Source: Bradyrhizobium sp. NDS-1
Lineage (GTDB): Bacteria > Pseudomonadota > Alphaproteobacteria > Rhizobiales > Xanthobacteraceae
DNA length: 64,000 bases
Assembly: GCF_032918005.1 (NCBI RefSeq)
Contig: NZ_CP136628.1
Span: 4,759,501 to 4,823,500 of the forward strand
Direction: 5' to 3'
The position numbers and the translations under genes are program-made. Positions within the stretch are counted from its first letter, which is position 1. The number at the start of each line of letters is the position of its first letter. Below the pieces are notes generated by a model, which made no database searches, was not told where the DNA came from, and saw only the letters and a list, made by a program, of their open reading frames with translations. Positions 1-64,000 of the stretch are shown piece after piece.

Positions 1-171
1 TTGCTCGCATGCGGCCCCGAAGCGCTGCGGTCGCAGAAGGCGCTGCTGCGGCAGTGGGAGGAACTGCCGCTGACGGAGTCCGTGAATTTGAGCGTGAAAG
101 TGTTCGGCGAGTCGTTCCTGACAGATGAACCCACGCGCCTGATGCAGGCGTTCGTGAACAGGAAGCGGTAG
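1..171 (+). CDS. Enoyl-CoA hydratase/isomerase family protein, C-terminal fragment
   Basis: The frame is open from base 1 and ends at TAG 169-171, giving the last 56 residues of a protein that begins outside the window. The segment LLRQWEELPLTESV followed by a closing helix with DEPTRLMQAFVNRKR is typical of the C-terminal trimerisation helix region of crotonase-fold enoyl-CoA hydratases. The catalytic residues would lie upstream, so the reaction cannot be checked here. It is separated from the next gene by about 425 bases and is probably the last gene of its transcript. The family call is reasonable; the substrate is unknown. Confidence 0.6.
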   Translation: MLACGPEALRSQKALLRQWEELPLTESVNLSVKVFGESFLTDEPTRLMQAFVNRKR

Positions 172-596
172 ACCCCCTCGCTGCTGCAATAGGCTTTCCA
201 GAATGAGAATGTTCATGCCTCGGCTCGACCGGCGCATCCAGCACGCCGCAGCGCCAATTGCATGAGCGAGTTCGCCAACGCATTCCTCTGAATACTGGAT
301 TGCCCGCTTTCGCGGGCATGTTGACGCCGAAGCCTCGATGTTGGCACCAACTCTCCTTTCGACCGACCAAATCTCATCGGAGCCACGACAATTTCTCATC
401 CCTGGCGCGGTTGCTTCTTTCCGCACCGCATCATATGATGATCATAATTCTATTTCATCACCGAAAGGAGCCTTGGCGCAAAATCCGGACCAAGGCTGAA
501 ATTGAGGGAAGTATGTCATTTCAGACTTCCCTTCCCCATGCCATGCTCAAACAATGACGCAGGTCCCTCGGGATCCGCCAAGAACAATGAGGCCCA
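172..596. other. Intergenic stretch without a supported gene
   Basis: No ORF here has good codon usage or a ribosome-binding site; the 99-codon frame at 258-557 lacks both and looks spurious. The only structure seen is a 7-bp hairpin (TGCCCGC, loop TTTC, GCGGGCA) at 301-318, without a following T-run. The part near 420-480 is comparatively AT-rich and could hold the promoter of the MFS gene, but no convincing -35/-10 pair was picked out. Confidence 0.4.
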
Positions 597-1886
597 ATGA
601 TCTCGAACTGGCTCGCGGCAGCATTGTCCCGCCGCAACATCCATTACGGCTGGGTGATGGTCGGGGTGACCTTCCTCGCTGCGCTGATCAGCGCCGGCAC
701 GGTTGGCGCGCCAGGCGTGTTCATCGTCCCCCTGCAGAAGGAGTTCGGCTGGAGCACGGCGGAGATCTCCTCCGCGCTGTCGATCCGCTTCATCCTGTTC
801 GGGCTGATGGCGCCGTTCGCGGCCGCCCTGCTCAACCGCTACGGCCTGCGCAACGTCACGCTGATCGCGCAGTTGGTCGTGGTCTCGGCGCTGGTGCTCT
901 CGCTCGGCATGACCGAGGTCTGGCAGCTCATTGCGCTGTGGGGCGTGGTGGTCGGCCTCGGTACCGGCATGACCGCGATGGTGCTGGGCGCCACCATCGC
1001 GACGCGCTGGTTCGCCGCGCGGCGGGGGCTCGTTATCGGTATCCTGACCGCGAGCGTCGCCACCGGCCAGCTCGTGTTCCTGCCGCTGCTGGCGAGCCTC
1101 ACCGAACGCTACGGCTGGCGGCTTGCGCTCGGCTTCGTCTGCATCATGCTCGGCGTCTCCGCCCTGGCCATCCTGCTCGTGATGCGCGACCGTCCGGGCG
1201 ATCTGGGCCTGCGCCCGTTCGGCGACGAAGGCACCACACCCCTGCCCGCCCCGCCTGTCAGCCATGGCTCGATCACGGGCGTTGCGCTCGGCACGCTGCG
1301 CGACGCTTCGAAATCGACGACGTTCTGGATCCTGTTTGCGACGTTCTTCGTCTGTGGTGCATCGACCGCCGGCCTCGTGCAGGTGCATCTGATCCCGATG
1401 TGCCTCGATTTCGGCATCCCGCAGGTACAGGCCGCGAGCCTGCTCGCCGCGATGGGCGTCTTCGACTTCGTCGGCACCATCATATCGGGCTGGCTGTCGG
1501 ACCGCTACGACAACCGCTGGCTGCTGTTCTGGTACTACGGCCTGCGCGGGCTCTCGCTGATCTTCCTGCCCTTCAGCGATTTCTCGTTCTACGGCCTCTC
1601 GATCTTCGCGATGTTCTACGGCCTCGACTGGATCGCGACGGTGCCGCCGACGGTGCGGATCACCGCGCAGAAATTCGGACCCGAGCGCGCCAATCTGGTG
1701 TTCGGCTGGATCTTTGCCGGCCATCAGCTCGGCGCTGGCGCGGCCGCCTTCGGCGCCGGTTTGTCGCGAACGGTCTATCAGAGCTACTTGCCTGCATTCT
1801 TCATTGCCGGTGCGCTCTGCGTGTTCGCCGCGCTGATCGTGCTGGCGCTGTCGCGGCAGCCGAAGGCGCAGCCGGCGATGGCATAA
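597..1886 (+). CDS. MFS transporter
   Basis: This 429-aa inner-membrane protein has about twelve hydrophobic segments in two groups of six, separated by a polar loop near residues 195-220. That is the plan of the major facilitator superfamily. The stretch RWFAARRGLVIGILTASVATGQ (in part) resembles the loop and helix 5 of monocarboxylate/oxalate-type (OFA-like) transporters. The start is ATG 597 with GAGG just upstream; the N-terminus ISNWLAAALSRRNIHYGWVM is typical for this subfamily. It probably imports or exchanges an organic acid, but nothing nearby fixes the substrate. It is followed by a long non-coding repeat region, so it is likely monocistronic. Confidence 0.85.
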   Translation: MISNWLAAALSRRNIHYGWVMVGVTFLAALISAGTVGAPGVFIVPLQKEFGWSTAEISSALSIRFILFGLMAPFAAALLNRYGLRNVTLIAQLVVVSALVLSLGMTEVWQLIALWGVVVGLGTGMTAMVLGATIATRWFAARRGLVIGILTASVATGQLVFLPLLASLTERYGWRLALGFVCIMLGVSALAILLVMRDRPGDLGLRPFGDEGTTPLPAPPVSHGSITGVALGTLRDASKSTTFWILFATFFVCGASTAGLVQVHLIPMCLDFGIPQVQAASLLAAMGVFDFVGTIISGWLSDRYDNRWLLFWYYGLRGLSLIFLPFSDFSFYGLSIFAMFYGLDWIATVPPTVRITAQKFGPERANLVFGWIFAGHQLGAGAAAFGAGLSRTVYQSYLPAFFIAGALCVFAALIVLALSRQPKAQPAMA

Positions 1887-2754
1887 GCAGCGGAGCAAGC
1901 TGCGTCGTCGCATTCTCTCGCGCTTCGCTCGCAGACACATCTTCGCGTTCTCGCGGCTCATTTCGCCCGAGCTTTGCTCTCTTCGTTGCGCCCTTCTTGA
2001 GAAAGGGCGCAGGGAAGGCCGGGCGCCGGCTGGCACCCGCGGTCCCGTGTGCGAACAAGATGCGCACGGGGTGGACTACAGGTGACGCCGGAACGCCCGG
2101 CCTTCCCTGCGCGAATGGTTTTACGGCTTATGGCGTGCTCTCCCCGGGGAGCGATGCACTATTGCCCCGTCGTCTTGCGGATGGCTGATGCGCGAACCCG
2201 GTTGGGCCGCCGCAATCACCGCAACACTTGACGCACAGACCCCGGGCGTCAGGACCACACGATTTTGCCGTCCGCGCACATCCTCAGCTCCTGTCCGCGA
2301 CGGCTGGCGTGCGCTCGCCATCGCGGCCGAACGAAGACGCTGTCAGCGCCGTGTCGTATCGCGCGAGCCGCTGCTCACGGGGATTCCCGCCCTGCAAGCT
2401 GCCCGGCGCGCCGACGCCGTCGCGGCCACCGCCTCCCGGCCCGCGTCTCATGACGATCGCGAAACGCCCCTTGTGGCGGGCGGGATATGTCGACGTCTAC
2501 GCCAATTCCGAATTCTTGTAAAGCGAATTCTTGATTGGGTGGCGATCGGGCGACGAGAGATTACGCTGGACCGATCCACCCGGCCGCGGGCACGCGAACA
2601 AAAATGCGAAAACAACCCCATGCACAGTAGCCGAGGCATGAGAGATCAATGACTTGGCGGGGAAGGAGTGTGCGGCTGCAGTGCACATCGAACCAAGAAG
2701 GACGAGGCGTGCGCGCCGTGGGCGGCAACAAGTGATGTGCCATAGCGCCCGCCC
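1887..2754. repeat. Long intergenic region built from rhizobial repeat sequence
   Basis: No gene is supported over 868 bases. A perfect 19-bp inverted repeat occurs at 2007-2025 and 2094-2112, flanking 68 bases. Just before it, 8-bp arms (GCGCCCTT/AAGGGCGC) bracket a short loop near 1988-2010. The wording of this region (for example ACGCCCGGCCTTCCCTGCGC) is, from memory, a dispersed sequence found many times in Bradyrhizobium genomes, where it is often mis-annotated as short proteins. Several open frames on both strands are side effects of the high GC. It probably represents a decayed or non-coding dispersed repeat. Confidence 0.55.
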
Positions 2755-3501
2755 TCAATCGGGACCCGGCATATGGCCTGCGAACTGCGGATAACATTCG
2801 CACAGTTCCTCGCGGATCCTCCCCCGGATCAGAGCCAGCGTCGCCTCGTCCGGCACCGGCGTCGTGGCCTCGCATCGCTCGTTGTCGTACGCGAAGCCCG
2901 TCGTGCCGCGAATGTCGCGCCAATCGAAGCCGGGATGCGTGCTCTCGAGGCGAAAACGTCCCGCCTCCCGCTCGAAGGAAAACAACGCCGCATTGGTCAG
3001 CAGCGCATGAGGCCCGCCCCGCCGATAAACCGTTTCGTCGGTCACGCCCGGCGCGGACACGAAGTCGACGCGCTCGACCAGGGATCGCAGGCTGTGCTCT
3101 TCACGGAACAGAATGACGCGCGGAACGAGGAAATACAGGTAGGCGGAGCCGAACGAGCCGGGCCATCGGACCGGATTGTTCGGATAGTCCCCGGTGCCGA
3201 CGAGGTTGATGTTGCCCTGGCCGTCGATCTGGCCTCCGCCGAGAAAGAAGGCGTCGAGGCGCCCCTGCGCGGCGCAATCGAACAGCTCCTCGGCCCCGCC
3301 GGTGAAGGAATTGTGCTTGACCGACCCGAGGATCGAGACCTGCACGTGCTCCAGTCCGTCACGCTGGTTGATCGCACGCAACAGCATCGCTCCAGCCGCC
3401 GGCATCGGCGACGATTGACCGACCGCAACATGCCGCACGCCCTTCAGCAGCCGCGAGATCGTGTAGATCATCAACTCACGGCTGGTGCACGCCTCACTCA
3501 T
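2755..3501 (-). CDS. CoA-transferase family protein, beta subunit (glutaconate CoA-transferase/IpdB-like)
   Basis: This 248-aa protein has the class I CoA-transferase beta-chain fold: an N-terminal SRELMIYTISRLL helix, VAVGQSSPMPAAGAML, and a glycine-rich FFLGGGQIDGQGNINLVGTG segment. The start is ATG 3501, four bases overlapping the alpha-chain stop (ATGA), which indicates translational coupling; a longer in-frame extension to 3621 would run into the alpha gene and is rejected. The catalytic Glu of true glutaconate CoA-transferases sits in an E-S-G motif near residue 54; here the matching place reads SILGS (56-60). It may therefore be a hydrolase of the IpdAB kind rather than a transferase. 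It probably acts on an acyl-CoA ring or dicarboxyl-CoA substrate with the alpha chain. Confidence 0.75.
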   Translation of the reverse strand: MSEACTSRELMIYTISRLLKGVRHVAVGQSSPMPAAGAMLLRAINQRDGLEHVQVSILGSVKHNSFTGGAEELFDCAAQGRLDAFFLGGGQIDGQGNINLVGTGDYPNNPVRWPGSFGSAYLYFLVPRVILFREEHSLRSLVERVDFVSAPGVTDETVYRRGGPHALLTNAALFSFEREAGRFRLESTHPGFDWRDIRGTTGFAYDNERCEATTPVPDEATLALIRGRIREELCECYPQFAGHMPGPD

Positions 3502-4304
3502 GCGACGCTCCTGGCCTCCCGGACGTAGGCCAAAAATCCTTCCGGCGAGCGCGCCGCTCGCGCGTATTTCTCGATCTCCTGCCCATCCCTGGGATACTCG
3601 GCGTAAAGCCCCGTGGGCCACCCACCGTTTTCAAGCTGCGCCACCGCACTCACGTAGATCGCGGGCAAGACCCCCGCAGCCATCTTCTCGTCGTCGAGCA
3701 ACGACACCTCGGATATGCGCTCGACAGTCACGAAGGCCTTCTTCGACGCATGCGCCAGCAACATCACCTCGCGCCGACGCCCCAGCCGAACGTTGCCGAA
3801 CCGGTCCGCTTCAGGCGCATGAAACAACGCGATGTCGGGCTGGATCGCGGAGACCACGACGATCTTCTCGCCATCGTCGAACGGGTTGGACATCACCTTC
3901 CAGTCGTCTCGCTTCTCCAGGACGTCGCTACCGATGATGCCGCGGATCGGCATGAACGGAACTCCCTTCTCCGCGGCCGTCAGGCCCGCGAACACGGCGG
4001 GACAAGTGGCGTCGCGGAGGCGAATGGATCCGTCGCGGACAGCCCGGTTGAAACAGGGCGCACCGCCCGCCTCGCCGAGACTGACCGCACTCGTCTCCAG
4101 CGTTGCCACGGCGCCGGCGCCGACCAGCATATCGACCTGCATGCCGCCGATCGGCGCACAGACGACATGGAGATCGCGAATGCCTCGATCGATCAGCATC
4201 CGGACCAGGCCGGGAGACGCGCCGTAGTCGTCCGGCGCCAAACCGAGCTTGCACCCCGACGGAATCATCTCCGCCATCTTCTGCGGCGTTACGAAGTCTG
4301 TCAT
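3498..4304 (-). CDS. CoA-transferase family protein, alpha subunit (glutaconate CoA-transferase/IpdA-like)
   Basis: This 268-aa partner of the following beta chain carries the alpha-chain landmarks: an N-terminal MAEMIPSGCKLGLAPDDYGA helix-strand, PIGGMQVDMLVGAG, and the FMPIRGIIGSDVLEKRDDWK loop that precedes the active centre in glutaconate-type subunits A. ATG 4304 was chosen over an earlier ATG because GAGAGGTGAAGAG directly precedes it. It follows the AhpD-like gene after about 105 bases and overlaps the beta gene by four bases, so the three genes probably form one transcript. The heterodimer is expected in the cytoplasm acting on CoA esters; the substrate is unknown. Confidence 0.75.
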   Translation of the reverse strand: MTDFVTPQKMAEMIPSGCKLGLAPDDYGASPGLVRMLIDRGIRDLHVVCAPIGGMQVDMLVGAGAVATLETSAVSLGEAGGAPCFNRAVRDGSIRLRDATCPAVFAGLTAAEKGVPFMPIRGIIGSDVLEKRDDWKVMSNPFDDGEKIVVVSAIQPDIALFHAPEADRFGNVRLGRRREVMLLAHASKKAFVTVERISEVSLLDDEKMAAGVLPAIYVSAVAQLENGGWPTGLYAEYPRDGQEIEKYARAARSPEGFLAYVREARSVA

Positions 4305-4409
4305 CTCTTCACCTCTCCCAATCAAGACGCCGATCGAACACGGTCAACTTCCGGATTCGTTCGCAGCACCTGGGCCGCGCTGCCCCCGATCGTGAACATG
4401 CGGATTCGG

Positions 4410-4985
4410 TCAGCCGCGTCCCATGCTGTAGAATTCCGAGTTCGGACGCATGCTGGTGACGTTGGCAATCCGGTTGGAGAGGCCGAAGAAAGCCGAGATC
4501 GCTGCAATGTCCCAGATGTCTTCTTCCGTGAAGGCGTGCGATTTCAGAGTGGCGAAATCGGCTTCGGACACCTTGTAGGCCTCGGTCGAGACGCGGACGG
4601 CGAAGTCGAGCATCGCCTTCTGCCGGTCGGTGATATCAGCCTTGCGATAATTGACTGCGACCTGATCGGCGACCAGCGGATCCTTCGCCCGGATGCGCAG
4701 GATCGCGCCATGCGCGATGACGCAATACTGGCATTGATTGAGATTGCTGGTCGCAACCACGATCATCTCCCGCTCGGCCTTGGTGAGATTGCCGGGCTTG
4801 TCCATCAGCGCATCGTGGTAGGCAAAGAACGCGCGAAACTCGTCCGGCCGATGCGCGAGCACGAGAAAAACGTTCGGGATGAAGCCGGACTTCTCCTGGA
4901 CGGCCAGGATACGGGCCCGGATGTCGTCTGGCATGTCGGCCAGATCAGGAACGGGGAAGCGACTGATGGCAAGTGCCTGGGTCAT
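4410..4985 (-). CDS. Peroxidase-related enzyme, AhpD/carboxymuconolactone decarboxylase family
   Basis: This 191-aa all-helical protein has the AhpD-type redox centre C85-Q-Y-C88 followed by H92 in the motif CQYCVIAHG. Upstream of it lies the KAEREMIVVATSNLNQ helix typical of the uncharacterised peroxidase-related family (TIGR01926-like, by memory). Family members reduce peroxides through the CxxC pair or have unknown roles. The length matches the single-domain family. It is the first gene of a minus-strand set ending in the two CoA-transferase-like subunits, so it may work in the same catabolic route or protect it from oxidants. Confidence 0.8.
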   Translation of the reverse strand: MTQALAISRFPVPDLADMPDDIRARILAVQEKSGFIPNVFLVLAHRPDEFRAFFAYHDALMDKPGNLTKAEREMIVVATSNLNQCQYCVIAHGAILRIRAKDPLVADQVAVNYRKADITDRQKAMLDFAVRVSTEAYKVSEADFATLKSHAFTEEDIWDIAAISAFFGLSNRIANVTSMRPNSEFYSMGRG

Positions 4986-5114
4986 GAGGTGAATATCCTT
5001 GGGGCTGGACGATGGAAATCGCCACGATCACGCGTTCCGCGCCGCGCCAGCCATGGGAGGGTCCGCAACGGGCAATCCTACCTCTGAGTAGTCATATCAT
5101 GAAGAGGCGCGCAA

Positions 5115-5138
5115 GCGCCGCGTCGAAGGACGCGGCGC
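5115..5138 (-). terminator. Perfect 10-bp GC hairpin downstream of the Tad genes
   Basis: Arms GCGCCGCGTC (5115-5124) and GACGCGGCGC (5129-5138) pair perfectly around a GAAG loop. It lies about 55 bases past the end of the minus-strand TadE-like gene, before the promoter region of the AhpD-like gene. No U-run follows on either strand, so it may be a factor-dependent or 3'-end-stabilising hairpin and not an intrinsic terminator. Confidence 0.4.
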
Positions 5139-5192
5139 ACGCTCAGTTCGCGCAAAATGGAGGCTGGGGGGCCCTGCCGGCTCGGGCGGGGA

Positions 5193-5840
5193 CTAGCAGA
5201 TCTTCTGCTGCAAGTGCTGGACGCAGGTGCAGGTGGTCACCCCCGGTCCGTATTTGATGTCGTAAAAGGGAAAGCTCGAGGAGTTGGTCGAGCAGCGCGG
5301 GAACAGATAGTAGCTGTCGGACAGCTTGACAGTGCCCGCGATGGCGCCGCCGAGGTTGGGCTTGTAGTCGTAGGACACCTCGCTCAGGATGAGGGAGATC
5401 TTGGCATTCTTGGTGCCGCCCGCAGCGGTAAAGGCCGACAAGGTCATCGCGGCACCCGGCGTTCTCGCCCCTGACGCGTTGGTCGACTTGCTCCATCGCA
5501 CCGTCGCGTTGCCGCTGGTGTCGGTCGAGACTTCCGAGACGGTGATCGTCATCAAGGGAGTGCTGCCATTCTTGGTGGGATATGGAGCCATGATGGCACT
5601 GGCAGCCGCGAGGATGCCGTCCATCTGGGCCTCGCTGACCTGCGTGTTCTGCGTGACCATGTCGGCGACACTGTGCGCGGTCGCGCTGACCTTGACGTTC
5701 ATGGAAAGGCCGGTGCCGAGCTCGACGCCACCGAGATAGAGCACCAGCATGAACGGCGTCACGATGGCGAACTCCGTCGCTGCGACGGCGCGGACATCGG
5801 TCAACAGGTGCCGGGCGCGAGACGTCAGGGCGGAGATCAT
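5193..5840 (-). CDS. TadE/TadG-like pilus assembly protein
   Basis: This 215-aa protein has a short basic N-terminus and then VAATEFAIVTPFMLVLYLGG, the single TM segment with a conserved Glu (E23) that marks TadE-like pseudopilins of the Flp/Tad secretion system. The rest is a periplasmic domain with four C-terminal cysteines (CSTNS, TCTCVQ), probably disulphide-bonded. The start at ATG 5840 overlaps the previous gene's TGA by one base, which supports it over a longer frame reaching 5948. It is the third gene of a TadG-TadE-TadE set. Minor pilin processing or anchoring at the inner membrane is the inferred role. Confidence 0.8.
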   Translation of the reverse strand: MISALTSRARHLLTDVRAVAATEFAIVTPFMLVLYLGGVELGTGLSMNVKVSATAHSVADMVTQNTQVSEAQMDGILAAASAIMAPYPTKNGSTPLMTITVSEVSTDTSGNATVRWSKSTNASGARTPGAAMTLSAFTAAGGTKNAKISLILSEVSYDYKPNLGGAIAGTVKLSDSYYLFPRCSTNSSSFPFYDIKYGPGVTTCTCVQHLQQKIC

Positions 5841-6397
5841 CAGGTAGCTCCTGGCTCGTTCTGGAACGCGGCGGTCGACATGATCAGCCGGTTGCCGTTG
5901 CTGAGGTTCGAGAGGTTGAAACCGAGTGGACCGAGCACGACCGGCCACACATACATGACGCGGAGCACGACGATGTCGCCGGCATTACCCGGGTTGTATT
6001 GCCAGGTATTGGTGACCTTGCCGGACCCGTCGTAGGTCAGGGCGGGCATTCCCGTGTTCGCCGACGTCCACGAGGTCGCCACCTGCATATCGATCATCAG
6101 GCCGCTGCAGTTGAACAGGATGACGATCTGGTCGCAAACCTTCTGTTTGAAAACCGCCTCGCTCATCTGCGCAGATTGAACCTGTCCGGTCATGACCAGG
6201 CGGCCCGACTGGCGCACGACGGTTTCGAGCATCTGCTGGGCGAAGAAGACCAGAAACGTCTGGATCAGCGCGATGATGAGCGCGAGAAACGGCGCGGCGA
6301 CCAGCGCGAACTCCACGGCCGTGGCACCCCTGCTGTCCCGCGCGAATGCGGCGCACCGATTGCGGCGTCTCATTGTTGTCTCGGCTGGGCCGGTCAT
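5840..6397 (-). CDS. TadE-like pilus assembly protein
   Basis: This 185-aa protein has a cytoplasmic basic leader and then GATAVEFALVAAPFLALIIA, a TadE transmembrane segment with the conserved Glu at residue 29. A periplasmic region of about 130 residues with two cysteines follows. It starts 12 bases after the TadG stop and its own stop overlaps the next TadE-like gene by one base, so the three are almost certainly co-translated. TadE proteins are minor pseudopilins processed by the TadV prepilin peptidase, which is not encoded in this window. Confidence 0.82.
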   Translation of the reverse strand: MTGPAETTMRRRNRCAAFARDSRGATAVEFALVAAPFLALIIALIQTFLVFFAQQMLETVVRQSGRLVMTGQVQSAQMSEAVFKQKVCDQIVILFNCSGLMIDMQVATSWTSANTGMPALTYDGSGKVTNTWQYNPGNAGDIVVLRVMYVWPVVLGPLGFNLSNLSNGNRLIMSTAAFQNEPGAT

Positions 6398-6408
6398 GAC
6401 GCGTCTCT

Positions 6409-7827
6409 CTACTTCACAAGGCTGGCCGTACTGGACGCGACCTTGAGGAACAGGTTCGTCAGCGCCTCGGAAATATCACCGCCGGTCTGAACGCTCGCAT
6501 ACAAACCAGGCGAGGCGCATGACTGCAGCCTCTGAGCGATCTGGCCTGTGGACGAGGACGGATTGTTGAACTGCGCGATACGGCTGTTGTACCAGCCGTC
6601 GGTCGGCAATTGCAGGTATTCGGTGTAGAGCACCGCGATGCGGATGCCACGGTTCTTGATCGTCGTGCAGGCCGCCGTGTTAAGCGGCTGCTGACAGCGG
6701 ACTTGGGTGCTGCCGACGGTCGGAAGCGGATAGGTGGCGTTCGGATCGCAGCTTGCGGACTTCAGGATCAGCTTGTCTTCGACCCCGTCGGTGACGAGAA
6801 ATACCACTTCCTGCGGCGTATCGCCGGCCTGGTTGGTGCCGCTGCCGGGCGCGGGCATGATGTTGTTGACACCCGTGAGCCCGCCCGCGATGTCCGAGCC
6901 GTAGTCGGTGGAACATTGGTTGATGATGACGCAGTTCTGGTGATCCACCGGCATCAGCTGAATGTTGGCGATCTGCGTCCCGGCGGTCGTCGGCGTCGTC
7001 AGCGTCTGGACCGTGTTCAATTTGTAGTCAAAGGTGTAGAGGGCAGCCTTGTACGTCGTGTTGTTGAGCGCGGCCATGCACTGCATGACGCCGCCCGAAA
7101 CGCCCGATTGCGGGCACGTCCATGGCCCCACCATCAATTGTTTGACGGCATTGGTTACGAGATCGATGCGCAGCGTGATGTTGTTGGCGCGTGCAACGGT
7201 GAGATTGTCCTTGTTCGACGAGCTCGGGTTCTGGTTATTGGGATGAACCTCATGGCACGCGAACGCACAGTTCCTAGCATAGGACGGCTGGTTCTTCGTT
7301 GCCGTGATCATGTTGTTGATGTCGGCCTGCGTTGCCCCAAGCGCCATCGATGGCGAGACGTCCAGCAGCATATAGAAGTTCATGTTGGGCGCGCTTGATG
7401 CTCGCGCCGTCGCGGAGCCGCCGACCTGCCAGGTCTGCTTGCCGAGGACGCCGGGAAAATTATTGACGGACTGCGCGGTGTAAGAAACCGTGATGGTCCG
7501 CGCGAGACCGGAATCGGTGACGGTGACAGTCGGCGACGGAACAGAAGCCAGGCCGGGAAGATTCGCCTTCGCGGCGAACACAGCTTCCGCGGTCGCCTTG
7601 ACCACTGCGGTGTCGGTCTGCGTCAGCATCGCCGGCCGCACGGCAGCGATTGCGGCGGCGTCGGCGGCCGCGTCCAGCTGCTCGCGCTTGCGCGAGGCCA
7701 GCGTGTAGTCGAGTGTCATACCCAGAAGAAAGACGATCGGAACCAGCGTCAGCGCGAAGATGATGGCGACGTTGGCCTTCCGGTCTGTCGCGAAACAGAG
7801 CACTGCGCGGCGGAGCATGAGGTTCAT
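6409..7827 (-). CDS. TadG-like pilus assembly protein with von Willebrand factor A domain
   Basis: This 472-aa protein has an N-terminal TM segment (residues 20-41, NVAIIFALTLVPIVFLLGMT) followed by the SRKREQLDAAADAAAIAA helix that is diagnostic of TadG. A vWA domain then starts at MNFYMLLDVSPSMALG, with the metal-binding DxSxS at 156-160. The C-terminal half is rich in paired cysteines. The start is MNLMLRR at ATG 7827; the frame extends upstream without a credible signal. It heads a three-gene minus-strand operon. TadG is thought to act at the cell envelope in Flp pilus biogenesis or adhesion. No CpaB-F or pilin genes are nearby, so this is an orphan minor-pilin cluster. Confidence 0.85.
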   Translation of the reverse strand: MNLMLRRAVLCFATDRKANVAIIFALTLVPIVFLLGMTLDYTLASRKREQLDAAADAAAIAAVRPAMLTQTDTAVVKATAEAVFAAKANLPGLASVPSPTVTVTDSGLARTITVSYTAQSVNNFPGVLGKQTWQVGGSATARASSAPNMNFYMLLDVSPSMALGATQADINNMITATKNQPSYARNCAFACHEVHPNNQNPSSSNKDNLTVARANNITLRIDLVTNAVKQLMVGPWTCPQSGVSGGVMQCMAALNNTTYKAALYTFDYKLNTVQTLTTPTTAGTQIANIQLMPVDHQNCVIINQCSTDYGSDIAGGLTGVNNIMPAPGSGTNQAGDTPQEVVFLVTDGVEDKLILKSASCDPNATYPLPTVGSTQVRCQQPLNTAACTTIKNRGIRIAVLYTEYLQLPTDGWYNSRIAQFNNPSSSTGQIAQRLQSCASPGLYASVQTGGDISEALTNLFLKVASSTASLVK

Positions 7828-8347
7828 CCTGGCTGCCTTCCTTGGGCAGCGGCCCTTTCCCTGACATCGACGAAAGAAGATTACCGGGGGTCGCCCCCAA
7901 CACTCGTCCATTCACGGGCTGGAATATGTCGATGGCTGTCTTAACCAACGCTTACAGGCGATCCGCAAACACGGACCGCTCCGGATCGAGATGTCCCATA
8001 TCGAGAAGGCATCATTAATGTCGCTTAAACGCGACCGCGGAGATTGGCGGTAAAGCAGCAAGAACACCGTAGAACAACGGAGGAAATGCGATTTGCGCCT
8101 GCCGACAGAGCCCGCTTCCGGCCCCGGTGCGGCACGGCCCAAACAGAAAATCCGAAACGGCGCGAGGCGCCCTGCTCGCCCGGTTCTGCCCAGGGCTGTC
8201 GCATATGAGGAAAAGCGCGAGAGCCCTGACGGCTCTGCCGGGCCCGCGTAGAGCCATATTGCCGTTAGACTCCACGGCGCAAACGTGGACAATGCTCCGA
8301 CGCACGTCACGTGCGCAGTGCACACCAAGATGCGCCAGGGGAAACAA
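7828..8347. other. Divergent intergenic region between tadG and the FAD-linked oxidase
   Basis: About 520 bases separate two divergent genes. The section near 7920-8030 is less GC-rich and could hold the tadG promoter. I see no supported small gene; frames running minus through here are antisense extensions of the downstream oxidase. No clear palindrome or promoter hexamer pair was identified. Confidence 0.35.
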
Positions 8348-9823
8348 ATGCCGGCTGCCGGTCCGTCGTCCGAACCCATCATTCCAACCGCTCCGCTGAC
8401 CTCCCAGATGCGCGATTCGCTGCGCGCGATCGTGGGTGAGAAGGGCCTCATCGAGGACGAGCACGGCAAGCAGCCGTTCGTGACGGACTGGCGCGGACTG
8501 CTGGTGGGCCGTGCCGGAGCCGTCGTCCGTCCCGGCAGTACCGAGGAGGTCGCGAAGGTGGTCAGGCTCTGCCACGACCATGGGGTCGCGATCGTGCCGC
8601 AGGGCGGAAACACGGGCCTGATGGGCGGAGCCACGCCCTGGCCCGCGCATACCGGCATCGTGTTGTCGCTTGGCCGGATGAACCGCGTGCTGGACGTCGA
8701 TGCCACCGGCTATACCATGACAGTGGAGGCCGGCTGCGTGCTGCAGGCTCTGCAGGAGACAGCAAGCCGGCACGACCGGTTCCTGCCGCTCAGCCTTGGC
8801 GCCCAGGGCTCGTGCATGATCGGCGGCAATCTGTCGACCAACGCCGGCGGCGTGCAGGTGCTGCGCTACGGCAATGCCCGCAACCTCGTCCTCGGCCTCG
8901 AGGTCGTGCTGGCCAATGGCGAGGTCTGGGACGGGTTGCGTGCACTCAAGAAGGACAATACCGGCTACGACCTCAAGCATCTCTTCATGGGCGCCGAAGG
9001 AACGCTCGGCATCATCACGAAGGCCGTGCTCAAGCTCTGGCCGGCTCCCAAGGACGTCTGCACCGCGTGGCTGGCGATCCGGGATCCGCGCGCGGCGCTG
9101 GAGATCCTGTCGGAAGCCCATAGCGCCTCCGAGGACAATGTCGGCTCCTGCGAGTTGATGAGCCGCGCCGCCGTCGACATGGTGCTCCGCCACATTCCCG
9201 GCACGCAGGATCCGCTTCGAGCGGACACGCCATGGTACCTGCTGCTCGAATGGTCGTCCTCGCGGGCGCGCCAGGACGGGGCCGAGGGCATCGCGGCGAA
9301 GATGGAGCAATTCCTCGCCGACCAGCTCGAGGCCGGGCGCGTGATCGACGCGGTGATCGCCCAGACCGGAAGCCAATCGCAGAACATGTGGCGCATCCGG
9401 GAAAGCGTCGCCGAGGCGTCCCGCGCCGAGGGGCCGGGGCTCAGCTTTGATGTGTCGGTCGCCATCTCCAGGATTCCGGAGTTCATCGATCTCGGCCTAG
9501 CGGCCGTGCGCGACATTCTCCCGAGCATTCGCCCCTATCCTCTGGGGCACATCGGCGACGGCAATCTGCATTTCTCGTTCATGGGGCCATCAGGTATGGA
9601 TCAGCAGACGCTGACCCAATACAAGGCCGCCATCACCCGTGCCGTGAACGATCTCATCACGTCCATGGGCGGCTCGATCTCGGCGGAACACGGCATCGGC
9701 ATCGACAAGCTCGACGAGCTCAGCCACTACCGCTCGAAGACCGAACTCGACATCATGCGAACCATCAAGCGCGCGCTCGATCCGCAGAACATCATGAACC
9801 CCGGCAAGGTGCTCCGGCTGTGA
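8348..9823 (+). CDS. FAD-binding oxidoreductase, D-2-hydroxyacid (D-2-hydroxyglutarate/D-lactate type) dehydrogenase
   Basis: This 491-aa flavoenzyme is of the VAO/GlcD family. The FAD-binding PCMH domain shows PQGGNTGLMGGATP (84-97) and SCMIGGNLSTNAGGVQVLRYGN. The C-terminal domain shows LGHIGDGNLHFS, a metal/substrate-binding histidine motif, and the closing SAEHGIGIDK. These match D-2-hydroxyglutarate and D-lactate dehydrogenases, which oxidise a D-2-hydroxyacid to the 2-oxoacid and pass electrons to the respiratory chain through ETF or quinone. ATG 8348 follows CCAGGGGAAACAA, a good ribosome-binding site; an in-frame start at 8285 is less likely. It appears monocistronic. Confidence 0.85.
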   Translation: MPAAGPSSEPIIPTAPLTSQMRDSLRAIVGEKGLIEDEHGKQPFVTDWRGLLVGRAGAVVRPGSTEEVAKVVRLCHDHGVAIVPQGGNTGLMGGATPWPAHTGIVLSLGRMNRVLDVDATGYTMTVEAGCVLQALQETASRHDRFLPLSLGAQGSCMIGGNLSTNAGGVQVLRYGNARNLVLGLEVVLANGEVWDGLRALKKDNTGYDLKHLFMGAEGTLGIITKAVLKLWPAPKDVCTAWLAIRDPRAALEILSEAHSASEDNVGSCELMSRAAVDMVLRHIPGTQDPLRADTPWYLLLEWSSSRARQDGAEGIAAKMEQFLADQLEAGRVIDAVIAQTGSQSQNMWRIRESVAEASRAEGPGLSFDVSVAISRIPEFIDLGLAAVRDILPSIRPYPLGHIGDGNLHFSFMGPSGMDQQTLTQYKAAITRAVNDLITSMGGSISAEHGIGIDKLDELSHYRSKTELDIMRTIKRALDPQNIMNPGKVLRL

Positions 9824-9857
9824 TTGGGCTCCCGGCGCCAACAATTTGTTCAACCTT

Positions 9858-9886
9858 GGCGGGCCGCAAAGATGTTGCGACCCGCC
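9858..9886. terminator. Hairpin between convergent genes
   Basis: Arms GGCGGGCCGCAA (9858-9869) and TTGCGACCCGCC (9875-9886) pair over 12 positions with one C/A mismatch around a 5-base loop. It lies between the ends of the plus-strand oxidase and the minus-strand secreted protein, as expected of a bidirectional terminator. Only a short, weak T-rich tail follows. Confidence 0.5.
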
Positions 9887-9915
9887 CGCGGTTCTTAGAG
9901 TGCTATCCGCTGCCC

Positions 9916-10509
9916 TCAAGCCACCGAGCCGCCGCGCGGGTTGACAATCGTATACCCTCGCAGCGAACGCGCGTGCATTCGCGTCGCGCGCCCGCCCGAG
10001 TTGGCGTCATAGGCCATCCAGACATCGCCTCCGAGGTGCTGCTCAAGGACGAAAACGTGACCTCGTCGCGCAGCAACCATTCCCGGTGCGGGTGACGTCC
10101 GCGGAAAGCGGAGCCAGTTGGACGCAAGATTCAATTCCGGGACGATACGGCCGAATACGCGCAGAGCCGCGCCGCAGCCGCAGAACGAGGAGGGACAACC
10201 GGCCGGACGGCCACCGACAACGCCAGCGCCGTGAGCACCGGAGACGGTCGCCGGCGTGGTCGTGCCCCCAGCATCAGTCACTGTCAGTTGTGTCGAGCGG
10301 TACGCTTGCAGCGTGGACCTGGAGATCAGCGAAGATCTGGAAGCCAGCGAGGGCCTGGAAGCCCGCTCGCGTCGCGTCTGCGAATACGAGAAGTCGCAGG
10401 GCATGGTGACGTTGCATTCAGGAGCTTGATGAATGCGATAAGGGCGCGCTTCCGAAGCGACAGAACCCAGGATAACGAGCACGCACGCAGAAAATACTCG
10501 CTTGAACAT
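9916..10509 (-). CDS. Secreted hypothetical protein with a Cys/His hydrolase-like C-terminus
   Basis: This 197-aa protein starts at ATG 10509 behind GGAG and opens with a clear signal peptide (FKRVFSACVLVILGSVASEA). A low-complexity Ser/Arg/Thr region follows, then a cysteine-rich segment (CPSSFCGCGAALRVFG) and a domain containing APGMVAARRGHVFVLEQH and WMAYDANSGG. From memory, rhizobial secreted proteins with a CG(W/x)-type segment followed by PG..V...HV resemble CHAP/NlpC-like cysteine hydrolases, with the Cys and the His of GHV as candidate catalytic residues. Enzyme function is not established. It is probably periplasmic or exported and monocistronic. Confidence 0.6.
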   Translation of the reverse strand: MFKRVFSACVLVILGSVASEARPYRIHQAPECNVTMPCDFSYSQTRRERASRPSLASRSSLISRSTLQAYRSTQLTVTDAGGTTTPATVSGAHGAGVVGGRPAGCPSSFCGCGAALRVFGRIVPELNLASNWLRFPRTSPAPGMVAARRGHVFVLEQHLGGDVWMAYDANSGGRATRMHARSLRGYTIVNPRGGSVA

Positions 10510-10789
10510 TGCAAGGACTCCAAATGAGAGACCCTGCCCCGGGACACGAGAAACCAATAACAGTTTGTCTGAAATGGGCCTAAAGCGCGGCTGAAAATGG
10601 CTGCGTCGCGTGCCACGACTGCACGATCTCATAGCCTACACGTAGCGCCCGAGATGATTAACTCGCAGCGCACGAATGCTCGATCAGCGCGTCAAGCTCG
10701 CGGCGTGCAACCAAGTCGGATTGCGCAAGAAGGATCCAATGAGCGCTCCTCCTCCCCGCGTTGACCGGATCGCCAGGACTCGCTGCCGC

Positions 10790-12487
10790 TCATTGCATCA
10801 TCGCGGCCGCGATCTTCTCCGCCGACATCAACACGGGAAAATTGGTGTTGGCGCACGGCACCACCGGGAAGATCGAGGCGTCCACGACGCGCAGGCCCTG
10901 GATGCCCTTGACGCGGCCTTCCGTATCGACCACCGCCATCGGATCGTCGGCCCGGCCCATGCGGCACGAGCACGAGGCGTGCCAGACACCGATGGTCGCC
11001 TTGCGCACGAAGGCCTCCAGCGCCTCGTCGTGGTTGATCACCTGATCGAAGGTAAAGCCTTCGACGACGAAATTGTCGATCATGTAGTGGCGCAGCGCCG
11101 CCGGCCCGTCCATCAGGGCCGCGGCGATCGTGGTCAGGATCCTGTTCGTCGTATTGACCACACCAATTTTGCGCACGCGGTCGGTGTAGGAGGCGGGGAA
11201 CGGCTTGTCCGTCACCGCCCTGACCGCCTCGCTCATCTGCACGGCCGCCATCTTGCGGAAGCCGCTCATCAGCCGGTCGAGGTCGCGCCGGTCGGACAAC
11301 AGGTTGAACTCGACGATCGGCTCCGCGGCGGGATCGCGCGAGGCCAGCTTGACTTGCCCCGTCTCCGAATAGGTCTTGTTGACGAAGGTGAGCAGCGAGC
11401 CGATCTGCGCACCGACCGCGTGCCAGGCCGACTTGCTGAGCACGACGACGAACATGTCGCCCTTCGGCACGCCTTCGAGTCCCGACGAATAGCGCAGGCC
11501 GACCTGCATGTGGCGCCTTGTATGCTCGTTCATGCGCGCGCCGCGGCGGATGTAGGACGACAGCGAAATCGAGGGATGGTCCATCAGGCGCTGGCCGACG
11601 CCCGCCAGGCCCATCAGGACTGGGATTCCCAGGTCCTTGAGATGGCCGACCGGACCGATGCCGGCGCGCAGGAGGTGCGCCGGCGAGTGGATCGCGCCGC
11701 TGGAGAGGATGATCTCGCGTCCCCGGAACTCCTGCTCACGCCCGCCGACAACGGCCTTCACCCCGACGCATTGCGTGCCTTCGAACAGCAGCTCCCGGAC
11801 CTCCGTGTCCGTAGAGATCGTGAGGTTGGCGCGCTTGCGGGTGTCGCGATCGAGATAGCCCATCGCGGCCGAGACGCGCTGCTCGGCCTGATTGGAATGC
11901 GTCACCGGGAAGAAGCCGTCGACGAATTCGCCGTTCTGGTCCGGCAGATATTGATGGCCGGCCTGCTGGAACGCCTCGGCGAGCGCCTGCGAATGCCTGG
12001 TCCAGTGCTCGCGCGGAATCCGGCGGACCGGGATCTTGCCGTCCTTGCCGTGGAAGGGACCGTCGAAATCGAGGTCGCGCTCGACCTTCCTGAAGAAGGG
12101 CAGCACGTCGGCCCACGACCAGCCCGCAGCGCCGCGCGCGTCCCATTCATCGTAATCGGTCGGCGCGCCGCGGTTGGCCATCTGGCCGTTGATCGACGAG
12201 CCGCCGCCGAGCACGCGCGCCTGCTCGTATTTGCGTAAGGGAGGACGCGCTTCATTCGGATTGTTGTGGCTGACGACCTGGGTCGTGACCTTCAGCTCGG
12301 TCCAGTGGAAGCGCGGATCGAAATAGGCGGTGCCGGGATAGCTGTCCCTGATTTCGGCCGGCTCGTTGCCGGGCGGCGTATCCTGTCCGGCTTCGCAAAG
12401 CAGGACCTTGTTGGCGCTTTTCGCGGAGAGCCGGTGGGCCAGCACGGACCCCGCCGAGCCGCCGCCCACGATGATGAAGTCGTACAC
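10790..12487 (-). CDS. GMC family FAD-dependent oxidoreductase (choline/alcohol dehydrogenase-like)
   Basis: This 565-aa flavoprotein has the N-terminal dinucleotide-binding motif DFIIVGGGSAGSVLAHRLS. The GMC signature regions are also present: LGGGSSINGQMANRG, ILSSGAIHSPAHLLRAGIGP, and a C-terminal segment with the active-site His in WHASCSCRMG. Family members oxidise alcohols (choline, polyethylene glycol, L-sorbose and others) to aldehydes with FAD. The start is GTG 12487 with AGAGGAAG upstream. It lies 170 bases downstream of an acyl-CoA carboxyltransferase and may share its transcript through a palindromic spacer. The alcohol substrate is unknown. Confidence 0.85.
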   Translation of the reverse strand: MYDFIIVGGGSAGSVLAHRLSAKSANKVLLCEAGQDTPPGNEPAEIRDSYPGTAYFDPRFHWTELKVTTQVVSHNNPNEARPPLRKYEQARVLGGGSSINGQMANRGAPTDYDEWDARGAAGWSWADVLPFFRKVERDLDFDGPFHGKDGKIPVRRIPREHWTRHSQALAEAFQQAGHQYLPDQNGEFVDGFFPVTHSNQAEQRVSAAMGYLDRDTRKRANLTISTDTEVRELLFEGTQCVGVKAVVGGREQEFRGREIILSSGAIHSPAHLLRAGIGPVGHLKDLGIPVLMGLAGVGQRLMDHPSISLSSYIRRGARMNEHTRRHMQVGLRYSSGLEGVPKGDMFVVVLSKSAWHAVGAQIGSLLTFVNKTYSETGQVKLASRDPAAEPIVEFNLLSDRRDLDRLMSGFRKMAAVQMSEAVRAVTDKPFPASYTDRVRKIGVVNTTNRILTTIAAALMDGPAALRHYMIDNFVVEGFTFDQVINHDEALEAFVRKATIGVWHASCSCRMGRADDPMAVVDTEGRVKGIQGLRVVDASIFPVVPCANTNFPVLMSAEKIAAAMMQ

Positions 12488-12576
12488 GATTGGCGCTTCC
12501 TCTTGTTCTTGTTGGGAGAGCTTAGCGCGTTATTGTTTTGCCGTGGAAGAACTTTGGATTGCGTCGGTGCCTGCTT

Positions 12577-12634
12577 CTCGTGTCCCGGACGCGCTGCAAC
12601 GCGTAGCGTTGCTGCGCTGCGTCCAGGACACGAG
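12577..12634. repeat. Imperfect palindromic repeat in the spacer before the GMC gene
   Basis: The left arm beginning CTCGTGTCCCGGACGC and the right arm GCGTCCAGGACACGAG pair almost completely, and the inner GCTGCAACG/CGTTGCTGC parts extend the stem. It sits between two same-strand genes, the usual place for REP-like elements of Bradyrhizobium, where it may attenuate or stabilise the polycistronic mRNA. Confidence 0.6.
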
Positions 12635-12657
12635 CGTCACGGCTTGACACAAGGTGC

Positions 12658-14217
12658 TTACGGCCTGATCGAAAAGTTCTCCGGCGGACCGGCCTTGCGC
12701 AAGGGCTCGGCGAGCCGGGCGAACTCGCACAACAGCGAGCGCGTCTTCCGGGGATCGATGATCTCCTCGACCCAGAACTTCTCGGCCGAGCGGAACGGCG
12801 AGCGCAGCTTGTTGAGGCGCTCCTGGATTTCCTCCAGCTTCGCCGCCTTGTCCTCGGCCGCGTCGATGTCGGCGCGATAGGCGGCCTCAATGCCGCCTTC
12901 GAGCGGGAGCGAACCCCAATAGGCCGACGGCCAGGCATAGCGGATCGAGAAGCGGTCTGCCGGCTGGTGCACGACGCCCGCAACACCGAACGCGTTACGC
13001 AGGATCACGGTGCACCAGGGCACGGTGGTCTGGTTGACCGCGGCCATCGCGCGAACGCCGTGACGGATGGTCGCGGCCTTCTCGGCATCGAGGCCGATCA
13101 TGAAGCCGGGACAATCCATGAGATAGACGATGGGCAGATGGAAGGTCTCGGCGAAGTCGACCCAGCGCACCACCTTCTGGCAGGCATCCGCGGTCCAGGA
13201 GCCGCCGTAGTGAAAACTGTCGCTGGCGAGCAGCAGCACCGGCCTGCCCTCGAGCCGTGCAAGGCCGACGATGATCGGCTTGCCGAAGTTCTTGCCGACC
13301 TCGAAGAACGAGCCCTTGTCCACGACGGACTCGATGATGGGCCGCATCTTGTAGACCTGCTTGCGGTTGCGCGGCACCGCGTTGAGCAGCGCTTGCTCGC
13401 TGCGCTCCGGATTGTCGGTGCAGGGCAAGGTCGGCGACAGCTCGTAGACCGACGACGGCAGATAGGAGAGGAAGCGCCGGGCGCAGGCGAACGCCTCTTC
13501 TTCCGTGTCGACGGCGTGATCGACCGCGCCGGCGCGGGTCTGGATGTCGGCGCCGCCGAGCTCTTCCTTCGAGAGGTCCTGCCCCAGCGCCTTCACCACC
13601 GGCGGGCCCGCGACGAACATCGCGGACTTCCTGGTCATGATGGAATAGTGGCTGGCGGCAAGGCGCGCGGCGCCAAGACCCGCGACCGAGCCGAGACCGA
13701 GTGCCACCACCGGCACGCGCGACAGATTCTCCGTCGTGAACCGATACCAGCGCGTGCCGCCGATGCCGCCCGGCAGATTGGCAGCGCCCTTGGTCTCGAT
13801 GGTCTTGACCGAGCCGCCGCCGCCGGAGCCTTCGATGATGCGGACGATGGGCAGACGGAGGTCGTGCGCCATCTCCTCCGCCATCAACGGTTTTGCCGAG
13901 ATCGACGCATCGGCGGAGCCGCCGCGTACGGTGAAATCGTCGCCGACCACGACCACGGTCCGGCCATCGACGCGCGCGCGGCCGAACACGCAGTTCGCCG
14001 GCGTCAGTTTCTTCAGCTCGCCGCTGGAATCGTATTCACCGATGCCGGAGACGGCACCGATCTCGTGGAAGCTGCCTTTGTCGATCAGCTTGTCGATACG
14101 CTCCCGAACAGTCAGCCGGCCCTGGTCATGCTGTCGCTTGACCTTGTCAACGCCGCCCATCTCCCGCGCGAAGGCTTCGCGCCGGGCGAGCTCGTCGAGT
14201 TCCGGCTTCCAGTTCAT
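12658..14217 (-). CDS. Acyl-CoA carboxylase, carboxyltransferase subunit (propionyl/methylcrotonyl type)
   Basis: This 519-aa carboxyltransferase has an N-terminal EFAREMGGVDKVKRQHDQGRLTVRERI-type helix (shown in part) and IIEGSGGGGSVKTIETKG. The first crotonase domain is followed by the second, with VGLARLEGRPVLLLASD and the CoA-pocket segment LIYLMDCPGFMIGLDAEKA-like LPIVYLMDCPGFMIG. It moves carboxyl from carboxy-biotin to an acyl-CoA. ATG 14217 follows TCGGAGGGAGTGA, an excellent ribosome-binding site, even though this start lies 71 bases inside the upstream IclR gene. A free biotin carrier protein is encoded divergently, but no biotin carboxylase is in the window. The acyl substrate is not determined. 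Confidence 0.85.
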   Translation of the reverse strand: MNWKPELDELARREAFAREMGGVDKVKRQHDQGRLTVRERIDKLIDKGSFHEIGAVSGIGEYDSSGELKKLTPANCVFGRARVDGRTVVVVGDDFTVRGGSADASISAKPLMAEEMAHDLRLPIVRIIEGSGGGGSVKTIETKGAANLPGGIGGTRWYRFTTENLSRVPVVALGLGSVAGLGAARLAASHYSIMTRKSAMFVAGPPVVKALGQDLSKEELGGADIQTRAGAVDHAVDTEEEAFACARRFLSYLPSSVYELSPTLPCTDNPERSEQALLNAVPRNRKQVYKMRPIIESVVDKGSFFEVGKNFGKPIIVGLARLEGRPVLLLASDSFHYGGSWTADACQKVVRWVDFAETFHLPIVYLMDCPGFMIGLDAEKAATIRHGVRAMAAVNQTTVPWCTVILRNAFGVAGVVHQPADRFSIRYAWPSAYWGSLPLEGGIEAAYRADIDAAEDKAAKLEEIQERLNKLRSPFRSAEKFWVEEIIDPRKTRSLLCEFARLAEPLRKAGPPENFSIRP

Positions 14218-15121
14218 TCACTCCCTCCGAATTGATCGGCTTGTTATTGTTATGCACGGCCATTGCGACCGGTTTGCGCGGGATACGGTTGTTGAAGACG
14301 TCGCCTTCCGCGCCCTCGACCAGGCTGCTGAGCGACCGGCCGAGCTCGAGCATCAGCGGCGCGACTTCGGCATGCAGCCGTTCCTCGTCGTACATCGCGG
14401 ACAGAAGGCCGATCGTGATGACCACGAAGGTCTGGTACTGCGGCGACCAGATCGGCACCGCGAGCCCGTTGATGTGCGGGCTCCACAGGCCGCAGGCCAC
14501 GACATAGCCGCGCTCGCGCAGCATCTCCCGGTTGGCTTCAATGCGCGGCTTCAGGATCTTCGCGGCCTCGGGAGCCTCCCGTTCCATGTCCGCGATGAAG
14601 GCATCGCCGATCTCCGGCGCCAGCGCCGCGGTGTAGGCCGCGCCCGCGGCGGTCGAGGCCATCGAGATGCGGCTGCCGGTGCCCTCGTGCAGGCCGAGCG
14701 CGGTCGCCGAGCGCGCGAACAGGAGATAGACCAGATGGAAGCGATCGGGGATGACGAAGCCGACCGTCCCCGGCACTTGCTCGGCCACTTCCTGGAGTCG
14801 TTGGCGGATCATGCTGCGCAGCTGCGCGCCCTTCATCATCGAAGCGCTCATCGCCACCGCGCTCGGGCCGATGCGATATTTTTGATCACGCGGCAGATAG
14901 ACCAGCTGTCCCATCCGCGTCAGCGTGTGCGTGAGCCGCGACACCGTCGAGCGCGGCAGACCGCAGCGATTTGAGATCTCGAGATTGCCGAGCCTGCTAT
15001 CGTGGCCCTCGAAGCATCGCAACACGTCGAACGCGCGCGAGACCACCTGGATGACATCTCCCTCGCCGGCATCGCCAGCGAGCATGCCTTGCCTACTCAA
15101 CCGCTCGGATCGTCGTCCCAT
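14147..15121 (-). CDS. IclR family transcriptional regulator
   Basis: This 324-aa regulator has an N-terminal winged helix-turn-helix (about residues 24-85; ISNRCGLPRSTVSRLTHTL is the recognition part). A GAF-like effector domain follows to about residue 275 with GFVIPDRFHLVYLLFARS and MASTAAGAAYTAAL. The C-terminal tail of roughly 45 residues beyond the usual family end is basic and overlaps the carboxyltransferase start by 71 bases. It is divergent from the biotin carrier/TRAP genes across a 94-base gap that holds two overlapping palindromes. It likely controls both directions in response to a pathway metabolite. Confidence 0.85.
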   Translation of the reverse strand: MGRRSERLSRQGMLAGDAGEGDVIQVVSRAFDVLRCFEGHDSRLGNLEISNRCGLPRSTVSRLTHTLTRMGQLVYLPRDQKYRIGPSAVAMSASMMKGAQLRSMIRQRLQEVAEQVPGTVGFVIPDRFHLVYLLFARSATALGLHEGTGSRISMASTAAGAAYTAALAPEIGDAFIADMEREAPEAAKILKPRIEANREMLRERGYVVACGLWSPHINGLAVPIWSPQYQTFVVITIGLLSAMYDEERLHAEVAPLMLELGRSLSSLVEGAEGDVFNNRIPRKPVAMAVHNNNKPINSEGVNELEAGTRRARPARSLRAGDGRR

Positions 15122-15136
15122 GTTCCCTACCGTTTG

Positions 15137-15160
15137 TTCCGCTGTGCGGAATTAAATTCC
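15137..15160. promoter_or_regulatory. Overlapping palindromes, candidate IclR operator
   Basis: TTCCGC-TGT-GCGGAA (15137-15151) and GGAATT-A-AATTCC (15148-15160) are both perfect inverted repeats sharing four bases. They lie 16 bases upstream of the IclR gene start and about 56 bases before the divergent biotin carrier gene. This is where an autoregulating IclR protein would bind. Binding is inferred only from position and symmetry. Confidence 0.5.
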
Positions 15161-15215
15161 ACTTGCAGACGACGCTACCTCAGGCATTTTGCGACGACAA
15201 CAAAAAGGCGATGGC

Positions 15216-15437
15216 ATGCCAGAAATTAAGATCGTCACCGAGGTCGCGGGGCGAATCTGCGCAACTCCCGTGCAGGTTGGAGGAACCGTCGCGGATGGCG
15301 ATGAGATTGTGGTGGTCGAGGCGATGAAGATGGAGATACCGGTGTCCTCGCCCGCGAGCGGCACCATCACATCGCTGCTGGTGAAGCTGGACGATGTCGT
15401 TGCCGAGGGACAGGCTGTTGCGACCGTCGCGAGCTGA
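15216..15437 (+). CDS. Biotin carboxyl carrier protein (biotinyl-lipoyl domain, stand-alone)
   Basis: This 73-aa protein consists of one biotinyl-lipoyl barrel with the biotinylation motif EAMKM, in which K38 would carry biotin. It shows the symmetric halves GRICATPVQVGGTVADGDEI and SGTITSLLVKLDDVVAEGQ. MPEIKI at ATG 15216 is the natural domain start; the frame extends nine codons further but without better signals. It probably carries carboxy-biotin for the divergently encoded carboxyltransferase. The biotin carboxylase that should load it is not in this window. It is the first gene of the plus-strand group leading to the TRAP transporter. Confidence 0.88.
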   Translation: MPEIKIVTEVAGRICATPVQVGGTVADGDEIVVVEAMKMEIPVSSPASGTITSLLVKLDDVVAEGQAVATVAS

Positions 15438-15604
15438 GTGTTCTATCCGTCGTCTGCGCGACAATCTGTCAGCCTTATTCGCGCAGGCAACGGTGCGGCG
15501 TTGCCATCGCTCGATCGCGGTGACATGATCTGCTGCAAACAAAACGTTGTTTCAAACAAAGAAAGAAAATCTTCGCGGCAAAGCGAGGATCATTGGAGGG
15601 AAAC

Positions 15605-16771
15605 ATGCTTCGTGGGCTGATCATACTCGCGCCTGCCTTGGTGGCAGGCATTTCTTTTGCGTCTACACGCTACGCGTTCGCCGAAGACGTCAAGCTGCCG
15701 GCGACCTTGACCTTCACGGCCTATGACACCGGAACCGCCGGCTTCAACATCGCGGTCGGCGTCGGTAAGATGATGAAGGACAAGTTCGGCACCGACGTGC
15801 GCGTGCTCCCCGCAGGCAACGACGTCGCACGGCTCGCGCCGCTGCGCGCCAAGCGGGCGGTCTCCGCGGCGATGGGATCGGGCACCTATTTCGCGCAGGA
15901 AGGCGTATTCGAGTTCGGGTCGAAGGAATGGGGCCCGCAGCCGCTCCAGATTCTGCTCTCGTCCGTCGACTGCAATTGCGGCTCGCTCGCTGTCGCTGCC
16001 GACACCGGCGTGAAGGAGCTGAAGGACCTCAAGGGCAAGCGTGTCGGCTTCGTGGTCGGCTCGCCCGCGCTGAACCAGAACTCGCTCGCGGTGCTCGCCT
16101 TCGCCGGACTGACGCAGAAGGACGTCAAGGCCGTCGAGTTCGCGAGCTACGGCGCGATGTGGAAAGGGCTGATCAACAACGACGTCGATGCCGCCTTCGG
16201 CACCACCATCACCGGCCCCGCCAAGGAGGCCGAGACGTCGCCGCGCGGCCTGATCTGGCCGCCGCTGCCGGCCAAGGACAAGGAAGGCTGGGCGCGGATG
16301 CAGAAGGTCGGCTCGTTCTTCTTTCCGCAGCTGGCGACCTGCGGCGCCGGCATCTCGCCGGACAAGCCGGTCGAGCTCGGCAATTACCCCTACCCGATCT
16401 TCGTCACCTACGCCTCGCAACCCGCCGACCAGGTCTATGCGATCACGAAGGCGATGATTGTAAACTACGATGCCTTTAAGGACTCCGCGCCCGGCGCCGG
16501 AGGTCTCGCCGCCGACCGCCAGACCAAGAACTGGGTGGTGCCGGTGCATCCCGGCGCAGTGAAGGCGCTGAAGGAAGCCGGGCAGTGGAGCGATGCGCAG
16601 GAGACGCACAACAACAAGCTGATCAAGCGGCAGGAGGTGCTCGGCGCGGCGTGGGCGGAGTACGGCAAGTCCAATCCGCAATCGGACGACAAGTCGTTTC
16701 TCGACGGCTGGATGAAGGCGCGCGCAGCGGCGCTTGCGAAGGCCGACATGCCGAACGGGTTCGAGGAATGA
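15605..16771 (+). CDS. TAXI family TRAP transporter solute-binding protein
   Basis: This 388-aa periplasmic binding protein starts at ATG 15605 behind TTGGAGGGAAAC and opens with a Sec signal peptide ending near SRYAFAED-like TRYAFAED (about residues 1-25). The mature part begins LTFTAYDTGTAGFNIAVGVGKMM and has LKDLKGKRVGFVVGSPALNQ, typical of TAXI (TAM-type) receptors. Family members deliver glutamate, glutamine or other carboxylates to a fused TRAP permease, which follows. The presence of a glutaminase two genes downstream fits an amino-acid ligand, but that is inference. A 167-base gap from the carrier gene may hold a separate promoter. Confidence 0.88.
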   Translation: MLRGLIILAPALVAGISFASTRYAFAEDVKLPATLTFTAYDTGTAGFNIAVGVGKMMKDKFGTDVRVLPAGNDVARLAPLRAKRAVSAAMGSGTYFAQEGVFEFGSKEWGPQPLQILLSSVDCNCGSLAVAADTGVKELKDLKGKRVGFVVGSPALNQNSLAVLAFAGLTQKDVKAVEFASYGAMWKGLINNDVDAAFGTTITGPAKEAETSPRGLIWPPLPAKDKEGWARMQKVGSFFFPQLATCGAGISPDKPVELGNYPYPIFVTYASQPADQVYAITKAMIVNYDAFKDSAPGAGGLAADRQTKNWVVPVHPGAVKALKEAGQWSDAQETHNNKLIKRQEVLGAAWAEYGKSNPQSDDKSFLDGWMKARAAALAKADMPNGFEE

Positions 16772-16808
16772 TGAACTCGCTCTCGGCGCCAAGAGGAAGG
16801 TGCGCGCT

Positions 16809-16926
16809 CCCTCCCCCGCTTGCGGGGGAGGGCTGAGGAGAGGGTCTCTTCTCGGCGGGATTCTCCAGGAGGCGAGAGCCCTCACCCGCGCCTTCGGCGC
16901 GACCTCCCCCGCAAGCGGGAGAGATT
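16809..16926. repeat. Pair of inverted GC-rich palindromes (rhizobial intergenic repeat)
   Basis: CCCTCCCCCGC (16809-16819) and GCGGGGGAGGG (16822-16832) form a perfect 11-bp stem with a 2-base loop. A second hairpin with the same wording in reverse (CCTCCCCCGCAAGCGGGAGAG) closes the element near 16904-16924. The two copies face each other around a 60-70 base spacer, the arrangement of BIME-like mosaics. The location between binding protein and permease suggests it tunes their relative expression. Confidence 0.65.
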
Positions 16927-16998
16927 GAAGCCGCGGCGCGAGCGATTCTGACACTGCCATTCGCCTAGCTTGCTTCCAACAACCCACGCGCGGGATCA

Positions 16999-19077
16999 AT
17001 GATGTCTTCTGCTTCCACCTCCACCGCCCCGCAAGACGAGGCCAAGCGGGTCGTCTTCGACGATCCGCACGGCGCCGCCGGGAACATGCAGGAAGCGGAG
17101 GTCACGCGCGTGCGCACCTTGCGCGGTGCCTGGCGCTGGATGCTGGTGGTTGCGACGGCCGCGACCATCCTGCTCTGCATCAACCAGCAATTCTCACTGC
17201 GCTTCTTCATGGGCTACACCCAGCTCAACACGGAGTATTTCTATCTCCTGATCGCCTTGATGCTGCCGTTCACCTTCCTGATCTTTCCGGGCGCGGAACG
17301 CGCACCGCTCGATCGGATTCCCTGGTACGACCTGTTGCTCTTCGTCGTAACGTTCGCGGCAGCACTGGTGTTGATGTCGAACGTGCGCAAGGCGGCAGAG
17401 GCCGGCTGGGAGTTCGGCGGCGCGCCCAATAGCGTCATCGCCGCAGGCCTCGTGATGTGGGTGATGCTGATGGAGGCACTCAGGCGCACCGGCGGCTGGA
17501 GCCTGCTCTTGAGCGTCCTGCCCTTCACGGTCTATCCGCTATTCGCCGAGGCCGGCTGGCTCGGGCCGTTCCGCGGCACGCAATCGACGCTGGAACAGGC
17601 GACCGCCTACCACGTGCTCTCAGGCGAGAGCCTGCTCGGCATCCCCATCCAGGCCTTTGCCGACACCGTGATCGGTTTCCTGGTGTTCGGCACTGCGCTC
17701 ATGATGACCGGCGCCGGCAAGTTCTTCATCAATCTCTCTTTCGCAATGTGCGGCACCTTCCGCGGCGGTGCGGCGAAGGTCTGCATCTTCGCCAGCGGTC
17801 TGCTCGGCATGATGTCGGGCTCGATCATCTCCAACGTGCTGACCGCCGGCACCATGACCATTCCCGTCATGAAGAAGAGCGGCTTCCGCGCCTCCTATGC
17901 CGCCGCGATCGAGGCCTGCGCCTCGACCGGCGCGGTGCTGGCGCCCCCGGTGATGGGCGCGACCGCCTTCGTGATCGCGCAGTTTCTCAACGTCAGCTAC
18001 GCGGAAGTCGCCGTCGCCGCGATCATTCCCGCCGTGCTCTATTACGTCGGCCTGTTCATGCAGGTCGACGCTTACGCCGCGCGCCACGGGCTGAAAGGCA
18101 TCCCGCGCGCCGATCTGCCGCGCGTCATGGATACGATCAAGGACGGTTGGTACTACGTTTTCGTCATCGCGCTGCTGATCGTGATGCTGCTCTATTTCAA
18201 GCGCGAGAGCCACGCGCCGTTCTACGCCACCGCGCTGCTGCTGGTGCTGAACCAGTTCTTCTCCAAGGACACACGCTGGACGTTTGCGACGATCGGTAAG
18301 TTCCTCGAGGTCAACGGCCGCACCTTCGTCGAGCTCGTCGGCATCCTCGCCGGGTGCGGCCTGCTGATCGGCGCGTTCTCAATGACCGGCGTGGTGTCGA
18401 GCCTTGCCAACGATTTGCTGCACATTGCCGGCGACAATGCCTTCCTGCTGCTCGGCATGTGCGCCCTCACCAGCCTCATCCTCGGCCTCGGGCTGACGAC
18501 GACGGCCTGCTACATCTTCCTCGCCATCCTGGTCGCCCCCGCGCTGGAGAAGCTCGGGCTGAACAAGATAGCGGTGCACATGTTCATCTTCTACTGGGGC
18601 ATGCTGTCGTCGATCACACCGCCCGTCGCGATCGCTTCGTTCGCCGCCGCAGGCATCGCGGGCTCGCCGGCGATGAAGACCGGCTGGGAATCGATGTGGG
18701 TCGGCAGCATCATCTATTTCATCCCGTTCTTCTTCGTGCTCAATCCGGCGCTGGTGCTGCAGGGACCGAGCCCCTACTTCGCCGGCCTTGGCCTGATGGG
18801 ACTTGCCGCGTTCGGCACGCTGTTCATCTGTGGCGGCATCCAGGGCTACCAGCCCTTCATCGGCGATCTGCGCGGCACCGGCGCGCTCGAATGGCCGATC
18901 CGCGTGCTGCTGGTGATCGGCGGCTTCGTGGTGGCGACGCCGGGCGGGGGAATCATGCCGCTGTCGCAGCTGCAGGTGACGCTGACGGGCCTTGCCATCC
19001 TCGTGCCCACGGCCCTGCTGGCGCTTGTCCTGGTCCGGCGGCAGACCATGGTGCCGGACGGGTTGCGCGCCCCCTGA
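16999..19077 (+). CDS. TRAP transporter fused permease (DctQM-type)
   Basis: This 692-aa inner-membrane protein has an N-terminal cytoplasmic tail of about 45 residues, then four TM helices (DctQ-like part, to about residue 200). About twelve more follow (DctM-like part), with the TRAP signature GLLGMMSGSIISNVLTAGTMTIPVMK and the second inverted half LGLGLTTTACYIFLAILVAPAL. Such fused permeases pair with TAXI binding proteins and couple uptake to Na+ or H+. The start could be either of the two adjacent ATG codons at 16999 or 17002. The gene is 21 bases from the glutaminase-like gene start and they are probably cotranscribed. Confidence 0.88.
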   Translation: MMSSASTSTAPQDEAKRVVFDDPHGAAGNMQEAEVTRVRTLRGAWRWMLVVATAATILLCINQQFSLRFFMGYTQLNTEYFYLLIALMLPFTFLIFPGAERAPLDRIPWYDLLLFVVTFAAALVLMSNVRKAAEAGWEFGGAPNSVIAAGLVMWVMLMEALRRTGGWSLLLSVLPFTVYPLFAEAGWLGPFRGTQSTLEQATAYHVLSGESLLGIPIQAFADTVIGFLVFGTALMMTGAGKFFINLSFAMCGTFRGGAAKVCIFASGLLGMMSGSIISNVLTAGTMTIPVMKKSGFRASYAAAIEACASTGAVLAPPVMGATAFVIAQFLNVSYAEVAVAAIIPAVLYYVGLFMQVDAYAARHGLKGIPRADLPRVMDTIKDGWYYVFVIALLIVMLLYFKRESHAPFYATALLLVLNQFFSKDTRWTFATIGKFLEVNGRTFVELVGILAGCGLLIGAFSMTGVVSSLANDLLHIAGDNAFLLLGMCALTSLILGLGLTTTACYIFLAILVAPALEKLGLNKIAVHMFIFYWGMLSSITPPVAIASFAAAGIAGSPAMKTGWESMWVGSIIYFIPFFFVLNPALVLQGPSPYFAGLGLMGLAAFGTLFICGGIQGYQPFIGDLRGTGALEWPIRVLLVIGGFVVATPGGGIMPLSQLQVTLTGLAILVPTALLALVLVRRQTMVPDGLRAP

Positions 19078-19098
19078 TTGCGTTGCACAAGAGAGGCG

Positions 19099-20946
19099 AT
19101 GACACCGCTCGCGCCTCTCGCCGCCGCCTGGTCCCGCTCGAAGCCGCCCTTGCTGCGGTTCCTGGACAATTGCCTCAACGAATTCTCCGCGGAAACCTCA
19201 GGCCACGTTGCCGATTACATTCCCGAGCTGGGCAAGGCCGATCCTGCCTATTTCGGCATCAGCCTCGCGACGCTGGATGGCCACGTCTACGAGGTCGGCG
19301 ACTCCAGGGTGCCCTTCACCATCCAGTCGATGTCGAAGCCGTTCGTGTTCGCGCTGGCGCTGGACCTTCTGGGTGCCGGCAAGGTCGAAAGCGCGATCGG
19401 CGTCGAGCCCTCCGGCGATCCCTTCAACTCGATCCGGCTCAATTCGGAGAACCACCCGTTCAACCCGATGGTCAATGCCGGCGCGATCGCCTGCACCGGG
19501 CTGATCTACGACAGCAAGGGTGCGGACGCTTTCGAGCAAATCCGTCTCGCGCTCGGCCGCTTTGCCGGACGCGAGCTCGCGCTGGACGAGGCCGTCTACG
19601 CGTCCGAGAGCCAGACCGGCGACCGCAACCGGGCGATCGGCTATCTTCTCAAGACCAACGCGGTGATCTCCGACAATGTCGCGGGGGTCCTCGACGTCTA
19701 TTTCCGGCAATGCGCCGTGCTGGTCACGGCGCGCGACATCGCGGTGATGGCGGCGACGCTCGCCAATCGCGGCATCAATCCGGTCACGGGCGAGCAGGTG
19801 CTGAGCGCCTACGCCATCTCGCGCACGCTGTCGGTGATGACCTCGTCGGGCATGTACGACTATGCCGGCGAATGGATCTACCGCATCGGCATTCCGGCCA
19901 AGAGCGGCGTCGGCGGCGGCATTCTGGCCGCGCTCCCTGCCCGCCTCGGCCTCGGCAGCTATTCGCCGAAGCTCGACAAGCACGGCAACAGCGTGCGCGG
20001 CATCAAGGTCTGCGAGGCGCTATCCTCGCACTACGATCTGCACATGCTCAACCGCAGCGACGATGCCCGCAACGCCGTCATCGCCGACTACGATATCGGC
20101 AAGAGCCCGTCACGCCGCGTGCGCCGGCCGCAGGAGCGCGAAATCCTGGCCGCGCATGAGCAGGAGGTGCGGGTCATCGAGCTGGTCGGCACGCTGTCGC
20201 TGTCGGCCGTCGACTACGTCTCGCGCCGGCTGGCGGGACGACCGCGGCCGCAAATCGTCGTGTTCGACCTGCACCGCGTCACCTCGACCACGCGCGCCGG
20301 TGCGCGGCTCGTCGCCGAGACCTTCGAGGAGCTCGCCGCACTGAACGTGACCGTCGTTCTGTCAGGCGTCAGACGCGCCTCCAAGGAATGGGACAGCTTG
20401 CGCGAATGGACCGCCGAGCTGAAGAACGTCCGCGACTTCTATCTGCTCGACACCGCGATTGAATGGGCCGAGGACCAGATCGTTTATCGCTATGGCGGTT
20501 CGATCGATTTTCACGAGTTCACCGAGCTTGCCGAGCAGCCGTTGCTGGCCGGGCTAAGCGAGGAGGAACTGACGGATCTCGCTTCGATCTGCACGATCCG
20601 AACCTTTCAGGCCGGCGCCAAGATCATCACCACGGGCGATCCGGCCTCCTCCCTGTTCTTCCTGCGCAGCGGTGCGGTGCATGTCACGCTGCCCGACGGC
20701 GTGCGGCTGGCGACGCTGACCGCCGGCATGGCCTTTGGAGAGATGGCACTGCTGGAGACGACGCGCTCGGCCGACGTCTTTGCCGACATGGCGGCGACCG
20801 CTTACGAAGTGCCACTGAAGGCGTTCGAACGTTTTCGGAAGCAACACCCGCGCGCCAGCGAGCGCGTCATGCGTAACCTCGCGCAACTATTGGCCGATCG
20901 CCTGATCGTCGCCAACGCGAGGGTGGATATCTTGACGGCGACGTGA
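19099..20946 (+). CDS. glsA: Glutaminase A fused to STAS and cyclic-nucleotide-binding domains
   Basis: This 615-aa protein is roughly twice the length of ordinary GlsA. Residues 1-310 are a serine-dependent glutaminase with the catalytic S-x-x-K (S77-M-S-K80), NSENHPFNPMVNAGAI and the SGVGGGILAALP loop; it hydrolyses glutamine to glutamate and ammonia. About 350-460 is a STAS (anti-sigma antagonist-like) domain. About 480-600 is a cNMP-binding domain with the phosphate-binding cassette FGEMALLETTRSADV. ATG 19099 follows GAGAGGCG. The arrangement implies control of glutaminase by a small ligand. Its place directly after a TAXI-TRAP transporter suggests the transporter brings in glutamine or glutamate. 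Confidence 0.88.
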   Translation: MTPLAPLAAAWSRSKPPLLRFLDNCLNEFSAETSGHVADYIPELGKADPAYFGISLATLDGHVYEVGDSRVPFTIQSMSKPFVFALALDLLGAGKVESAIGVEPSGDPFNSIRLNSENHPFNPMVNAGAIACTGLIYDSKGADAFEQIRLALGRFAGRELALDEAVYASESQTGDRNRAIGYLLKTNAVISDNVAGVLDVYFRQCAVLVTARDIAVMAATLANRGINPVTGEQVLSAYAISRTLSVMTSSGMYDYAGEWIYRIGIPAKSGVGGGILAALPARLGLGSYSPKLDKHGNSVRGIKVCEALSSHYDLHMLNRSDDARNAVIADYDIGKSPSRRVRRPQEREILAAHEQEVRVIELVGTLSLSAVDYVSRRLAGRPRPQIVVFDLHRVTSTTRAGARLVAETFEELAALNVTVVLSGVRRASKEWDSLREWTAELKNVRDFYLLDTAIEWAEDQIVYRYGGSIDFHEFTELAEQPLLAGLSEEELTDLASICTIRTFQAGAKIITTGDPASSLFFLRSGAVHVTLPDGVRLATLTAGMAFGEMALLETTRSADVFADMAATAYEVPLKAFERFRKQHPRASERVMRNLAQLLADRLIVANARVDILTAT

Positions 20947-21014
20947 GCGATCAAACACTGGTTGGGATGAGCCGCGCCTGGCGCCTCGATGGAGGTGCGT
21001 TCCCTCCCCCTTTC

Positions 21015-21317
21015 CTACCGACTCCCCGCCTCGCTCAACCGCCGCTTGATCTTCGCCGCGCTCTTTTCCAGCAGCTCGGACGGCTTCTGGCCGGTCGCGG
21101 CGCACAGGCAGGCCCAGTAGTAGACGACATCGCCCAGCTCATCGACCAGACCCGCCTTGTCGAGCCAATCGTCGCGCAGCAGCTTCTTGATGTGGTCGGC
21201 GACCTCGCCGGCTTCGCCGGCAAGGCCAAGTCCGAGATAGGACAGAAGCTCGCTGGATGGATGCTCTTCGACTTTCGCAATGCTGGCGGCCCAGGCCGCA
21301 TATTCATCGATCGTCAT
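21015..21317 (-). CDS. MazG-like nucleotide pyrophosphohydrolase family protein
   Basis: This 100-aa all-alpha protein has the MazG/dUTPase-2 metal-binding pattern: GLAGEAGEVADHIKK supplies ExxE and DELGDVVYYW supplies ExxD. Such enzymes hydrolyse nucleoside triphosphates to monophosphates and pyrophosphate, often as house-cleaning. MTIDEY at ATG 21317 was chosen since GGAGG-like GCGAGGG lies six bases before it; two upstream in-frame ATGs are worse placed. It is transcribed after the carboxymuconolactone decarboxylase-like gene and sits 26 bases from its stop. Confidence 0.78.
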   Translation of the reverse strand: MTIDEYAAWAASIAKVEEHPSSELLSYLGLGLAGEAGEVADHIKKLLRDDWLDKAGLVDELGDVVYYWACLCAATGQKPSELLEKSAAKIKRRLSEAGSR

Positions 21318-21343
21318 CGGCATCCCTCGCCGCTGCTGTCGGA

Positions 21344-21871
21344 TCAACCCACCACTTCAGTCACGGGCTGAAGGTCGATCTCGAATGTCTCCAGGAACTT
21401 TGACGTCATGATGTAGAAGCCGACCGAGAGCTGCAGCTCGACGAGAGCAGCCGGCGTCAGTTTTGATGCAATCGCCTTGAAGGTCGCATCCGTCGGCTTC
21501 TTCAGCGTCACGATCTCGTCGGTGAAGGCGAGCGCGGCTCGCTGCACCTCGTTGAAGCACGTCGCCGCCTGCCAGTCCGCGAGCGTCTCGTTCTGCTCGT
21601 CGGTGACGCCGACATTCTTGCCGATCCGCTTGTGCGCGACGATCTCGTACGGCGCCTCGCACAAGATGCCCGTGCGGGTGATTGCAAGCTCGCGGACGAC
21701 GGGGTCGAGCTCGCCCTTGTGGCGGATCGCGCCCCCCAGGCGGCAGTACTGCTCGAAATAGCTCGGGGAGTGCGCCATCATGCGGAAGATGTTGGCGTTG
21801 CGGTTCTTGTCGAGAATTTCGCGGGTGCGGTCGGACGCCTTGGACGGATCGCTGTAGTTGATACGGGCCAT
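21344..21871 (-). CDS. Carboxymuconolactone decarboxylase (AhpD-like) family protein
   Basis: This 175-aa helical protein has the family layout: N-terminal SKASDRTREILDKNRNANIFRMMAHSPSYFEQY, then ELAITRTGILCEAPYEIVAHKRIG. Only one cysteine is present where AhpD has CxxC (C-E-A-P-Y), with the His of VAH retained. A thiol-disulphide peroxidase role is therefore unlikely, and a decarboxylase/hydrolase-like or unknown role fits better. The start at ATG 21871 is well placed. It is followed by the MazG-like gene on the same strand. Confidence 0.78.
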   Translation of the reverse strand: MARINYSDPSKASDRTREILDKNRNANIFRMMAHSPSYFEQYCRLGGAIRHKGELDPVVRELAITRTGILCEAPYEIVAHKRIGKNVGVTDEQNETLADWQAATCFNEVQRAALAFTDEIVTLKKPTDATFKAIASKLTPAALVELQLSVGFYIMTSKFLETFEIDLQPVTEVVG

Positions 21872-22143
21872 GATTTTCCTGAAGTTTTCCCTGAATCTTT
21901 GATGCTTTTTGTCGTTGTCGGCGGGAGTCCTCCGAAACTCTATTCTTGCGCCGACGCAGGAGCAACATCATCGAGTCAAATTGCCGCCGCATTGCTGATC
22001 GACCCTGACACAGTCGATATTCGCCGCGTGGGGACAAATCGCGGTGAGTACTCGCAAGTGGGGTGTTCCGAGTAAAACAATTGGCCGTCGGGTGCGCTAG
22101 CCGTACAACGATGAGTCACGCCCAAGTCTAGGGAGAAAACGGC

Positions 22144-22245
22144 ATGAAGGAAGCCACGAAGGGGGCGGCCTCGGGAGCGTTCGCGCATATGCTGGCGGTG
22201 ACGGCGATGCTCGTCATCGCCAGCATCTTGTTCTACGGGCGCTGA
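22144..22245 (+). CDS. Small single-pass membrane protein
   Basis: A 33-aa frame opens at ATG 22144 behind GGGAGAAAACGGC, a good ribosome-binding site. It encodes a polar N-terminus (MKEATKGAASGAFAH) followed by one hydrophobic helix (MLAVTAMLVIASILFYGR). Short proteins of this plan are common in Bradyrhizobium. Nothing shows its function. It stands alone between divergent transcripts and is followed by a degenerate palindromic repeat. Confidence 0.55.
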   Translation: MKEATKGAASGAFAHMLAVTAMLVIASILFYGR

Positions 22246-22265
22246 GTTAAGCGTTTTGAAGTTTT

Positions 22266-22346
22266 CGTCATTCCGGGGTGGCCCTCGCACAGGCCAGGCC
22301 CAGAATCCCGTTCCAGGCTCGGTCCTATGACCGCCCCCGAATGACG
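22266..22346. repeat. Degenerate copy of the CATTCCGGGG palindromic repeat
   Basis: CGTCATTCCGGGG at the left and CCCCCGAATGACG at the right form the outer arms of an interrupted palindrome of about 80 bases. The inner part is less conserved than in the copies at 23863 and 37242. It lies just after the small membrane protein gene and before the convergent Zn-ribbon gene end, and may act as a transcript end structure. Confidence 0.6.
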
Positions 22347-22353
22347 AATCCCA

Positions 22354-22713
22354 CTATGTCGCTTTGGCAAAGTACGGCACGAGCCTGCCGGCGAACGGCC
22401 TGAAGCTCGCAACGACCGAATCGCCTATCGCGAGATCGTTCTCACCGTGCGCCATCATGCGAAATCCCTCGGCGCAATCGACCAGCAGGATGTTGTAGGG
22501 CACGTGCGCGCGCGTCTCGGGCGTGGCGGCCCGGCAGACCAGCGACGTCGCGTAGACCCAGCCCTTGCCGCTGGCGCGCTGCTCGCGCGGACCGGAGGCT
22601 CCGCACGCCGCACAGAAGGCGCGGCGAAAGTACTGCACATGCCCGCACGCGGTGCAGGTCTGGTAGATGATGGCCTGTTCGCCCTTGGTCCAGTCCGCCA
22701 AACGCTCGCTCAT
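22354..22713 (-). CDS. DUF35 OB-fold/rubredoxin-like zinc-ribbon protein
   Basis: This 119-aa protein has a zinc ribbon (C-T-A-C-G-H ... FCAACGASG) followed by an OB-fold containing GKGWVYATSLVCR and VPYNILLVDCAEGFRMMAHGEN. This is the DUF35 plan of acyl-CoA-binding partners such as ChsH2. The ATG at 22713 overlaps the thiolase-like stop by four bases (ATGA), so the two are co-translated. In known cases DUF35 proteins complex with thiolase-fold lipid-transfer-type enzymes and present the acyl-CoA. Such a complex is inferred here. Confidence 0.82.
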   Translation of the reverse strand: MSERLADWTKGEQAIIYQTCTACGHVQYFRRAFCAACGASGPREQRASGKGWVYATSLVCRAATPETRAHVPYNILLVDCAEGFRMMAHGENDLAIGDSVVASFRPFAGRLVPYFAKAT

Positions 22714-23846
22714 CGCACCCGCTCCAGGAACATGCTGACATGGGACGACAGCACGCCGCCGTCGCCGTGCAGGAGCGCGATCGAAGCGTCGCGCACCTGG
22801 CGGCCAGCCGCCCGCCCCGTCATCTGCAAATGCGCCTCGACCAGATGCGCCATGGCGCCGCCGACGCCGCAATGGCCGTAGCTGAGCAGGCCGCCATGGG
22901 TGTTCAGCGGCATCGCGCCGTCGCGGCCGAAATGACCTGATCGCACCCGGGCCGCCGCCTCGCCGCGTCCGGCAAGGCCGAGATCCTCCAGCAGCGTTGC
23001 AAGCGTGATGGTGAAGCTGTCGTAGATCGCGGCGTAGCGGACGTCGGAGATCGCAAGGCCGCAAGCCTCCTTGGCGCGCGCGATGGAAATTTCTGCGCCG
23101 AGTTCGCTGAGCGCAGGCGCGGCCGTGACGTGCTGATGGGTGTGGGCCTGGGCGCAGCCGCGGATGCGCACGCCCGTCTCGCCGGTCCGCTCGCGGCTGA
23201 CGACGAAGGCCGCACCGCCGTCGGACACCGGACAGCAATCGAGCAGTTTTAGGGGCATCGCCACGGGCTTCGAAGCCATGACGTCGGCGACGGTGATGGG
23301 ATCGTGGAATTGCGCGCCGGGATGGGTGCAGGCGTGGGCGCGCATCAGCACCGCGAACTCGGCTAGGTCCTCTTCGGTCACGCCGTACTCATGCATGTAT
23401 CTACTGGCGACGAGACCGTAATAGGCGGGAATGGTCGGGCCCAGCGGCACCTCGTAGTCGGGATGGCCGACCTGTGCCAGCGCCTGGATCGAGGCGTCGC
23501 GGCTCTGCCCGGTGAGGCGGTTCTCGCCGGCAACGACGAGGACGTGGCGGGCAACGCCTGCGTCGACGAGGTGATGCGCCAGCATGGTCATCGCGAGGCC
23601 CGTGGCGCCGCCGACCTGGACAGCATGGGCGTAAGCGGGACGAATGCCGAAATGCTCGGCGAACACGGTCGCCAGCATGATGTGCGGCGAGACGGTGGAA
23701 TAGCCGCAGAGAATGCCGTCGATGTCCGAGCGCGTCAGCCCGGCATCGTCCAGGGCGGCTTGCGCGGCCTGGCTCATCAGGTCGAGCGAGGATGAGCCTT
23801 CATGCTTGCCGAACGGTGTGAGGCCGATTCCGGTGATGAAGCTCAT
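22710..23846 (-). CDS. Thiolase-fold (lipid-transfer/Ltp2-like) protein lacking the nucleophilic Cys
   Basis: This 378-aa protein is thiolase-like: N-terminal ITGIGLTPFGKHEG, NTHGGLLSYGHCGVGGAMAHLVEA near the C-terminus, and VRYAAIYDSFTIT in the middle. The position that carries the acylated Cys in true thiolases (NACASG) reads AVQVGGATG here (about 76-83), so Claisen thiolysis is unlikely. The retained YDSFT motif and the adjacent DUF35 partner recall Ltp2-type retro-aldolases of steroid side-chain degradation. The gene lies 173 bases downstream of a family III CoA-transferase, from which it is separated by a palindromic repeat. Confidence 0.82.
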   Translation of the reverse strand: MSFITGIGLTPFGKHEGSSSLDLMSQAAQAALDDAGLTRSDIDGILCGYSTVSPHIMLATVFAEHFGIRPAYAHAVQVGGATGLAMTMLAHHLVDAGVARHVLVVAGENRLTGQSRDASIQALAQVGHPDYEVPLGPTIPAYYGLVASRYMHEYGVTEEDLAEFAVLMRAHACTHPGAQFHDPITVADVMASKPVAMPLKLLDCCPVSDGGAAFVVSRERTGETGVRIRGCAQAHTHQHVTAAPALSELGAEISIARAKEACGLAISDVRYAAIYDSFTITLATLLEDLGLAGRGEAAARVRSGHFGRDGAMPLNTHGGLLSYGHCGVGGAMAHLVEAHLQMTGRAAGRQVRDASIALLHGDGGVLSSHVSMFLERVR

Positions 23847-23862
23847 GTTGTCCCATCTCCGC

Positions 23863-23988
23863 TGTCATTCCGGGGCGCGACGAAGTCGCGAACCACGATG
23901 CGCACTTGCGCATCTGAGAACCCATAACCACCATCGTGAGTATGGATTCCGGGCTCGCGCCCCAAGTGGGCGCGCCCCCGGAATGGCG
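23863..23988. repeat. CATTCCGGGG palindromic repeat (copy 2)
   Basis: The left end TGTCATTCCGGGGCGCGA and the right end GCGCGCCCCCGGAATGGCG are inverted arms. An internal block reading TATGGATTCCGGGCTCGCG is shared with the copy at 37242-37349. It lies between two same-strand genes (CaiB-like and thiolase-like). The element is typical of Bradyrhizobium intergenic DNA, where it can fold into a long hairpin in mRNA. Confidence 0.75.
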
Positions 23989-24019
23989 GATGAGAGAGGC
24001 AGGGTCATCACTTCATCCC

Positions 24020-25219
24020 CTACTCCGGCGCCGAGCGCGTGACGCCGTCGCGCACCATGGCGGCGATTTCATCGGCGGAATAGCCGATCTCGCGAAGAAT
24101 CTCCGCGCCGTGCTCGTTGAGCCGCGGCGCCAGCCGCACCGGCTCGGCCTCGGTCTCCGACCAGGTCGCCGTCACCTTCATGCTGCGGATCGGCCCTTCG
24201 GTCGGATGGGTCACGACCGGGAAGAAATTCGTCGCCTCCAGATGCTCATCGTGCAGGATCGAGGCAAGGTCATGCATCGGCATCACCGGCACGTCGGCCT
24301 TGGTGAGCAGCTCGATCCACTCGGCCGTGGTGCGCGTCTCGAAGATGCACGCGAGCTCGGCATAGACGACGTCGATGTTGGCGGCACGCCCCGCGAAGGT
24401 CGCGAATTTGGGATCGTTGCGCAAATCGTCGCGCGCGGTCGCCTTGAAGAAATTCTCCCACTGCTTGTCGTTGTAAACGATGACGCTGAGATAGCCGTCC
24501 GAGGTCTTGTAAGGGCGGCGATCCCGCGAGAGGTGGCGGGCATAGCCGCCCTTGTCGAGCGGCGGCTCATAAGTCAGCCCGCCCATGTGGTCGCCCATGA
24601 CGAAGCCGGCCATGGTCTCGAACATGGGAATGTCGACGCGCTGGCCGCGGCCGGTGCGGTCGCGGTGCACCAGGCTGGCGCAGATCGCACCGACGGCAGT
24701 GAGGCCGACGATGCGATCGACCAGCGCGTTCGGCACGTAGCGCGGCACGCCGTCGCCCGTCTGCGCCATCAAGGCGGGGAGCGCGGTGGCGCCCTGGATC
24801 AGGTCGTCATAGGCGGGTTTTGCCGCATAGGGCCCGTCCTGGCCGAAGCCGAACACGCCGGCATAGACCAGGCGCGGATTGATCGCGGACACGACGTCGT
24901 AGCCGAGCTGAAGCCGGGCCATGGCCTGCGGACGGACGTTGTAGACGAGCACGTCGGCGTCCTTGATCAACCGCAGCACGGCCTCGCGTCCCGCCGGCTT
25001 TTTCAGATCGAGACAGATCGAGCGCTTGCTGCGGTTGGTGTTGAGAAACACCGGGCCCATGCCGGCGTGACGCATCGGGCCGATCAGGCGGGTGACGTCG
25101 CCGTCGAGCGATTCCACCTTGATGACATCCGCACCGTAGTCGCCGAGCATCTGGGTCGCATACGGCCCCATCAGCACGGTGGTCATGTCGACGACCTTGA
25201 TGCCCTTCAGCGGCCCCAT
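24020..25219 (-). CDS. CaiB/BaiF family (family III) CoA-transferase
   Basis: This 399-aa protein begins GPLKGIKVVDMTTVLMGPYATQMLGDYGADVIKVE, the standard family III opening. It also has NTNRSKRSICLDLKKPAGREAVLRL and GYDVVSAINPRLVYAGVFGFGQDGPY. It moves CoA between acyl groups through an enzyme-bound aspartyl-CoA. ATG 25219 lies behind GGGAGCGAACG; a start seven codons earlier is possible but weaker. With the thiolase-like and DUF35 genes downstream it forms a plausible acyl-CoA degradation unit of unknown substrate. Confidence 0.88.
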   Translation of the reverse strand: MGPLKGIKVVDMTTVLMGPYATQMLGDYGADVIKVESLDGDVTRLIGPMRHAGMGPVFLNTNRSKRSICLDLKKPAGREAVLRLIKDADVLVYNVRPQAMARLQLGYDVVSAINPRLVYAGVFGFGQDGPYAAKPAYDDLIQGATALPALMAQTGDGVPRYVPNALVDRIVGLTAVGAICASLVHRDRTGRGQRVDIPMFETMAGFVMGDHMGGLTYEPPLDKGGYARHLSRDRRPYKTSDGYLSVIVYNDKQWENFFKATARDDLRNDPKFATFAGRAANIDVVYAELACIFETRTTAEWIELLTKADVPVMPMHDLASILHDEHLEATNFFPVVTHPTEGPIRSMKVTATWSETEAEPVRLAPRLNEHGAEILREIGYSADEIAAMVRDGVTRSAPE

Positions 25220-25347
25220 CGTTCGCTCCCGATTGCGCAAGGGCCAAGGCGCGGCCCTGCGATTTCGGTCCAGCTAAGGGCAGCGCCGCGGCCCGCGCAA
25301 GGGCGAGCCGCGTATGGCGGCATGCATCGTGCGGGCGGTATCGACCG

Positions 25348-25554
25348 CTATTTCTTCTGGCGGGATTCGCGAATCTTGAGGAGCCGGTCCAGCTCGTCGT
25401 TCTGCTGGGTGATCCGATCGGCGATCCGCGACTCGTTCTGCTCGCCCGAGGCGGCGGCCGCCTGCTCGATGAGCTGGCGGATATTGTCCTCGAGGATCGC
25501 GATGCGATCGTTGAGTGCGTCCATCGACAGCGAGTCTTCGTAGTCAGTGCTCAT
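25348..25554 (-). CDS. Small coiled-coil protein (SlyX-like)
   Basis: This 68-aa highly charged protein has a heptad-like stretch from about residue 10 to 60 (DALNDRIAILEDNIRQLIEQ, then RIADRITQQNDELDRLLKIRESRQ). It should form one long helix that dimerises. ATG 25554 follows CAGGGAATGCATC. The length and composition resemble SlyX and other short coiled-coil proteins, but no family residue confirms this. It stands between two acyl-CoA genes on the same strand. Confidence 0.6.
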   Translation of the reverse strand: MSTDYEDSLSMDALNDRIAILEDNIRQLIEQAAAASGEQNESRIADRITQQNDELDRLLKIRESRQKK

Positions 25555-25669
25555 GATGCATTCCCTGCAAATCAATCAGGAGCATTAAGACGGGCCGAGG
25601 CAGGCCCACCATGATTTAACGCAAAGAAGTGGGCACGGCGCGGGGCGCCCGTGCCCACCCGAGGCGATC

Positions 25670-26839
25670 CTACTTCAGCGGCTCCAGCACGGAGACGTAG
25701 TTGGCGACCGCGGCACCGCCCATATTGAAGATGCCGCCGAGCTTGGCGTTCTTGAGCTGCATGCCCTCGGGCGCCTGCCCTGCGAGCTGCATCGCGGTCA
25801 TCACATGCATGGAAACGCCGGTGGCCCCGATCGGATGGCCCTTGGCCTTCAGGCCGCCGGACGGATTGACCGGCAGCTTGCCGTCCTTCAGCGTCCAGCC
25901 TTCCTTGATGGCGCGGGCGCCCTGCCCCCTCGGCGTCAGGCCCATGGCTTCGTACTCGATCAGCTCGGCGACGGTGAAGCAGTCATGGGTCTCGACGAAG
26001 GAGAGATCGGACAGGGTCACGCCCGCCTTCTCCAGCGCGCGCTGCCAGGCCACCGTGCAGCCCTCGAACTGCAGGATGTCGCGCTTGGACATCGGCAGGA
26101 AGTCCTGGGCATGCGCGGTGGCGCGGAAGCCGATCGACTTGGCCATGCCCTTGGCGGTCTCGGCATCGGCCAACACCAGCGCCGCAGCGCCGTCGGAGAC
26201 CAGCGAGCAGTCGGTGCGCTTCAGGGGGCCGGCGACGTACGGGTTCTTCTCGCTCTCGGCGCGGCAGAAGTCGAAGCCGAAATCCTTGCGCATCTGGGCG
26301 AAGGGATTGGCCACGCCGTTCTTGTGGTTCTTGGCCGCGATCAGCGCCAGCGCATCGGACTGATCGCCATATTTCTGGAAGTAGGAACTGGCGATCTTGC
26401 CGAACACGCCGGCGAAGCCGCCGACCGTGTCGCCGTCCTCAGGCAGATAGGACGCCTTGAGCAGGTTCTTTCCGATCTCCGCGCTGGGAGTGCGCGTCAT
26501 CTGCTCGACGCCGACGACCAGGACGATTTTCGCAGCGCCCGCATCGATCGCGCGCAAGCCCTGATGCACTGCGGCAGAACCCGTGGCGCAGGCATTCTCG
26601 ACGCGGGTTGCCGGCTTGAAGCGCAGCTTCGGGTCGGCCTGGAGCACCAGCGAGGCGGTAAAATCCTGCGGCGAGAAGCCGGCATTGAAATGGCCGAGCA
26701 CGATCTCGTCGACATCGCCGGCGGAAATGCCGGCATCGGCCAGTGCCTCATTGGCAACGCGGGTGACGAGACTTTCGACGGTTTCGGTGTCGAACTTGCC
26801 GAACGGCGTATGCGCCCATCCGACGATGCTGGCGGTCAT
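25670..26839 (-). CDS. Acetyl-CoA acetyltransferase (thiolase)
   Basis: This 389-aa thiolase has the acylated Cys in NACATGSAA (C84), the His motif in VNPSGGLKAKGHPIGATG and an SCP2-thiolase-like ETHDCFTVAELIEYEAMGL segment. It has a complete catalytic set, in contrast to the thiolase-fold protein at 22710-23846. It should cleave or form 3-ketoacyl-CoA in the cytoplasm. The start at ATG 26839 follows a GGGAGAAAAG-type site. It lies 60 bases downstream of the KDPG aldolase gene stop region but belongs functionally to fatty-acid or aromatic catabolism. Confidence 0.88.
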   Translation of the reverse strand: MTASIVGWAHTPFGKFDTETVESLVTRVANEALADAGISAGDVDEIVLGHFNAGFSPQDFTASLVLQADPKLRFKPATRVENACATGSAAVHQGLRAIDAGAAKIVLVVGVEQMTRTPSAEIGKNLLKASYLPEDGDTVGGFAGVFGKIASSYFQKYGDQSDALALIAAKNHKNGVANPFAQMRKDFGFDFCRAESEKNPYVAGPLKRTDCSLVSDGAAALVLADAETAKGMAKSIGFRATAHAQDFLPMSKRDILQFEGCTVAWQRALEKAGVTLSDLSFVETHDCFTVAELIEYEAMGLTPRGQGARAIKEGWTLKDGKLPVNPSGGLKAKGHPIGATGVSMHVMTAMQLAGQAPEGMQLKNAKLGGIFNMGGAAVANYVSVLEPLK

Positions 26840-26898
26840 GGTCTTTTCTCCCTGGGGTCTCTTCCTGAGCTAAGTCTTAGCCCAGGGATGGCAAGACT

Positions 26899-27549
26899 TC
26901 ACGCAGCTTTCAGGGCCTTGAGCGTGCGCTGGCAGATGGCAGTTATGCCGGCCCAGTTCCCGGCCCTGATCTCGGCCGTCGGGCACAGCCAGGAGCCGCC
27001 GACCGCGACCACATTGGGCTCGGCGAGCCAACTCGCCGCATTGGCCTCGCCAACCCCGCCGGTCGGGCAGAACCGCACGTTCGGGAACGGGCCGCCAAGG
27101 GCACGCAGGCCCTTGATGCCGCCGGCCTGCTCGGCCGGAAAGAACTTTGCGACGTCGAAGCCGTGCGACAGCGCCATCATCAGCTCGGACGCTGTGGCAA
27201 TGCCCGGCGCGAACGGCAAGGAGCTATGGGCGGCGGCTTTGAGGAGGTCGGGGGTCAGGCCGGGGCTGATGCCGAACGCGACGCCGAGCTTCTCGACACG
27301 GGTAAAGTCGGCCGGATTGAGGATCGTGCCGATACCGACCACCGCCTCGGGCACTTCGGCCATCATCGCCCTCGCCGCTTCGATCGCCACAGGGGTGCGC
27401 AAGGTCACCTCCAGGGTGCGGACGCCGCCGGCGACCAGTGCCCGTGCCAGCGGCACGGCGTCCTGGATGCGCTCGATGGTGAGAACGGGAATGACGGTCG
27501 CGTCCCTGAATAGCGCGACGAGGTGGTTCTGTTGGGCAGCAGTGGGCAT
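26899..27549 (-). CDS. eda: 2-dehydro-3-deoxy-phosphogluconate aldolase (KDPG/KHG aldolase)
   Basis: This 216-aa class I aldolase has the family strands PVLTIERIQDAVPLARALVAGG, the Glu-containing EVTLRT, GIGTILN and the Schiff-base Lys in VAKFFPAEQAGG. FCPTGGV forms the phosphate site. It splits 2-keto-3-deoxy-6-phosphogluconate into pyruvate and glyceraldehyde 3-phosphate. It follows the KDG kinase gene by 18 bases, so the kinase product feeds straight into it. It is the last gene of the long minus-strand sugar-acid operon that begins with the ABC ATPase at 33982. Confidence 0.9.
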   Translation of the reverse strand: MPTAAQQNHLVALFRDATVIPVLTIERIQDAVPLARALVAGGVRTLEVTLRTPVAIEAARAMMAEVPEAVVGIGTILNPADFTRVEKLGVAFGISPGLTPDLLKAAAHSSLPFAPGIATASELMMALSHGFDVAKFFPAEQAGGIKGLRALGGPFPNVRFCPTGGVGEANAASWLAEPNVVAVGGSWLCPTAEIRAGNWAGITAICQRTLKALKAA

Positions 27550-27567
27550 CTCGTGGATCTTTTCGTT

Positions 27568-28539
27568 TTACTTGGTCGCTTGGCGCGTGGCCGCCGGCCG
27601 GTGCCGCTTCTTGGGCGGCATGGCATAGCCCGGAATGATGGCGCCGGCATAGCAGATCACGACGCTGGCGAGGCGATGCCCGGCCTGGGCCGCCTCGACC
27701 GGATCGGAACCGGCCAGCCGGGCCGCGATATAGGCTGCGGCAAAGCTATCGCCGGCCGCCGTGGTGTCGACGACGGGGTTCGTCATGGGTTCGGCGCGGA
27801 CCTCGTGGGTGCCACCGGGGAAGCGCAGCAGGCTGACGGGCTCAGGAAGCCGGAACACCAGCTCGGGCGTGGGGATGCGCGCCATCAATTGCTCGTTGCT
27901 CTCGCCGGGATACAGCGCGAGCAGATCCTCGGTCGAGGTCAGCACGATGTCGGCGGCCGCAAACGCTGAAGCAAACGCCTCGCGCGCGACATCACGGTCC
28001 GGCCACCCCCGCGCGCGAAAGTTCGTGTCGAACACGAAGCGGGTGCCGAGCAGGCGCGCCCGCTTGATCGCCGCGAACAGGCGGTCCCGCCCCGAAGCAT
28101 CGTAGATGGAGAGCGTGATGGCGGAGAGATAGACGATATCGTAGCTCATCAGCGAATTGAGCAGCTCGTCCGTCTCCGGCAGGCTCATCAGCTGCCGCGC
28201 CGCCGCGCTGTCGCGCCAGTGGAAGAACTGGCGCTCGCCCTTTGCATCCGTCTGGATCATGTAGAGGCCGGGCAGTTTTCCGGCCAGGCGCACGACGCGC
28301 CTCGTGCCGACACCTTCCGCAGTCCAGGCCGCGATCATCTCATCGCTCAAGGCGTCGTCGCCGAGCGCGGTGAGATAGTCGACCTTGACCTCGTGCCGCG
28401 CGAGGTACACTGCGGTGTTGAGCGTGTCGCCGCCGAAGCCGCGCGAATACAGGCCGCCACCCTGCCCCGCAGACGCGCCCCCCTGGGCCTGCCTGAGCTC
28501 GACCATGCATTCGCCGATGCAAGCAACGCTCGCCATCAT
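27568..28539 (-). CDS. kdgK: 2-keto-3-deoxygluconate kinase, PfkB family
   Basis: This 323-aa ribokinase-like enzyme has an N-terminal ACIGECMVELRQ strand, GGDTLNTAVYLAR and the C-terminal anion-hole/catalytic motif VDTTAAGDSFAAAYIA (catalytic Asp in AAGD). It phosphorylates 2-keto-3-deoxygluconate at C6 with ATP. The start is one of two adjacent ATGs (28539 or 28536). It lies between the DenD-like gene and the aldolase, consistent with a lower Entner-Doudoroff branch fed by dehydrated sugar acids. Confidence 0.9.
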   Translation of the reverse strand: MMASVACIGECMVELRQAQGGASAGQGGGLYSRGFGGDTLNTAVYLARHEVKVDYLTALGDDALSDEMIAAWTAEGVGTRRVVRLAGKLPGLYMIQTDAKGERQFFHWRDSAAARQLMSLPETDELLNSLMSYDIVYLSAITLSIYDASGRDRLFAAIKRARLLGTRFVFDTNFRARGWPDRDVAREAFASAFAAADIVLTSTEDLLALYPGESNEQLMARIPTPELVFRLPEPVSLLRFPGGTHEVRAEPMTNPVVDTTAAGDSFAAAYIAARLAGSDPVEAAQAGHRLASVVICYAGAIIPGYAMPPKKRHRPAATRQATK

Positions 28540-28559
28540 GTGACCCGCGCAGTCAGAGA

Positions 28560-29546
28560 TCAGGCGACGAAATTGCCGCCGAGCTCGTCTTCGATGTGAA
28601 TGCGGATGATGTCGTCGAACGTCTTCTCGGCCGTGGTGAAGCCGAGCTCGAGCGACCGCTTCGCATTGAAATTGCGCGGCCAGCCACCCACGATACCGAC
28701 GATGAACGGATCCGGCTCGCGCTTGATCCGGGCAGCGACCTTCTCGCCCGCAACCCGCTTGAGCGCGGCGATCTGCTCGCCGACCGTCGCCGACAGGCCC
28801 GGCATGGTCAGATTGCGGCGCGGGCCGACCGCGGCCAGATCCATCGTGCCGGCGTGGAGCAGGAAGCCCACCGCGGAGCGAGGCGTCGCATGCCAGTGGC
28901 GGACGTCCTCGGAGACGGGAAGAACCGCTTCCTTGCCCGCCAGGGGTTCGCGCAGGATGTTGGAGAAGAAGCCCGATGCCGCCTTGTTGGGCAGGCCGGG
29001 CCGGATGCAGATGGTCGGCAGGCGAATGCCGATACCGTCGAGGAAGCCGCGGCGCGAATAGTCGGCCAGCAGGAGTTCGCCGATCGCCTTCTGGGCGCCG
29101 TAGCTGAGCAGCGGCGTATGGAAGAACTCGTCGCCGATCGCATCCGGGAACGGCGCGCCGAACACCGCGATCGAGGACGTGAAGACCACGCGCGGCTTGT
29201 AGCCGCCGCCAACGAGCCTGACGGCATCGAGCAGCATTCGGGTGCCGTCGAGATTGATGCGGTAGCCCTTGTCGAAATCGAGCTCGGCTTCGCCGGAGAC
29301 GATGGCGGCAAGATGGAAGATCACGTCCGGGCGGCCGGCGATCAGCTTTTCGGCCGCGCCCGGCACGGCGAAATCGCCCGACACCGTCTCGACGGGGAAA
29401 CCGGCCTTCTCCGGCTTCTTCGGCTCGACCACGTCGTGCATGGTCAGTTTCGTGATGTCGGTCTTGCCGAGCCGGCCGTCGCGCAACAGCCGTTCACAGA
29501 GTTTGCGGCCGACCATGCCGGCGGCACCGAGAACCAGAACGTGCAA
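28560..29546 (-). CDS. NAD-dependent sugar-acid dehydrogenase/epimerase, DenD-like (extended SDR)
   Basis: This 328-aa extended SDR begins HVLVLGAAGMVGRKLCERLL (NAD-binding GxxGxxG) and has the catalytic YGAQK (Y-x-x-x-K) with SSIAVFGAP before it. The sequence plan and length match D-erythronate dehydrogenase (DenD) and related enzymes more closely than UDP-sugar epimerases. In this operon it may oxidise a sugar acid or uronate; the exact substrate is inferred. It lies 13 bases upstream-side of the kinase frame and 67 bases after the permease gene. Confidence 0.75.
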   Translation of the reverse strand: MHVLVLGAAGMVGRKLCERLLRDGRLGKTDITKLTMHDVVEPKKPEKAGFPVETVSGDFAVPGAAEKLIAGRPDVIFHLAAIVSGEAELDFDKGYRINLDGTRMLLDAVRLVGGGYKPRVVFTSSIAVFGAPFPDAIGDEFFHTPLLSYGAQKAIGELLLADYSRRGFLDGIGIRLPTICIRPGLPNKAASGFFSNILREPLAGKEAVLPVSEDVRHWHATPRSAVGFLLHAGTMDLAAVGPRRNLTMPGLSATVGEQIAALKRVAGEKVAARIKREPDPFIVGIVGGWPRNFNAKRSLELGFTTAEKTFDDIIRIHIEDELGGNFVA

Positions 29547-29613
29547 GAGCTAACTCCTTGTTATTGGCCGGAACGCGCAGCCCCTCGCGCGCTCCCGTGG
29601 CAGACCCCCGCGA

Positions 29614-30537
29614 TCACTCCTTCACGGCGCCGGTCATCGCGGACACATAATGCTCCACGAAGAAGGCGTAAAGGATGACGAGCGGCAGCGAGCCGGCCAG
29701 GGCTCCCGCCATCAGCGAACCCCAGCGGTAGATGTCGCCGTCCACGAACTCGTTGACGATCGCGACCGGCACCGTCTTGTTGCTGGTCGACTGCAGGAAC
29801 GTCAACGCGTAGATGAACTCGTTCCAGCACAGGGTGAAGCAGAAGATAAAGGCCGAGATCAGGCCGGGGATTGCGAGCGGCAGGACGATCTTGGTCAGGA
29901 TCTGCCAGCGGCTCGCCCCGTCGATCAGCGCGCATTCCTCGAGTTCGAACGGAATGGTCTTGAAATAACCCATCAAGAGCCAGGTCGAGAACGGGATCAG
30001 GATAGTCGGATAGGTCAGGATCAGCGCCAGCGGCGAGTCAAACAGCCCGTACTGGAAGACGACGGTGGCGAGCGGGATGAACAGGATCGACGGCGGCACG
30101 AGATAGGCGAGGAAGATCAGCCCGCCGACGAGATTGGCGCCCTTGTAGCGCAAGCGCACGATGGCGTAGGCGGCCAACACCGATGCGATGATCGAGAGCA
30201 CCGTGGCGCAGACAGCCACGTACATCGTGTTCCAGAGCCAGTACGGATAGTAGCTCTCGAACAGCAGCTTGTGGAAATGCTTGAAGGTCGGATTCCAGGT
30301 CCAGAACGGGTTGTACCTGTCGAGATCGAGCAGCTGCTCGTCCGGCTTCACCGAGGTCAGCGCCATCCAGTAGAACGGAAACAGGAGCACCACGACGATG
30401 ATCGCGAGCGGCAGGTACAGCGTCACGAGCCGGCGCGGCACCGACTGCAGATAGCTCATGCCCTCGCTGTTATCGACGCGGGAGGGCCCCGATATGACGG
30501 CCTTGAGATCGACTTTCGAGGCAGGAAGATCAGTCAT
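29614..30537 (-). CDS. Carbohydrate ABC transporter permease (MalG/UgpE-like)
   Basis: This 307-aa inner-membrane protein has six TM helices and the EAA loop ECALIDGASRWQILTKIVLPLAIPGL, which docks to the ATPase. A 40-residue cytoplasmic N-terminus precedes the first helix (LVTLYLPLAIIVVVLLFPF). The gene overlaps the previous permease by eight bases, showing translational coupling. With the 30530-31483 permease it forms the membrane channel of a CUT1 sugar or sugar-acid importer. Confidence 0.9.
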   Translation of the reverse strand: MTDLPASKVDLKAVISGPSRVDNSEGMSYLQSVPRRLVTLYLPLAIIVVVLLFPFYWMALTSVKPDEQLLDLDRYNPFWTWNPTFKHFHKLLFESYYPYWLWNTMYVAVCATVLSIIASVLAAYAIVRLRYKGANLVGGLIFLAYLVPPSILFIPLATVVFQYGLFDSPLALILTYPTILIPFSTWLLMGYFKTIPFELEECALIDGASRWQILTKIVLPLAIPGLISAFIFCFTLCWNEFIYALTFLQSTSNKTVPVAIVNEFVDGDIYRWGSLMAGALAGSLPLVILYAFFVEHYVSAMTGAVKE

Positions 30538-31483
30538 TGTTCTCCCCCTGTTGCCACTTGCGACGCTGCAGGCCGAACCAGGACACCATGATCGCCGCGA
30601 GCAGGAATGGTATCATGGCGCTCGAGATCGCCGCGCCCTCGCCGAGCTGCCCGGCGATGATCGCGCGCTGGTAGGACAGCGTCGCCATCAGATGGGTGGC
30701 GTTGACCGGGCCGCCTCGCGTCATCGCCCAGATCAGCTGGAAATCGGTGAAGGTGAACAGCACCGAGAAGGTCATCACGACGGCGATGATCGGCGTCAGC
30801 AGCGGATAGGTGATGAACCGGAAATTCTGCCAGCGTGTGGCGCCGTCGAGCGTTGCTGCCTCATAGAGCGACGGCGACACCGTCTGCAGGCCCGCGAGCA
30901 GCGTGATCGCCACGAAAGGCACGCCGCGCCAGATATTGGCGAAGATCACGCAAATGCGCGCCCAGGTCGTATCGCCGAGGAAGTTGATGTTTTGATCGAT
31001 CAGACCGAGATGCTTCAGCGACCAGGAGATGATCGAGAATTGCGAGTCGAAGATCCACCAGAACGCCAAGGCCGAGAGCACCGTCGGCACGATGAAGGGG
31101 ATGAGCACCATCGCGCGCAGCATCGCCTTGAACGGCATATTCTCGTTCAGCAGCAGCGCGAGATAGAGTCCGATCGCGAATTTGAGGGCGCTGGCGACGA
31201 AGGTGTAGAGCAGCGTGTTGAACACCGACAGCCAGAAGATCGAATCGTCCCACAGCCACTCATAGTTCTCGGTGCCGACAAATTGCCCGACCCTGCCGAT
31301 GCGGGTGTCCGTGAAGGACAGCCAGATGCCGAGCCCCAGCGGATAGGCCAGGAAGAAGATCAGGAACGCCATGGCCGGCACCATGAACCAGAAGCCGAGC
31401 CAGTTGCGATTGTGTTTGAGCTGGGTCCAGGCGCCGTCCTCGCTCATCTGAGGCTTGGCCCGGGGAATTGCGACATCAGCCAT
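30530..31483 (-). CDS. Carbohydrate ABC transporter permease (MalF/UgpA-like)
   Basis: This 317-aa permease has six TM helices after a cytoplasmic N-terminus of about 35 residues. Its EAA loop reads YEAATLDGATRWQNFRFITYPLLTPI. It is the partner of the following permease and overlaps it by eight bases. It follows the binding-protein gene by 64 bases. CUT1-type importers typically carry oligosaccharides, glycerol phosphates or sugar acids. Confidence 0.9.
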   Translation of the reverse strand: MADVAIPRAKPQMSEDGAWTQLKHNRNWLGFWFMVPAMAFLIFFLAYPLGLGIWLSFTDTRIGRVGQFVGTENYEWLWDDSIFWLSVFNTLLYTFVASALKFAIGLYLALLLNENMPFKAMLRAMVLIPFIVPTVLSALAFWWIFDSQFSIISWSLKHLGLIDQNINFLGDTTWARICVIFANIWRGVPFVAITLLAGLQTVSPSLYEAATLDGATRWQNFRFITYPLLTPIIAVVMTFSVLFTFTDFQLIWAMTRGGPVNATHLMATLSYQRAIIAGQLGEGAAISSAMIPFLLAAIMVSWFGLQRRKWQQGENND

Positions 31484-31547
31484 GCCCGATATCCCTGATC
31501 GAAATGTTGACGAGCGGGCGGCGCGACTGCCGCCCGCTCCGTGACCC

Positions 31548-32867
31548 TCAGCGATAGATGCGCTTCAGCTGGCGCTCGGCTTCCGCCATCGCGCCCTTCG
31601 CATCCTTGGTGCCGGTGCAGTAATTGGCGAACATGTCGACGACGATGAAGTCGGCGATTGCCGTTGCCGCCTTTTCGCCGACCGTACCGATACCGGCCGC
31701 CGGCAAAGTGCGCTTGGACGCCTGCGAGAACACGGCATTCTTGGGATCGGCCTTCCAGATCGGCGCCGATTCATAGCCGTTCAAGGTCTGCGTCAGATAG
31801 CCCTGCGCGCCATCCAGCCACTTCTCGTAGTTCTCCTTCTCCAGCATGAAGGCGACGAATGCCTTCGCCGCGTTCGGATATTTGGTGAAGTTGAAGGCGA
31901 GGATCGGCAGCGCAAGCTGCAGCTCGCTCGGCTTGCCGACCGGTCCGACCGGCCAGAGCGCGTGATAGGTGTCCTCGGCGAGCTCCTTCTTGCTCGCATC
32001 GGTCTTGGCGGCGACGTAGATCGAGATGCCGTTCGCCGTGCAATAGAGCTCGCCGGCGAGGAACGCCTTGTTGTTGGAGGAATCGTTCCAGGACGCCGTG
32101 CCCGGGATGAAGGCCTCGTACAGCGACTTGCAATACTCCAGCGCCTTCGCCGTCTCCGGCGAATTGATGATGATCTTGTCGTTCTGGTCGACCGTGTAGG
32201 CGCCGTGGCCCCAGAGCACCCAGTGCAGCCAGGAATTGCCATCACCCGACGCATGCCCGAGCGCGAAGCCGGCCGGCGTGTTGTTCGCCTTCAGCGCCTT
32301 GCACATCTCGAGGAAACCGGGAAAATCCTTCGGGAATTCCTTGAACCCCGCCTTGTCGAGCGCCGACTTGCGGTACGTCATGTAGCCGCCATTGGTCGCG
32401 ACGGGAATGCCGAGCCAGTCGTTGCCTTGCTTGCAGGTCTTGGCGGCGGCATCGGTCCAGCCGCCATATTTATTGCCGAGATAATCAGCAACGTCGTTCA
32501 TCTTCAGCACTTTGGTGGGGAACAGCTGCGGCAGCGTGTGCAAGCCCCAAGCGAGATCGAGCCCGGAGCCGGTATTGGCCGCGACCGAGGCCTTCGGCTG
32601 CACGTCCTCGAAGGATTCGCTGAACACGTTCATTTCGGTGCCGGTGGCGGCCTTGAACGCCGCGACCATTGCGTTGAACGCATCGTCTTCCGCCGGCACG
32701 AAGCGCTTCCAGCGCATCACGGTCAGCTTGGCACCGGGCTCGGCCTTCCAGGGCGCGCTCTGCGCCCAGGCCTTGGCGAAATCGAACAGTGCCGGCCCGG
32801 TGAGCATACCGGTTGCAGCCAGTGCCGTTCCGCCTTGAAGCAGAGTCCGGCGGGTAAAGTCTTGCAT
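31548..32867 (-). CDS. ABC transporter solute-binding protein, Tat-exported
   Basis: This 439-aa periplasmic protein starts MQDFTRRTLLQGGTALAATG, a twin-arginine signal (TRRTLL) with cleavage near AKAWAQ (about residue 35). The mature part has cluster-B (CUT1) features such as YLTQTLNGYESAPIWKADP near the C-terminus. The Tat signal suggests it folds before export. It supplies substrate to the two permeases that follow. The ligand is probably a sugar acid, judged only from the catabolic genes in the operon. Confidence 0.88.
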   Translation of the reverse strand: MQDFTRRTLLQGGTALAATGMLTGPALFDFAKAWAQSAPWKAEPGAKLTVMRWKRFVPAEDDAFNAMVAAFKAATGTEMNVFSESFEDVQPKASVAANTGSGLDLAWGLHTLPQLFPTKVLKMNDVADYLGNKYGGWTDAAAKTCKQGNDWLGIPVATNGGYMTYRKSALDKAGFKEFPKDFPGFLEMCKALKANNTPAGFALGHASGDGNSWLHWVLWGHGAYTVDQNDKIIINSPETAKALEYCKSLYEAFIPGTASWNDSSNNKAFLAGELYCTANGISIYVAAKTDASKKELAEDTYHALWPVGPVGKPSELQLALPILAFNFTKYPNAAKAFVAFMLEKENYEKWLDGAQGYLTQTLNGYESAPIWKADPKNAVFSQASKRTLPAAGIGTVGEKAATAIADFIVVDMFANYCTGTKDAKGAMAEAERQLKRIYR

Positions 32868-32914
32868 GTCGTCCTCCCTGTGATGCTTTTTTATTATCTC
32901 AACTCGAACTTGCG

Positions 32915-33982
<1,068 letters not shown>

Positions 33983-34127
33983 CTAGCTCCCTCCTCGAAA
34001 GTCCACGACGCATCGAGCGCCGCGACCGTCTTGTTTTTCAGACTTCACCGGACCAGGCCCGATCTTAGCGGGCAACATTGTCGGCAGTTTGTGCGGTTTT
34101 GGCAATTTGTCTTTGGTTAGTCGGTGC

Positions 34128-34141
34128 TGGTAGCGCTGTCA
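34128..34141. promoter_or_regulatory. LacI-type operator in the divergent promoter region
   Basis: TGGTAGCGCTGTCA has the LacI-family operator form TGNNANCGNTNNCA with a central CG. It lies 43 bases upstream of the LacI gene and 146 bases upstream of the ABC ATPase gene. A closely similar word occurs at 35256-35269, before the dehydratase gene. The shared TGGTAGCG core argues that one regulator binds both. Confidence 0.6.
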
Positions 34142-34183
34142 ACGTTCCTTTGTTTGCAGGCCCGACTATGATAAGAGCAACAA

Positions 34184-35284
34184 ATGGGTCGAAAACGCAC
34201 CAAGTCAGGCAAAATCCGGCTGGCGGAAGTCGCCGAGCTTGCCGGCGTCAGCCCGATTACGGCGTCCCGCTTCTTTCGTAATCCGGAGGCCCTGTCGATC
34301 GGCAAGCGGACGCGGGTCGAGAGCGCGGCCAAGGAGCTCGGCTATGTCCCGAACCTTGCGGCGCGCGCGCTGGCCTCGCAACGCACCGAAGTCATCGGCG
34401 TTCTGATCCCCTCTCTCACCAACAACGTGTTTTCGGACGTGCTGCGCGGCATCTACGATGCGTCCGAAGGCAACCGCTACTCGATCCAATTGTCCAACAC
34501 ACGCTACAGCATTCTCCAGGAGGAGAAGCTGCTGCGCCTGTTTCTCGCGCAGAAGCCGGCCGGCCTGATCGTTACCGGCATCGACCAGACCGCGGAGTCG
34601 CGCGCGATGCTGGAGGCCGCCGACTGCCCGATCGTGCAGATCATGGAGATCGGCCCCGATCCGGTCGACATGATGATCGGCTTTTCGCACTATGACGCAG
34701 CCCGCGCAGCGGTTGCGCACCTGTTCGAACAGGGGCACCGCAAGATCGGCTTCGTCGGCGCGCGCATGGACCCGCGGGTGCAGCGGCGGCTTGACGGATA
34801 TGTCTCGGCCATGAAAGACGCCGGATTGTTCGAGCAGCGCCAAGTCGTCACGACCGCAACACCGACCTCCGTGACGCTCGGCGGCGCTCTGTTCACCGAT
34901 CTGCTGGCGCGAGAGCCGGGCCTCGATGCGGTGTTCTGCGCCAATGACGACCTCGCGCTCGGCGTTCTGTTCGAATGCCGGCGCCGCGACATCGCGGTCC
35001 CCGACCAGATCGCGATCGTCGGCTTCAACGACCTCGAATTCATGGCATCCGCCGTCCCCACCCTCACCAGCGTGCGCACCAACCGCTACGAGATGGGCAA
35101 GACGGCCGCCACCATGCTGATCGAGGCGATCGATGGACGGCGTCCGGAGCATCCGGTGCTCGATCTCGGCTTCAAGGTCATCGAGCGGCAAAGCTCGTCG
35201 TCGCGCCATTCGGAGAGCCGGCCGGCCGTTTCAGCCGTAGGTGCGGCGAACAAAATGGTAGCGTTACCAAGTAGCCATGACTAG
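34184..35284 (+). CDS. LacI family transcriptional regulator
   Basis: This 366-aa regulator has an N-terminal helix-turn-helix (KIRLAEVAELAGVSPITAS) with the hinge helix near residues 50-60 (YVPNLAARALAS). A periplasmic-binding-protein-like effector domain follows, beginning VIGVLIPSLTNNVFSDVLRG. It resembles gluconate-type (GntR of LacI family) repressors in wording. It is divergent from the ABC operon and upstream of the dehydratase genes, and probably represses both until a sugar acid binds. Its last codons contain a copy of the putative operator. Confidence 0.88.
   Translation: MGRKRTKSGKIRLAEVAELAGVSPITASRFFRNPEALSIGKRTRVESAAKELGYVPNLAARALASQRTEVIGVLIPSLTNNVFSDVLRGIYDASEGNRYSIQLSNTRYSILQEEKLLRLFLAQKPAGLIVTGIDQTAESRAMLEAADCPIVQIMEIGPDPVDMMIGFSHYDAARAAVAHLFEQGHRKIGFVGARMDPRVQRRLDGYVSAMKDAGLFEQRQVVTTATPTSVTLGGALFTDLLAREPGLDAVFCANDDLALGVLFECRRRDIAVPDQIAIVGFNDLEFMASAVPTLTSVRTNRYEMGKTAATMLIEAIDGRRPEHPVLDLGFKVIERQSSSSRHSESRPAVSAVGAANKMVALPSSHD
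35256..35269. promoter_or_regulatory. LacI-type operator inside the 3' end of the LacI gene
   Basis: TGGTAGCGTTACCA is a palindrome with a single mismatch and a central CG, and shares its first eight bases with the site at 34128. It overlaps codons of the LacI C-terminus (MVALP) and lies about 136 bases before the dehydratase start, where it could control that promoter. Confidence 0.6.
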
Positions 35285-35404
35285 TATCGCCATTGTGAGG
35301 AAACGACCCGTCAGCGGGCCAGCGATCCATCATTCGCGCCGTTGGGCATCGCACGAGCCGGCACTCCAGGCCGGACGTGTGCGTTTGCATTGCAGGAGAA
35401 GCCA

Positions 35405-37234
35405 ATGACAAAAAAAACAACCAATGGGCATGCGCCCGCCGGCAACGGCTCGCGACGCCACCTTCGCTCGCAGGAATGGTTCAACAACCCGCATAACCCA
35501 GGCATGACTGCGCTCTATATGGAGCGCTACCTCAATTACGGCCTCACGCGCGCCGAGTTGCAGTCCGGCAAGCCGATCATCGGCATCGCCCAGACCGGCA
35601 ACGACCTTTCTCCCTGCAACCGCCACCATATCGAGCTCGCGCACCGCGTCCGCGAAGGCATCCGCGAGGCCGGCGGCATCGCGATGGAATTCCCGACCCA
35701 TCCGATCCAGGAGACCGGCAAGCGTCCGACCGCAGCGCTCGACCGCAATCTCGCCTATCTCGGCCTCGTCGAGATCCTCTACGGCTACCCGCTCGACGGC
35801 GTGGTGCTGACCACCGGCTGCGACAAGACCACGCCGGCCTGCATGATGGCGGCGGCGACCGTGAACCTGCCCGCGATCGTGCTGTCGGGCGGCCCGATGC
35901 TGAACGGCTGGCATGCCGGCGAGCGCACCGGCTCCGGCACCATCGTCTGGAAGTCGCGCGAGCGGCTCGCCGCCGGCGAGATCGACTATGAAGAGTTCAT
36001 GGAAATCGTGGCCTCCTCGGCGCCCTCGGTCGGCCATTGCAACACCATGGGTACAGCCTCGACCATGAACGGGCTCGCCGAAGCACTCGGCTTCTCGCTG
36101 CCGGGCTGCGCGGCGATTCCCGCACCCTATCGCGAACGCGGCCAGATCGCCTACGAGACGGGAAAACGCGCCGTCGAGATGGTCTGGGAAGACCTCAAGC
36201 CGTCGGACATCCTGACCCGCAAGGCGTTCGAGAACTGCATCGTGATCAATTCGGCGATCGGCGGCTCGACCAACGCACCGATCCACATCAACGCCCTCGC
36301 CCGTCACATCGGCGTCGAGCTTTCGATCGAGGACTGGCAGAAATTCGGCCATGACGTGCCGCTGCTGGTCAACATGCAGCCTGCAGGCTTCTATCTCGGC
36401 GAGGAATTCCATCGCGCCGGCGGCGTGCCGGCGGTGGTACGCGAATTGATGAAGCACAAGCGCATCCATGAGGATGCGGTCACCGTCAACGGGCGCGGCA
36501 TCGGCGAGAATTGCAAGGATGCGCCAAAGCCCGACAATGACGTGATCTGGGCTTATGACAAGCCGCTGGTGAAGGACGCCGGCTTCCTGGTGCTGAAGGG
36601 CAATCTGTTCGACTCGGCGATCATGAAGACCTCGGTGATCTCAAAGGAATTCCGCGACCGCTATCTCAGCAACCCGAAGGACCTGAACGCATTCGAGGGC
36701 CGTGCCATCGTGTTCGAGGGACCGGAGGATTATCACGAGCGGATCGACGATGCCTCGCTCGACATCGACGAGCGCTGCGTGCTGTTCATCCGCGGCACCG
36801 GGCCGATCGGCTACCCTGGTGGCGCCGAGGTCGTGAACATGCAGCCGCCCGCGGCGCTGATCAAACGCGGCATCCTGTCCCTGCCCTGTATCGGCGACGG
36901 CCGCCAGTCCGGCACCTCGGGTTCGCCCTCGATCCTGAACGCCTCGCCGGAGGCTGCCGCCAATGGCGGCCTTGCGGTCCTCAAGACCGGCGACAAGGTG
37001 CGCATCGACCTCAACAAGGGCAGCGCCAACATCCTGATCTCGGACGAGGAGCTGAAGAAGCGTCACGCCGAGCTGAAGGCCGCCGGCGGCTTCAAGTATC
37101 CCGAAAACCAGACCCCGTGGCAGGAGATCTATCGCAACACCGTCGGCCAGCAATCGACCGGAGCCTGCATGGAGCTCGCCACAAGGTACCAGAACGTCGC
37201 CGGCACGTTTGGCGTTGCGCGGGATAATCACTAA
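35405..37234 (+). CDS. Sugar-acid dehydratase, IlvD/Edd family (xylonate dehydratase-like)
   Basis: This 609-aa protein closely follows the Caulobacter XylD pattern as I remember it: [26 protein letters not shown] (in part), [15 protein letters not shown] (C71), [11 protein letters not shown] (C139) and [11 protein letters not shown], the three Fe-S cluster cysteines. The C-terminal [28 protein letters not shown] carries the substrate-binding part. It removes water from an aldonic acid to give a 2-keto-3-deoxy acid. ATG 35405 follows GCAGGAGAAGCC. The downstream SDRs and the opposite-strand kinase and aldolase suggest the product enters the KDG/KDPG route. Xylonate, gluconate, arabinonate or fuconate are all possible substrates. 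Confidence 0.85.
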
Positions 37235-37241
37235 CAACGTC

Positions 37242-37349
37242 TGTCATTCCGGGGCGCGACGCAGTCGCGAGCCCGGAATCCATCGAACCTCATAACACGC
37301 TGCACAATGGATTCCGGGCTCGCGCCAAGAGGCGCGCCCCGGAATGACG
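37242..37349. repeat. CATTCCGGGG palindromic repeat (copy 3, best preserved)
   Basis: TGTCATTCCGGGGCGCGA and the reverse arm GCGCGCCCCGGAATGACG enclose two further inverted blocks reading GAGCCCGGAATCCAT and ATGGATTCCGGGCTCGCG. The 108-base unit can fold into one long hairpin. It fills the gap between the dehydratase and the first SDR gene. Confidence 0.8.
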
Positions 37350-37371
37350 AACCTACAAGGAGAAAAACGAC

Positions 37372-38103
37372 ATGGCAGACCGCCTCAAGGGCAAACGCGC
37401 CGTCATCACGGCTGCAGCCGCAGGCATCGGCCGCGCATGCGCCATCGCATTCGCGCGTGAAGGCGCCACCGTGATCGCCACCGACATCAATGAAGCCGGA
37501 ATCGCGGGCCTGACCAAGGAAGGCATCGCCGAGGTCGCAAAGCTCGACGTCCGCAACACCGCCGACGTCAACGCCTTTGCCAAGCGTGTCGGCAAGATCG
37601 ACATCCTGCTCAACGCGGCGGGCTTCGTGCACCACGGCACCATCCTGGAATGCTCGGAAGAGGATTTTGACTTCTCGTTCGACCTCAACGTCAAGTCGAT
37701 GCACCGGACCATCAAGGCGTTCCTGCCGGACATGCTGGCGGGCGGTGGCGGCAGCATCGTCAACATCTCGTCCTGCGCGGCGCTGCGGCCGCCGGCCAAC
37801 CGTTACGTCTACAGCTCGTCCAAGGCGGCGGTGTCGCTGCTGACGCGCGCGGTCGCGCTCGACTTCATCACCAAGGGTATCCGCTGCAACTCGATCTGCC
37901 CCGGCACCGTCGAGACGCCCTCGATGCTCGATCGCGCCGCCGCGCAAGGCCCGCAAGGCAAGGAGATGTTCATCTCCCGCCAGAAGATGGGCCGGCTCGG
38001 TACCGCCGAGGAAATCGCCAGCATGGCGGTCTATCTCGGCAGCGACGAGAGCGCCTTCACCACCGGCGTCGACCTCGTCGTCGACGGCGGCTACATGCTC
38101 TGA
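37372..38103 (+). CDS. SDR family oxidoreductase (2-keto-3-deoxy-sugar-acid dehydrogenase-like)
   Basis: This 243-aa classical SDR has the cofactor motif TAAAAGIGRACA, NAAG in LLNAAGFVHHG, a catalytic Ser in NISSCAALRPP and Y-x-x-x-K in YVYSSSKAAVS. The sequence resembles the DHRS6/2-keto-3-deoxy-L-fuconate dehydrogenase group (unusual AAAAGIG motif and SMHRTIKAFLP). It would oxidise a keto-deoxy acid with NAD+. It starts behind AAGGAGAAAAACGAC and is followed after 12 bases by a second SDR, so they form an operon with the dehydratase. Confidence 0.82.
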   Translation: MADRLKGKRAVITAAAAGIGRACAIAFAREGATVIATDINEAGIAGLTKEGIAEVAKLDVRNTADVNAFAKRVGKIDILLNAAGFVHHGTILECSEEDFDFSFDLNVKSMHRTIKAFLPDMLAGGGGSIVNISSCAALRPPANRYVYSSSKAAVSLLTRAVALDFITKGIRCNSICPGTVETPSMLDRAAAQGPQGKEMFISRQKMGRLGTAEEIASMAVYLGSDESAFTTGVDLVVDGGYML

Positions 38104-38115
38104 GGGGCCGCCAGC

Positions 38116-38862
38116 ATGAACAAGATCGATCTCAACGGCCGCATCGCTGTCGTCACCGGCGGCGCGCAGGGCTTTGGCCGTGCCATCACCGAACGCTTCG
38201 TCGCCTCCGGTGCGAAGGTCGCGATCTGGGATTTCGATGCCGCTCTGGCTGAGAAAACCGCAAAGGAGATCGGCGACGGCGCCCGCGTGTTCAAGGTCGA
38301 CGTCACCGACACCGCGGCGGTCGAGCAGGCCCGCGATGCCACGCTCAAGGCCTTCGGCAAGATCGACATCCTCGTCAACAATGCCGGCATCGCCGGTGTC
38401 AACAAGCCGGTCTGGGAGACCGACCTCGAGGAATGGCGCAAGGTTCTGCGCATCAATCTCGACGGTCCCTTCATCGTCTGCAAGGCGATCGTGCCTGCGA
38501 TGCTCGAGCAGAAATACGGGCGCATCGTCAACATCGCCTCGATTGCCGGCAAGGAAGGCAATCCGAATGCGGCGCATTACTCGGCGTCCAAGGCCGGCCT
38601 GATCGCGCTGACGAAATCGCTCGGCAAGGAGCTCGCCGCCCACGACATCCTCGTCAATGCGGTGACCCCGGCGGCGGCGAAGACCGCCATCTTCGACCAG
38701 ATGACGCAGCAGCACATCGACTTCATGCTGTCGAAGATCCCGAAGGCGCGTTTCGTTCTGGTGGAAGAGCTCGCCGCGATGGTGAGCTGGCTGGCCTCCG
38801 AGGATTGTGCGTTCTCGACCGGCGCCGTGTTCGATATCTCGGGCGGGCGCGCAACCTATTGA
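38116..38862 (+). CDS. SDR family oxidoreductase
   Basis: This 248-aa classical SDR has VTGGAQGFGRAITERF (cofactor loop), LVNNAGIAG, NIASIAGKEGN (Ser) and the catalytic YSASKAGLI. The usual C-terminal FDISGGRATY closes the fold. The wording is close to FabG-like sugar or polyol dehydrogenases. In this operon it may oxidise the aldose or lactone-forming step ahead of the dehydratase. It lies 12 bases after the first SDR and seven bases before the GFA gene. Confidence 0.85.
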   Translation: MNKIDLNGRIAVVTGGAQGFGRAITERFVASGAKVAIWDFDAALAEKTAKEIGDGARVFKVDVTDTAAVEQARDATLKAFGKIDILVNNAGIAGVNKPVWETDLEEWRKVLRINLDGPFIVCKAIVPAMLEQKYGRIVNIASIAGKEGNPNAAHYSASKAGLIALTKSLGKELAAHDILVNAVTPAAAKTAIFDQMTQQHIDFMLSKIPKARFVLVEELAAMVSWLASEDCAFSTGAVFDISGGRATY

Positions 38863-38869
38863 GGACAGC

Positions 38870-39265
38870 ATGATCCACGAGGGCGGATGCCTGTGCGGCG
38901 CGGTGCGGTTCAAGGCGGAGGGCGAGCCGCTCAACGTTCGCGTCTGCCATTGCCGTACCTGCCAGAAGGCGATGGGCTCGCCGTTCTTCGCCCGCGCGCA
39001 GTTCGACCAGCGCGCGCTGACCGTGGAAGGTGAAACGGAGCGCTACGCCTCCTCGGAGAATATCGACCGCGTGTTCTGCAAGCGCTGCGGCACGCGGCTG
39101 TTCGCCTGGCGGCGCAACGGCACGCTGCTGGCGGGCGTGTCCCTCTCCGTGTTCGACGACCGCAACGCCTTCGCGCCGACCGAGCACATCTGGGTCTCGG
39201 AAAAGCCCGCCTGGCTGAAGCTCGACGACGGCCTGGTGCAATATCCGGGGACGATCCCGGCATAG
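38870..39265 (+). CDS. GFA family zinc-binding protein
   Basis: This 131-aa protein has the three zinc-binding cysteine clusters of the GFA (Mss4-like) fold: GGCLCGAVRF, CHCRTCQ and FCKRCGTRLF. The family was named after a proposed glutathione-dependent formaldehyde-activating enzyme, but most members have no proven reaction. ATG 38870 follows GAGGACAGC and lies seven bases after the SDR stop. It may simply ride on the same transcript. Confidence 0.85.
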   Translation: MIHEGGCLCGAVRFKAEGEPLNVRVCHCRTCQKAMGSPFFARAQFDQRALTVEGETERYASSENIDRVFCKRCGTRLFAWRRNGTLLAGVSLSVFDDRNAFAPTEHIWVSEKPAWLKLDDGLVQYPGTIPA

Positions 39266-39416
39266 TTGCGCGATTGCACGGCAGCGTGCTGCGGGCGGAT
39301 CATTTGCGGCGTGGCATTTCGGAACAGGCCACCCTATGTTGAGCTGAAGCGTCGCTGCACCGCCGGTTTGGCTGGAACGGCTGCAAGGCCGCGAGCGAAC
39401 CGGAACGGATGAGCTG

Positions 39417-40097
39417 GTGAATATCTCCTTTTATGACTTGTCGGTGTGGGTGCTCCCCCTCGTGCTCGCCATCACCTTCCACGAAGCGGCACATGCCTTC
39501 GTTGCCGACCGGCTCGGAGACAATACGGCCGCGCAGCTCGGGCGGGTCAGCTTCAATCCTATCAGGCACATCGACCCGTTCGGCACGCTGATCCTGCCGG
39601 CGATGCTGCTGTTTGCGCATTCGCCGTTCCTGTTCGGCTACGCCAAGCCGGTGCCGGTGAATTTCCGCAAGCTTGGCAACCCGAGGCTCGACATGGTCTG
39701 GGTGGCGCTGGCCGGGCCTGTCACCAACATCGCGCTGGCGCTGGCCGCGGCCCTTGCCTTCCATGCCCTGCCCCTTGTCCCTGCCAGCTCGGCGAAATGG
39801 GTCGCCGACAACCTCAAGAATGCGCTCATCATCAACGCCATCCTCGCGGTCTTCAACATGATGCCGATTCCGCCGCTCGATGGCGGGCGCGTCGCGGTCG
39901 GGCTGTTGCCCCGTCCCCTCGCCCAGCCGCTGGCCCGGCTCGAGCCGTTCGGGATGCTGATCCTGATCGCGATCCTGATCCTGCTACCGCTGGCGGGTTC
40001 CCAGTTCGGTCTAAATCTTGATGTTATTTCAGCAATACTGCGGACGTTGACCGGTTATGTGATTCAGGCTGTTCTCTTCCTGACCGGCAATGCGTAG
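39417..40097 (+). CDS. Site-2 protease family (M50) zinc metallopeptidase
   Basis: This 226-aa polytopic protein has the zinc motif HEAAH at 22-26 in the first membrane segment (AITFHEAAHAFVADRLG) and the second metal motif NMMPIPPLDGGRV. About five or six hydrophobic segments match the short M50/YwhC-type proteases that cleave substrates within the membrane. The start is GTG 39417, which directly overlaps a short upstream frame (GATGAGCTGGTGA); no ATG is available nearby. The target is unknown. Confidence 0.85.
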   Translation: MNISFYDLSVWVLPLVLAITFHEAAHAFVADRLGDNTAAQLGRVSFNPIRHIDPFGTLILPAMLLFAHSPFLFGYAKPVPVNFRKLGNPRLDMVWVALAGPVTNIALALAAALAFHALPLVPASSAKWVADNLKNALIINAILAVFNMMPIPPLDGGRVAVGLLPRPLAQPLARLEPFGMLILIAILILLPLAGSQFGLNLDVISAILRTLTGYVIQAVLFLTGNA

Positions 40098-40141
40098 TTG
40101 AACAGCGCCACCGAACACAAGCCGAAGGGCCAGAGGCCGAC

Positions 40142-40582
40142 TTGGTCAAAGCTGCCGATATGCTGATCGCGCGACGCGCAGACACCCGCGCCCGCGCCGA
40201 TTTCGCCACCTGGAAGATGATGGCCAAGCTCAACGGATCGTCCGCGCTGCCGCCGGAGGCCCAGGAATTCCTGGCGAGCTACCATAACCTGCTGGCGCAA
40301 ATGAGCGAGGATGAAGCCACCGAGACGACCATCGGCGCGATCTACAAGGCCTATTATGCCGAGATGGGTGGCGCTGGAACCCCGCCCGACGTCCGCCCAC
40401 GTGCGGCTGAGCCGGCCGCGGACAATGTTACCGCCTTCCGCCGTCCGGCACCGAAGCCGAAGAAGGCCGCGTCCTCGGGGGCGGCGGCATATGCTGGTCC
40501 CCAGAAACGGCCGCTGCCGGTGGCGCTGATCTTCGCCTGCCTGGTCGTGGTCTATGTCGGCATCCGGCTCTACTGGCGCTGA
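40142..40582 (+). CDS. Hypothetical protein with C-terminal membrane anchor
   Basis: This 146-aa frame encodes a charged helical N-terminal half (LIARRADTRARADFATWKMM), a Pro/Ala/Lys-rich linker (about 80-118) and one C-terminal hydrophobic helix (RPLPVALIFACLVVVYVGIRLYW). The start is uncertain: TTG 40142 has AGAGG at good spacing, while ATG 40160 lacks a clear site. The topology would leave the bulk in the cytoplasm, tail-anchored. No family is recognised. It converges on the TonB gene, overlapping its end by about 13 bases. Confidence 0.6.
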   Translation: MVKAADMLIARRADTRARADFATWKMMAKLNGSSALPPEAQEFLASYHNLLAQMSEDEATETTIGAIYKAYYAEMGGAGTPPDVRPRAAEPAADNVTAFRRPAPKPKKAASSGAAAYAGPQKRPLPVALIFACLVVVYVGIRLYWR

Positions 40583-41388
40583 ACCGTCTTCTTCTTTTTC
40601 TTCTCGTCCCGCGGCTTGAACTTGATCTCGACGGTGCGCTCGAACCGGTCCTCGGCGAGTTCGGTCGGCGGGACCGGGAAAGGATCGGATTTGTGGACCA
40701 TGGAGATCGCAGCCGCATCATAGGCCGGGTCTCCGGAGGATTCCACGACGTCGACGGAAACCACGTTGCCCCTACGGTTGAGCGCGAAACTCACCTTCGC
40801 AGTCTGATCCCTGGGCTCCTTGCCCTCCGGATTGACCTTGTGTGCCGCGAGATGTGCGCTGATCTTGCGGTTCCAATCGGCCGTTAGCTTCAGCAGGTCC
40901 TTGCCGATGCCGAGCACCGGCGCCATGGCCTTCTCGGCCTCGCGCGTTGCGTCTTCGAAAGTCTGCCGATCCGCTGCAACCGACTTCTGGGACGCCTCCA
41001 TGGCCGGCGTTTCAACCGCAGCCACCTTCGGATCGTCGTCCTGTTCCTTCTTCGGCTTGTTCTCGGTGACGATACGATCGGCATCCTCGACTTGTTGCGG
41101 CCGATCCTGGGGAAGGTCCGTCTCCTTCGTCTCGGTCTTTTGCTCAGGCAGTGCCGGGCGCTCTTCGGACTCGTCCGATTCCGTCGGCGCAACGGGCAGA
41201 TTGGACTCCTGAACCTCCGGCGACGTCATCTCCACCGCGAACTCCGCGCCGGCTGCCCCCAGACCATCGCCGTCATCATCGGCGCGCAGGTGCGCCAGCG
41301 CGAGCGCGGCGCCACCCAGATGAAGCCCGAGCGCCGCCACCGCGGCCAGGATCCAGAGCTTCCGGGATGGTCTGAGTTCGTCCGACAT
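40570..41388 (-). CDS. tonB: Energy transducer TonB
   Basis: This 272-aa protein has an N-terminal TM anchor (LWILAAVAALGLHLGGAALALAH), a long acidic/proline/lysine-rich periplasmic spacer (about 45-170) and a C-terminal TonB domain with VSFALNRRGNVVSVDVVESSGDPAYDAAAISMV. It passes proton-motive energy from ExbB/ExbD to outer-membrane receptors. It is the last gene of the iron-uptake operon, 10 bases after exbD. Confidence 0.9.
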   Translation of the reverse strand: MSDELRPSRKLWILAAVAALGLHLGGAALALAHLRADDDGDGLGAAGAEFAVEMTSPEVQESNLPVAPTESDESEERPALPEQKTETKETDLPQDRPQQVEDADRIVTENKPKKEQDDDPKVAAVETPAMEASQKSVAADRQTFEDATREAEKAMAPVLGIGKDLLKLTADWNRKISAHLAAHKVNPEGKEPRDQTAKVSFALNRRGNVVSVDVVESSGDPAYDAAAISMVHKSDPFPVPPTELAEDRFERTVEIKFKPRDEKKKKKTVQRQ

Positions 41389-41398
41389 ACGGGCCTTC

Positions 41399-41857
41399 TT
41401 AAGGCTGAGCGGCGCCTGCCGCGGGCGCGCCCGGAGCGCCTTCCAGCGCCACCAGTTTCACCCGCGTATAGCCGCCTGCGCGCAAGAGCTCCATGACTCC
41501 CATCAATTCCCCATACGGCACCGACTTGTCGGCGCGCAGGAAGACGTATTTGTCCTTGCTCATGTCGGACAGTCCATCGAGCGTGCCGATCAGCTCGGCG
41601 CGGTGGACCGGGTTTTCTCCGATGGCGAGCGTCAGATCCGGCTTGATGCTGAGATAGGTCGGCTTGTCCGGCTTCTTCTGCGGCGTCGCGCTCGACGTCG
41701 GCAGATCGATCGGCAGGTCGACCGTGGAGAGCGGCGCTGCGACCATGAAGATGATCAGCAGCACCAGGATGACGTCGATGAACGGCGTGACGTTGATGTC
41801 ATGCGTTTCCGCGAAATCGTCGTCTTCGCCGTCATTGTCTGCGAGCGAAACGCCCAT
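41399..41857 (-). CDS. exbD: TonB-system biopolymer transporter ExbD
   Basis: This 152-aa protein starts with an acidic N-terminus and HDINVTPFIDVILVLLIIFMVAAPL, the single TM helix with the proton-carrying Asp. The periplasmic domain follows with LRADKSVPYGELMGVMELLRAGGYTRVKLV-type sequence. It forms the proton channel with ExbB. It lies between exbB and tonB with gaps of only a few bases. Confidence 0.92.
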   Translation of the reverse strand: MGVSLADNDGEDDDFAETHDINVTPFIDVILVLLIIFMVAAPLSTVDLPIDLPTSSATPQKKPDKPTYLSIKPDLTLAIGENPVHRAELIGTLDGLSDMSKDKYVFLRADKSVPYGELMGVMELLRAGGYTRVKLVALEGAPGAPAAGAAQP

Positions 41858-41860
41858 GGT

Positions 41861-42798
<938 letters not shown>

Positions 42799-42802
<4 letters not shown>

Positions 42803-43488
42803 ACTTCGGCCCAGTAGCGAATGAGGTTGTGATAGATACCCGTCAATTTGACCGTTTCGGGATCGTCACGCCCGAGCCGTTCCACCAGCGCCTGTATCGC
42901 GGTGTCGAGGTCAAAGATCATGCTCCGAGCTTGATCGTCCCGTATCATGCTCTGAAGCCAGAAGAAAGACGCAACCCGCGTTCCCCTCGTCACGGGGGTG
43001 ACGAGATGGAGGCTGGTGGAGGGATAGAGCACGCAGTCGCCGGCCGGCAACTTCACTTCGTGCGAGCCGTAAGTGTCCTCGATCACAAGTTCGCCACCGT
43101 CGTATTCTTCCGGCTCGGCGAGGAACAGGGTGACCGACAGATCTGTGCGAATGCGAAGGCCGGTCAGACGGTCACCGCGGATCGCGTTGTCGACATGCAG
43201 GCCGAAATGGTGCCCGCTACTTGCGGCATAGCGGTTGAACAACGGCGGGAAGATCTGGAGCGGGATGGCCGCCGCGACGAAACGTGGATTCGACGTCAGC
43301 GCCGAGATGATGCGGTTGCCGAGTTTTCGCGCGACCTCGCTATCGGGCGGCAGTTGCTCGTTGCGCTTGACCATCGCCGACTGGGCGCCGGCGGTGGAGC
43401 GGCCGTCCTCCCAGTCGCTCGCAGCCATGATGCGGCGGAAATCCGCCACATCATCCTTGCTGAGAACGGCTGGCAGGCAGGTCAACAT
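42799..43488 (-). CDS. Fe2+/2-oxoglutarate-dependent dioxygenase, PiuC/YbiX type
   Basis: This 229-aa PKHD-type hydroxylase has the facial iron triad H98-x-D100 ([10 protein letters not shown]) and H161 ([10 protein letters not shown]), with R171 for 2-oxoglutarate ([10 protein letters not shown]). PiuC-like proteins regularly neighbour catecholate-siderophore receptors and may modify the siderophore or a monomer. ATG 43488 was chosen over an upstream extension because that extension would lie inside the receptor gene. It begins two bases after the receptor stop and overlaps exbB by four bases. Confidence 0.9.
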
Positions 43489-43490
43489 GA

Positions 43491-45890
43491 TCAGAACTTC
43501 GCAGTCGTGACGATGTAGAAGGCTCGGCCCGGCGCGACCGCCACGAACGGAACCGCGCTGCGATAGAACGAGTCGTAATAGAGCTTGTTCGTGAGGTTCT
43601 GCGCGTAGAACTTCATGGTCCAGTTCAGGTCGATCCTCTTCTCGACGAACGCATCGAAGCGCCAATAGCTCGGCAGCTCGTTGGTGTTGGCCGCAAACGT
43701 GCCGCCGTAAACCTTCGAGCGGTACACCGCCTGCCCGCCGAGCTCCCAGCCGCCGTCGAACTTGTACTTGGTCAGCATGCTGAACGACTGGTGGGCAACA
43801 TTGGCGAGCTGCAGGCCTAGATTCGAGGCAACGCCGCTCTGCGTGACCTTGGACTGCATCAGCACCAGGCCGCCGAAGATGCTCCAGCGATCGGTGATCT
43901 TGCCCTCGGCTTCGATGTCGATGCCCTGGATCCTGTAGGCCGCGCCCGACGTCAGCAAGCCGCTGACGGTCTCGCGCGCGTTGTCCTTGGTGGTCTGGAA
44001 CAACGCGCCCGTCACCAGCAGGTGGCGATCAGCGAGCTCCCATTTGGTGCCGACCTCGATCGCCTTGTTGCGCTCGGGCCCGAGCAGGAGGGTCGCGTTG
44101 GGCGGAACACCGCCGTAGTCGGTGGCGGTCGCGTCCAGCTCCGAGCCGAACGGATTGGCCGAGGTCGCGTAGGCTGCATAGATGCTGCCGATCGACATCG
44201 GCTTGTAGACGAGGCCGACGTTGTAGTTCACCAAATCGGCGTTCTGTTTCACATAGTTCGAATTGTTCGACGCGCTCTGGCTATAGCCGTCATAGCGCAC
44301 GCCGCCGTTGACGATGATGGTGTCCTGCCAGTTCGCGGTGTCCATGACATAGACGCTGCTGGTGTTGACGCCATAGCGCGTCGGATTTCCGAGCAGCGAC
44401 GGTATGCCGAAGGGAATGTAGGTGTACTGTGGCGAGTAGAGATTGACCCCCGTCACGGCGCCGGTGCTGGTGAAGGCGGAACCGGACAGCTCAGACGCGA
44501 GGCCGGCGTAGCGGTCGATCGAGATGTTCTCGTTCGCATATTCTACACCGAATACCGCGGTATGCTTGACCCCGCCGGTATCGAGCTTGAACGTGGCCTC
44601 GTTCTGGTTGGCCCACACGTCCACGGTCTGGTAGCGGCTCTGCGCGCTCGCCGTCGTGGTCCAGAGCAGCGGATTGGGGCTGGTGGTGTTCGGATTCTGC
44701 GGCAGCGTGCCGATGTAGTTGAGCACCGAGTGCTCGCCGCGCACCTTGCTGGTCAGCGTGATGGCCTCGTTGACCTTGTACTCGATGATGCCGGTGCCGA
44801 AATCCTGCCGCGCGGTCTGGAAGTCGCGGTTGAGGAAGCCGTACCAGTTTCCGCGCGGAATGCCGGCCGACGTCACCGGCACATTACCCTGCCTGTAAAA
44901 GGGCACGCCGAAATCGGGATAGCCGCTGAGGTCGGTGTGGACGTAGTTCGTCGTGATCTTGATGTCGCTGGTCGGAGTGTATTTGGTCGAGATGAAGGTG
45001 CCCCAGCGATCATCGGTGACGTAGTTTCGACCGGCCACGTTGGCATCCTGGAACAGGCCGCCGGCGCGCACCGAGAAGGTCGGGTCGATGACCTGGTTGA
45101 CGTCGAGCGTGACACGCTTGGTCTGATCGGTGCCGAACTCGGAGTCCATGCGCTTGAAATTGACGTCGCCGGCCTGCTTGGTGACGATGTTGATGGCGCC
45201 GCCGGCCGTGCCGCGGCCGGCATAGGACGATGCCGGGCCGCGCAGGATCTCGATCTGCTCGGTGAAGAAGTTCTCGCGGATGGAAACGGCGGGATCGCGG
45301 ATGCCGTCGATGAAAACGTCGTTGCGCGCGTCGAAGCCGCGGATGAAGAAGCGGTCACCGAACGCGTTGCCGCCTTCGCCTGAGCCCAGCGTCACGCCCG
45401 CGGTCGAACGCCCGATTTCCTTCAGCGTCGTCGCGTTCTTGTCCTCGAGCACTTCCTTGCTGAGCACCGTGATGGACTTGGGCGTGTTCAGCATCTTCTC
45501 GGGAAACTTGCCCGAGGCCTGGACGTGGTCGACCTTGTAGGGCGCGGCCGGATCGGCATAGGGATTGCTGTCGGGAGCGCCAGACGGCGCAGTCGGCGCG
45601 GCCTGCTGGGCCGCCTGCTCGCGTTGCGCGGCGCGGCGAAGCGCGTTGCGGGCACGGACCTGCTCCGGCGAAGGCTTCGAGGCCGTCGGACGCGGACGCG
45701 CGACAGGAGCGTCGACCGTCACCGGCGGCAGGTTCGACTGCTGCGCCTCTGCGCCGCTCGAGACCGTCGCGACTGCTATCAGGCTTGCAACGGCGGAAAC
45801 TGTCTTGCCCGCAGCAGCCTCGAAATTGTTGTCGACAGACTTTTTCAGCACGGTCGAACGCAATGACCGCGGTGATCTAACATTCCCCAT
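43491..45890 (-). CDS. TonB-dependent siderophore receptor (Fiu/catecholate type)
   Basis: This 799-aa outer-membrane protein has a signal peptide (residues about 20-50, ending SSGAEAQQ) and a proline-rich TonB-linker region. A plug domain follows with [29 protein letters not shown] and [19 protein letters not shown], and then a 22-strand barrel ending in a terminal Phe (FYIVTTAKF). It imports an iron-siderophore complex with TonB energy. The ATG at 45890 follows GGGGCGTGAA; an in-frame extension to 45944 is less likely. It heads the operon with PiuC, ExbB, ExbD and TonB. Upstream lie three Irr-box-like sites. Confidence 0.92.
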
Positions 45891-46292
45891 TTCACGCCCC
45901 ACTAATTCAACGACGATTGGTCGCATTGCGACAACTCGACGCAATGGTGCTATCGGGCGTGTTAACGAGGGTCAACGCGATCAGGCCAACATTCCGACTG
46001 AATCCGTTCATTTCAAAACGATTCTAAACTCGATGGAGCTCGCAGTTTCGAACGGCTCTAAAGTTGAAGCGTTCTAATCTGCATTTCGATTGCTGCTGTC
46101 CCCAAATGCATTCATCAGGGCGCCGGTTGATGCGCGTGATCGAGACGGAGATGCTTGCAACAATGCGGTCCTATCGATCGGGCAAAATCAGGTCAATGCA
46201 ACATGTCCGTCCGCACATTTGAATTTGTCCAGATCGGAGCGCGCACGGATTTCGCAAAGTTGAAAGGACTCGCGAGTCCTGCCGGCTCTCGT
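45891..46292. promoter_or_regulatory. Regulatory region upstream of the iron-uptake operon
   Basis: This 402-base gap holds no gene. CATTGCG and CGCAATG form a 7-bp inverted repeat with a 9-base centre (45924-45946) about 35 bases before the receptor start. Further up are three words matching the rhizobial Irr-box form TTTAGAANNNTTCTAAA as I remember it: 46012-46028, 46046-46062 and 46062-46078 (the third is weaker). Irr is the heme-responsive iron regulator of Bradyrhizobium. Regulation of the operon by iron or heme is expected. Confidence 0.45.
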
Positions 46293-46532
46293 TCAATCAC
46301 TGTGCGGCGGCTTCATCAGCGAGAACAATTCATCGACGGTCTTCTGCGCGACGGCACGCACGCGATCGGTGCTGTCCATGCCGGCGATATTGACGCCGTT
46401 TACGACGGCCTTGATCTCGTCCCGGAAGTCGGTGAGGAAGCGCAAGGGATCGCGCTGCTCGTTGGCCACACGCGCGATCAATCCCGTGATCAGGATCTGA
46501 CACGCGATCAGCTTGCCATTCAATTCGTCCAT
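46293..46532 (-). CDS. Hypothetical small helical protein
   Basis: This 79-aa protein starts at ATG 46532 behind AAAGGGAGCGCAGC. It is predicted helical throughout (DELNGKLIACQILITGLIARV, then LRFLTDFRDEIKAVVNGV and TDRVRAVAQKTVDELFSLM). No signal peptide or motif is visible. It lies upstream of the iron operon on the same strand but about 400 bases away, so it is probably separate. Codon usage and the ribosome-binding site support it as real. Confidence 0.6.
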   Translation of the reverse strand: MDELNGKLIACQILITGLIARVANEQRDPLRFLTDFRDEIKAVVNGVNIAGMDSTDRVRAVAQKTVDELFSLMKPPHSD

Positions 46533-46907
46533 GCTGCGCTCCCTTTGTGGCGGCGCCGATATGAACGATGCCGAAATTCCTGACAACCGAAACGGCTTCC
46601 GCGCGATTTAGAACCACTCTTGTTGCCAGCCCCAGGAGCGGCGCAGGCGCGGCGCGCTTGAGGTTGACCACGCCATCTGCGGGTGCCGCACAAGACCGGC
46701 CCGCCGATCGGTCCGGTCGGGAGATCCAGCGCTGCACACCGCCGCGCCAGAGCACTGCCCAGACGGTGCAAAGCTTTCCAATTGTTTAGGATTCTCAACT
46801 GTTAGTGCTGTTTACACTGGAACTTGGCGTGTATTATACAAACTGCTGGAACCCTGCGATTGCCCCGTAATTCGTAGCTGAGGGCATACGAGCCGACACG
46901 AGACGAC
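46533..46907. promoter_or_regulatory. Divergent region with a candidate promoter for the RND operon
   Basis: TTTACA (46811-46816) and TATTAT (46832-46837) form a sigma-70-like pair with a slightly short 15-base spacer, about 70 bases before the adaptor gene. The rest of this 375-base gap shows no convincing gene. No TetR/LysR-type regulator gene is adjacent. Confidence 0.3.
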
Positions 46908-48077
46908 ATGAAAAAGTCCCGGCCGATCCTCTGGCTTCTGATCATCGCGGCAGTGGCCTCCGCGGGTTACTATGGCTGGCAGAAATTCGGGTCCGAGGCC
47001 GGAAAAACCCAGACCGCCCAGAAAGGTCCGCCCCGCCAGCCCGCCGTCCCCGTGAGCGTCGCGCCGGTTCAGAAGCTCGACTTCCCGGTCTACCTCACCG
47101 GTCTCGGCACGGTTCAGGGCTTCAACACCGTGCAGGTCCGCAGCCGAGTGGATGGTCAGATCACCAGGCTCGAGTTCAAAGAGGGCCAGATCGTCCAGCA
47201 GGGCGATCTTCTGGTCTCGATCGATCCCCGCCCCTATCAGGCCGCGCTGGACCAGGCCAAGGCCAAGAAGGCACAGGACGAGGCGAACCTCGCCAACGCC
47301 AATCTCGAACTCCAACGCGCCATGAAGCTTGGCGAATTCTCCACCGCACAGCGGGTCGATACCCAGCGCTCCACCGTCGCCCAGCTCACCGCCCAGATCG
47401 CCGGCGACGAAGCCGCGATCGCCAACGCCCAGACCCAGCTCGACTACACGCAGATCAAGGCGCCGATCACGGGCGTCGCAGGGCTCCGCCAGGTCGACAT
47501 CGGCAACATCGTCAACGCCTCGACGCAGACGGGCATCGTCACGATCTCGCAGGTCGAGCCGATCACCGTGATCTTCACGGCGCCGGAAGACCAGCTCCCC
47601 TATATCAGCGAAGGCCAGCGGGCCGGCGCGCTCAAGGTGATCGCCTTCACCACCGACGGCAAGAAGACGCTGGCCGAGGGCAAGCTCGCGGTCATCAACA
47701 ACCAGGTCGACACCAGCAGCGGGACCATTCGGCTCAAGGCTTTGTTCGACAACAAGGACCACGCGCTGTGGCCGGGCCAGTCGGTTTCGACGCGGCTTCT
47801 GGTGCGGACCCTGAAGGATGCCACGGTGGTTCCCGACGATGCGGTCCAGCATTCCACCAACGGCCTGTACGCCTATACGGTCAATCAGGACAACAAGGCC
47901 GAGATGCACAAGATCAAGGTCAGCTACGCCATCGATGGACGTTCGGTCGTCGATGAGGGCCTGATCCCCGGACAGCAGGTCATCGTCGGCGGTCAGTTCA
48001 AGGTGCAGCCCGGAAGCGTCGTCTCGACAGCGGTGGCGAGCTCGGATCCGGCCCAGAAAAAGGTTCGACAGGAATGA
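46908..48077 (+). CDS. RND efflux periplasmic adaptor subunit (MdtA-like)
   Basis: This 389-aa membrane-fusion protein has an N-terminal anchor (ILWLLIIAAVASAGYYGW) and a biotinyl-lipoyl-like half (VQVRSRVDGQITRLEFKEGQIVQQGDLLVSIDPRPY). An alpha-hairpin with repeated Gln/Ala heptads (about 110-165) follows, then the second half (YTQIKAPITGVAGLRQVDIGNIV). It joins the RND pump to an outer-membrane channel. Its stop overlaps the pump start by four bases (ATGA). Confidence 0.92.
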   Translation: MKKSRPILWLLIIAAVASAGYYGWQKFGSEAGKTQTAQKGPPRQPAVPVSVAPVQKLDFPVYLTGLGTVQGFNTVQVRSRVDGQITRLEFKEGQIVQQGDLLVSIDPRPYQAALDQAKAKKAQDEANLANANLELQRAMKLGEFSTAQRVDTQRSTVAQLTAQIAGDEAAIANAQTQLDYTQIKAPITGVAGLRQVDIGNIVNASTQTGIVTISQVEPITVIFTAPEDQLPYISEGQRAGALKVIAFTTDGKKTLAEGKLAVINNQVDTSSGTIRLKALFDNKDHALWPGQSVSTRLLVRTLKDATVVPDDAVQHSTNGLYAYTVNQDNKAEMHKIKVSYAIDGRSVVDEGLIPGQQVIVGGQFKVQPGSVVSTAVASSDPAQKKVRQE

Positions 48078-51000
48078 TTGGGGGCGGGATTTCGGCACCT
48101 TTCATCCGTTATCCCATCGGCACCTCGCTGCTGATGGCCGGCATCCTTTTCGTCGGCCTCGTCGCCTATCCCCTGCTGCCGGTCGCACCGCTGCCGCAGG
48201 TGGACTTCCCGACCATCCAGATCACCGCGAACCTGCCCGGCGGCAGCCCGGAGACGATGGCCTCGTCGGTGGCGCAGCCGCTCGAACGGCAGTTCGCCCA
48301 GATCCCCGGCATCGCCCAGATGACCTCGACGAGCTATCTGGGCACGGCGTCGATCACCATCCAGTTCGACCTCAATCGCAGCATCGACGGCGCCGCCAAC
48401 GACGTCCAGGGCGCCATCAACGCCGCCAGCGGCCAGTTGCCGAAGAACCTGCCCTCGCCGCCGACCTATCGCAAGGTCAACCCGGCGGACGCCCCGATCC
48501 TGCTGCTGTCGGCAACCTCCGAGACGCTGCCTCTGACCAGCGTCAGCGACGCCGTCGACGCCCAGCTCGCCCAGCAGATCAGCCAGCTTTCGGGCGTGGC
48601 GCAGGTCTTCATCGGCGGACAGCAGAAACCGTCGATCCGCATTCAGGTCGATCCGGGCAAGCTCGTGGCAAAGGGCCTGTCGATGGAGGACGTCCGCAGC
48701 CAGATCGCGATCACGACGGTCGACAGCCCCAAGGGCAATATCGACGGCGAGAAGCGCGCCTACACGATCTACGCCAACGACCAGCTTACCCACGCGAAGG
48801 ACTGGAACGACGTCATCATCGCCTACCGCAACGGCGGTCCGTTGCGCATTCGCGACATCGGCCAGGCGGTCAGCGCCGCCGAAGACGCCAAGCAGGCGGC
48901 GTGGGCCAACGGCAAGCGCGGCGTGTTCCTGGTGATCTTCAAGCAGCCCGGCGCCAACGTCATCGAGACCGTCGACCGCATCAAGGCCACCCTGCCCCGG
49001 CTGGTGGCTGCCATTCCGCCCGCCATCAAGATCGAGCTGATCAGCGACCGCACCGCGACGATCCGCGCCGCGGTCGAAGACGTCCAGTTCACGCTGCTCT
49101 TGACCATTGCGCTCGTGGTCATGGTGATTTTCATCTTCCTGCGCAGCTTCTGGGCCACCGTCATTCCCACGGTGACAGTGCCATTGGCGCTACTGGGCGC
49201 GTGCGCCCTGATGTGGCCGGTCGGATATTCGCTGGACAATCTGTCGCTGATGGCACTCACCATTGCGGTCGGTTTCGTGGTCGACGACGCCATCGTGATG
49301 CTCGAGAACATCACCCGCTACATCGAGGAAGGCGACTCGCCGATGGAGGCCGCCTTCAAGGGCTCCAAGGAAATCGGCTTCACCATCGTCTCGATCAGCA
49401 TCTCGCTGGTCGCGGTGCTGATCCCACTCTTGCTGATGGGCGGCATCATCGGGCGCCTGTTCCGCGAATTCGCCGTCGTGCTGGCGATGACGATCTTCGT
49501 GTCGATGTTCGTGTCGCTGACTCTGACGCCGATGATGGCCTCGCGCTTCCTGCGCGCCCATGGCGAGGTGCAGCACGGCCGGTTCTACCAATGGAGCGAG
49601 CGCGCTTTCGACGGATTGCTGCGCGGCTATGAATATGCTCTGGATCACGCCCTCGCCTGGCGGCGCACCACGCTTGCGATCTTCTTCGCGACGCTCGGAT
49701 TGTCGATCTATCTGTTCGTCCTGATCCCGAAGGGCTTCTTCCCGCAGCAGGACGTCGGCCTGATCACGGCCACGTCCGAGGCCTCGCAGGACATTTCGTT
49801 CAAGGAGATGACCCGGCGCCAGGAACAGCTCGGCAAGATCATCCTCGCCGATCCCGACGTCGCCAGCGTTGCCATGTCTATCGGCGGCAGCGGCCGCGCC
49901 GGCAACAACGGCAATCTGTTCATCACGCTGAAGCCTCGCGATCAGCGAGAGGCCTCGGCGCAGCAGATCATCGCGCGACTGCGTCCCCAGTTCGACAAGG
50001 TCGAAGGCGCCCGCCTTTATATGCAGGCGGCGCAGGACGTGCGGCTCGGTGGCCGGCCGACGCGCACCCAGTTCGAATTCACGCTGCAGGACGCCAATCT
50101 GGACGAGCTCAACGAATGGGCGCCCAAGATCCTCGCCAAGATGCAGACGCTGCCGCAGTTGCGCGACGTTGCGACCGACCAGCAGACGCAGGGCACCACG
50201 GTCCAGCTCAAGATCAACCGCGATACCGCCTCGCGCTATGGCATCCAGCCTCAGCTGATCGACGACACGCTGTATGATTCCTTCGGACAGCGGCAGGTCA
50301 CGCAGTATTTTACCCAGCTCAACACCTACAAGGTGATCCTGGAGATCCTGCCGGAGATGCAGGGCAACCTCGATACGCTCAACAAGCTCTATCTCAAATC
50401 GCCGCTGACCGGCGAGCAGGTGCCGCTATCGACGTTCGCGACCTGGACTACCGATCCGGTCCGCCCGCTCTCGATCAGCCACCAGGGCCAGTTCCCGTCG
50501 ATCACGATCAGCTTCAACCTCGCGCAAGGCGTCGCGCTCGGACAGGCCACCGAGGCCGTGCAGCGGGCGATGGCCGAACTCGGGACGCCGCCGACACTCA
50601 ATTCCAGCTTCCAGGGTACCGCGCAGGCATTCCAGCAGTCGCTCGGCACCGTTCCGCTGCTGATCCTCGCCGCGCTCGTCGTGGTCTATCTGATCCTGGG
50701 CATCCTCTACGAGAGCTACATCCATCCAATCACGATTCTGTCGACCCTGCCCTCGGCCGGGGTCGGCGCGCTCGCGATCCTGATGGCGGCCGGCTTCGAC
50801 TTCAGCCTGATTGCGTTGATCGGAATCATCCTCCTGATCGGCATCGTAAAGAAGAACGGCATCATGATGGTCGACTTCGCGATCGCCGCCGAACGCGACG
50901 AGCACAAGACGCCGGAGGAATCGATCCGCCAGGCCGCGCTGCTGCGCTTCCGCCCCATCATGATGACGACGATGGCCGCGCTGCTCGGCGGCGTGCCCTT

Positions 51001-51217
51001 GATGCTCGGTCACGGCACCGGCGCCGAGATCCGCCAGCCGCTCGGCTACGCCATGGTCGGCGGCCTGATCGTCAGCCAGGCCCTGACGCTGTTCACCACG
51101 CCCGTCGTCTATCTCTATCTCGACAAGCTCAACAACTGGTTTTCCACCTGGGGCCGTTCGGGTGACGACGAAGGCCACGAGGCGCCCGCGCACACCGTCA
51201 AGGAAGCCGCCGAGTAA
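48074..51217 (+). CDS. RND family multidrug efflux permease (MdtB/MdtC-like)
   Basis: This 1047-aa inner-membrane pump has twelve TM helices and two large periplasmic loops. The proton-relay Asp pair lies in VGFVVDDAIVMLENITRYIEEG of TM4, and the second-half signature is LIGIVKKNGIMMVDFAIAAERD. It exports drugs or metabolites in exchange for protons. Only one permease is present, unlike the MdtBC heteromer, and no outer-membrane factor gene follows, so a channel encoded elsewhere must be used. Confidence 0.93.
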   Translation: MIGGGISAPFIRYPIGTSLLMAGILFVGLVAYPLLPVAPLPQVDFPTIQITANLPGGSPETMASSVAQPLERQFAQIPGIAQMTSTSYLGTASITIQFDLNRSIDGAANDVQGAINAASGQLPKNLPSPPTYRKVNPADAPILLLSATSETLPLTSVSDAVDAQLAQQISQLSGVAQVFIGGQQKPSIRIQVDPGKLVAKGLSMEDVRSQIAITTVDSPKGNIDGEKRAYTIYANDQLTHAKDWNDVIIAYRNGGPLRIRDIGQAVSAAEDAKQAAWANGKRGVFLVIFKQPGANVIETVDRIKATLPRLVAAIPPAIKIELISDRTATIRAAVEDVQFTLLLTIALVVMVIFIFLRSFWATVIPTVTVPLALLGACALMWPVGYSLDNLSLMALTIAVGFVVDDAIVMLENITRYIEEGDSPMEAAFKGSKEIGFTIVSISISLVAVLIPLLLMGGIIGRLFREFAVVLAMTIFVSMFVSLTLTPMMASRFLRAHGEVQHGRFYQWSERAFDGLLRGYEYALDHALAWRRTTLAIFFATLGLSIYLFVLIPKGFFPQQDVGLITATSEASQDISFKEMTRRQEQLGKIILADPDVASVAMSIGGSGRAGNNGNLFITLKPRDQREASAQQIIARLRPQFDKVEGARLYMQAAQDVRLGGRPTRTQFEFTLQDANLDELNEWAPKILAKMQTLPQLRDVATDQQTQGTTVQLKINRDTASRYGIQPQLIDDTLYDSFGQRQVTQYFTQLNTYKVILEILPEMQGNLDTLNKLYLKSPLTGEQVPLSTFATWTTDPVRPLSISHQGQFPSITISFNLAQGVALGQATEAVQRAMAELGTPPTLNSSFQGTAQAFQQSLGTVPLLILAALVVVYLILGILYESYIHPITILSTLPSAGVGALAILMAAGFDFSLIALIGIILLIGIVKKNGIMMVDFAIAAERDEHKTPEESIRQAALLRFRPIMMTTMAALLGGVPLMLGHGTGAEIRQPLGYAMVGGLIVSQALTLFTTPVVYLYLDKLNNWFSTWGRSGDDEGHEAPAHTVKEAAE

Positions 51218-51280
51218 GCTTGCGCAGCGTCTTGCGCGACGCTACAGCGAGACCCCGGTTCACGCCAACGCGGTTTCGCC

Positions 51281-51847
51281 ATGCTCATGCAATCCAGACT
51301 TGTCGCCCTCGCCGCTGCTGTCCTGTTGTCCGCGAGCGCCGCCTATGCGCAGCAGGGTGCGAAGAAGAACGCCCCCGCCCCGGCGGCACAGCCTGCGCCG
51401 GCCCCGACTCAGCCCCAGGCCGACGGCGCGCCGGCGCAGCAATCCGGCTGGATCGTGCGTTGCACCAGCCCGAGCCGCGAGGCGCCGCTCGAATGTGCGA
51501 TGGAGCAGAACGCGGTGCTGACCAAGACCGGCCAGACCGTCGTCCTGATCAACATCCGCATTGCGCCGGACACGCGCACGCCGATTGCGCTGCTTCAGTT
51601 GCCGCTCGGTCTCAACCTTCCGGTCGGCGCCAAGCTTCAGGTCGACGAGGGCAAGACGGTCGACCTCCAGATCCAGACCTGCGAGAACCGAGGTTGCTAT
51701 GCCTCGACCCCGGTCGCGGCCGACCTGCTCGCGTCCTTACGGTCGGGCAAGCAGTTGAAGGTCTCCATCCAGAACATGGCCAAGGAGACTATCGCAATCC
51801 CGATGCCGCTCGGCGACTTCGCCGGCGCCTACGACAAGATCAAGTAA
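51281..51847 (+). CDS. Invasion-associated locus B (IalB) family protein
   Basis: This 188-aa exported protein has a signal peptide (RLVALAAAVLLSASAAYAQQ) and a Pro/Ala/Gln-rich linker (about 25-55). The IalB domain opens GWIVRCTSPSREAPLECAMEQ and has a second Cys pair in IQTCENRGCYASTPV. IalB-like proteins are common in rhizobia and Bartonella; their envelope role is not established. The start is one of two nearby ATGs (51281 or 51287). It is 63 bases after the pump and may be cotranscribed. Confidence 0.9.
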   Translation: MLMQSRLVALAAAVLLSASAAYAQQGAKKNAPAPAAQPAPAPTQPQADGAPAQQSGWIVRCTSPSREAPLECAMEQNAVLTKTGQTVVLINIRIAPDTRTPIALLQLPLGLNLPVGAKLQVDEGKTVDLQIQTCENRGCYASTPVAADLLASLRSGKQLKVSIQNMAKETIAIPMPLGDFAGAYDKIK

Positions 51848-51857
51848 CGGCCAGCCG

Positions 51858-52220
51858 TCAGGTCACGATGTCGCTCGCCCGCAGCAGCGTCGTGAAGCCG
51901 CCATAGATCATGCGCTTGCCGTCGAACGGCATGCCCTCCATCTTCAGCCGCGGGTCTGCCATCACCTTCTTGTTGATGGCATCGCGGGCCTCACGGTCGC
52001 GGTAGGCGATCCAGGCGAACACAACGATCTCGTCCTCCTTCGCGATCACCGCGCGAGGGAACGAGGTGAGCTCGCCATAGGGAACGTCGTCGGCGATGCA
52101 TTCGACATAATCGAGCGCACCGTGCTCCATCCAGATCGCGCAGGCCGTCGAGGCCATCGCCTTATAGGCTTCGATGTTGTCCTTGGGCACGGCGAGCACG
52201 AAACCATCGACATAGGGCAT
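51858..52220 (-). CDS. DUF1428 family protein
   Basis: This 120-aa protein has the DUF1428 (dimeric alpha/beta barrel) landmarks: YVDGFVLAVPKDNIEAYKAMA, GALDYVECIADDVPYG, EIVVFAWIAYRDREARDAINKKVM and a closing DGKRMIYGGFTTLL. ATG 52220 follows AAGGAGATCAGTG. The function of the family is unknown. It is the last ordinary chromosomal gene before the integrase, and its 5' side faces the island. Confidence 0.88.
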   Translation of the reverse strand: MPYVDGFVLAVPKDNIEAYKAMASTACAIWMEHGALDYVECIADDVPYGELTSFPRAVIAKEDEIVVFAWIAYRDREARDAINKKVMADPRLKMEGMPFDGKRMIYGGFTTLLRASDIVT

Positions 52221-52453
52221 CACTGATCTCCTTGGTTGCATGGTCCAAGGACGATGGAGCGCACGGCGATCCGACAAGGACAAGCGGATCTTAGATGAGG
52301 CAAACCGTCGCGAGCCGGACCTCGTCCTGCCGAGCAGCTTAGCGAGAGAGCAAGACGAAAAAGTGCCCGGAACTGGCTGGGGAACCTGGACCCTACGCCA
52401 GTACTTCAGATGGCCTGGAAATACCGCGAAAACAGCCCTATATCGATGCCTGC

Positions 52454-52490
52454 GTTGGGGGCGCCCCGTTGGGGGCACCGTTAGGGGCAG
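52454..52490 (+). repeat. Three short tandem repeats in front of the integrase gene
   Basis: GTTGGGGGC (52454), GTTGGGGGC (52468) and GTTAGGGGC (52480) recur at 14- and 12-base steps immediately before the recombinase start. They could be arm-type binding sites for the integrase or part of the attachment region. Without the other island end this cannot be decided. Confidence 0.4.
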
Positions 52491-52495
52491 GCGAA

Positions 52496-53884
52496 GTGAA
52501 TGTGATTTTGCGAGCGGAAAAATGTGGCGGTGATCGGCGCTACCTGACCCAGCCCCGGGGCGAAGGAACGACTTGGTATGCCGTCGCTGAGCTCCCTAGG
52601 ACGCTGCGGCGGGCCCTCGGCAAGAAGCGGCTCCTGAAGTCCCTAGAGACGACAGACCTCCGGGTGGCCCGTATAGCTCGCTGGAACGCCGTTGCGGATT
52701 TGAAGTCCGAGATCGCCAAACACCGGACGCCCGGACCCGAGGATCAAGACCCGCTTCTTTTGGAAGCCATGGCTCTCCGGGAGGAATTCGTGCGGGCCGA
52801 TGCCGCGCGGCGAAATGACCTCATGTATCAGATCACGGACCGGGCCGAAGAAATCGATCTGGTAGCCGGCGGGACCCGTGACGACTACGAGCCTTTTGCA
52901 GAACCCCGGGCGGCCACCAAGCAGGCCACCGACTTCGTTCCGTTGGCGTCCGCAAAGGTCACTCCCGCCGACCTCTACGTTGAACGGTGGCTTGCGGCCT
53001 CGACCTATAGCGAGCGCACCAAGGCTGACGCCCGTACGGCGCTTGCGCAGTTCAAGGACTGGTGCACGAAGGCGAGCCAAGGCTTCTTCATCGAGACCAC
53101 GACCGATAGGGTTGCCGCCGATTTCCGTGATGAGGCGTTCGTCAAGGCTGGCGTGCACTTCAAGACGGCCAACAAGAAGCTGTCCGCCCTAAGGCAATAC
53201 TGGACGTGGTTAGAGAAGAGCTTCGGCGTGAAGTCGAATCCTTGGATGCGCAAGTCGCTTCCCAAGGCCAAGGCACACAGGATCGCCCCGGACGGTCCGA
53301 TGGGTCCCGAGCGGCCGTTCACCGATGATGAGGTTCGCATCCTTCTCGGCGGCCCGGCAGACACCGACATGGCCAACGCCATGAGGATTTCAGCCCTTTC
53401 AGGAATGCGTCTCGATGAGATCGGCCAGCTTCGCGTCGGTGATTGCCGCGACAACACGTTCAGTGTCACTCGCAGCAAATCCGCAGCGGGCGTGCGAACC
53501 ATTCCGATTCATTCGGTGCTGCGGCCGATGATCACGAAACTTGTCGGCACGCGCGATGCGACGACCTACTTGTTCCCCGACTTTCAGGACACCGGCTGGG
53601 ATGGCAACCGGACCATGGCTCTCTCGAAGCGGTTCACTTACTATCGCAAGAAACTTGGCGTGCACGACAAAAGACCAGGCGCACGTAGGTCCAAGGTCAA
53701 CTTTCATAGCTTTAGGCGCTGGTTCGCGACGAAGGCTGAGGATGCGGGCCACCGGGAGAACGTCGTGGCGGACATTATGGGCCACGAGAGCCAGGTCGGA
53801 ATCACCTTTGGGCTGTACTCCAACGCCCAGCTGAAGCGCCTGAAGAAGGCTTGCATAGAGTCCGTCAAGTTGCCGGCCCTCTAA
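52496..53884 (+). CDS. Tyrosine recombinase/site-specific integrase
   Basis: This protein of about 462 aa has an N-terminal DUF6538-like segment (RYLTQPRGEGTTWYAVAEL), a SAM-like core-binding domain (about 160-250) and a catalytic domain. The catalytic residues are Arg in SGMRLDEIGQL, H-x-x-R in FHSFRRWFAT, His in MGHES and the nucleophile Tyr in GLYSNAQ. It integrates and excises the mobile island that follows. The start is uncertain: GTG 52496 has AGGGGCAGGCGAA upstream, while an in-frame TTG lies at 52469 and another GTG at 52502. It is oriented into the island. No tRNA is adjacent. Confidence 0.9.
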   Translation: MNVILRAEKCGGDRRYLTQPRGEGTTWYAVAELPRTLRRALGKKRLLKSLETTDLRVARIARWNAVADLKSEIAKHRTPGPEDQDPLLLEAMALREEFVRADAARRNDLMYQITDRAEEIDLVAGGTRDDYEPFAEPRAATKQATDFVPLASAKVTPADLYVERWLAASTYSERTKADARTALAQFKDWCTKASQGFFIETTTDRVAADFRDEAFVKAGVHFKTANKKLSALRQYWTWLEKSFGVKSNPWMRKSLPKAKAHRIAPDGPMGPERPFTDDEVRILLGGPADTDMANAMRISALSGMRLDEIGQLRVGDCRDNTFSVTRSKSAAGVRTIPIHSVLRPMITKLVGTRDATTYLFPDFQDTGWDGNRTMALSKRFTYYRKKLGVHDKRPGARRSKVNFHSFRRWFATKAEDAGHRENVVADIMGHESQVGITFGLYSNAQLKRLKKACIESVKLPAL

Positions 53885-53952
53885 ATCTGCACAGCGCGAC
53901 GGGGCTTAGCGCAAACTGCGAGAAAAATTCTGAGGAATTTGTTGCTAACTCG

Positions 53953-53981
53953 TTGGCACGGCTGCGATTTGTTCCTACGCT
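53953..53981 (+). promoter_or_regulatory. Candidate promoter of the five-gene island operon
   Basis: TTGGCA (53953-53958) and TACGCT (53976-53981) are separated by 17 bases, about 90 bases before the NADAR gene. The -35 word is close to consensus and the -10 word is poor. This is the only reasonable candidate in the 187-base gap after the integrase. Confidence 0.3.
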
Positions 53982-54071
53982 AGGTGTTTCTTAGCTCTGC
54001 AAGCGCGGCACGAATCGCCTACTGATCATGCGGCCGGCCCGCCGCACAAGGGCCCGGTCGAGAGGGATGTG

Positions 54072-54701
54072 ATGGCGCGTCAAACGAAGAGAAAGCTGAC
54101 GGAGACTACAGCCAAGAACGACTCGACAGCCGACGATGCCATTAGGTTCTATCGAGCCAACGAAAAGCCATACGGGCCTTTCAGCAATTTGTACCGGCGC
54201 CCGGTCGAGTTTGAGGGCGTAGTTTATCCAACATCTGAGCACGCTTATCAGGCCGGAAAAGCCCTAAAGCCGGCTGTGAGAGATTGGATACTGGCTGCTC
54301 CCACTCCAGCTCTCGCAGCGATGGCGGCCCATGGCCTGTACACCTGGGACATCGTGCCCGATTGGTCGAAAGTTAAATTCGATCGGATGCGACGAGTCTT
54401 GAAGGCGAAATTCGAACAGCACCCTGACCTCGCTGAGCTCCTCCTCTCGACAGGTTCGAAGCGACTTGTGGAGGCGGGAACTGTAAATAACGCAGTAAAT
54501 CGTCTTTGGGGCGAAGTGGCCGGAAAAGGAATGAATATGTTGGGCGTGATGCTGATGGAGATTCGGGATGAATTGAAGAAGGGCAGCGTCTCCCCGGCTA
54601 TATCTTCCCCGCGAGCACCTTCGCAGCGAAAAGCAGCCCGCAAAGATCGCATCAGCCGACCGCCAGCCGCCTCGAAGCGGAAGAAAGCCAAGCGGGCATG
54701 A
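54072..54701 (+). CDS. NADAR family protein (YbiA-like N-glycosidase) with basic tail
   Basis: This 209-aa protein has the full NADAR pattern: GPFSNLYRRPVEFEGVVYPTSEHAYQAGKA, then the helical KVKFDRMRRVLKAKFEQHPDL (in part) and RLWGEVAGKGMNMLGVMLMEIRDEL. YbiA-type enzymes cleave N-glycosidic bonds of riboflavin intermediates, and other NADAR proteins remove ADP-ribose from guanine in DNA. A Lys/Arg/Ser-rich tail of about 40 residues is unusual and may bind nucleic acid. ATG 54072 follows AGAGGGATGTG. It overlaps the next gene by four bases (ATGA) and opens the island operon. Confidence 0.85.
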   Translation: MARQTKRKLTETTAKNDSTADDAIRFYRANEKPYGPFSNLYRRPVEFEGVVYPTSEHAYQAGKALKPAVRDWILAAPTPALAAMAAHGLYTWDIVPDWSKVKFDRMRRVLKAKFEQHPDLAELLLSTGSKRLVEAGTVNNAVNRLWGEVAGKGMNMLGVMLMEIRDELKKGSVSPAISSPRAPSQRKAARKDRISRPPAASKRKKAKRA

Positions 54702-56632
54702 CGCCTTACGAAGAGGAGCTGGCTAACCTTGCGTCGACCGTCGACAAGGCGGGCATAACGGACATCGACGGATTGAAGGCTGCAATCGAGGGAGCAAGCG
54801 AGGCCAGCCTAATAGCCATTGGGTCCGGCGGGTCATTCACTGTTGCGTCGCTCCTCTGCAGTTTGCACGAAGCTTATACCGGGCGCGTATCGCGAGCTGT
54901 GACGCCCTTGGAACTAATCTGTAATCCGACATTAGCCTCCACCAGTCCGATATTTATCATCTCCGCCGAAGGCAAAAACCCAGACGTAATCGAAGCGCTA
55001 CAAAGGGCCCGCGAGCACAGTTCGCGTTCAGTCCACGTAGTTACAAATCGGAGTGAAAGCCCATTGATGGCGCGCGTCTCTGAGCTCCACGACGTTACGC
55101 CCCACGTATTTCCCTTAGCCGACAAAGATGGCTACCTAGCAACCAACAGTCTCGTATTTGACGCTGCGCTAGTTGCGCGAGCTTACGGAGAGCTGGACCG
55201 GCAAGGGCGGAAGATCCAATTTAATGTCGACCAACTTCAGTTCGACGATCTCCCTCTTCGGGACTGGATCGAGAATTCGAAGCAGTTCGCCAAAGAGGTG
55301 GCGTCACGGCGCAGTTTGATTATCGTCTTCTCTCCTCACCTCCGCCCTATCGCGGAAGATTTGGAATCTAAGTTTTCAGAATCTGCGCTCCTCTTTTGCC
55401 AGCTAGCCGACTTTCGATCGTTCGCGCACGGCCGCCATTTATGGTTGACCGAACGGCCAAACGATTCTGCTCTGCTTGTGTTGACCGAGCCGGCCGTTAC
55501 TAGGCTTTGGGATGATATGCATACGAAAGTGCCAACCCAGGTTCCACACTTCCGCCTTGCGCTACCTGGTGCGGAGCCTAAAGACCTCATAGCAGGCCTG
55601 ATAGCCGGCATGCATCTCGTGTCTTCAGTTGCAAATGCATCCCAAAGAGACATCGCTCGCCCAACAGTCTCCGATCTTGGTCGACAGTTGTACTATGCGG
55701 ACTTGACCTCGCTTATACCGCCGCCGCTCGAAGCCGGCCTGCGAGGCGAGCATTCAAAGTATGAAGTTTTGGGCGCCCATTGGCCGTCGCCTCGATCCAG
55801 CGGAACTATTCGACGGGCGAGGCAAGCCACAGAAGAGGCGTTCAACTCGCAGCGCTTTCGTTCAATCGTGTTCGACTACGATGGCACTCTGTGTAGCTCC
55901 AACAATCGCGACCTGCAGCCTCCACCACTTATTGTGTCCCAGCTGGAGCGCCTCACACGCGCTGAGATAATCGTCGGCATCGCATCCGGGCGTGGTGGCT
56001 CAATTAGGGATCACCTGCGATCGCTGCTTGCCCCCGAGCTTTGGCCATTCATTCGTCTGGGCCTATACAACGGGGGCTGGATCGGCGAGCTCGGTCAAGA
56101 GCCGCAGACAACAGAACCACTGAGCGAATTCCTTATCCATGCTAAGCGCCTGATCCTTGGGCTAAAGTCTCTCGGAGTACCAATCGAGGAAGCGAGGACA
56201 ACGGCCCCATATCAACTGAGCATTAGGTTCCGAAACGGCGTCCGCACCGAGGACATGTGGTTTGTGATTGTTGATACTTTCAAGCAAGCCGGCCTCGATA
56301 CAAGTACGATCGTACGGAGCAAGCATTCCATCGATGTGCTGTCGCAAGATGTCAGCAAATCACACTTGGTGGCGAGCATTGTTCGAGAACAGTCTGTCGA
56401 TCCGTATGAAGTTGTCACCATGGGCGACCTAGGTGCGTGGCCGGGCAACGACGCCTCACTGCTCCAGCATCGTTTTTCGCTGAGCGTAGACCTTCCTTCT
56501 CGTAGAATTGACCGCGGCTGGAAGTTAGCTCCACGCTACAAGCGGGACGTCGATGCAACTCTTTGGTATCTAGAGCGCCTAGAAATCGAGCCTGGTCACC
56601 GCCGCTTTTATTTCGATTTGTCGCGAGACTGA
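54698..56632 (+). CDS. SIS domain-HAD phosphatase fusion protein
   Basis: This 644-aa protein is a two-part fusion. Residues 1-345 resemble double-SIS sugar isomerase/deaminase proteins, with SLIAIGSGGSFTVASLL (IGSGGS at 41-46) and FRSFAHGRHLWL in the second half. Residues 385-625 are a Cof/sucrose-phosphatase-like HAD domain with nucleophile FDYDGTLCS (392-400), SGR (430-432), Lys554 and GDLGAWPGND (576-585). The catalytic set looks complete, so it should bind a phosphosugar and remove a phosphate. The start overlaps the NADAR stop and its own stop overlaps the next start (TGATG). GC is lower than in the chromosomal genes. Confidence 0.82.
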   Translation: MTPYEEELANLASTVDKAGITDIDGLKAAIEGASEASLIAIGSGGSFTVASLLCSLHEAYTGRVSRAVTPLELICNPTLASTSPIFIISAEGKNPDVIEALQRAREHSSRSVHVVTNRSESPLMARVSELHDVTPHVFPLADKDGYLATNSLVFDAALVARAYGELDRQGRKIQFNVDQLQFDDLPLRDWIENSKQFAKEVASRRSLIIVFSPHLRPIAEDLESKFSESALLFCQLADFRSFAHGRHLWLTERPNDSALLVLTEPAVTRLWDDMHTKVPTQVPHFRLALPGAEPKDLIAGLIAGMHLVSSVANASQRDIARPTVSDLGRQLYYADLTSLIPPPLEAGLRGEHSKYEVLGAHWPSPRSSGTIRRARQATEEAFNSQRFRSIVFDYDGTLCSSNNRDLQPPPLIVSQLERLTRAEIIVGIASGRGGSIRDHLRSLLAPELWPFIRLGLYNGGWIGELGQEPQTTEPLSEFLIHAKRLILGLKSLGVPIEEARTTAPYQLSIRFRNGVRTEDMWFVIVDTFKQAGLDTSTIVRSKHSIDVLSQDVSKSHLVASIVREQSVDPYEVVTMGDLGAWPGNDASLLQHRFSLSVDLPSRRIDRGWKLAPRYKRDVDATLWYLERLEIEPGHRRFYFDLSRD

Positions 56633-57771
56633 TGATGAAAGAAAAGATTGCACAGGAGCTGTTGGCCACGGTCATGGACTGGACCGATCAAGATTCTGTC
56701 TTGCAGCACAGTCTAAGTCTCCAGCTGCTAGCCGACTATAAGTATAATCATTATCAACGGTACGGTCCGGGCCAGCGTTTCATTGAGAGTTTAGCGCTCT
56801 GGCTGGACCAATTCGATAGGGCAGACCGCACCACGGCCCTGGAGTTCATCCAGAAGAAACTGATTTTTATATCTGAGCAAGAGATCGCCCATCTCGTAAC
56901 CATTGCCTATCCCGATGTGATTGTTCAAGAACGCCTTCGGCTTGTGGCAGAAGAGAGCCAGATCGCCCCCTTCAAAGTTGGGCAACTTATCCAACACCCC
57001 CGGTTCGAGCGTCTTGGGCAAAAATCGTTATACCTCGGTTTAAGCGATGGCGCCCATACGAACGATCTTCGCCGAGCAAGCAATGGCGCTATCAGCAATG
57101 AGCAAATCTGGCAGGCCTACGAGCTAGGCGAAACAAAGGCCGAAGATATGCTTGCCAAACTCCGAAAGTCGCTGCGGAAGTCAGCGGAAGCAGCGGGAGA
57201 ACCTCCCCGCGACAACGTAGACGCGGAGCGGTTCAATCTTGTGTGGCTTGTCGACGACTTTTCCGGAAGTGGAAACACGTACATCCGATTCGAGGAAAAA
57301 GAAGGACAACGACGGTTCGCGGGAAAGATACAGAAGATTTACGATATGGTCTTGGATGGCGGACTGGTTAACCCGAGCTACTACGAAATCTATTTGCTCC
57401 TGTACGTCGCCACCCGCCAAGCTATTGATCACATCGAATACTGGTCCGAGCGCTTTACATCGGAGCGAGGACTAAAGCCATTACGAGTTCGAGTTCTCTG
57501 CCCCATTGAACGTGATGCGTCGCTAACTCCCACCACCGATCCGGCAGTGATGGCGATGCTCGCGAAGAGTGGATACTACGACGATCGGGCGTCAGATTCC
57601 CACATTGCAATCGGCGGCACGAAAGATGCGCGCTACGGTTTCGCAAAGTGTGCCTTGCCGCTCGTCCTATCCCACAACACTCCTAACAACAGCGTCTATG
57701 CGCTATGGGGACCCGAAGAGTTTAATTTTGTTGGACTCTTCCCGAGGGTAAGCAGGCATCGGGCAAACTAA
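56632..57771 (+). CDS. Phosphoribosyltransferase-like protein (PRTase-CE-like)
   Basis: This 379-aa protein carries LVWLVDDFSGSGNTYIRF at 203-220. This is the type I phosphoribosyltransferase PRPP loop (hhhDD-x-x-x-SGxT), preceded by a 200-residue helical N-terminal domain. Beyond the loop lie a long insertion and a C-terminal strand region with VRVLCPIERDASL. It resembles the phosphoribosyltransferase-like domains that comparative surveys have linked to bacterial conflict systems, as I recall them; this has not been checked. It could transfer or remove a phosphoribosyl group. It starts at ATG 56632 within the previous stop and ends in a TAATG overlap with the ATPase gene. Confidence 0.72.
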   Translation: MMKEKIAQELLATVMDWTDQDSVLQHSLSLQLLADYKYNHYQRYGPGQRFIESLALWLDQFDRADRTTALEFIQKKLIFISEQEIAHLVTIAYPDVIVQERLRLVAEESQIAPFKVGQLIQHPRFERLGQKSLYLGLSDGAHTNDLRRASNGAISNEQIWQAYELGETKAEDMLAKLRKSLRKSAEAAGEPPRDNVDAERFNLVWLVDDFSGSGNTYIRFEEKEGQRRFAGKIQKIYDMVLDGGLVNPSYYEIYLLLYVATRQAIDHIEYWSERFTSERGLKPLRVRVLCPIERDASLTPTTDPAVMAMLAKSGYYDDRASDSHIAIGGTKDARYGFAKCALPLVLSHNTPNNSVYALWGPEEFNFVGLFPRVSRHRAN

Positions 57772-59693
57772 TGGCTTATCGAGCAAACCCATTTCTTGAA
57801 AGGATGTCGGAGCGTACGACCTCGGATCAGGAGTTCGTTCAAATGTTCGCGCCAAAAGTGCTGGAGCGACTGAATGAGGACTGTCTTCGGGGTGGGGTAC
57901 ACATTTTCCGGAGCCCACCTGGTGGCGGAAAGACGACGATACTTCGGGCATTCACCCCAAACGCACTTCGTGCATTTTGGCACGGCGGGCCCATGGGGGT
58001 TGATACTTATCGTCAGCTTGTCGACCGTGGCGTAATAGATGCCGAAACTGGACCGCAGACGCTAGGCGTGTTTCTTTCCTGCGCTTCTGGATATGCCGAT
58101 CTCCCGCCCGGTGCCTCTGCAATTAGTGAAGGCATGTTCCGCGCCCTCCTAGACTGCCGCATCGTACTTCGCAGTCTCCGCAGTCTAGGCGAACTGGTTG
58201 GGTCTACCTCCACCCAAACCATGGAAGCTCTTCAGCTACATTACGATGATGAGGCGCTCCAAGACCTTGGCTCGATCCCGTTACACCAATCCGCAGCAGA
58301 AATGATCCGATGGGCGGAGCAGCGCGAGCGCGAGGTCTATTCTCAATTGGATTCTCTGACATACGTGCCGGGAGCCGCCGCGCCGGCAGATGTCCGGTTT
58401 GAATCCTTGTTGTGGCTGCAGTCCGTGCGCTTCGTCCATGAGGGGCGCGTCGTTGCACCCAAACGCCTTTTGATGATCGATGATATCCAGAAATTGCGTA
58501 AGACGCAGCGTTCTCTGCTGATTGACGAGTTCGTTACGTTGAGGCCGCAAATGCCGGTGTGGCTTGCTGGGAGAAGCGTTGCATTTGGCGAAGAATTTTT
58601 ATCGCAAGGAGTGCGCCCTGGTCGGGACGTTAATTTTTACTCGTTGGAGGACATGTGGGGTGGTCGCAGCGGTCAGTTCGTGGCATTCGCTCAGAACATC
58701 CTAGACAGGCGCTTTGCACTCCAATCAGTTGTACCCGGCAATACGTTCCAACAATACTTGGCGGAGGCCCTAGATCCGAAAGACGTGGAGTCGCTCTATC
58801 GAGAGGCTCGCGAACGCTTTGATCGAGGAACGGCACGAGTCAAACGAAATCCGAGATATGCGGAGTGGCTCGCCAAAGCTGTGTCGGGAGCCGCCGCTCA
58901 CAACTACGAAAACGCTATTGAGCTTTACACAACCAGAATCCTCATCGCACGCGACGAGGCCAACCGCCAGTTATCGCTCCAATTGGTTCCTCTGGCGCCA
59001 GAAGAATTTGACGATAGAGATAGTTCCGCTGTTAGAGCTGCAGCTGAGATTTTCATGAACTACGAGATAAAGACGCCCTACTACTTTGGCTTGGAGCGCC
59101 TTTGCGCCATGTCGACGAATAACGTCGAGGAGCTGCTCGCATTAGCAGCGGCCCTTTATGACGGAATGCGGGCGAAGCAGGCACTCCGTCGCCAAGGTGA
59201 GCCGTACCTTCTGCCACGTGAGCAAGAACGGCGGCTGAAGGACGTTGCGGCCAAGAAGATTGATTTCATTCCGCGCAACCATACAGAAGGGTTACTGGCT
59301 CAGCGCTTGCTAAATTCCATTGGTACATTTTGCAGGGATCGAACATTTGTCGTCAACGCACCGTACGCCCCCGGCGTTACGGGGATCAGGTTGTCTGCGT
59401 CGGAGATCATCAAGCTCCAGCGGATATCCAAGGCGTCTGGATCTGCGTTCACTGTAATCAAGCGGGTGATCGACGAATGCGTAGCCGAAAATCTCTTGGT
59501 CGCACGAGATAGTAGCGCCAGCACCTCCCGGGAGGGTGGGACCGTCTTCTATCTAAATCGAACGCTATGCTCGCATTTCGGGCTGCCGCTGCAATACGGC
59601 GGCTGGCAGGATGTCACAGTGCAACAGTTGGCCGAGTGGATCGAAACCGGCCTGCAGCCTGCCCGAGGGTTAACCTTGGAGGCTGCACTGTGA
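57771..59693 (+). CDS. ORC/CDC6-like AAA+ P-loop ATPase
   Basis: This 640-aa protein has Walker A RSPPGGGKTTILR (residues 47-59), Walker B RLLMIDDIQKLRK (232-244) and a sensor-like PVWLAGRS segment near 270, in the layout of ORC/CDC6-type ATPases of bacterial defence operons. A long helical middle and a C-terminal region with a likely winged helix (SASEIIKLQRISKASGSAFT) follow, fitting DNA or nucleoprotein binding. It probably acts as the NTP-driven sensor or switch. The start overlaps the PRTase-like stop (TAATG) and its stop overlaps the next start (GTGA). Confidence 0.78.
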   Translation: MAYRANPFLERMSERTTSDQEFVQMFAPKVLERLNEDCLRGGVHIFRSPPGGGKTTILRAFTPNALRAFWHGGPMGVDTYRQLVDRGVIDAETGPQTLGVFLSCASGYADLPPGASAISEGMFRALLDCRIVLRSLRSLGELVGSTSTQTMEALQLHYDDEALQDLGSIPLHQSAAEMIRWAEQREREVYSQLDSLTYVPGAAAPADVRFESLLWLQSVRFVHEGRVVAPKRLLMIDDIQKLRKTQRSLLIDEFVTLRPQMPVWLAGRSVAFGEEFLSQGVRPGRDVNFYSLEDMWGGRSGQFVAFAQNILDRRFALQSVVPGNTFQQYLAEALDPKDVESLYREARERFDRGTARVKRNPRYAEWLAKAVSGAAAHNYENAIELYTTRILIARDEANRQLSLQLVPLAPEEFDDRDSSAVRAAAEIFMNYEIKTPYYFGLERLCAMSTNNVEELLALAAALYDGMRAKQALRRQGEPYLLPREQERRLKDVAAKKIDFIPRNHTEGLLAQRLLNSIGTFCRDRTFVVNAPYAPGVTGIRLSASEIIKLQRISKASGSAFTVIKRVIDECVAENLLVARDSSASTSREGGTVFYLNRTLCSHFGLPLQYGGWQDVTVQQLAEWIETGLQPARGLTLEAAL

Positions 59694-60901
59694 TTTGGGA
59701 AAATTATGTCTTTCGAAGAGGTCCCGATGTCGAGGAACTTTGGGATCAAATGTTCACCGAACGAAAGCAGGTAGGCCGGCCGACACGGTTGCTGTTCATT
59801 ACCGGTAGAGGATTTGATGTTCGCGCGACAAACGTCCTAGCGCGGTTTGTAGACAGATTGAAGGCTTCGGAATGCGAAGTTGAGCGGGCACACCTGCTGT
59901 TCGTTGGTTTTACGAGCTACCATTTATCAAACGATTTGCGGGTGCAGACTCAGAAAAACGAAGCTGAGATGCTGGCTTATTTCGAAGGTGTTGGCACCTC
60001 GCACACGGTGATGATTGGTGGCGCCGCGGAGGGAGAGGACGACATCAATTCGAACATCGCCCTCCGGCGGGGAGCTGACGAGATACTAAAGTCGGTAACG
60101 GACCAGACGGACATTGTCCTAGACGTGAGTTCTTTGCCTCGGGTAGCTTACGTGACCATTCTTCTCTCATTGCTTGCCCGCATCATTCCCGAGGGCAGCA
60201 AGAATGGCGGATTGTTCGCAAACGGGGTTTCATTGCAGGTCCTTGTTGCGGAAGATGCACAACTAGACAGCAAGATAAGTTCGGAAGATCCCAGCAACGA
60301 TTTGACGTTGATTCCTGGATACTCGGAAGCTCTTCAATCGGAGTCGCAGCAAGAGGAGCCAATGGTATGGTTTCCCATTCTTGGTGAGAACCGCTTGGCT
60401 CAACTCAGGAAGATACAAGCCAGTATTCGTGAATTTGCAGAGATTTGCCCGATCTTGCCCCACCCGTCGCGGAACCCCCGTCGCGGTGATGAGCTTTTGT
60501 TGGAATATGACAGCGTGTTGTTCACTCAGCGGGCGACGCCGATTGGCAACGTGTTCTATGTGAACGAAACACATCCCTTCGAGGTTTATCGTCAGCTGTT
60601 AGGAGCCATGCAGCGTTTTCGAAAGTCTCTCGGTCTAATCGGTAGATGCCGTCTGGTGGTGACCCCGCTGGCCAGCAAGTTAATCACCGTCGGAAGCGCA
60701 TTGGCCTGCTTCGAAATGAAACTTATTTCCATGGACTACAAATCCAGCGTGGCGATCCCGTACGCGGAACCAAAACGATATGAAGCGGACCTGGAGCTGG
60801 TGTTACAATCGCGTCCCGTCATTTCGGCGCTCTTGTTGACCGGCGACGCATATCAGACGGACATTTGTTCTGAAGCCCCGGTCGCCGCCCCTCCGAGCTA
60901 A
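59690..60901 (+). CDS. Unrecognised protein, last gene of the island operon
   Basis: This 403-aa protein starts at GTG 59690 behind GGAGGCTGCACT, overlapping the ATPase stop by four bases. The N-terminal 160 residues look like an alpha/beta Rossmann-type domain with RLLFITGRGFDVRA (33-46), RAHLLFVGFTSYHL and DIVLDVSSLPRVAY (141-154). The rest is mixed, with MVWFPILGENRLAQLRK and RCRLVVTPLASKLITVGSALACFEMKL. No signal peptide or TM helix is seen. I do not recognise the family. Its fixed place at the end of the operon makes it a candidate effector or ligand sensor. Codon usage matches the other island genes. Confidence 0.7.
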   Translation: MIWENYVFRRGPDVEELWDQMFTERKQVGRPTRLLFITGRGFDVRATNVLARFVDRLKASECEVERAHLLFVGFTSYHLSNDLRVQTQKNEAEMLAYFEGVGTSHTVMIGGAAEGEDDINSNIALRRGADEILKSVTDQTDIVLDVSSLPRVAYVTILLSLLARIIPEGSKNGGLFANGVSLQVLVAEDAQLDSKISSEDPSNDLTLIPGYSEALQSESQQEEPMVWFPILGENRLAQLRKIQASIREFAEICPILPHPSRNPRRGDELLLEYDSVLFTQRATPIGNVFYVNETHPFEVYRQLLGAMQRFRKSLGLIGRCRLVVTPLASKLITVGSALACFEMKLISMDYKSSVAIPYAEPKRYEADLELVLQSRPVISALLLTGDAYQTDICSEAPVAAPPS

Positions 60902-61349
60902 GCCGTGGGCCCAGCCGTCCGGTCGAAACTGCTTTATGGGTCACTAATTTGAGGTGTCACCTCGTGGCGGCGGCTACGAGCTTTCCCCCGTGCCCTCCTA
61001 AGTTTTGCTAGCCACATCCAGCTTCAGTTCGCCGGCTCGCACCGGTTGGCCGATGTTCAGGCTGGCAGCCTTCCCCGACCGAGCTGAGTCGTTTTATCGC
61101 ATGGCCAATTGCCAAACGTTCGTTTGGTGAGGAGGCAAATAGTAAGACGCACCTACCCTACCTTGAGCGGCGGTTCTGGGGCCGCCAGAAGTTACAGGCC
61201 GTGGTGTCTGGCGGCGCAACCCACTTGACCATGATGATTTCACCCCGCCGGCCTGGTCTGCATACTCAGGAAGAGAATCAGAAGACGCCCGCACTTGGCC
61301 ACGCATCACTATGCACACAGGTTGGCCCAACCTGACAACGCCCGCTTCG
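60902..61349. other. Convergent intergenic region of the island
   Basis: This 448-base gap lies between the operon end and the convergent TIR-like gene and holds no supported gene. Structures seen are a CCAAAC/GTTTGG hairpin (61112-61127), a perfect palindrome CAGGTTGG-C-CCAACCTG (61318-61334) and a CCCGCTT/AAGCGGG hairpin (61341-61358) that overlaps the stop of the minus-strand gene. The last two may terminate that transcript. A 116-codon minus frame here is judged spurious. Confidence 0.45.
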
Positions 61350-62612
61350 TTAAGCGGGAAAGCCGCAAAAGTTGGCAGGCCGAGTTTCGCCCGCTGCTTC
61401 AAATATCTTCTCGAAGAACCGCAACAGAAACTTATCGATGGCACTTTGCTCGATCACGTTGAGCAGCGCTTCGTGCTCGACCGAGTCCTTAATCATCATG
61501 GCGATACCGTTCCCGGGACCTCCGCTCCAGGCAATCCGTCTGCCTTTAACGCCAACGGCACCCGCCACCATCTTGATAGGCACTTCGAAACCATACTCGC
61601 GGGTCATGCAGTCAATGAAATACGGGACGTATTGCCGGTAAAGCCGTTGGACCTGGTCGATAAACAGGTATTGGTACTGGCCGCTCTCGCCATGCCGAAG
61701 GATGTCAGCGTTGAGGCACCAGATTTCACCGTTGTGGAAATGCTGGGCGATGTTGTCGATGTTGTTAGTGTTCCCCGCGGCTTCACACATGGCGGCGCCC
61801 CACTCATTGGCCAGCCAGGAATAGCTGCCGCCGAGCGAGAATGAGGCGTATCGGCTCGCGGTCTGATTCAGGATTGCATGGGACAGAAGCTTGGATAAAT
61901 CCTTTGTCGGACTTAGCTTGAGATAGAATACTTTCTCAAACGGCATCACGGGCTGGGAGCCATCCCTGCGCGAACCCAAGGGTACATGCTCGGCAAACCA
62001 GAACGCGGGCGGCCGGACCGGGACCACCTCTTCAAATTTGGGTGCCGCCGCGGCTGTCTGCTGCTTCAGGAATGGCCTAAGTCCTTCGACGAAAGCATTG
62101 GTAAGCTTCTCAGAGGCAGCCTTGATATCTTCTTTCGAGGCTCCCTCGGGCAGATTGTATGTGAAGGGCCAGCGCTTCTGCTGGATATCGAACGGCAATG
62201 AGTCCACTGAGCCGTAAGCCAGATTGAGCACCCCGATGCAACGCTCCCAGCCTCTCGCCTTCAGCGCATAGCCCAGCTCGATCGCGACGTTCGGGTTCAT
62301 CACCGGACGCAGCCCGACCTCGTTACCTTCCTTATCCTTTTTGGAGGGCGACGTGGCTACCGGGGTCAGGTCAGCGACAAAGGCCGCGGACATATCGATC
62401 TTTGCAAAGATTGCGGCCGCGATGTCGGGCATGCCTGAGAGACCTTTGGTGTCATGGTCCAGCTCCAGGTTGACGCGACGATCAGCTTCCGATGGCTCCT
62501 CAACGTCCTCTGCCTGCTTAAGCTTCTTGATGGCAGCCTTGAGCGCATCCCGCACGAAATAATGCGAGATTTTGGGATCGTAATCCGAGAGCCATGACCA
62601 GAATATCTTCAC
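61350..62612 (-). CDS. Protein with TIR/nucleoside-deoxyribosyltransferase-like N-terminal domain
   Basis: This 420-aa protein begins KIFWSWLSDYDPKISHYFVRDAL and has MPDIAAAIFAKIDMSAAFVADLTP (in part) and NPNVAIELGYALKARGW (106-122). That is the pattern of TIR-like and nucleoside 2-deoxyribosyltransferase-like domains in bacterial defence proteins, with E112 the candidate catalytic Glu. The C-terminal 230 residues (VFYLKLSPTKDLSKLLSHAIL, MVAGAVGVKGRRIAW and others) are not recognised and may be a sensor. The start is GTG 62612. It converges on the five-gene operon and may be an independent NAD+ or nucleotide-hydrolysing defence gene. Confidence 0.65.
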   Translation of the reverse strand: MKIFWSWLSDYDPKISHYFVRDALKAAIKKLKQAEDVEEPSEADRRVNLELDHDTKGLSGMPDIAAAIFAKIDMSAAFVADLTPVATSPSKKDKEGNEVGLRPVMNPNVAIELGYALKARGWERCIGVLNLAYGSVDSLPFDIQQKRWPFTYNLPEGASKEDIKAASEKLTNAFVEGLRPFLKQQTAAAAPKFEEVVPVRPPAFWFAEHVPLGSRRDGSQPVMPFEKVFYLKLSPTKDLSKLLSHAILNQTASRYASFSLGGSYSWLANEWGAAMCEAAGNTNNIDNIAQHFHNGEIWCLNADILRHGESGQYQYLFIDQVQRLYRQYVPYFIDCMTREYGFEVPIKMVAGAVGVKGRRIAWSGGPGNGIAMMIKDSVEHEALLNVIEQSAIDKFLLRFFEKIFEAAGETRPANFCGFPA

Positions 62613-62733
62613 CCCTCAGCCTCTCCCGCGCCCCGTGTTTTCATACGTTTAGACCATCGTGACAGCAACTTTCAATTGCGTCATGATGGTTCTGCGTCGA
62701 AAGACGAATATAAACCAACGAGAAGATTGAGAA

Positions 62734-62874
62734 ATGTTTGGGTTCATTGCCGGCGCCGCGATTGTCGTAGCCGCACTTACGGGCGCTTTCCATCAGGGCC
62801 TGACCAATCCGGACGCAGAGAGCTTCTTCAGCTCGAACTCGCACATCGTCCAGGACGGGAGCGCCATCGACTAA
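62734..62874 (+). CDS. Small membrane-associated protein
   Basis: A 46-aa frame starts at ATG 62734, 122 bases from the divergent TIR-like gene, with GAGAAGATTGAGAA upstream. It encodes a hydrophobic helix (FGFIAGAAIVVAALTGAFHQ) followed by a polar tail ending QDGSAID. No family is recognised. The start context and the TM-then-tail plan favour a real gene, but with such a short frame certainty is low. Confidence 0.4.
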   Translation: MFGFIAGAAIVVAALTGAFHQGLTNPDAESFFSSNSHIVQDGSAID

Positions 62875-62949
62875 CGCGACGACCGAGTAAGCAAGGTCCC
62901 AGCTCCGGGACCTTTTTAGGCCCAGATTCCACAAACCATCGGCGGCCCC

Positions 62950-63489
62950 ATGTCCAAGGTTTCAAAGCTCAGGGAATTAACGACCAAGCCTGCGACACCC
63001 GAGCACCAGGAGGAGTTCGACAAGCAAACATCCGACGAAGCGGACGACCGCAGCTTTTGCTTACTTCTGTCGGCAATGCTGGAGAACAACCTCGACAGAG
63101 CGATTGATCACTGGATTGCGGATGACGAGGAAGATCTGCGCAAGAGCCTCTACGAGCAGGACGGACTGCTGGCCACGTTCGCGCGCAAAATATCGTTTGC
63201 CATTGTGACCGGCATAGTTGGGCCAGTTTCCCGTGAGAACCTTCGGCTGATACGCCATGTCCGCAACGCGTTTGCTCACGCCAAAAGGCCAATAACTTTC
63301 GCCACACCTGAAGTCGCCAAAATCTGCGGAGATTTAGTCCGCATCAACATTTTCGATCCACCGGAAGAACCTGACCAAGAACCAAACTTGCTCCCGCGGA
63401 AGCGGTTCGAGGTCGTATGCAACGAAACAATGATTCGACTGAGTGCTTTACGGGCTTCAAGGTATTGTTCTGGGACGACGACGGGATAG
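62950..63489 (+). CDS. MltR/HEPN-like hypothetical protein
   Basis: This 179-aa helical protein has RSFCLLLSAMLENNLDRAID, ATFARKISFAIVTGIVGPVS and LRLIRHVRNAFAHAKRPITFATPEV. This is the pattern of MltR (mannitol operon repressor-like) proteins, whose R-N-x-F-A-H resembles the Rx4-6H motif of HEPN domains. MltR proteins are not classic DNA binders, and HEPN proteins are often RNases or binding modules in conflict systems. The start at ATG 62950 has only a weak GGCGGCCCC site. It is inside the lower-GC island and follows the small membrane protein. Confidence 0.65.
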   Translation: MSKVSKLRELTTKPATPEHQEEFDKQTSDEADDRSFCLLLSAMLENNLDRAIDHWIADDEEDLRKSLYEQDGLLATFARKISFAIVTGIVGPVSRENLRLIRHVRNAFAHAKRPITFATPEVAKICGDLVRINIFDPPEEPDQEPNLLPRKRFEVVCNETMIRLSALRASRYCSGTTTG

Positions 63490-63517
63490 AGCGGCCAATC
63501 ATCGGGGGAGGCTTGCC

Positions 63518-63739
63518 CTAGTGACCGAGCAGGGCCAAACCATACCTTAGGGCCACGCCACCGATGATAGTCCCTAGAGTAACCAGCCCGCCCCACAAAA
63601 AGGGTCGACGACCTACGGCCTTGTTGGCGAAGCTGAGCTGGATAAAGCCGCCCCACCATTTGCCATAGTGCTCTTTAAATTCACCGGACCTCTTGGCGAT
63701 CTCCACCAAGTCCGAGTACTTCGCATCTTGGTCAGACAC
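63518..63739 (-). CDS. Small protein with C-terminal membrane helix
   Basis: This 73-aa protein starts at GTG 63739, preceded by AGGAGGTCGGCG, an ideal ribosome-binding site; a longer frame to 63778 lacks one. It has a polar helical N-terminus (QDAKYSDLVEIAKRSGEFKEHYG) and one hydrophobic helix (FLWGGLVTLGTIIGGVALRYGLALLG). No family is recognised. It converges on the MltR-like gene with a 28-base gap. Confidence 0.6.
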   Translation of the reverse strand: MSDQDAKYSDLVEIAKRSGEFKEHYGKWWGGFIQLSFANKAVGRRPFLWGGLVTLGTIIGGVALRYGLALLGH

Positions 63740-64000
63740 CGCCGACCTCCTGAGTTCTCGCCGAACGCCTTCACTCACTTCTAATGCCGCAAAGCCGCAG
63801 GAATACCCGCCACCCCTCAGGTTATCCCCGCATATAGCATCGGGGCGGGCTTGTTCCAGATTTGTTCTCGGGCGGAGCCAATCCTGTTTTGCCCGACGGC
63901 ACAGCGAAACTTCGTTTTTTAGAAATTGTGGAGTGACAACGGGGATCCCTCGCCGGTGCCCCGTTCGCCCTAGGTTGGAGCTCGAACAGAGGCAGGGGTA

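Follow-up and report, generated by a model that had tools for sequence, protein, structure and literature searches.

Three-gene sets in which the gene for a CE effector is combined with genes for an ORC-CDC6-like ATPase and a CARF6 protein (PF24389, PF24390 and PF24391; PADLOC CARF6) have reportedly been described by Nicastro et al. in 2023 and by Makarova et al. in 2020 (Nucleic Acids Res.). Among sugar enzymes, FraD and FrlD are PfkB proteins, while FraB and FrlB are double-SIS proteins, FraB belonging to the NagB-II/GlmS class.

We analyzed a stretch of 64,000 nucleotides from Bradyrhizobium sp. NDS-1 (NZ_CP136628.1, positions 4,759,501–4,823,500, forward strand), termed the window. It contains an operon of five plus-strand open reading frames (54072–60901) for a NADAR protein, a SIS-HAD fusion, PRTase-CE, an ORC-CDC6-like ATPase and CARF6, here g1 to g5. 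Judged by their sequences, g3 to g5 form one trio, whose proteins and gene order are those of the sets above. Related trios occur without sugar enzymes and with interchangeable effectors, so that the family models place this one in an already known kind; what the present operon adds to it is SIS-HAD together with NADAR or PfkB. Among the matches listed in our literature searches no paper described the five-gene set, which may be published elsewhere, and none gave a ligand or reaction for the CARF6/ORC-like ATPase/PRTase-CE core. The literature compared comprised portions of PMC13092281, PMC9503650, PMC7824862, PMC4012209, PMC9609667 and PMC4941530.

Operon layout and island location

The NADAR gene g1 (54072–54701; an alternative GTG start three bases earlier is possible) is followed by g2 (54698–56632), which encodes a double-SIS phosphosugar isomerase/deaminase-type domain fused to a HAD-IIB phosphatase. 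Next come g3 (56632–57771) for PRTase-CE, a predicted nucleotide-attacking effector, g4 (57771–59693) for the ORC-CDC6-like AAA+ ATPase, and g5 (59690–60901, GTG start) for a CARF6-family protein, a predicted ligand sensor. All four junctions overlap when read from the plus strand: ATGA (54698–54701), TGATG (56630–56634), TAATG (57769–57773) and GTGA (59690–59693). An earlier sequence-only reading had given frames and junctions exactly as they are present, and took them to mean that the five proteins are probably made in fixed proportions. The spacing was found to vary, several relatives of the same gene order having gaps of 2–22 bases. As the overlaps are not kept in all of these relatives, fixed proportions are not established, and the idea was rejected.

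The operon is located directly behind a tyrosine-recombinase integrase gene (52469–53884, plus strand; Phage_integrase PF00589 1.5e-11, DUF6538 1e-9) and in DNA of lower GC content, as had been proposed; GC falls from 0.60–0.67 over 1–54 kb to 0.53–0.56 over 54–64 kb. An attL-like direct repeat, TGGCTGGGGAACCTGGA, is found at 52374–52390 (plus strand) and equals the 3' end of tRNA-Gln. The second copy is located outside the window, at 74515–74531 in window numbering, where there is an intact tRNA-Gln(CTG). Genome G577 of the same species has one copy, within an intact tRNA-Gln sequence, and lacks the island, which is established as an insertion of about 22.1 kb at tRNA-Gln.

The effector, ATPase and CARF6 trio and its relatives

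The PRTase-like and ORC/CDC6-like assignments of the sequence-only reading agree with Pfam. g3 matched PF24390 (PRTase-CE) at 6.7e-17 (62.6 bits, cut-off 27), and D209, F210 and G214 of its PRPP-loop DDFSGSG were kept in 27/27 loci. g4 matched PF24389 (ORC-CDC6-like) at 1.2e-17 (64.3 bits, cut-off 27), which is weaker than in two other trios (1e-126 in L046, 3e-93 in L047); its Walker A K54, Walker B D237 and R268 were likewise kept in all 27. The fifth protein, previously called unrecognised, matched the PADLOC model PDLC01910 (CARF6) at E 2.2e-105, a model for which PADLOC gives no curated cut-off. The AlphaFold model of g5 (pLDDT 80.8) gave no convincing CARF fold match among the best 50 Foldseek matches; the top ones were unrelated proteins with TM ≤0.33 by query length, and the best relevant structure was Cap5 (SAVED) at rank 17 with TM 0.33. 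Sequence searches of the PDB with alignments of g3, g4 and g5 gave chance-level matches only.

g3 also matched the model for Type III-A retron effectors (PADLOC PRTase_III-A, 1.4e-16). Unlike in such a retron, no reverse transcriptase was found among the nine window proteins scanned, and the retron assignment was rejected.

We tabulated 31 loci, the window included, and 27 of them contained SIS-HAD together with the trio. These 27 core loci span Alphaproteobacteria, Betaproteobacteria and Actinomycetota, and all have a further sugar partner: NADAR in 9, PfkB in 10 and both in 8. The exact order NADAR, SIS-HAD, PRT, ORC, CARF was found in eight further loci (L003, L004, L005, L006, L050, L057, L058 and L087), counting L006, whose CARF frame has just 176 amino acids and stops about 90 bases short of where the contig ends. 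The arrangement therefore exceeds chance, and conserved gene content and linkage are established. The sequence-only reading had missed both the trio as a unit and PfkB as a frequent partner of SIS-HAD.

Unlinked homologues would have spoken for housekeeping genes, an explanation rejected on the conserved linkage; one case was found, in locus L073, among 18 plasmid records. A search for SIS-HAD in the class of genome G769 gave 0/360 genomes in a set without a positive control. Searches of phage records with g4, g2 and the PfkB of L011 found nothing, and one locus, L057, was matched in viral contigs.

Trios without sugar enzymes had varying effectors, namely PRTase-CE (L046), HD-CE (L047 and L049) or a calcineurin-like protein (L048), with the effector gene followed by the ORC-CDC6-like and CARF6 genes. 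Both HD-CE loci also had a C5 DNA methylase; it is adjacent in L047, and in L049 the distance is about 3.5 kb.

Two co-diverging modules are established by the contrast between r values, which is what counts as they come from differing subsets (27, 18, 17 and 8 loci) and as the permutation tests ignore shared ancestry and near-identical loci. The values were 0.96–0.97 within the trio and 0.95 for SIS-HAD with PfkB, against 0.80–0.85 for SIS-HAD with the trio and 0.63–0.70 for the trio with PfkB. NADAR co-diverged just loosely. Loci L067 and L069/L101 each have two divergent trios (PRT 36–37% identical in both; ORC 24% and CARF 28% in L067) alongside a single SIS-HAD/PfkB/NADAR set, and the modules are therefore separable.

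These observations bear on a reading in which NADAR or PfkB, SIS-HAD and the PRTase would together synthesise a second messenger of the sugar-nucleotide type, or detect a nucleoside modified by the phage, the signal being read by CARF6 and the ATPase, with the PRTase not the output. The position of a CARF-type sensor beside three to four small-molecule enzymes is in agreement with this, as is SIS-HAD/PfkB being a pair of its own that can accompany two trios. However, the trio occurs without SIS-HAD in L046–L049, so that its activation does not always depend on sugar enzymes, and the PRTase co-diverges more with the trio than with the sugar pair. We regard this reading as rather unlikely.

NADAR, SIS-HAD and PfkB

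g1 is a NADAR protein (PF08719, E 6e-27), as the sequence-only reading had it. Like YbiA-type NADAR proteins, which are N-glycosidases of riboflavin intermediates, it passes the YbiA-like equivalog model TIGR02464 (86.3 bits, cut-off 73.7); unlike them it is encoded in an operon and has a Lys/Arg-rich C-terminal tail. A profile of seven relatives found YbiA (2b3w, 1.5e-30) as the nearest solved structure by sequence, and residues E56, K63, N143, R144 and E148 were kept in 17/17 loci. Portions of PMC13092281 (DefensePredictor) present NADAR proteins as predicted or tested defence proteins. g1 has the NADAR domain in common with these, but its score of 63.7 against the anti-phage family NF053876 (DS32_2) is far under the cut-off of 240.

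The double-SIS part of g2 (54704–55639, plus strand, residues 3–314) was assigned by fold. Foldseek with the AlphaFold model (pLDDT 83.6) gave NagB-II, the GlmS isomerase domain and AgaS-type structures as the best matches (E values starting at 9.8e-12, target-length TM of up to 0.72), which confirms the double-SIS fold. The earlier SIS call thus stands on fold comparison but not on the Pfam SIS model, which scored 13.5 bits, below the 25-bit gathering score. E228 and H244, aligned with 2aml and kept in 27/27 loci, are spaced by 16 residues like E489 and H505 of E. coli GlmS (Met counted), which we take to be its catalytic residues. The match of this pair rests on the 2aml alignment and the spacing, because hhalign of the SIS-HAD profile to GlmS covered the first SIS half only, weakly (probability 1.9%). 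The earlier HAD call was right: the HAD-IIB part (55859–56575, plus strand, residues 388–626) passed TIGR01484 (49.5 bits, cut-off 41.8), and D393, D395, T397, K554 and D577 were kept in 27/27 loci. Across the operon, the family assignments and the conservation of catalytic residues are established.

Six PfkB proteins scanned matched named sugar-kinase models only below cut-off. The window clade had no PfkB in the stretches examined, and the window's genome had no close family member, only weak matches (best E 1.1e-6). One clade has NADAR but no PfkB, an indication that either can supply an equivalent sugar phosphate.

The PfkB and SIS-HAD pair resembles the fructosamine kinases and deglycases FraD/FraB and FrlD/FrlB, in which, as far as the compared sections go, a sugar kinase is paired with a sugar-phosphate enzyme. 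A part of PMC9609667 reports a common general acid and base for FraB and FrlB, to which the invariant E228/H244 pair of g2 can be likened; unlike in these enzymes, the SIS of g2 is fused to a HAD phosphatase.

PfkB and the PRTase might produce a phosphosugar adduct that is toxic and whose level is held down by SIS-HAD and NADAR; infection, by blocking its removal, would stop the cell. The co-divergence of SIS-HAD with PfkB and the double-SIS fold of g2, which is that of the class of FraB, agree with such an addiction. Sections of PMC4941530 supply a precedent, as Salmonella with FraD and without FraB accumulates bacteriostatic 6-phosphofructose-aspartate, and in a portion of PMC9503650 NADAR takes the place of Macro in DarT-DarG-like toxin-antitoxin systems. 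The missing PfkB in the window clade speaks against it, and we consider this guard function unlikely.

The likeness to FraB/FraD would also fit an intracellular salvage of Amadori-type or opine-like compounds in soil bacteria, with the trio hitch-hiking. Many loci are located on rhizobial and agrobacterial plasmids, and in L073 the trio-less SIS-HAD relative (564 amino acids) has a sugar ABC transporter as its neighbour. The operon of L058 is followed after 44 bases by an ABC-transporter cluster on the opposite strand, which fits this metabolic reading better. However, the L073 protein has no H-G-R-H stretch in its sequence, all 27 core loci contain the trio, and gaps inside their blocks are ≤0.53 kb, too short to hold a transporter, unlike in FraD/FraB-type systems. 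Catabolism is in our view highly improbable.

Defence neighbours and a proposed immune function

Neighbours were picked by eye at 13 loci, scanned without a background rate, and strong defence matches were found near four of them. These were GajA and GajB (L011) or GajA (L072) of Gabija, a type I methyltransferase, specificity subunit and PrrC (L057), and type III-B CRISPR with a GGDD Cas10 (L087/L100); L051 and L005 gave no strong defence match. A kinase-domain match to PD-T4-6 in L053 is maybe generic. The expected occurrence on islands and near defence genes was borne out for linkage (27 core loci) and for the tRNA-Gln island, and for defence neighbours it extends to these 4 of 13 loci.

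In L087/L100 the same five-gene operon is located 1.5 kb from cas6, cas2, RT-cas1, a 7-repeat array, cmr4, cmr3 and the GGDD cas10, as if CARF6 responded to cyclic oligoadenylate and the operon were an ancillary output of type III CRISPR. However, this is one of 13 scanned loci, a resolvase-like gene lies between operon and CRISPR locus, and the Cas10 palm model reached 21.7 bits in the window's genome (G000), under the cut-off of 27, with the control matched in 5/14 genomes. A CRISPR output is thus very unlikely.

We find it about an even call that the operon is a mobile abortive-infection-type immune system, in which CARF/ATPase-gated nucleotide attack is combined with a phosphosugar-processing arm. 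Membership in the CARF6/ORC/CE class of immune systems is probable. We infer the defence role, as well as the direction in which the effector acts, which sugar is involved and in what order the steps occur, and the division of labour among the five proteins is tentative. CARF6 would sense a nucleotide-type signal, and the ORC-CDC6-like ATPase would act as an ATP-dependent, possibly nucleic-acid-dependent, switch. PRTase-CE may then attack the N-glycosidic bond in the cell's nucleotides, by cleavage or transfer, which would stop phage replication. SIS-HAD, with NADAR here and PfkB elsewhere, would form a second module for handling the phosphosugar side. In it, NADAR or PfkB may yield a sugar phosphate, the double-SIS domain would isomerise or deglycosylate it, and the fused HAD phosphatase would take off the phosphate, making the attack irreversible or clearing a toxic phosphosugar. 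The sequence-only interpretation is partly supported. Its proposal that a modified nucleotide is made or removed has no direct support; a nucleotide-attacking PRTase-CE core with phosphosugar enzymes is better backed.

In a more speculative version, to which we give a low probability, the trio carries out CARF/ORC-gated phosphoribosyl transfer, and the isomerase-phosphatase, fed by NADAR or PfkB, either drains sugar phosphate, as an irreversible ribose-phosphate/nucleotide drain, or builds a sugar messenger read by CARF6. If true, CARF/ORC-gated phosphoribosyl transfer with a dedicated phosphosugar pathway would be a new class of immune chemistry.

The combination of a sensor-ATPase-nucleotide enzyme trio with sugar-phosphate enzymes recurs in distant bacteria. 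A predicted immune core is thereby tied to enzymes whose chemistry can be tested, and the sugar enzymes limit which substrates come into question. The equivalence of NADAR and PfkB as sugar-phosphate suppliers is a concrete biochemical prediction.

The operon and its island

The five open reading frames of the operon (54072-60901, + strand) and their four overlapping junctions, described in the sequence-only reading, were all present in the window sequence. Its lower-GC setting was also borne out: GC is 0.60-0.67 before a step at about 54 kb and 0.53-0.56 beyond it. Here g1 is classed as a YbiA-like NADAR, g3 as PRTase-CE (PRT) and g4 as ORC-CDC6-like (ORC), while g2 is a NagB-II/GlmS-class double-SIS fold fused to a HAD-IIB phosphatase (SIS-HAD). 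PADLOC assigns g5 to CARF6, a putative CARF assignment based on sequence profiles. A distant g5 orthologue at locus L053 gave further matches to CARF1-HEPN (1.7e-5), Csx1 (0.006) and CasR (0.008); no convincing structural match was found for the predicted g5 fold.

The same-species genome G577 matched the window at 99% as far as base 52390, where the match ended. When both chromosomes were followed further, it picked up again at 74515 (window numbering). The direct repeat TGGCTGGGGAACCTGGA is found twice, once at 52374-52390 and once at 74515-74531. An intact tRNA-Gln(CTG) at 74515-74588, beyond the window end, has the latter copy as its 3' end; ARAGORN found no tRNA genes in the 64-kb window. 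The empty site in G577 and the repeat pair at tRNA-Gln indicate that the operon is cargo of an integrase island of ~22.1 kb (integrase at 52469-53884). The same site was also empty in G768, with 86-95% identity beside the junction. A Bradyrhizobium liaoningense strain (L003) has 9.2 kb in common with the window. This segment comprises the integrase and the operon, its DNA is 94% identical, and the DNA behind it differs from that of the window. The island also encodes a 420 aa protein (61350-62612, - strand) that matched no Pfam, NCBIfam or PADLOC family.

Composition and conserved residues of related loci

We tabulated 31 loci, including the window's own copy. Four were incomplete: L007, L013 and L086 were cut by contig ends and L072 was broken. 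SIS-HAD, PRT, ORC and CARF were present in all remaining 27, counting L006 despite its short CARF frame (176 aa, located at a contig end) and L070 although the last ~50 SIS-HAD residues lie in another frame. Besides these genes, nine loci carried NADAR only, ten a PfkB kinase only and eight both; PfkB was called by Pfam in three loci and elsewhere by a profile built in this analysis, mostly also by record annotation. The nine NADAR-only loci make up the window clade, a single branch in the tree. Because gene order varies among clades, linkage has been kept through rearrangement. The 27 loci are not 27 independent cases, since they include near-identical pairs (window/L003, L011/L064), and completeness results partly from selection, as loci were found via ORC or CARF queries and via SIS-HAD queries.

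In four loci with both NADAR and PfkB (L066, L067, L069, L070) a divergent gene for a small HTH protein, possibly a dedicated regulator, lies beside NADAR; L072 has an unnamed small gene in the corresponding place.

Residues invariant in all 27 loci were E228 and H244 of SIS, D393, D395, T397, K554 and D577 of HAD, D209, F210 and G214 of PRT, and K54, D237 and R268 of ORC. NADAR E56, K63, N143, R144 and E148 were invariant in 17/17 loci, and PfkB D276 in 19 rows representing 18 loci (L011 twice). PRT D208 and HAD D585 were each found in 26/27. The 16-residue spacing of E228 and H244 in g2 is also that of the catalytic Glu and His of E. coli GlmS, which has a Lys three before the Glu. SIS K225 varies (K in 15, R in 5 and S in 7 of 27). 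The PfkB kinases (L011:9250-10356 and relatives) contain a CPxCG insertion and, in some, a C-terminal CPAC tail. Cys135 was present in 18/19 rows and Cys138 in 12/19, and the cysteines perhaps form a metal site.

Distribution and neighbourhood

The system is rare and patchy in distribution. With the window's own genome counted each time, the ORC query was positive in 2/60 relatives, the CARF query in 3/385 genomes of the class and the SIS-HAD profile in 5/377 genomes of the order. The SIS-HAD profile also matched 2/48 genomes in the class of G462 and none of 360 in that of G769. Six of the seven SIS-HAD-positive genomes (order plus class of G462) held SIS-HAD with all of PRT, ORC and CARF; the seventh, G601, has a 4-kb contig with CARF, SIS-HAD and PfkB. 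An ORC-CDC6-like match over the cut-off was found in 14/398 genomes; 12 were inspected (G545 and G765 left out), and SIS-HAD lay near the match in four (the window's genome, G785, G603 and G462). SIS-HAD also matched in 18 plasmid records, of which 16 were inspected: the PRT-ORC-CARF trio was present in 15 (broken in L072) and absent in L073, where the match covers 35% of the query. In the two further records an ORC match lies about 1.2 kb from the SIS-HAD match. The SIS-HAD relative of L073 (8074-9765) lacks the H-G-R-H stretch and stands alone next to a sugar ABC transporter.

Neighbouring genes, picked by eye at 13 loci, were scanned with PADLOC. Strong defence matches were found at four: GajA and GajB (L011), GajA (L072), a type I methyltransferase, specificity subunit and PrrC (L057), and a type III-B CRISPR with GGDD Cas10 (L087/L100). 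In the last case, genome G828 (L087:2789-19503, L100:461-3981), a NADAR-type five-gene operon lies 1.5 kb from the CRISPR locus, which contains Cas6, Cas2, an RT-Cas1 fusion, a 7-repeat array, Cmr1, Cmr3, Cmr4 and the Cas10. L053 gave a match to PD-T4-6 (9e-51) that involves a kinase domain and could be generic. Weak matches were to E1-like (L064), caspase (L071) and patatin (L069) proteins, with short ones at L059 and L066. PADLOC gave nothing firm for the window's two downstream neighbours, and an HsdR-N-like protein is encoded further along its island. The scanned neighbours at L051 and L005 had no PADLOC defence match, and the ABC-transporter cluster immediately behind the operon at L058 counts against a defence-only setting.

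Two modules

Co-divergence was assessed as the correlation of pairwise distances over 27 loci (17 for NADAR, 18 for PfkB). Correlations were highest within PRT-ORC-CARF (r 0.96-0.97) and between SIS-HAD and PfkB (r 0.95); trio members gave 0.80-0.85 with SIS-HAD and 0.63-0.70 with PfkB. NADAR reached 0.36-0.43 with SIS-HAD and the trio members and 0.75 with PfkB (8 loci), the latter a level reached in 13/500 shuffles. L067 (4764-17019) and L069/L101 each carry two divergent trios and one SIS-HAD/PfkB/NADAR set, the second trio of L069 being recognised from PRT and gene sizes. Together, the correlations and double-trio loci argue that the trio behaves as one unit and SIS-HAD plus PfkB as another. 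At L048 (7412-11867) a calcineurin-like phosphoesterase accompanies ORC-CDC6-like and CARF6 genes, a third effector type on the same core.

The trio is already known at the family-model level. Since it is found without sugar enzymes, its switching does not always depend on them. The sugar module (SIS-HAD with PfkB and/or NADAR) would probably process the effector's product or a phosphosugar common to both. For FraD/FraB, growth can stop when the sugar kinase is present without its partner enzyme (PMC4941530). In the literature that was searched, no description of the extended set of trio and sugar enzymes was found.
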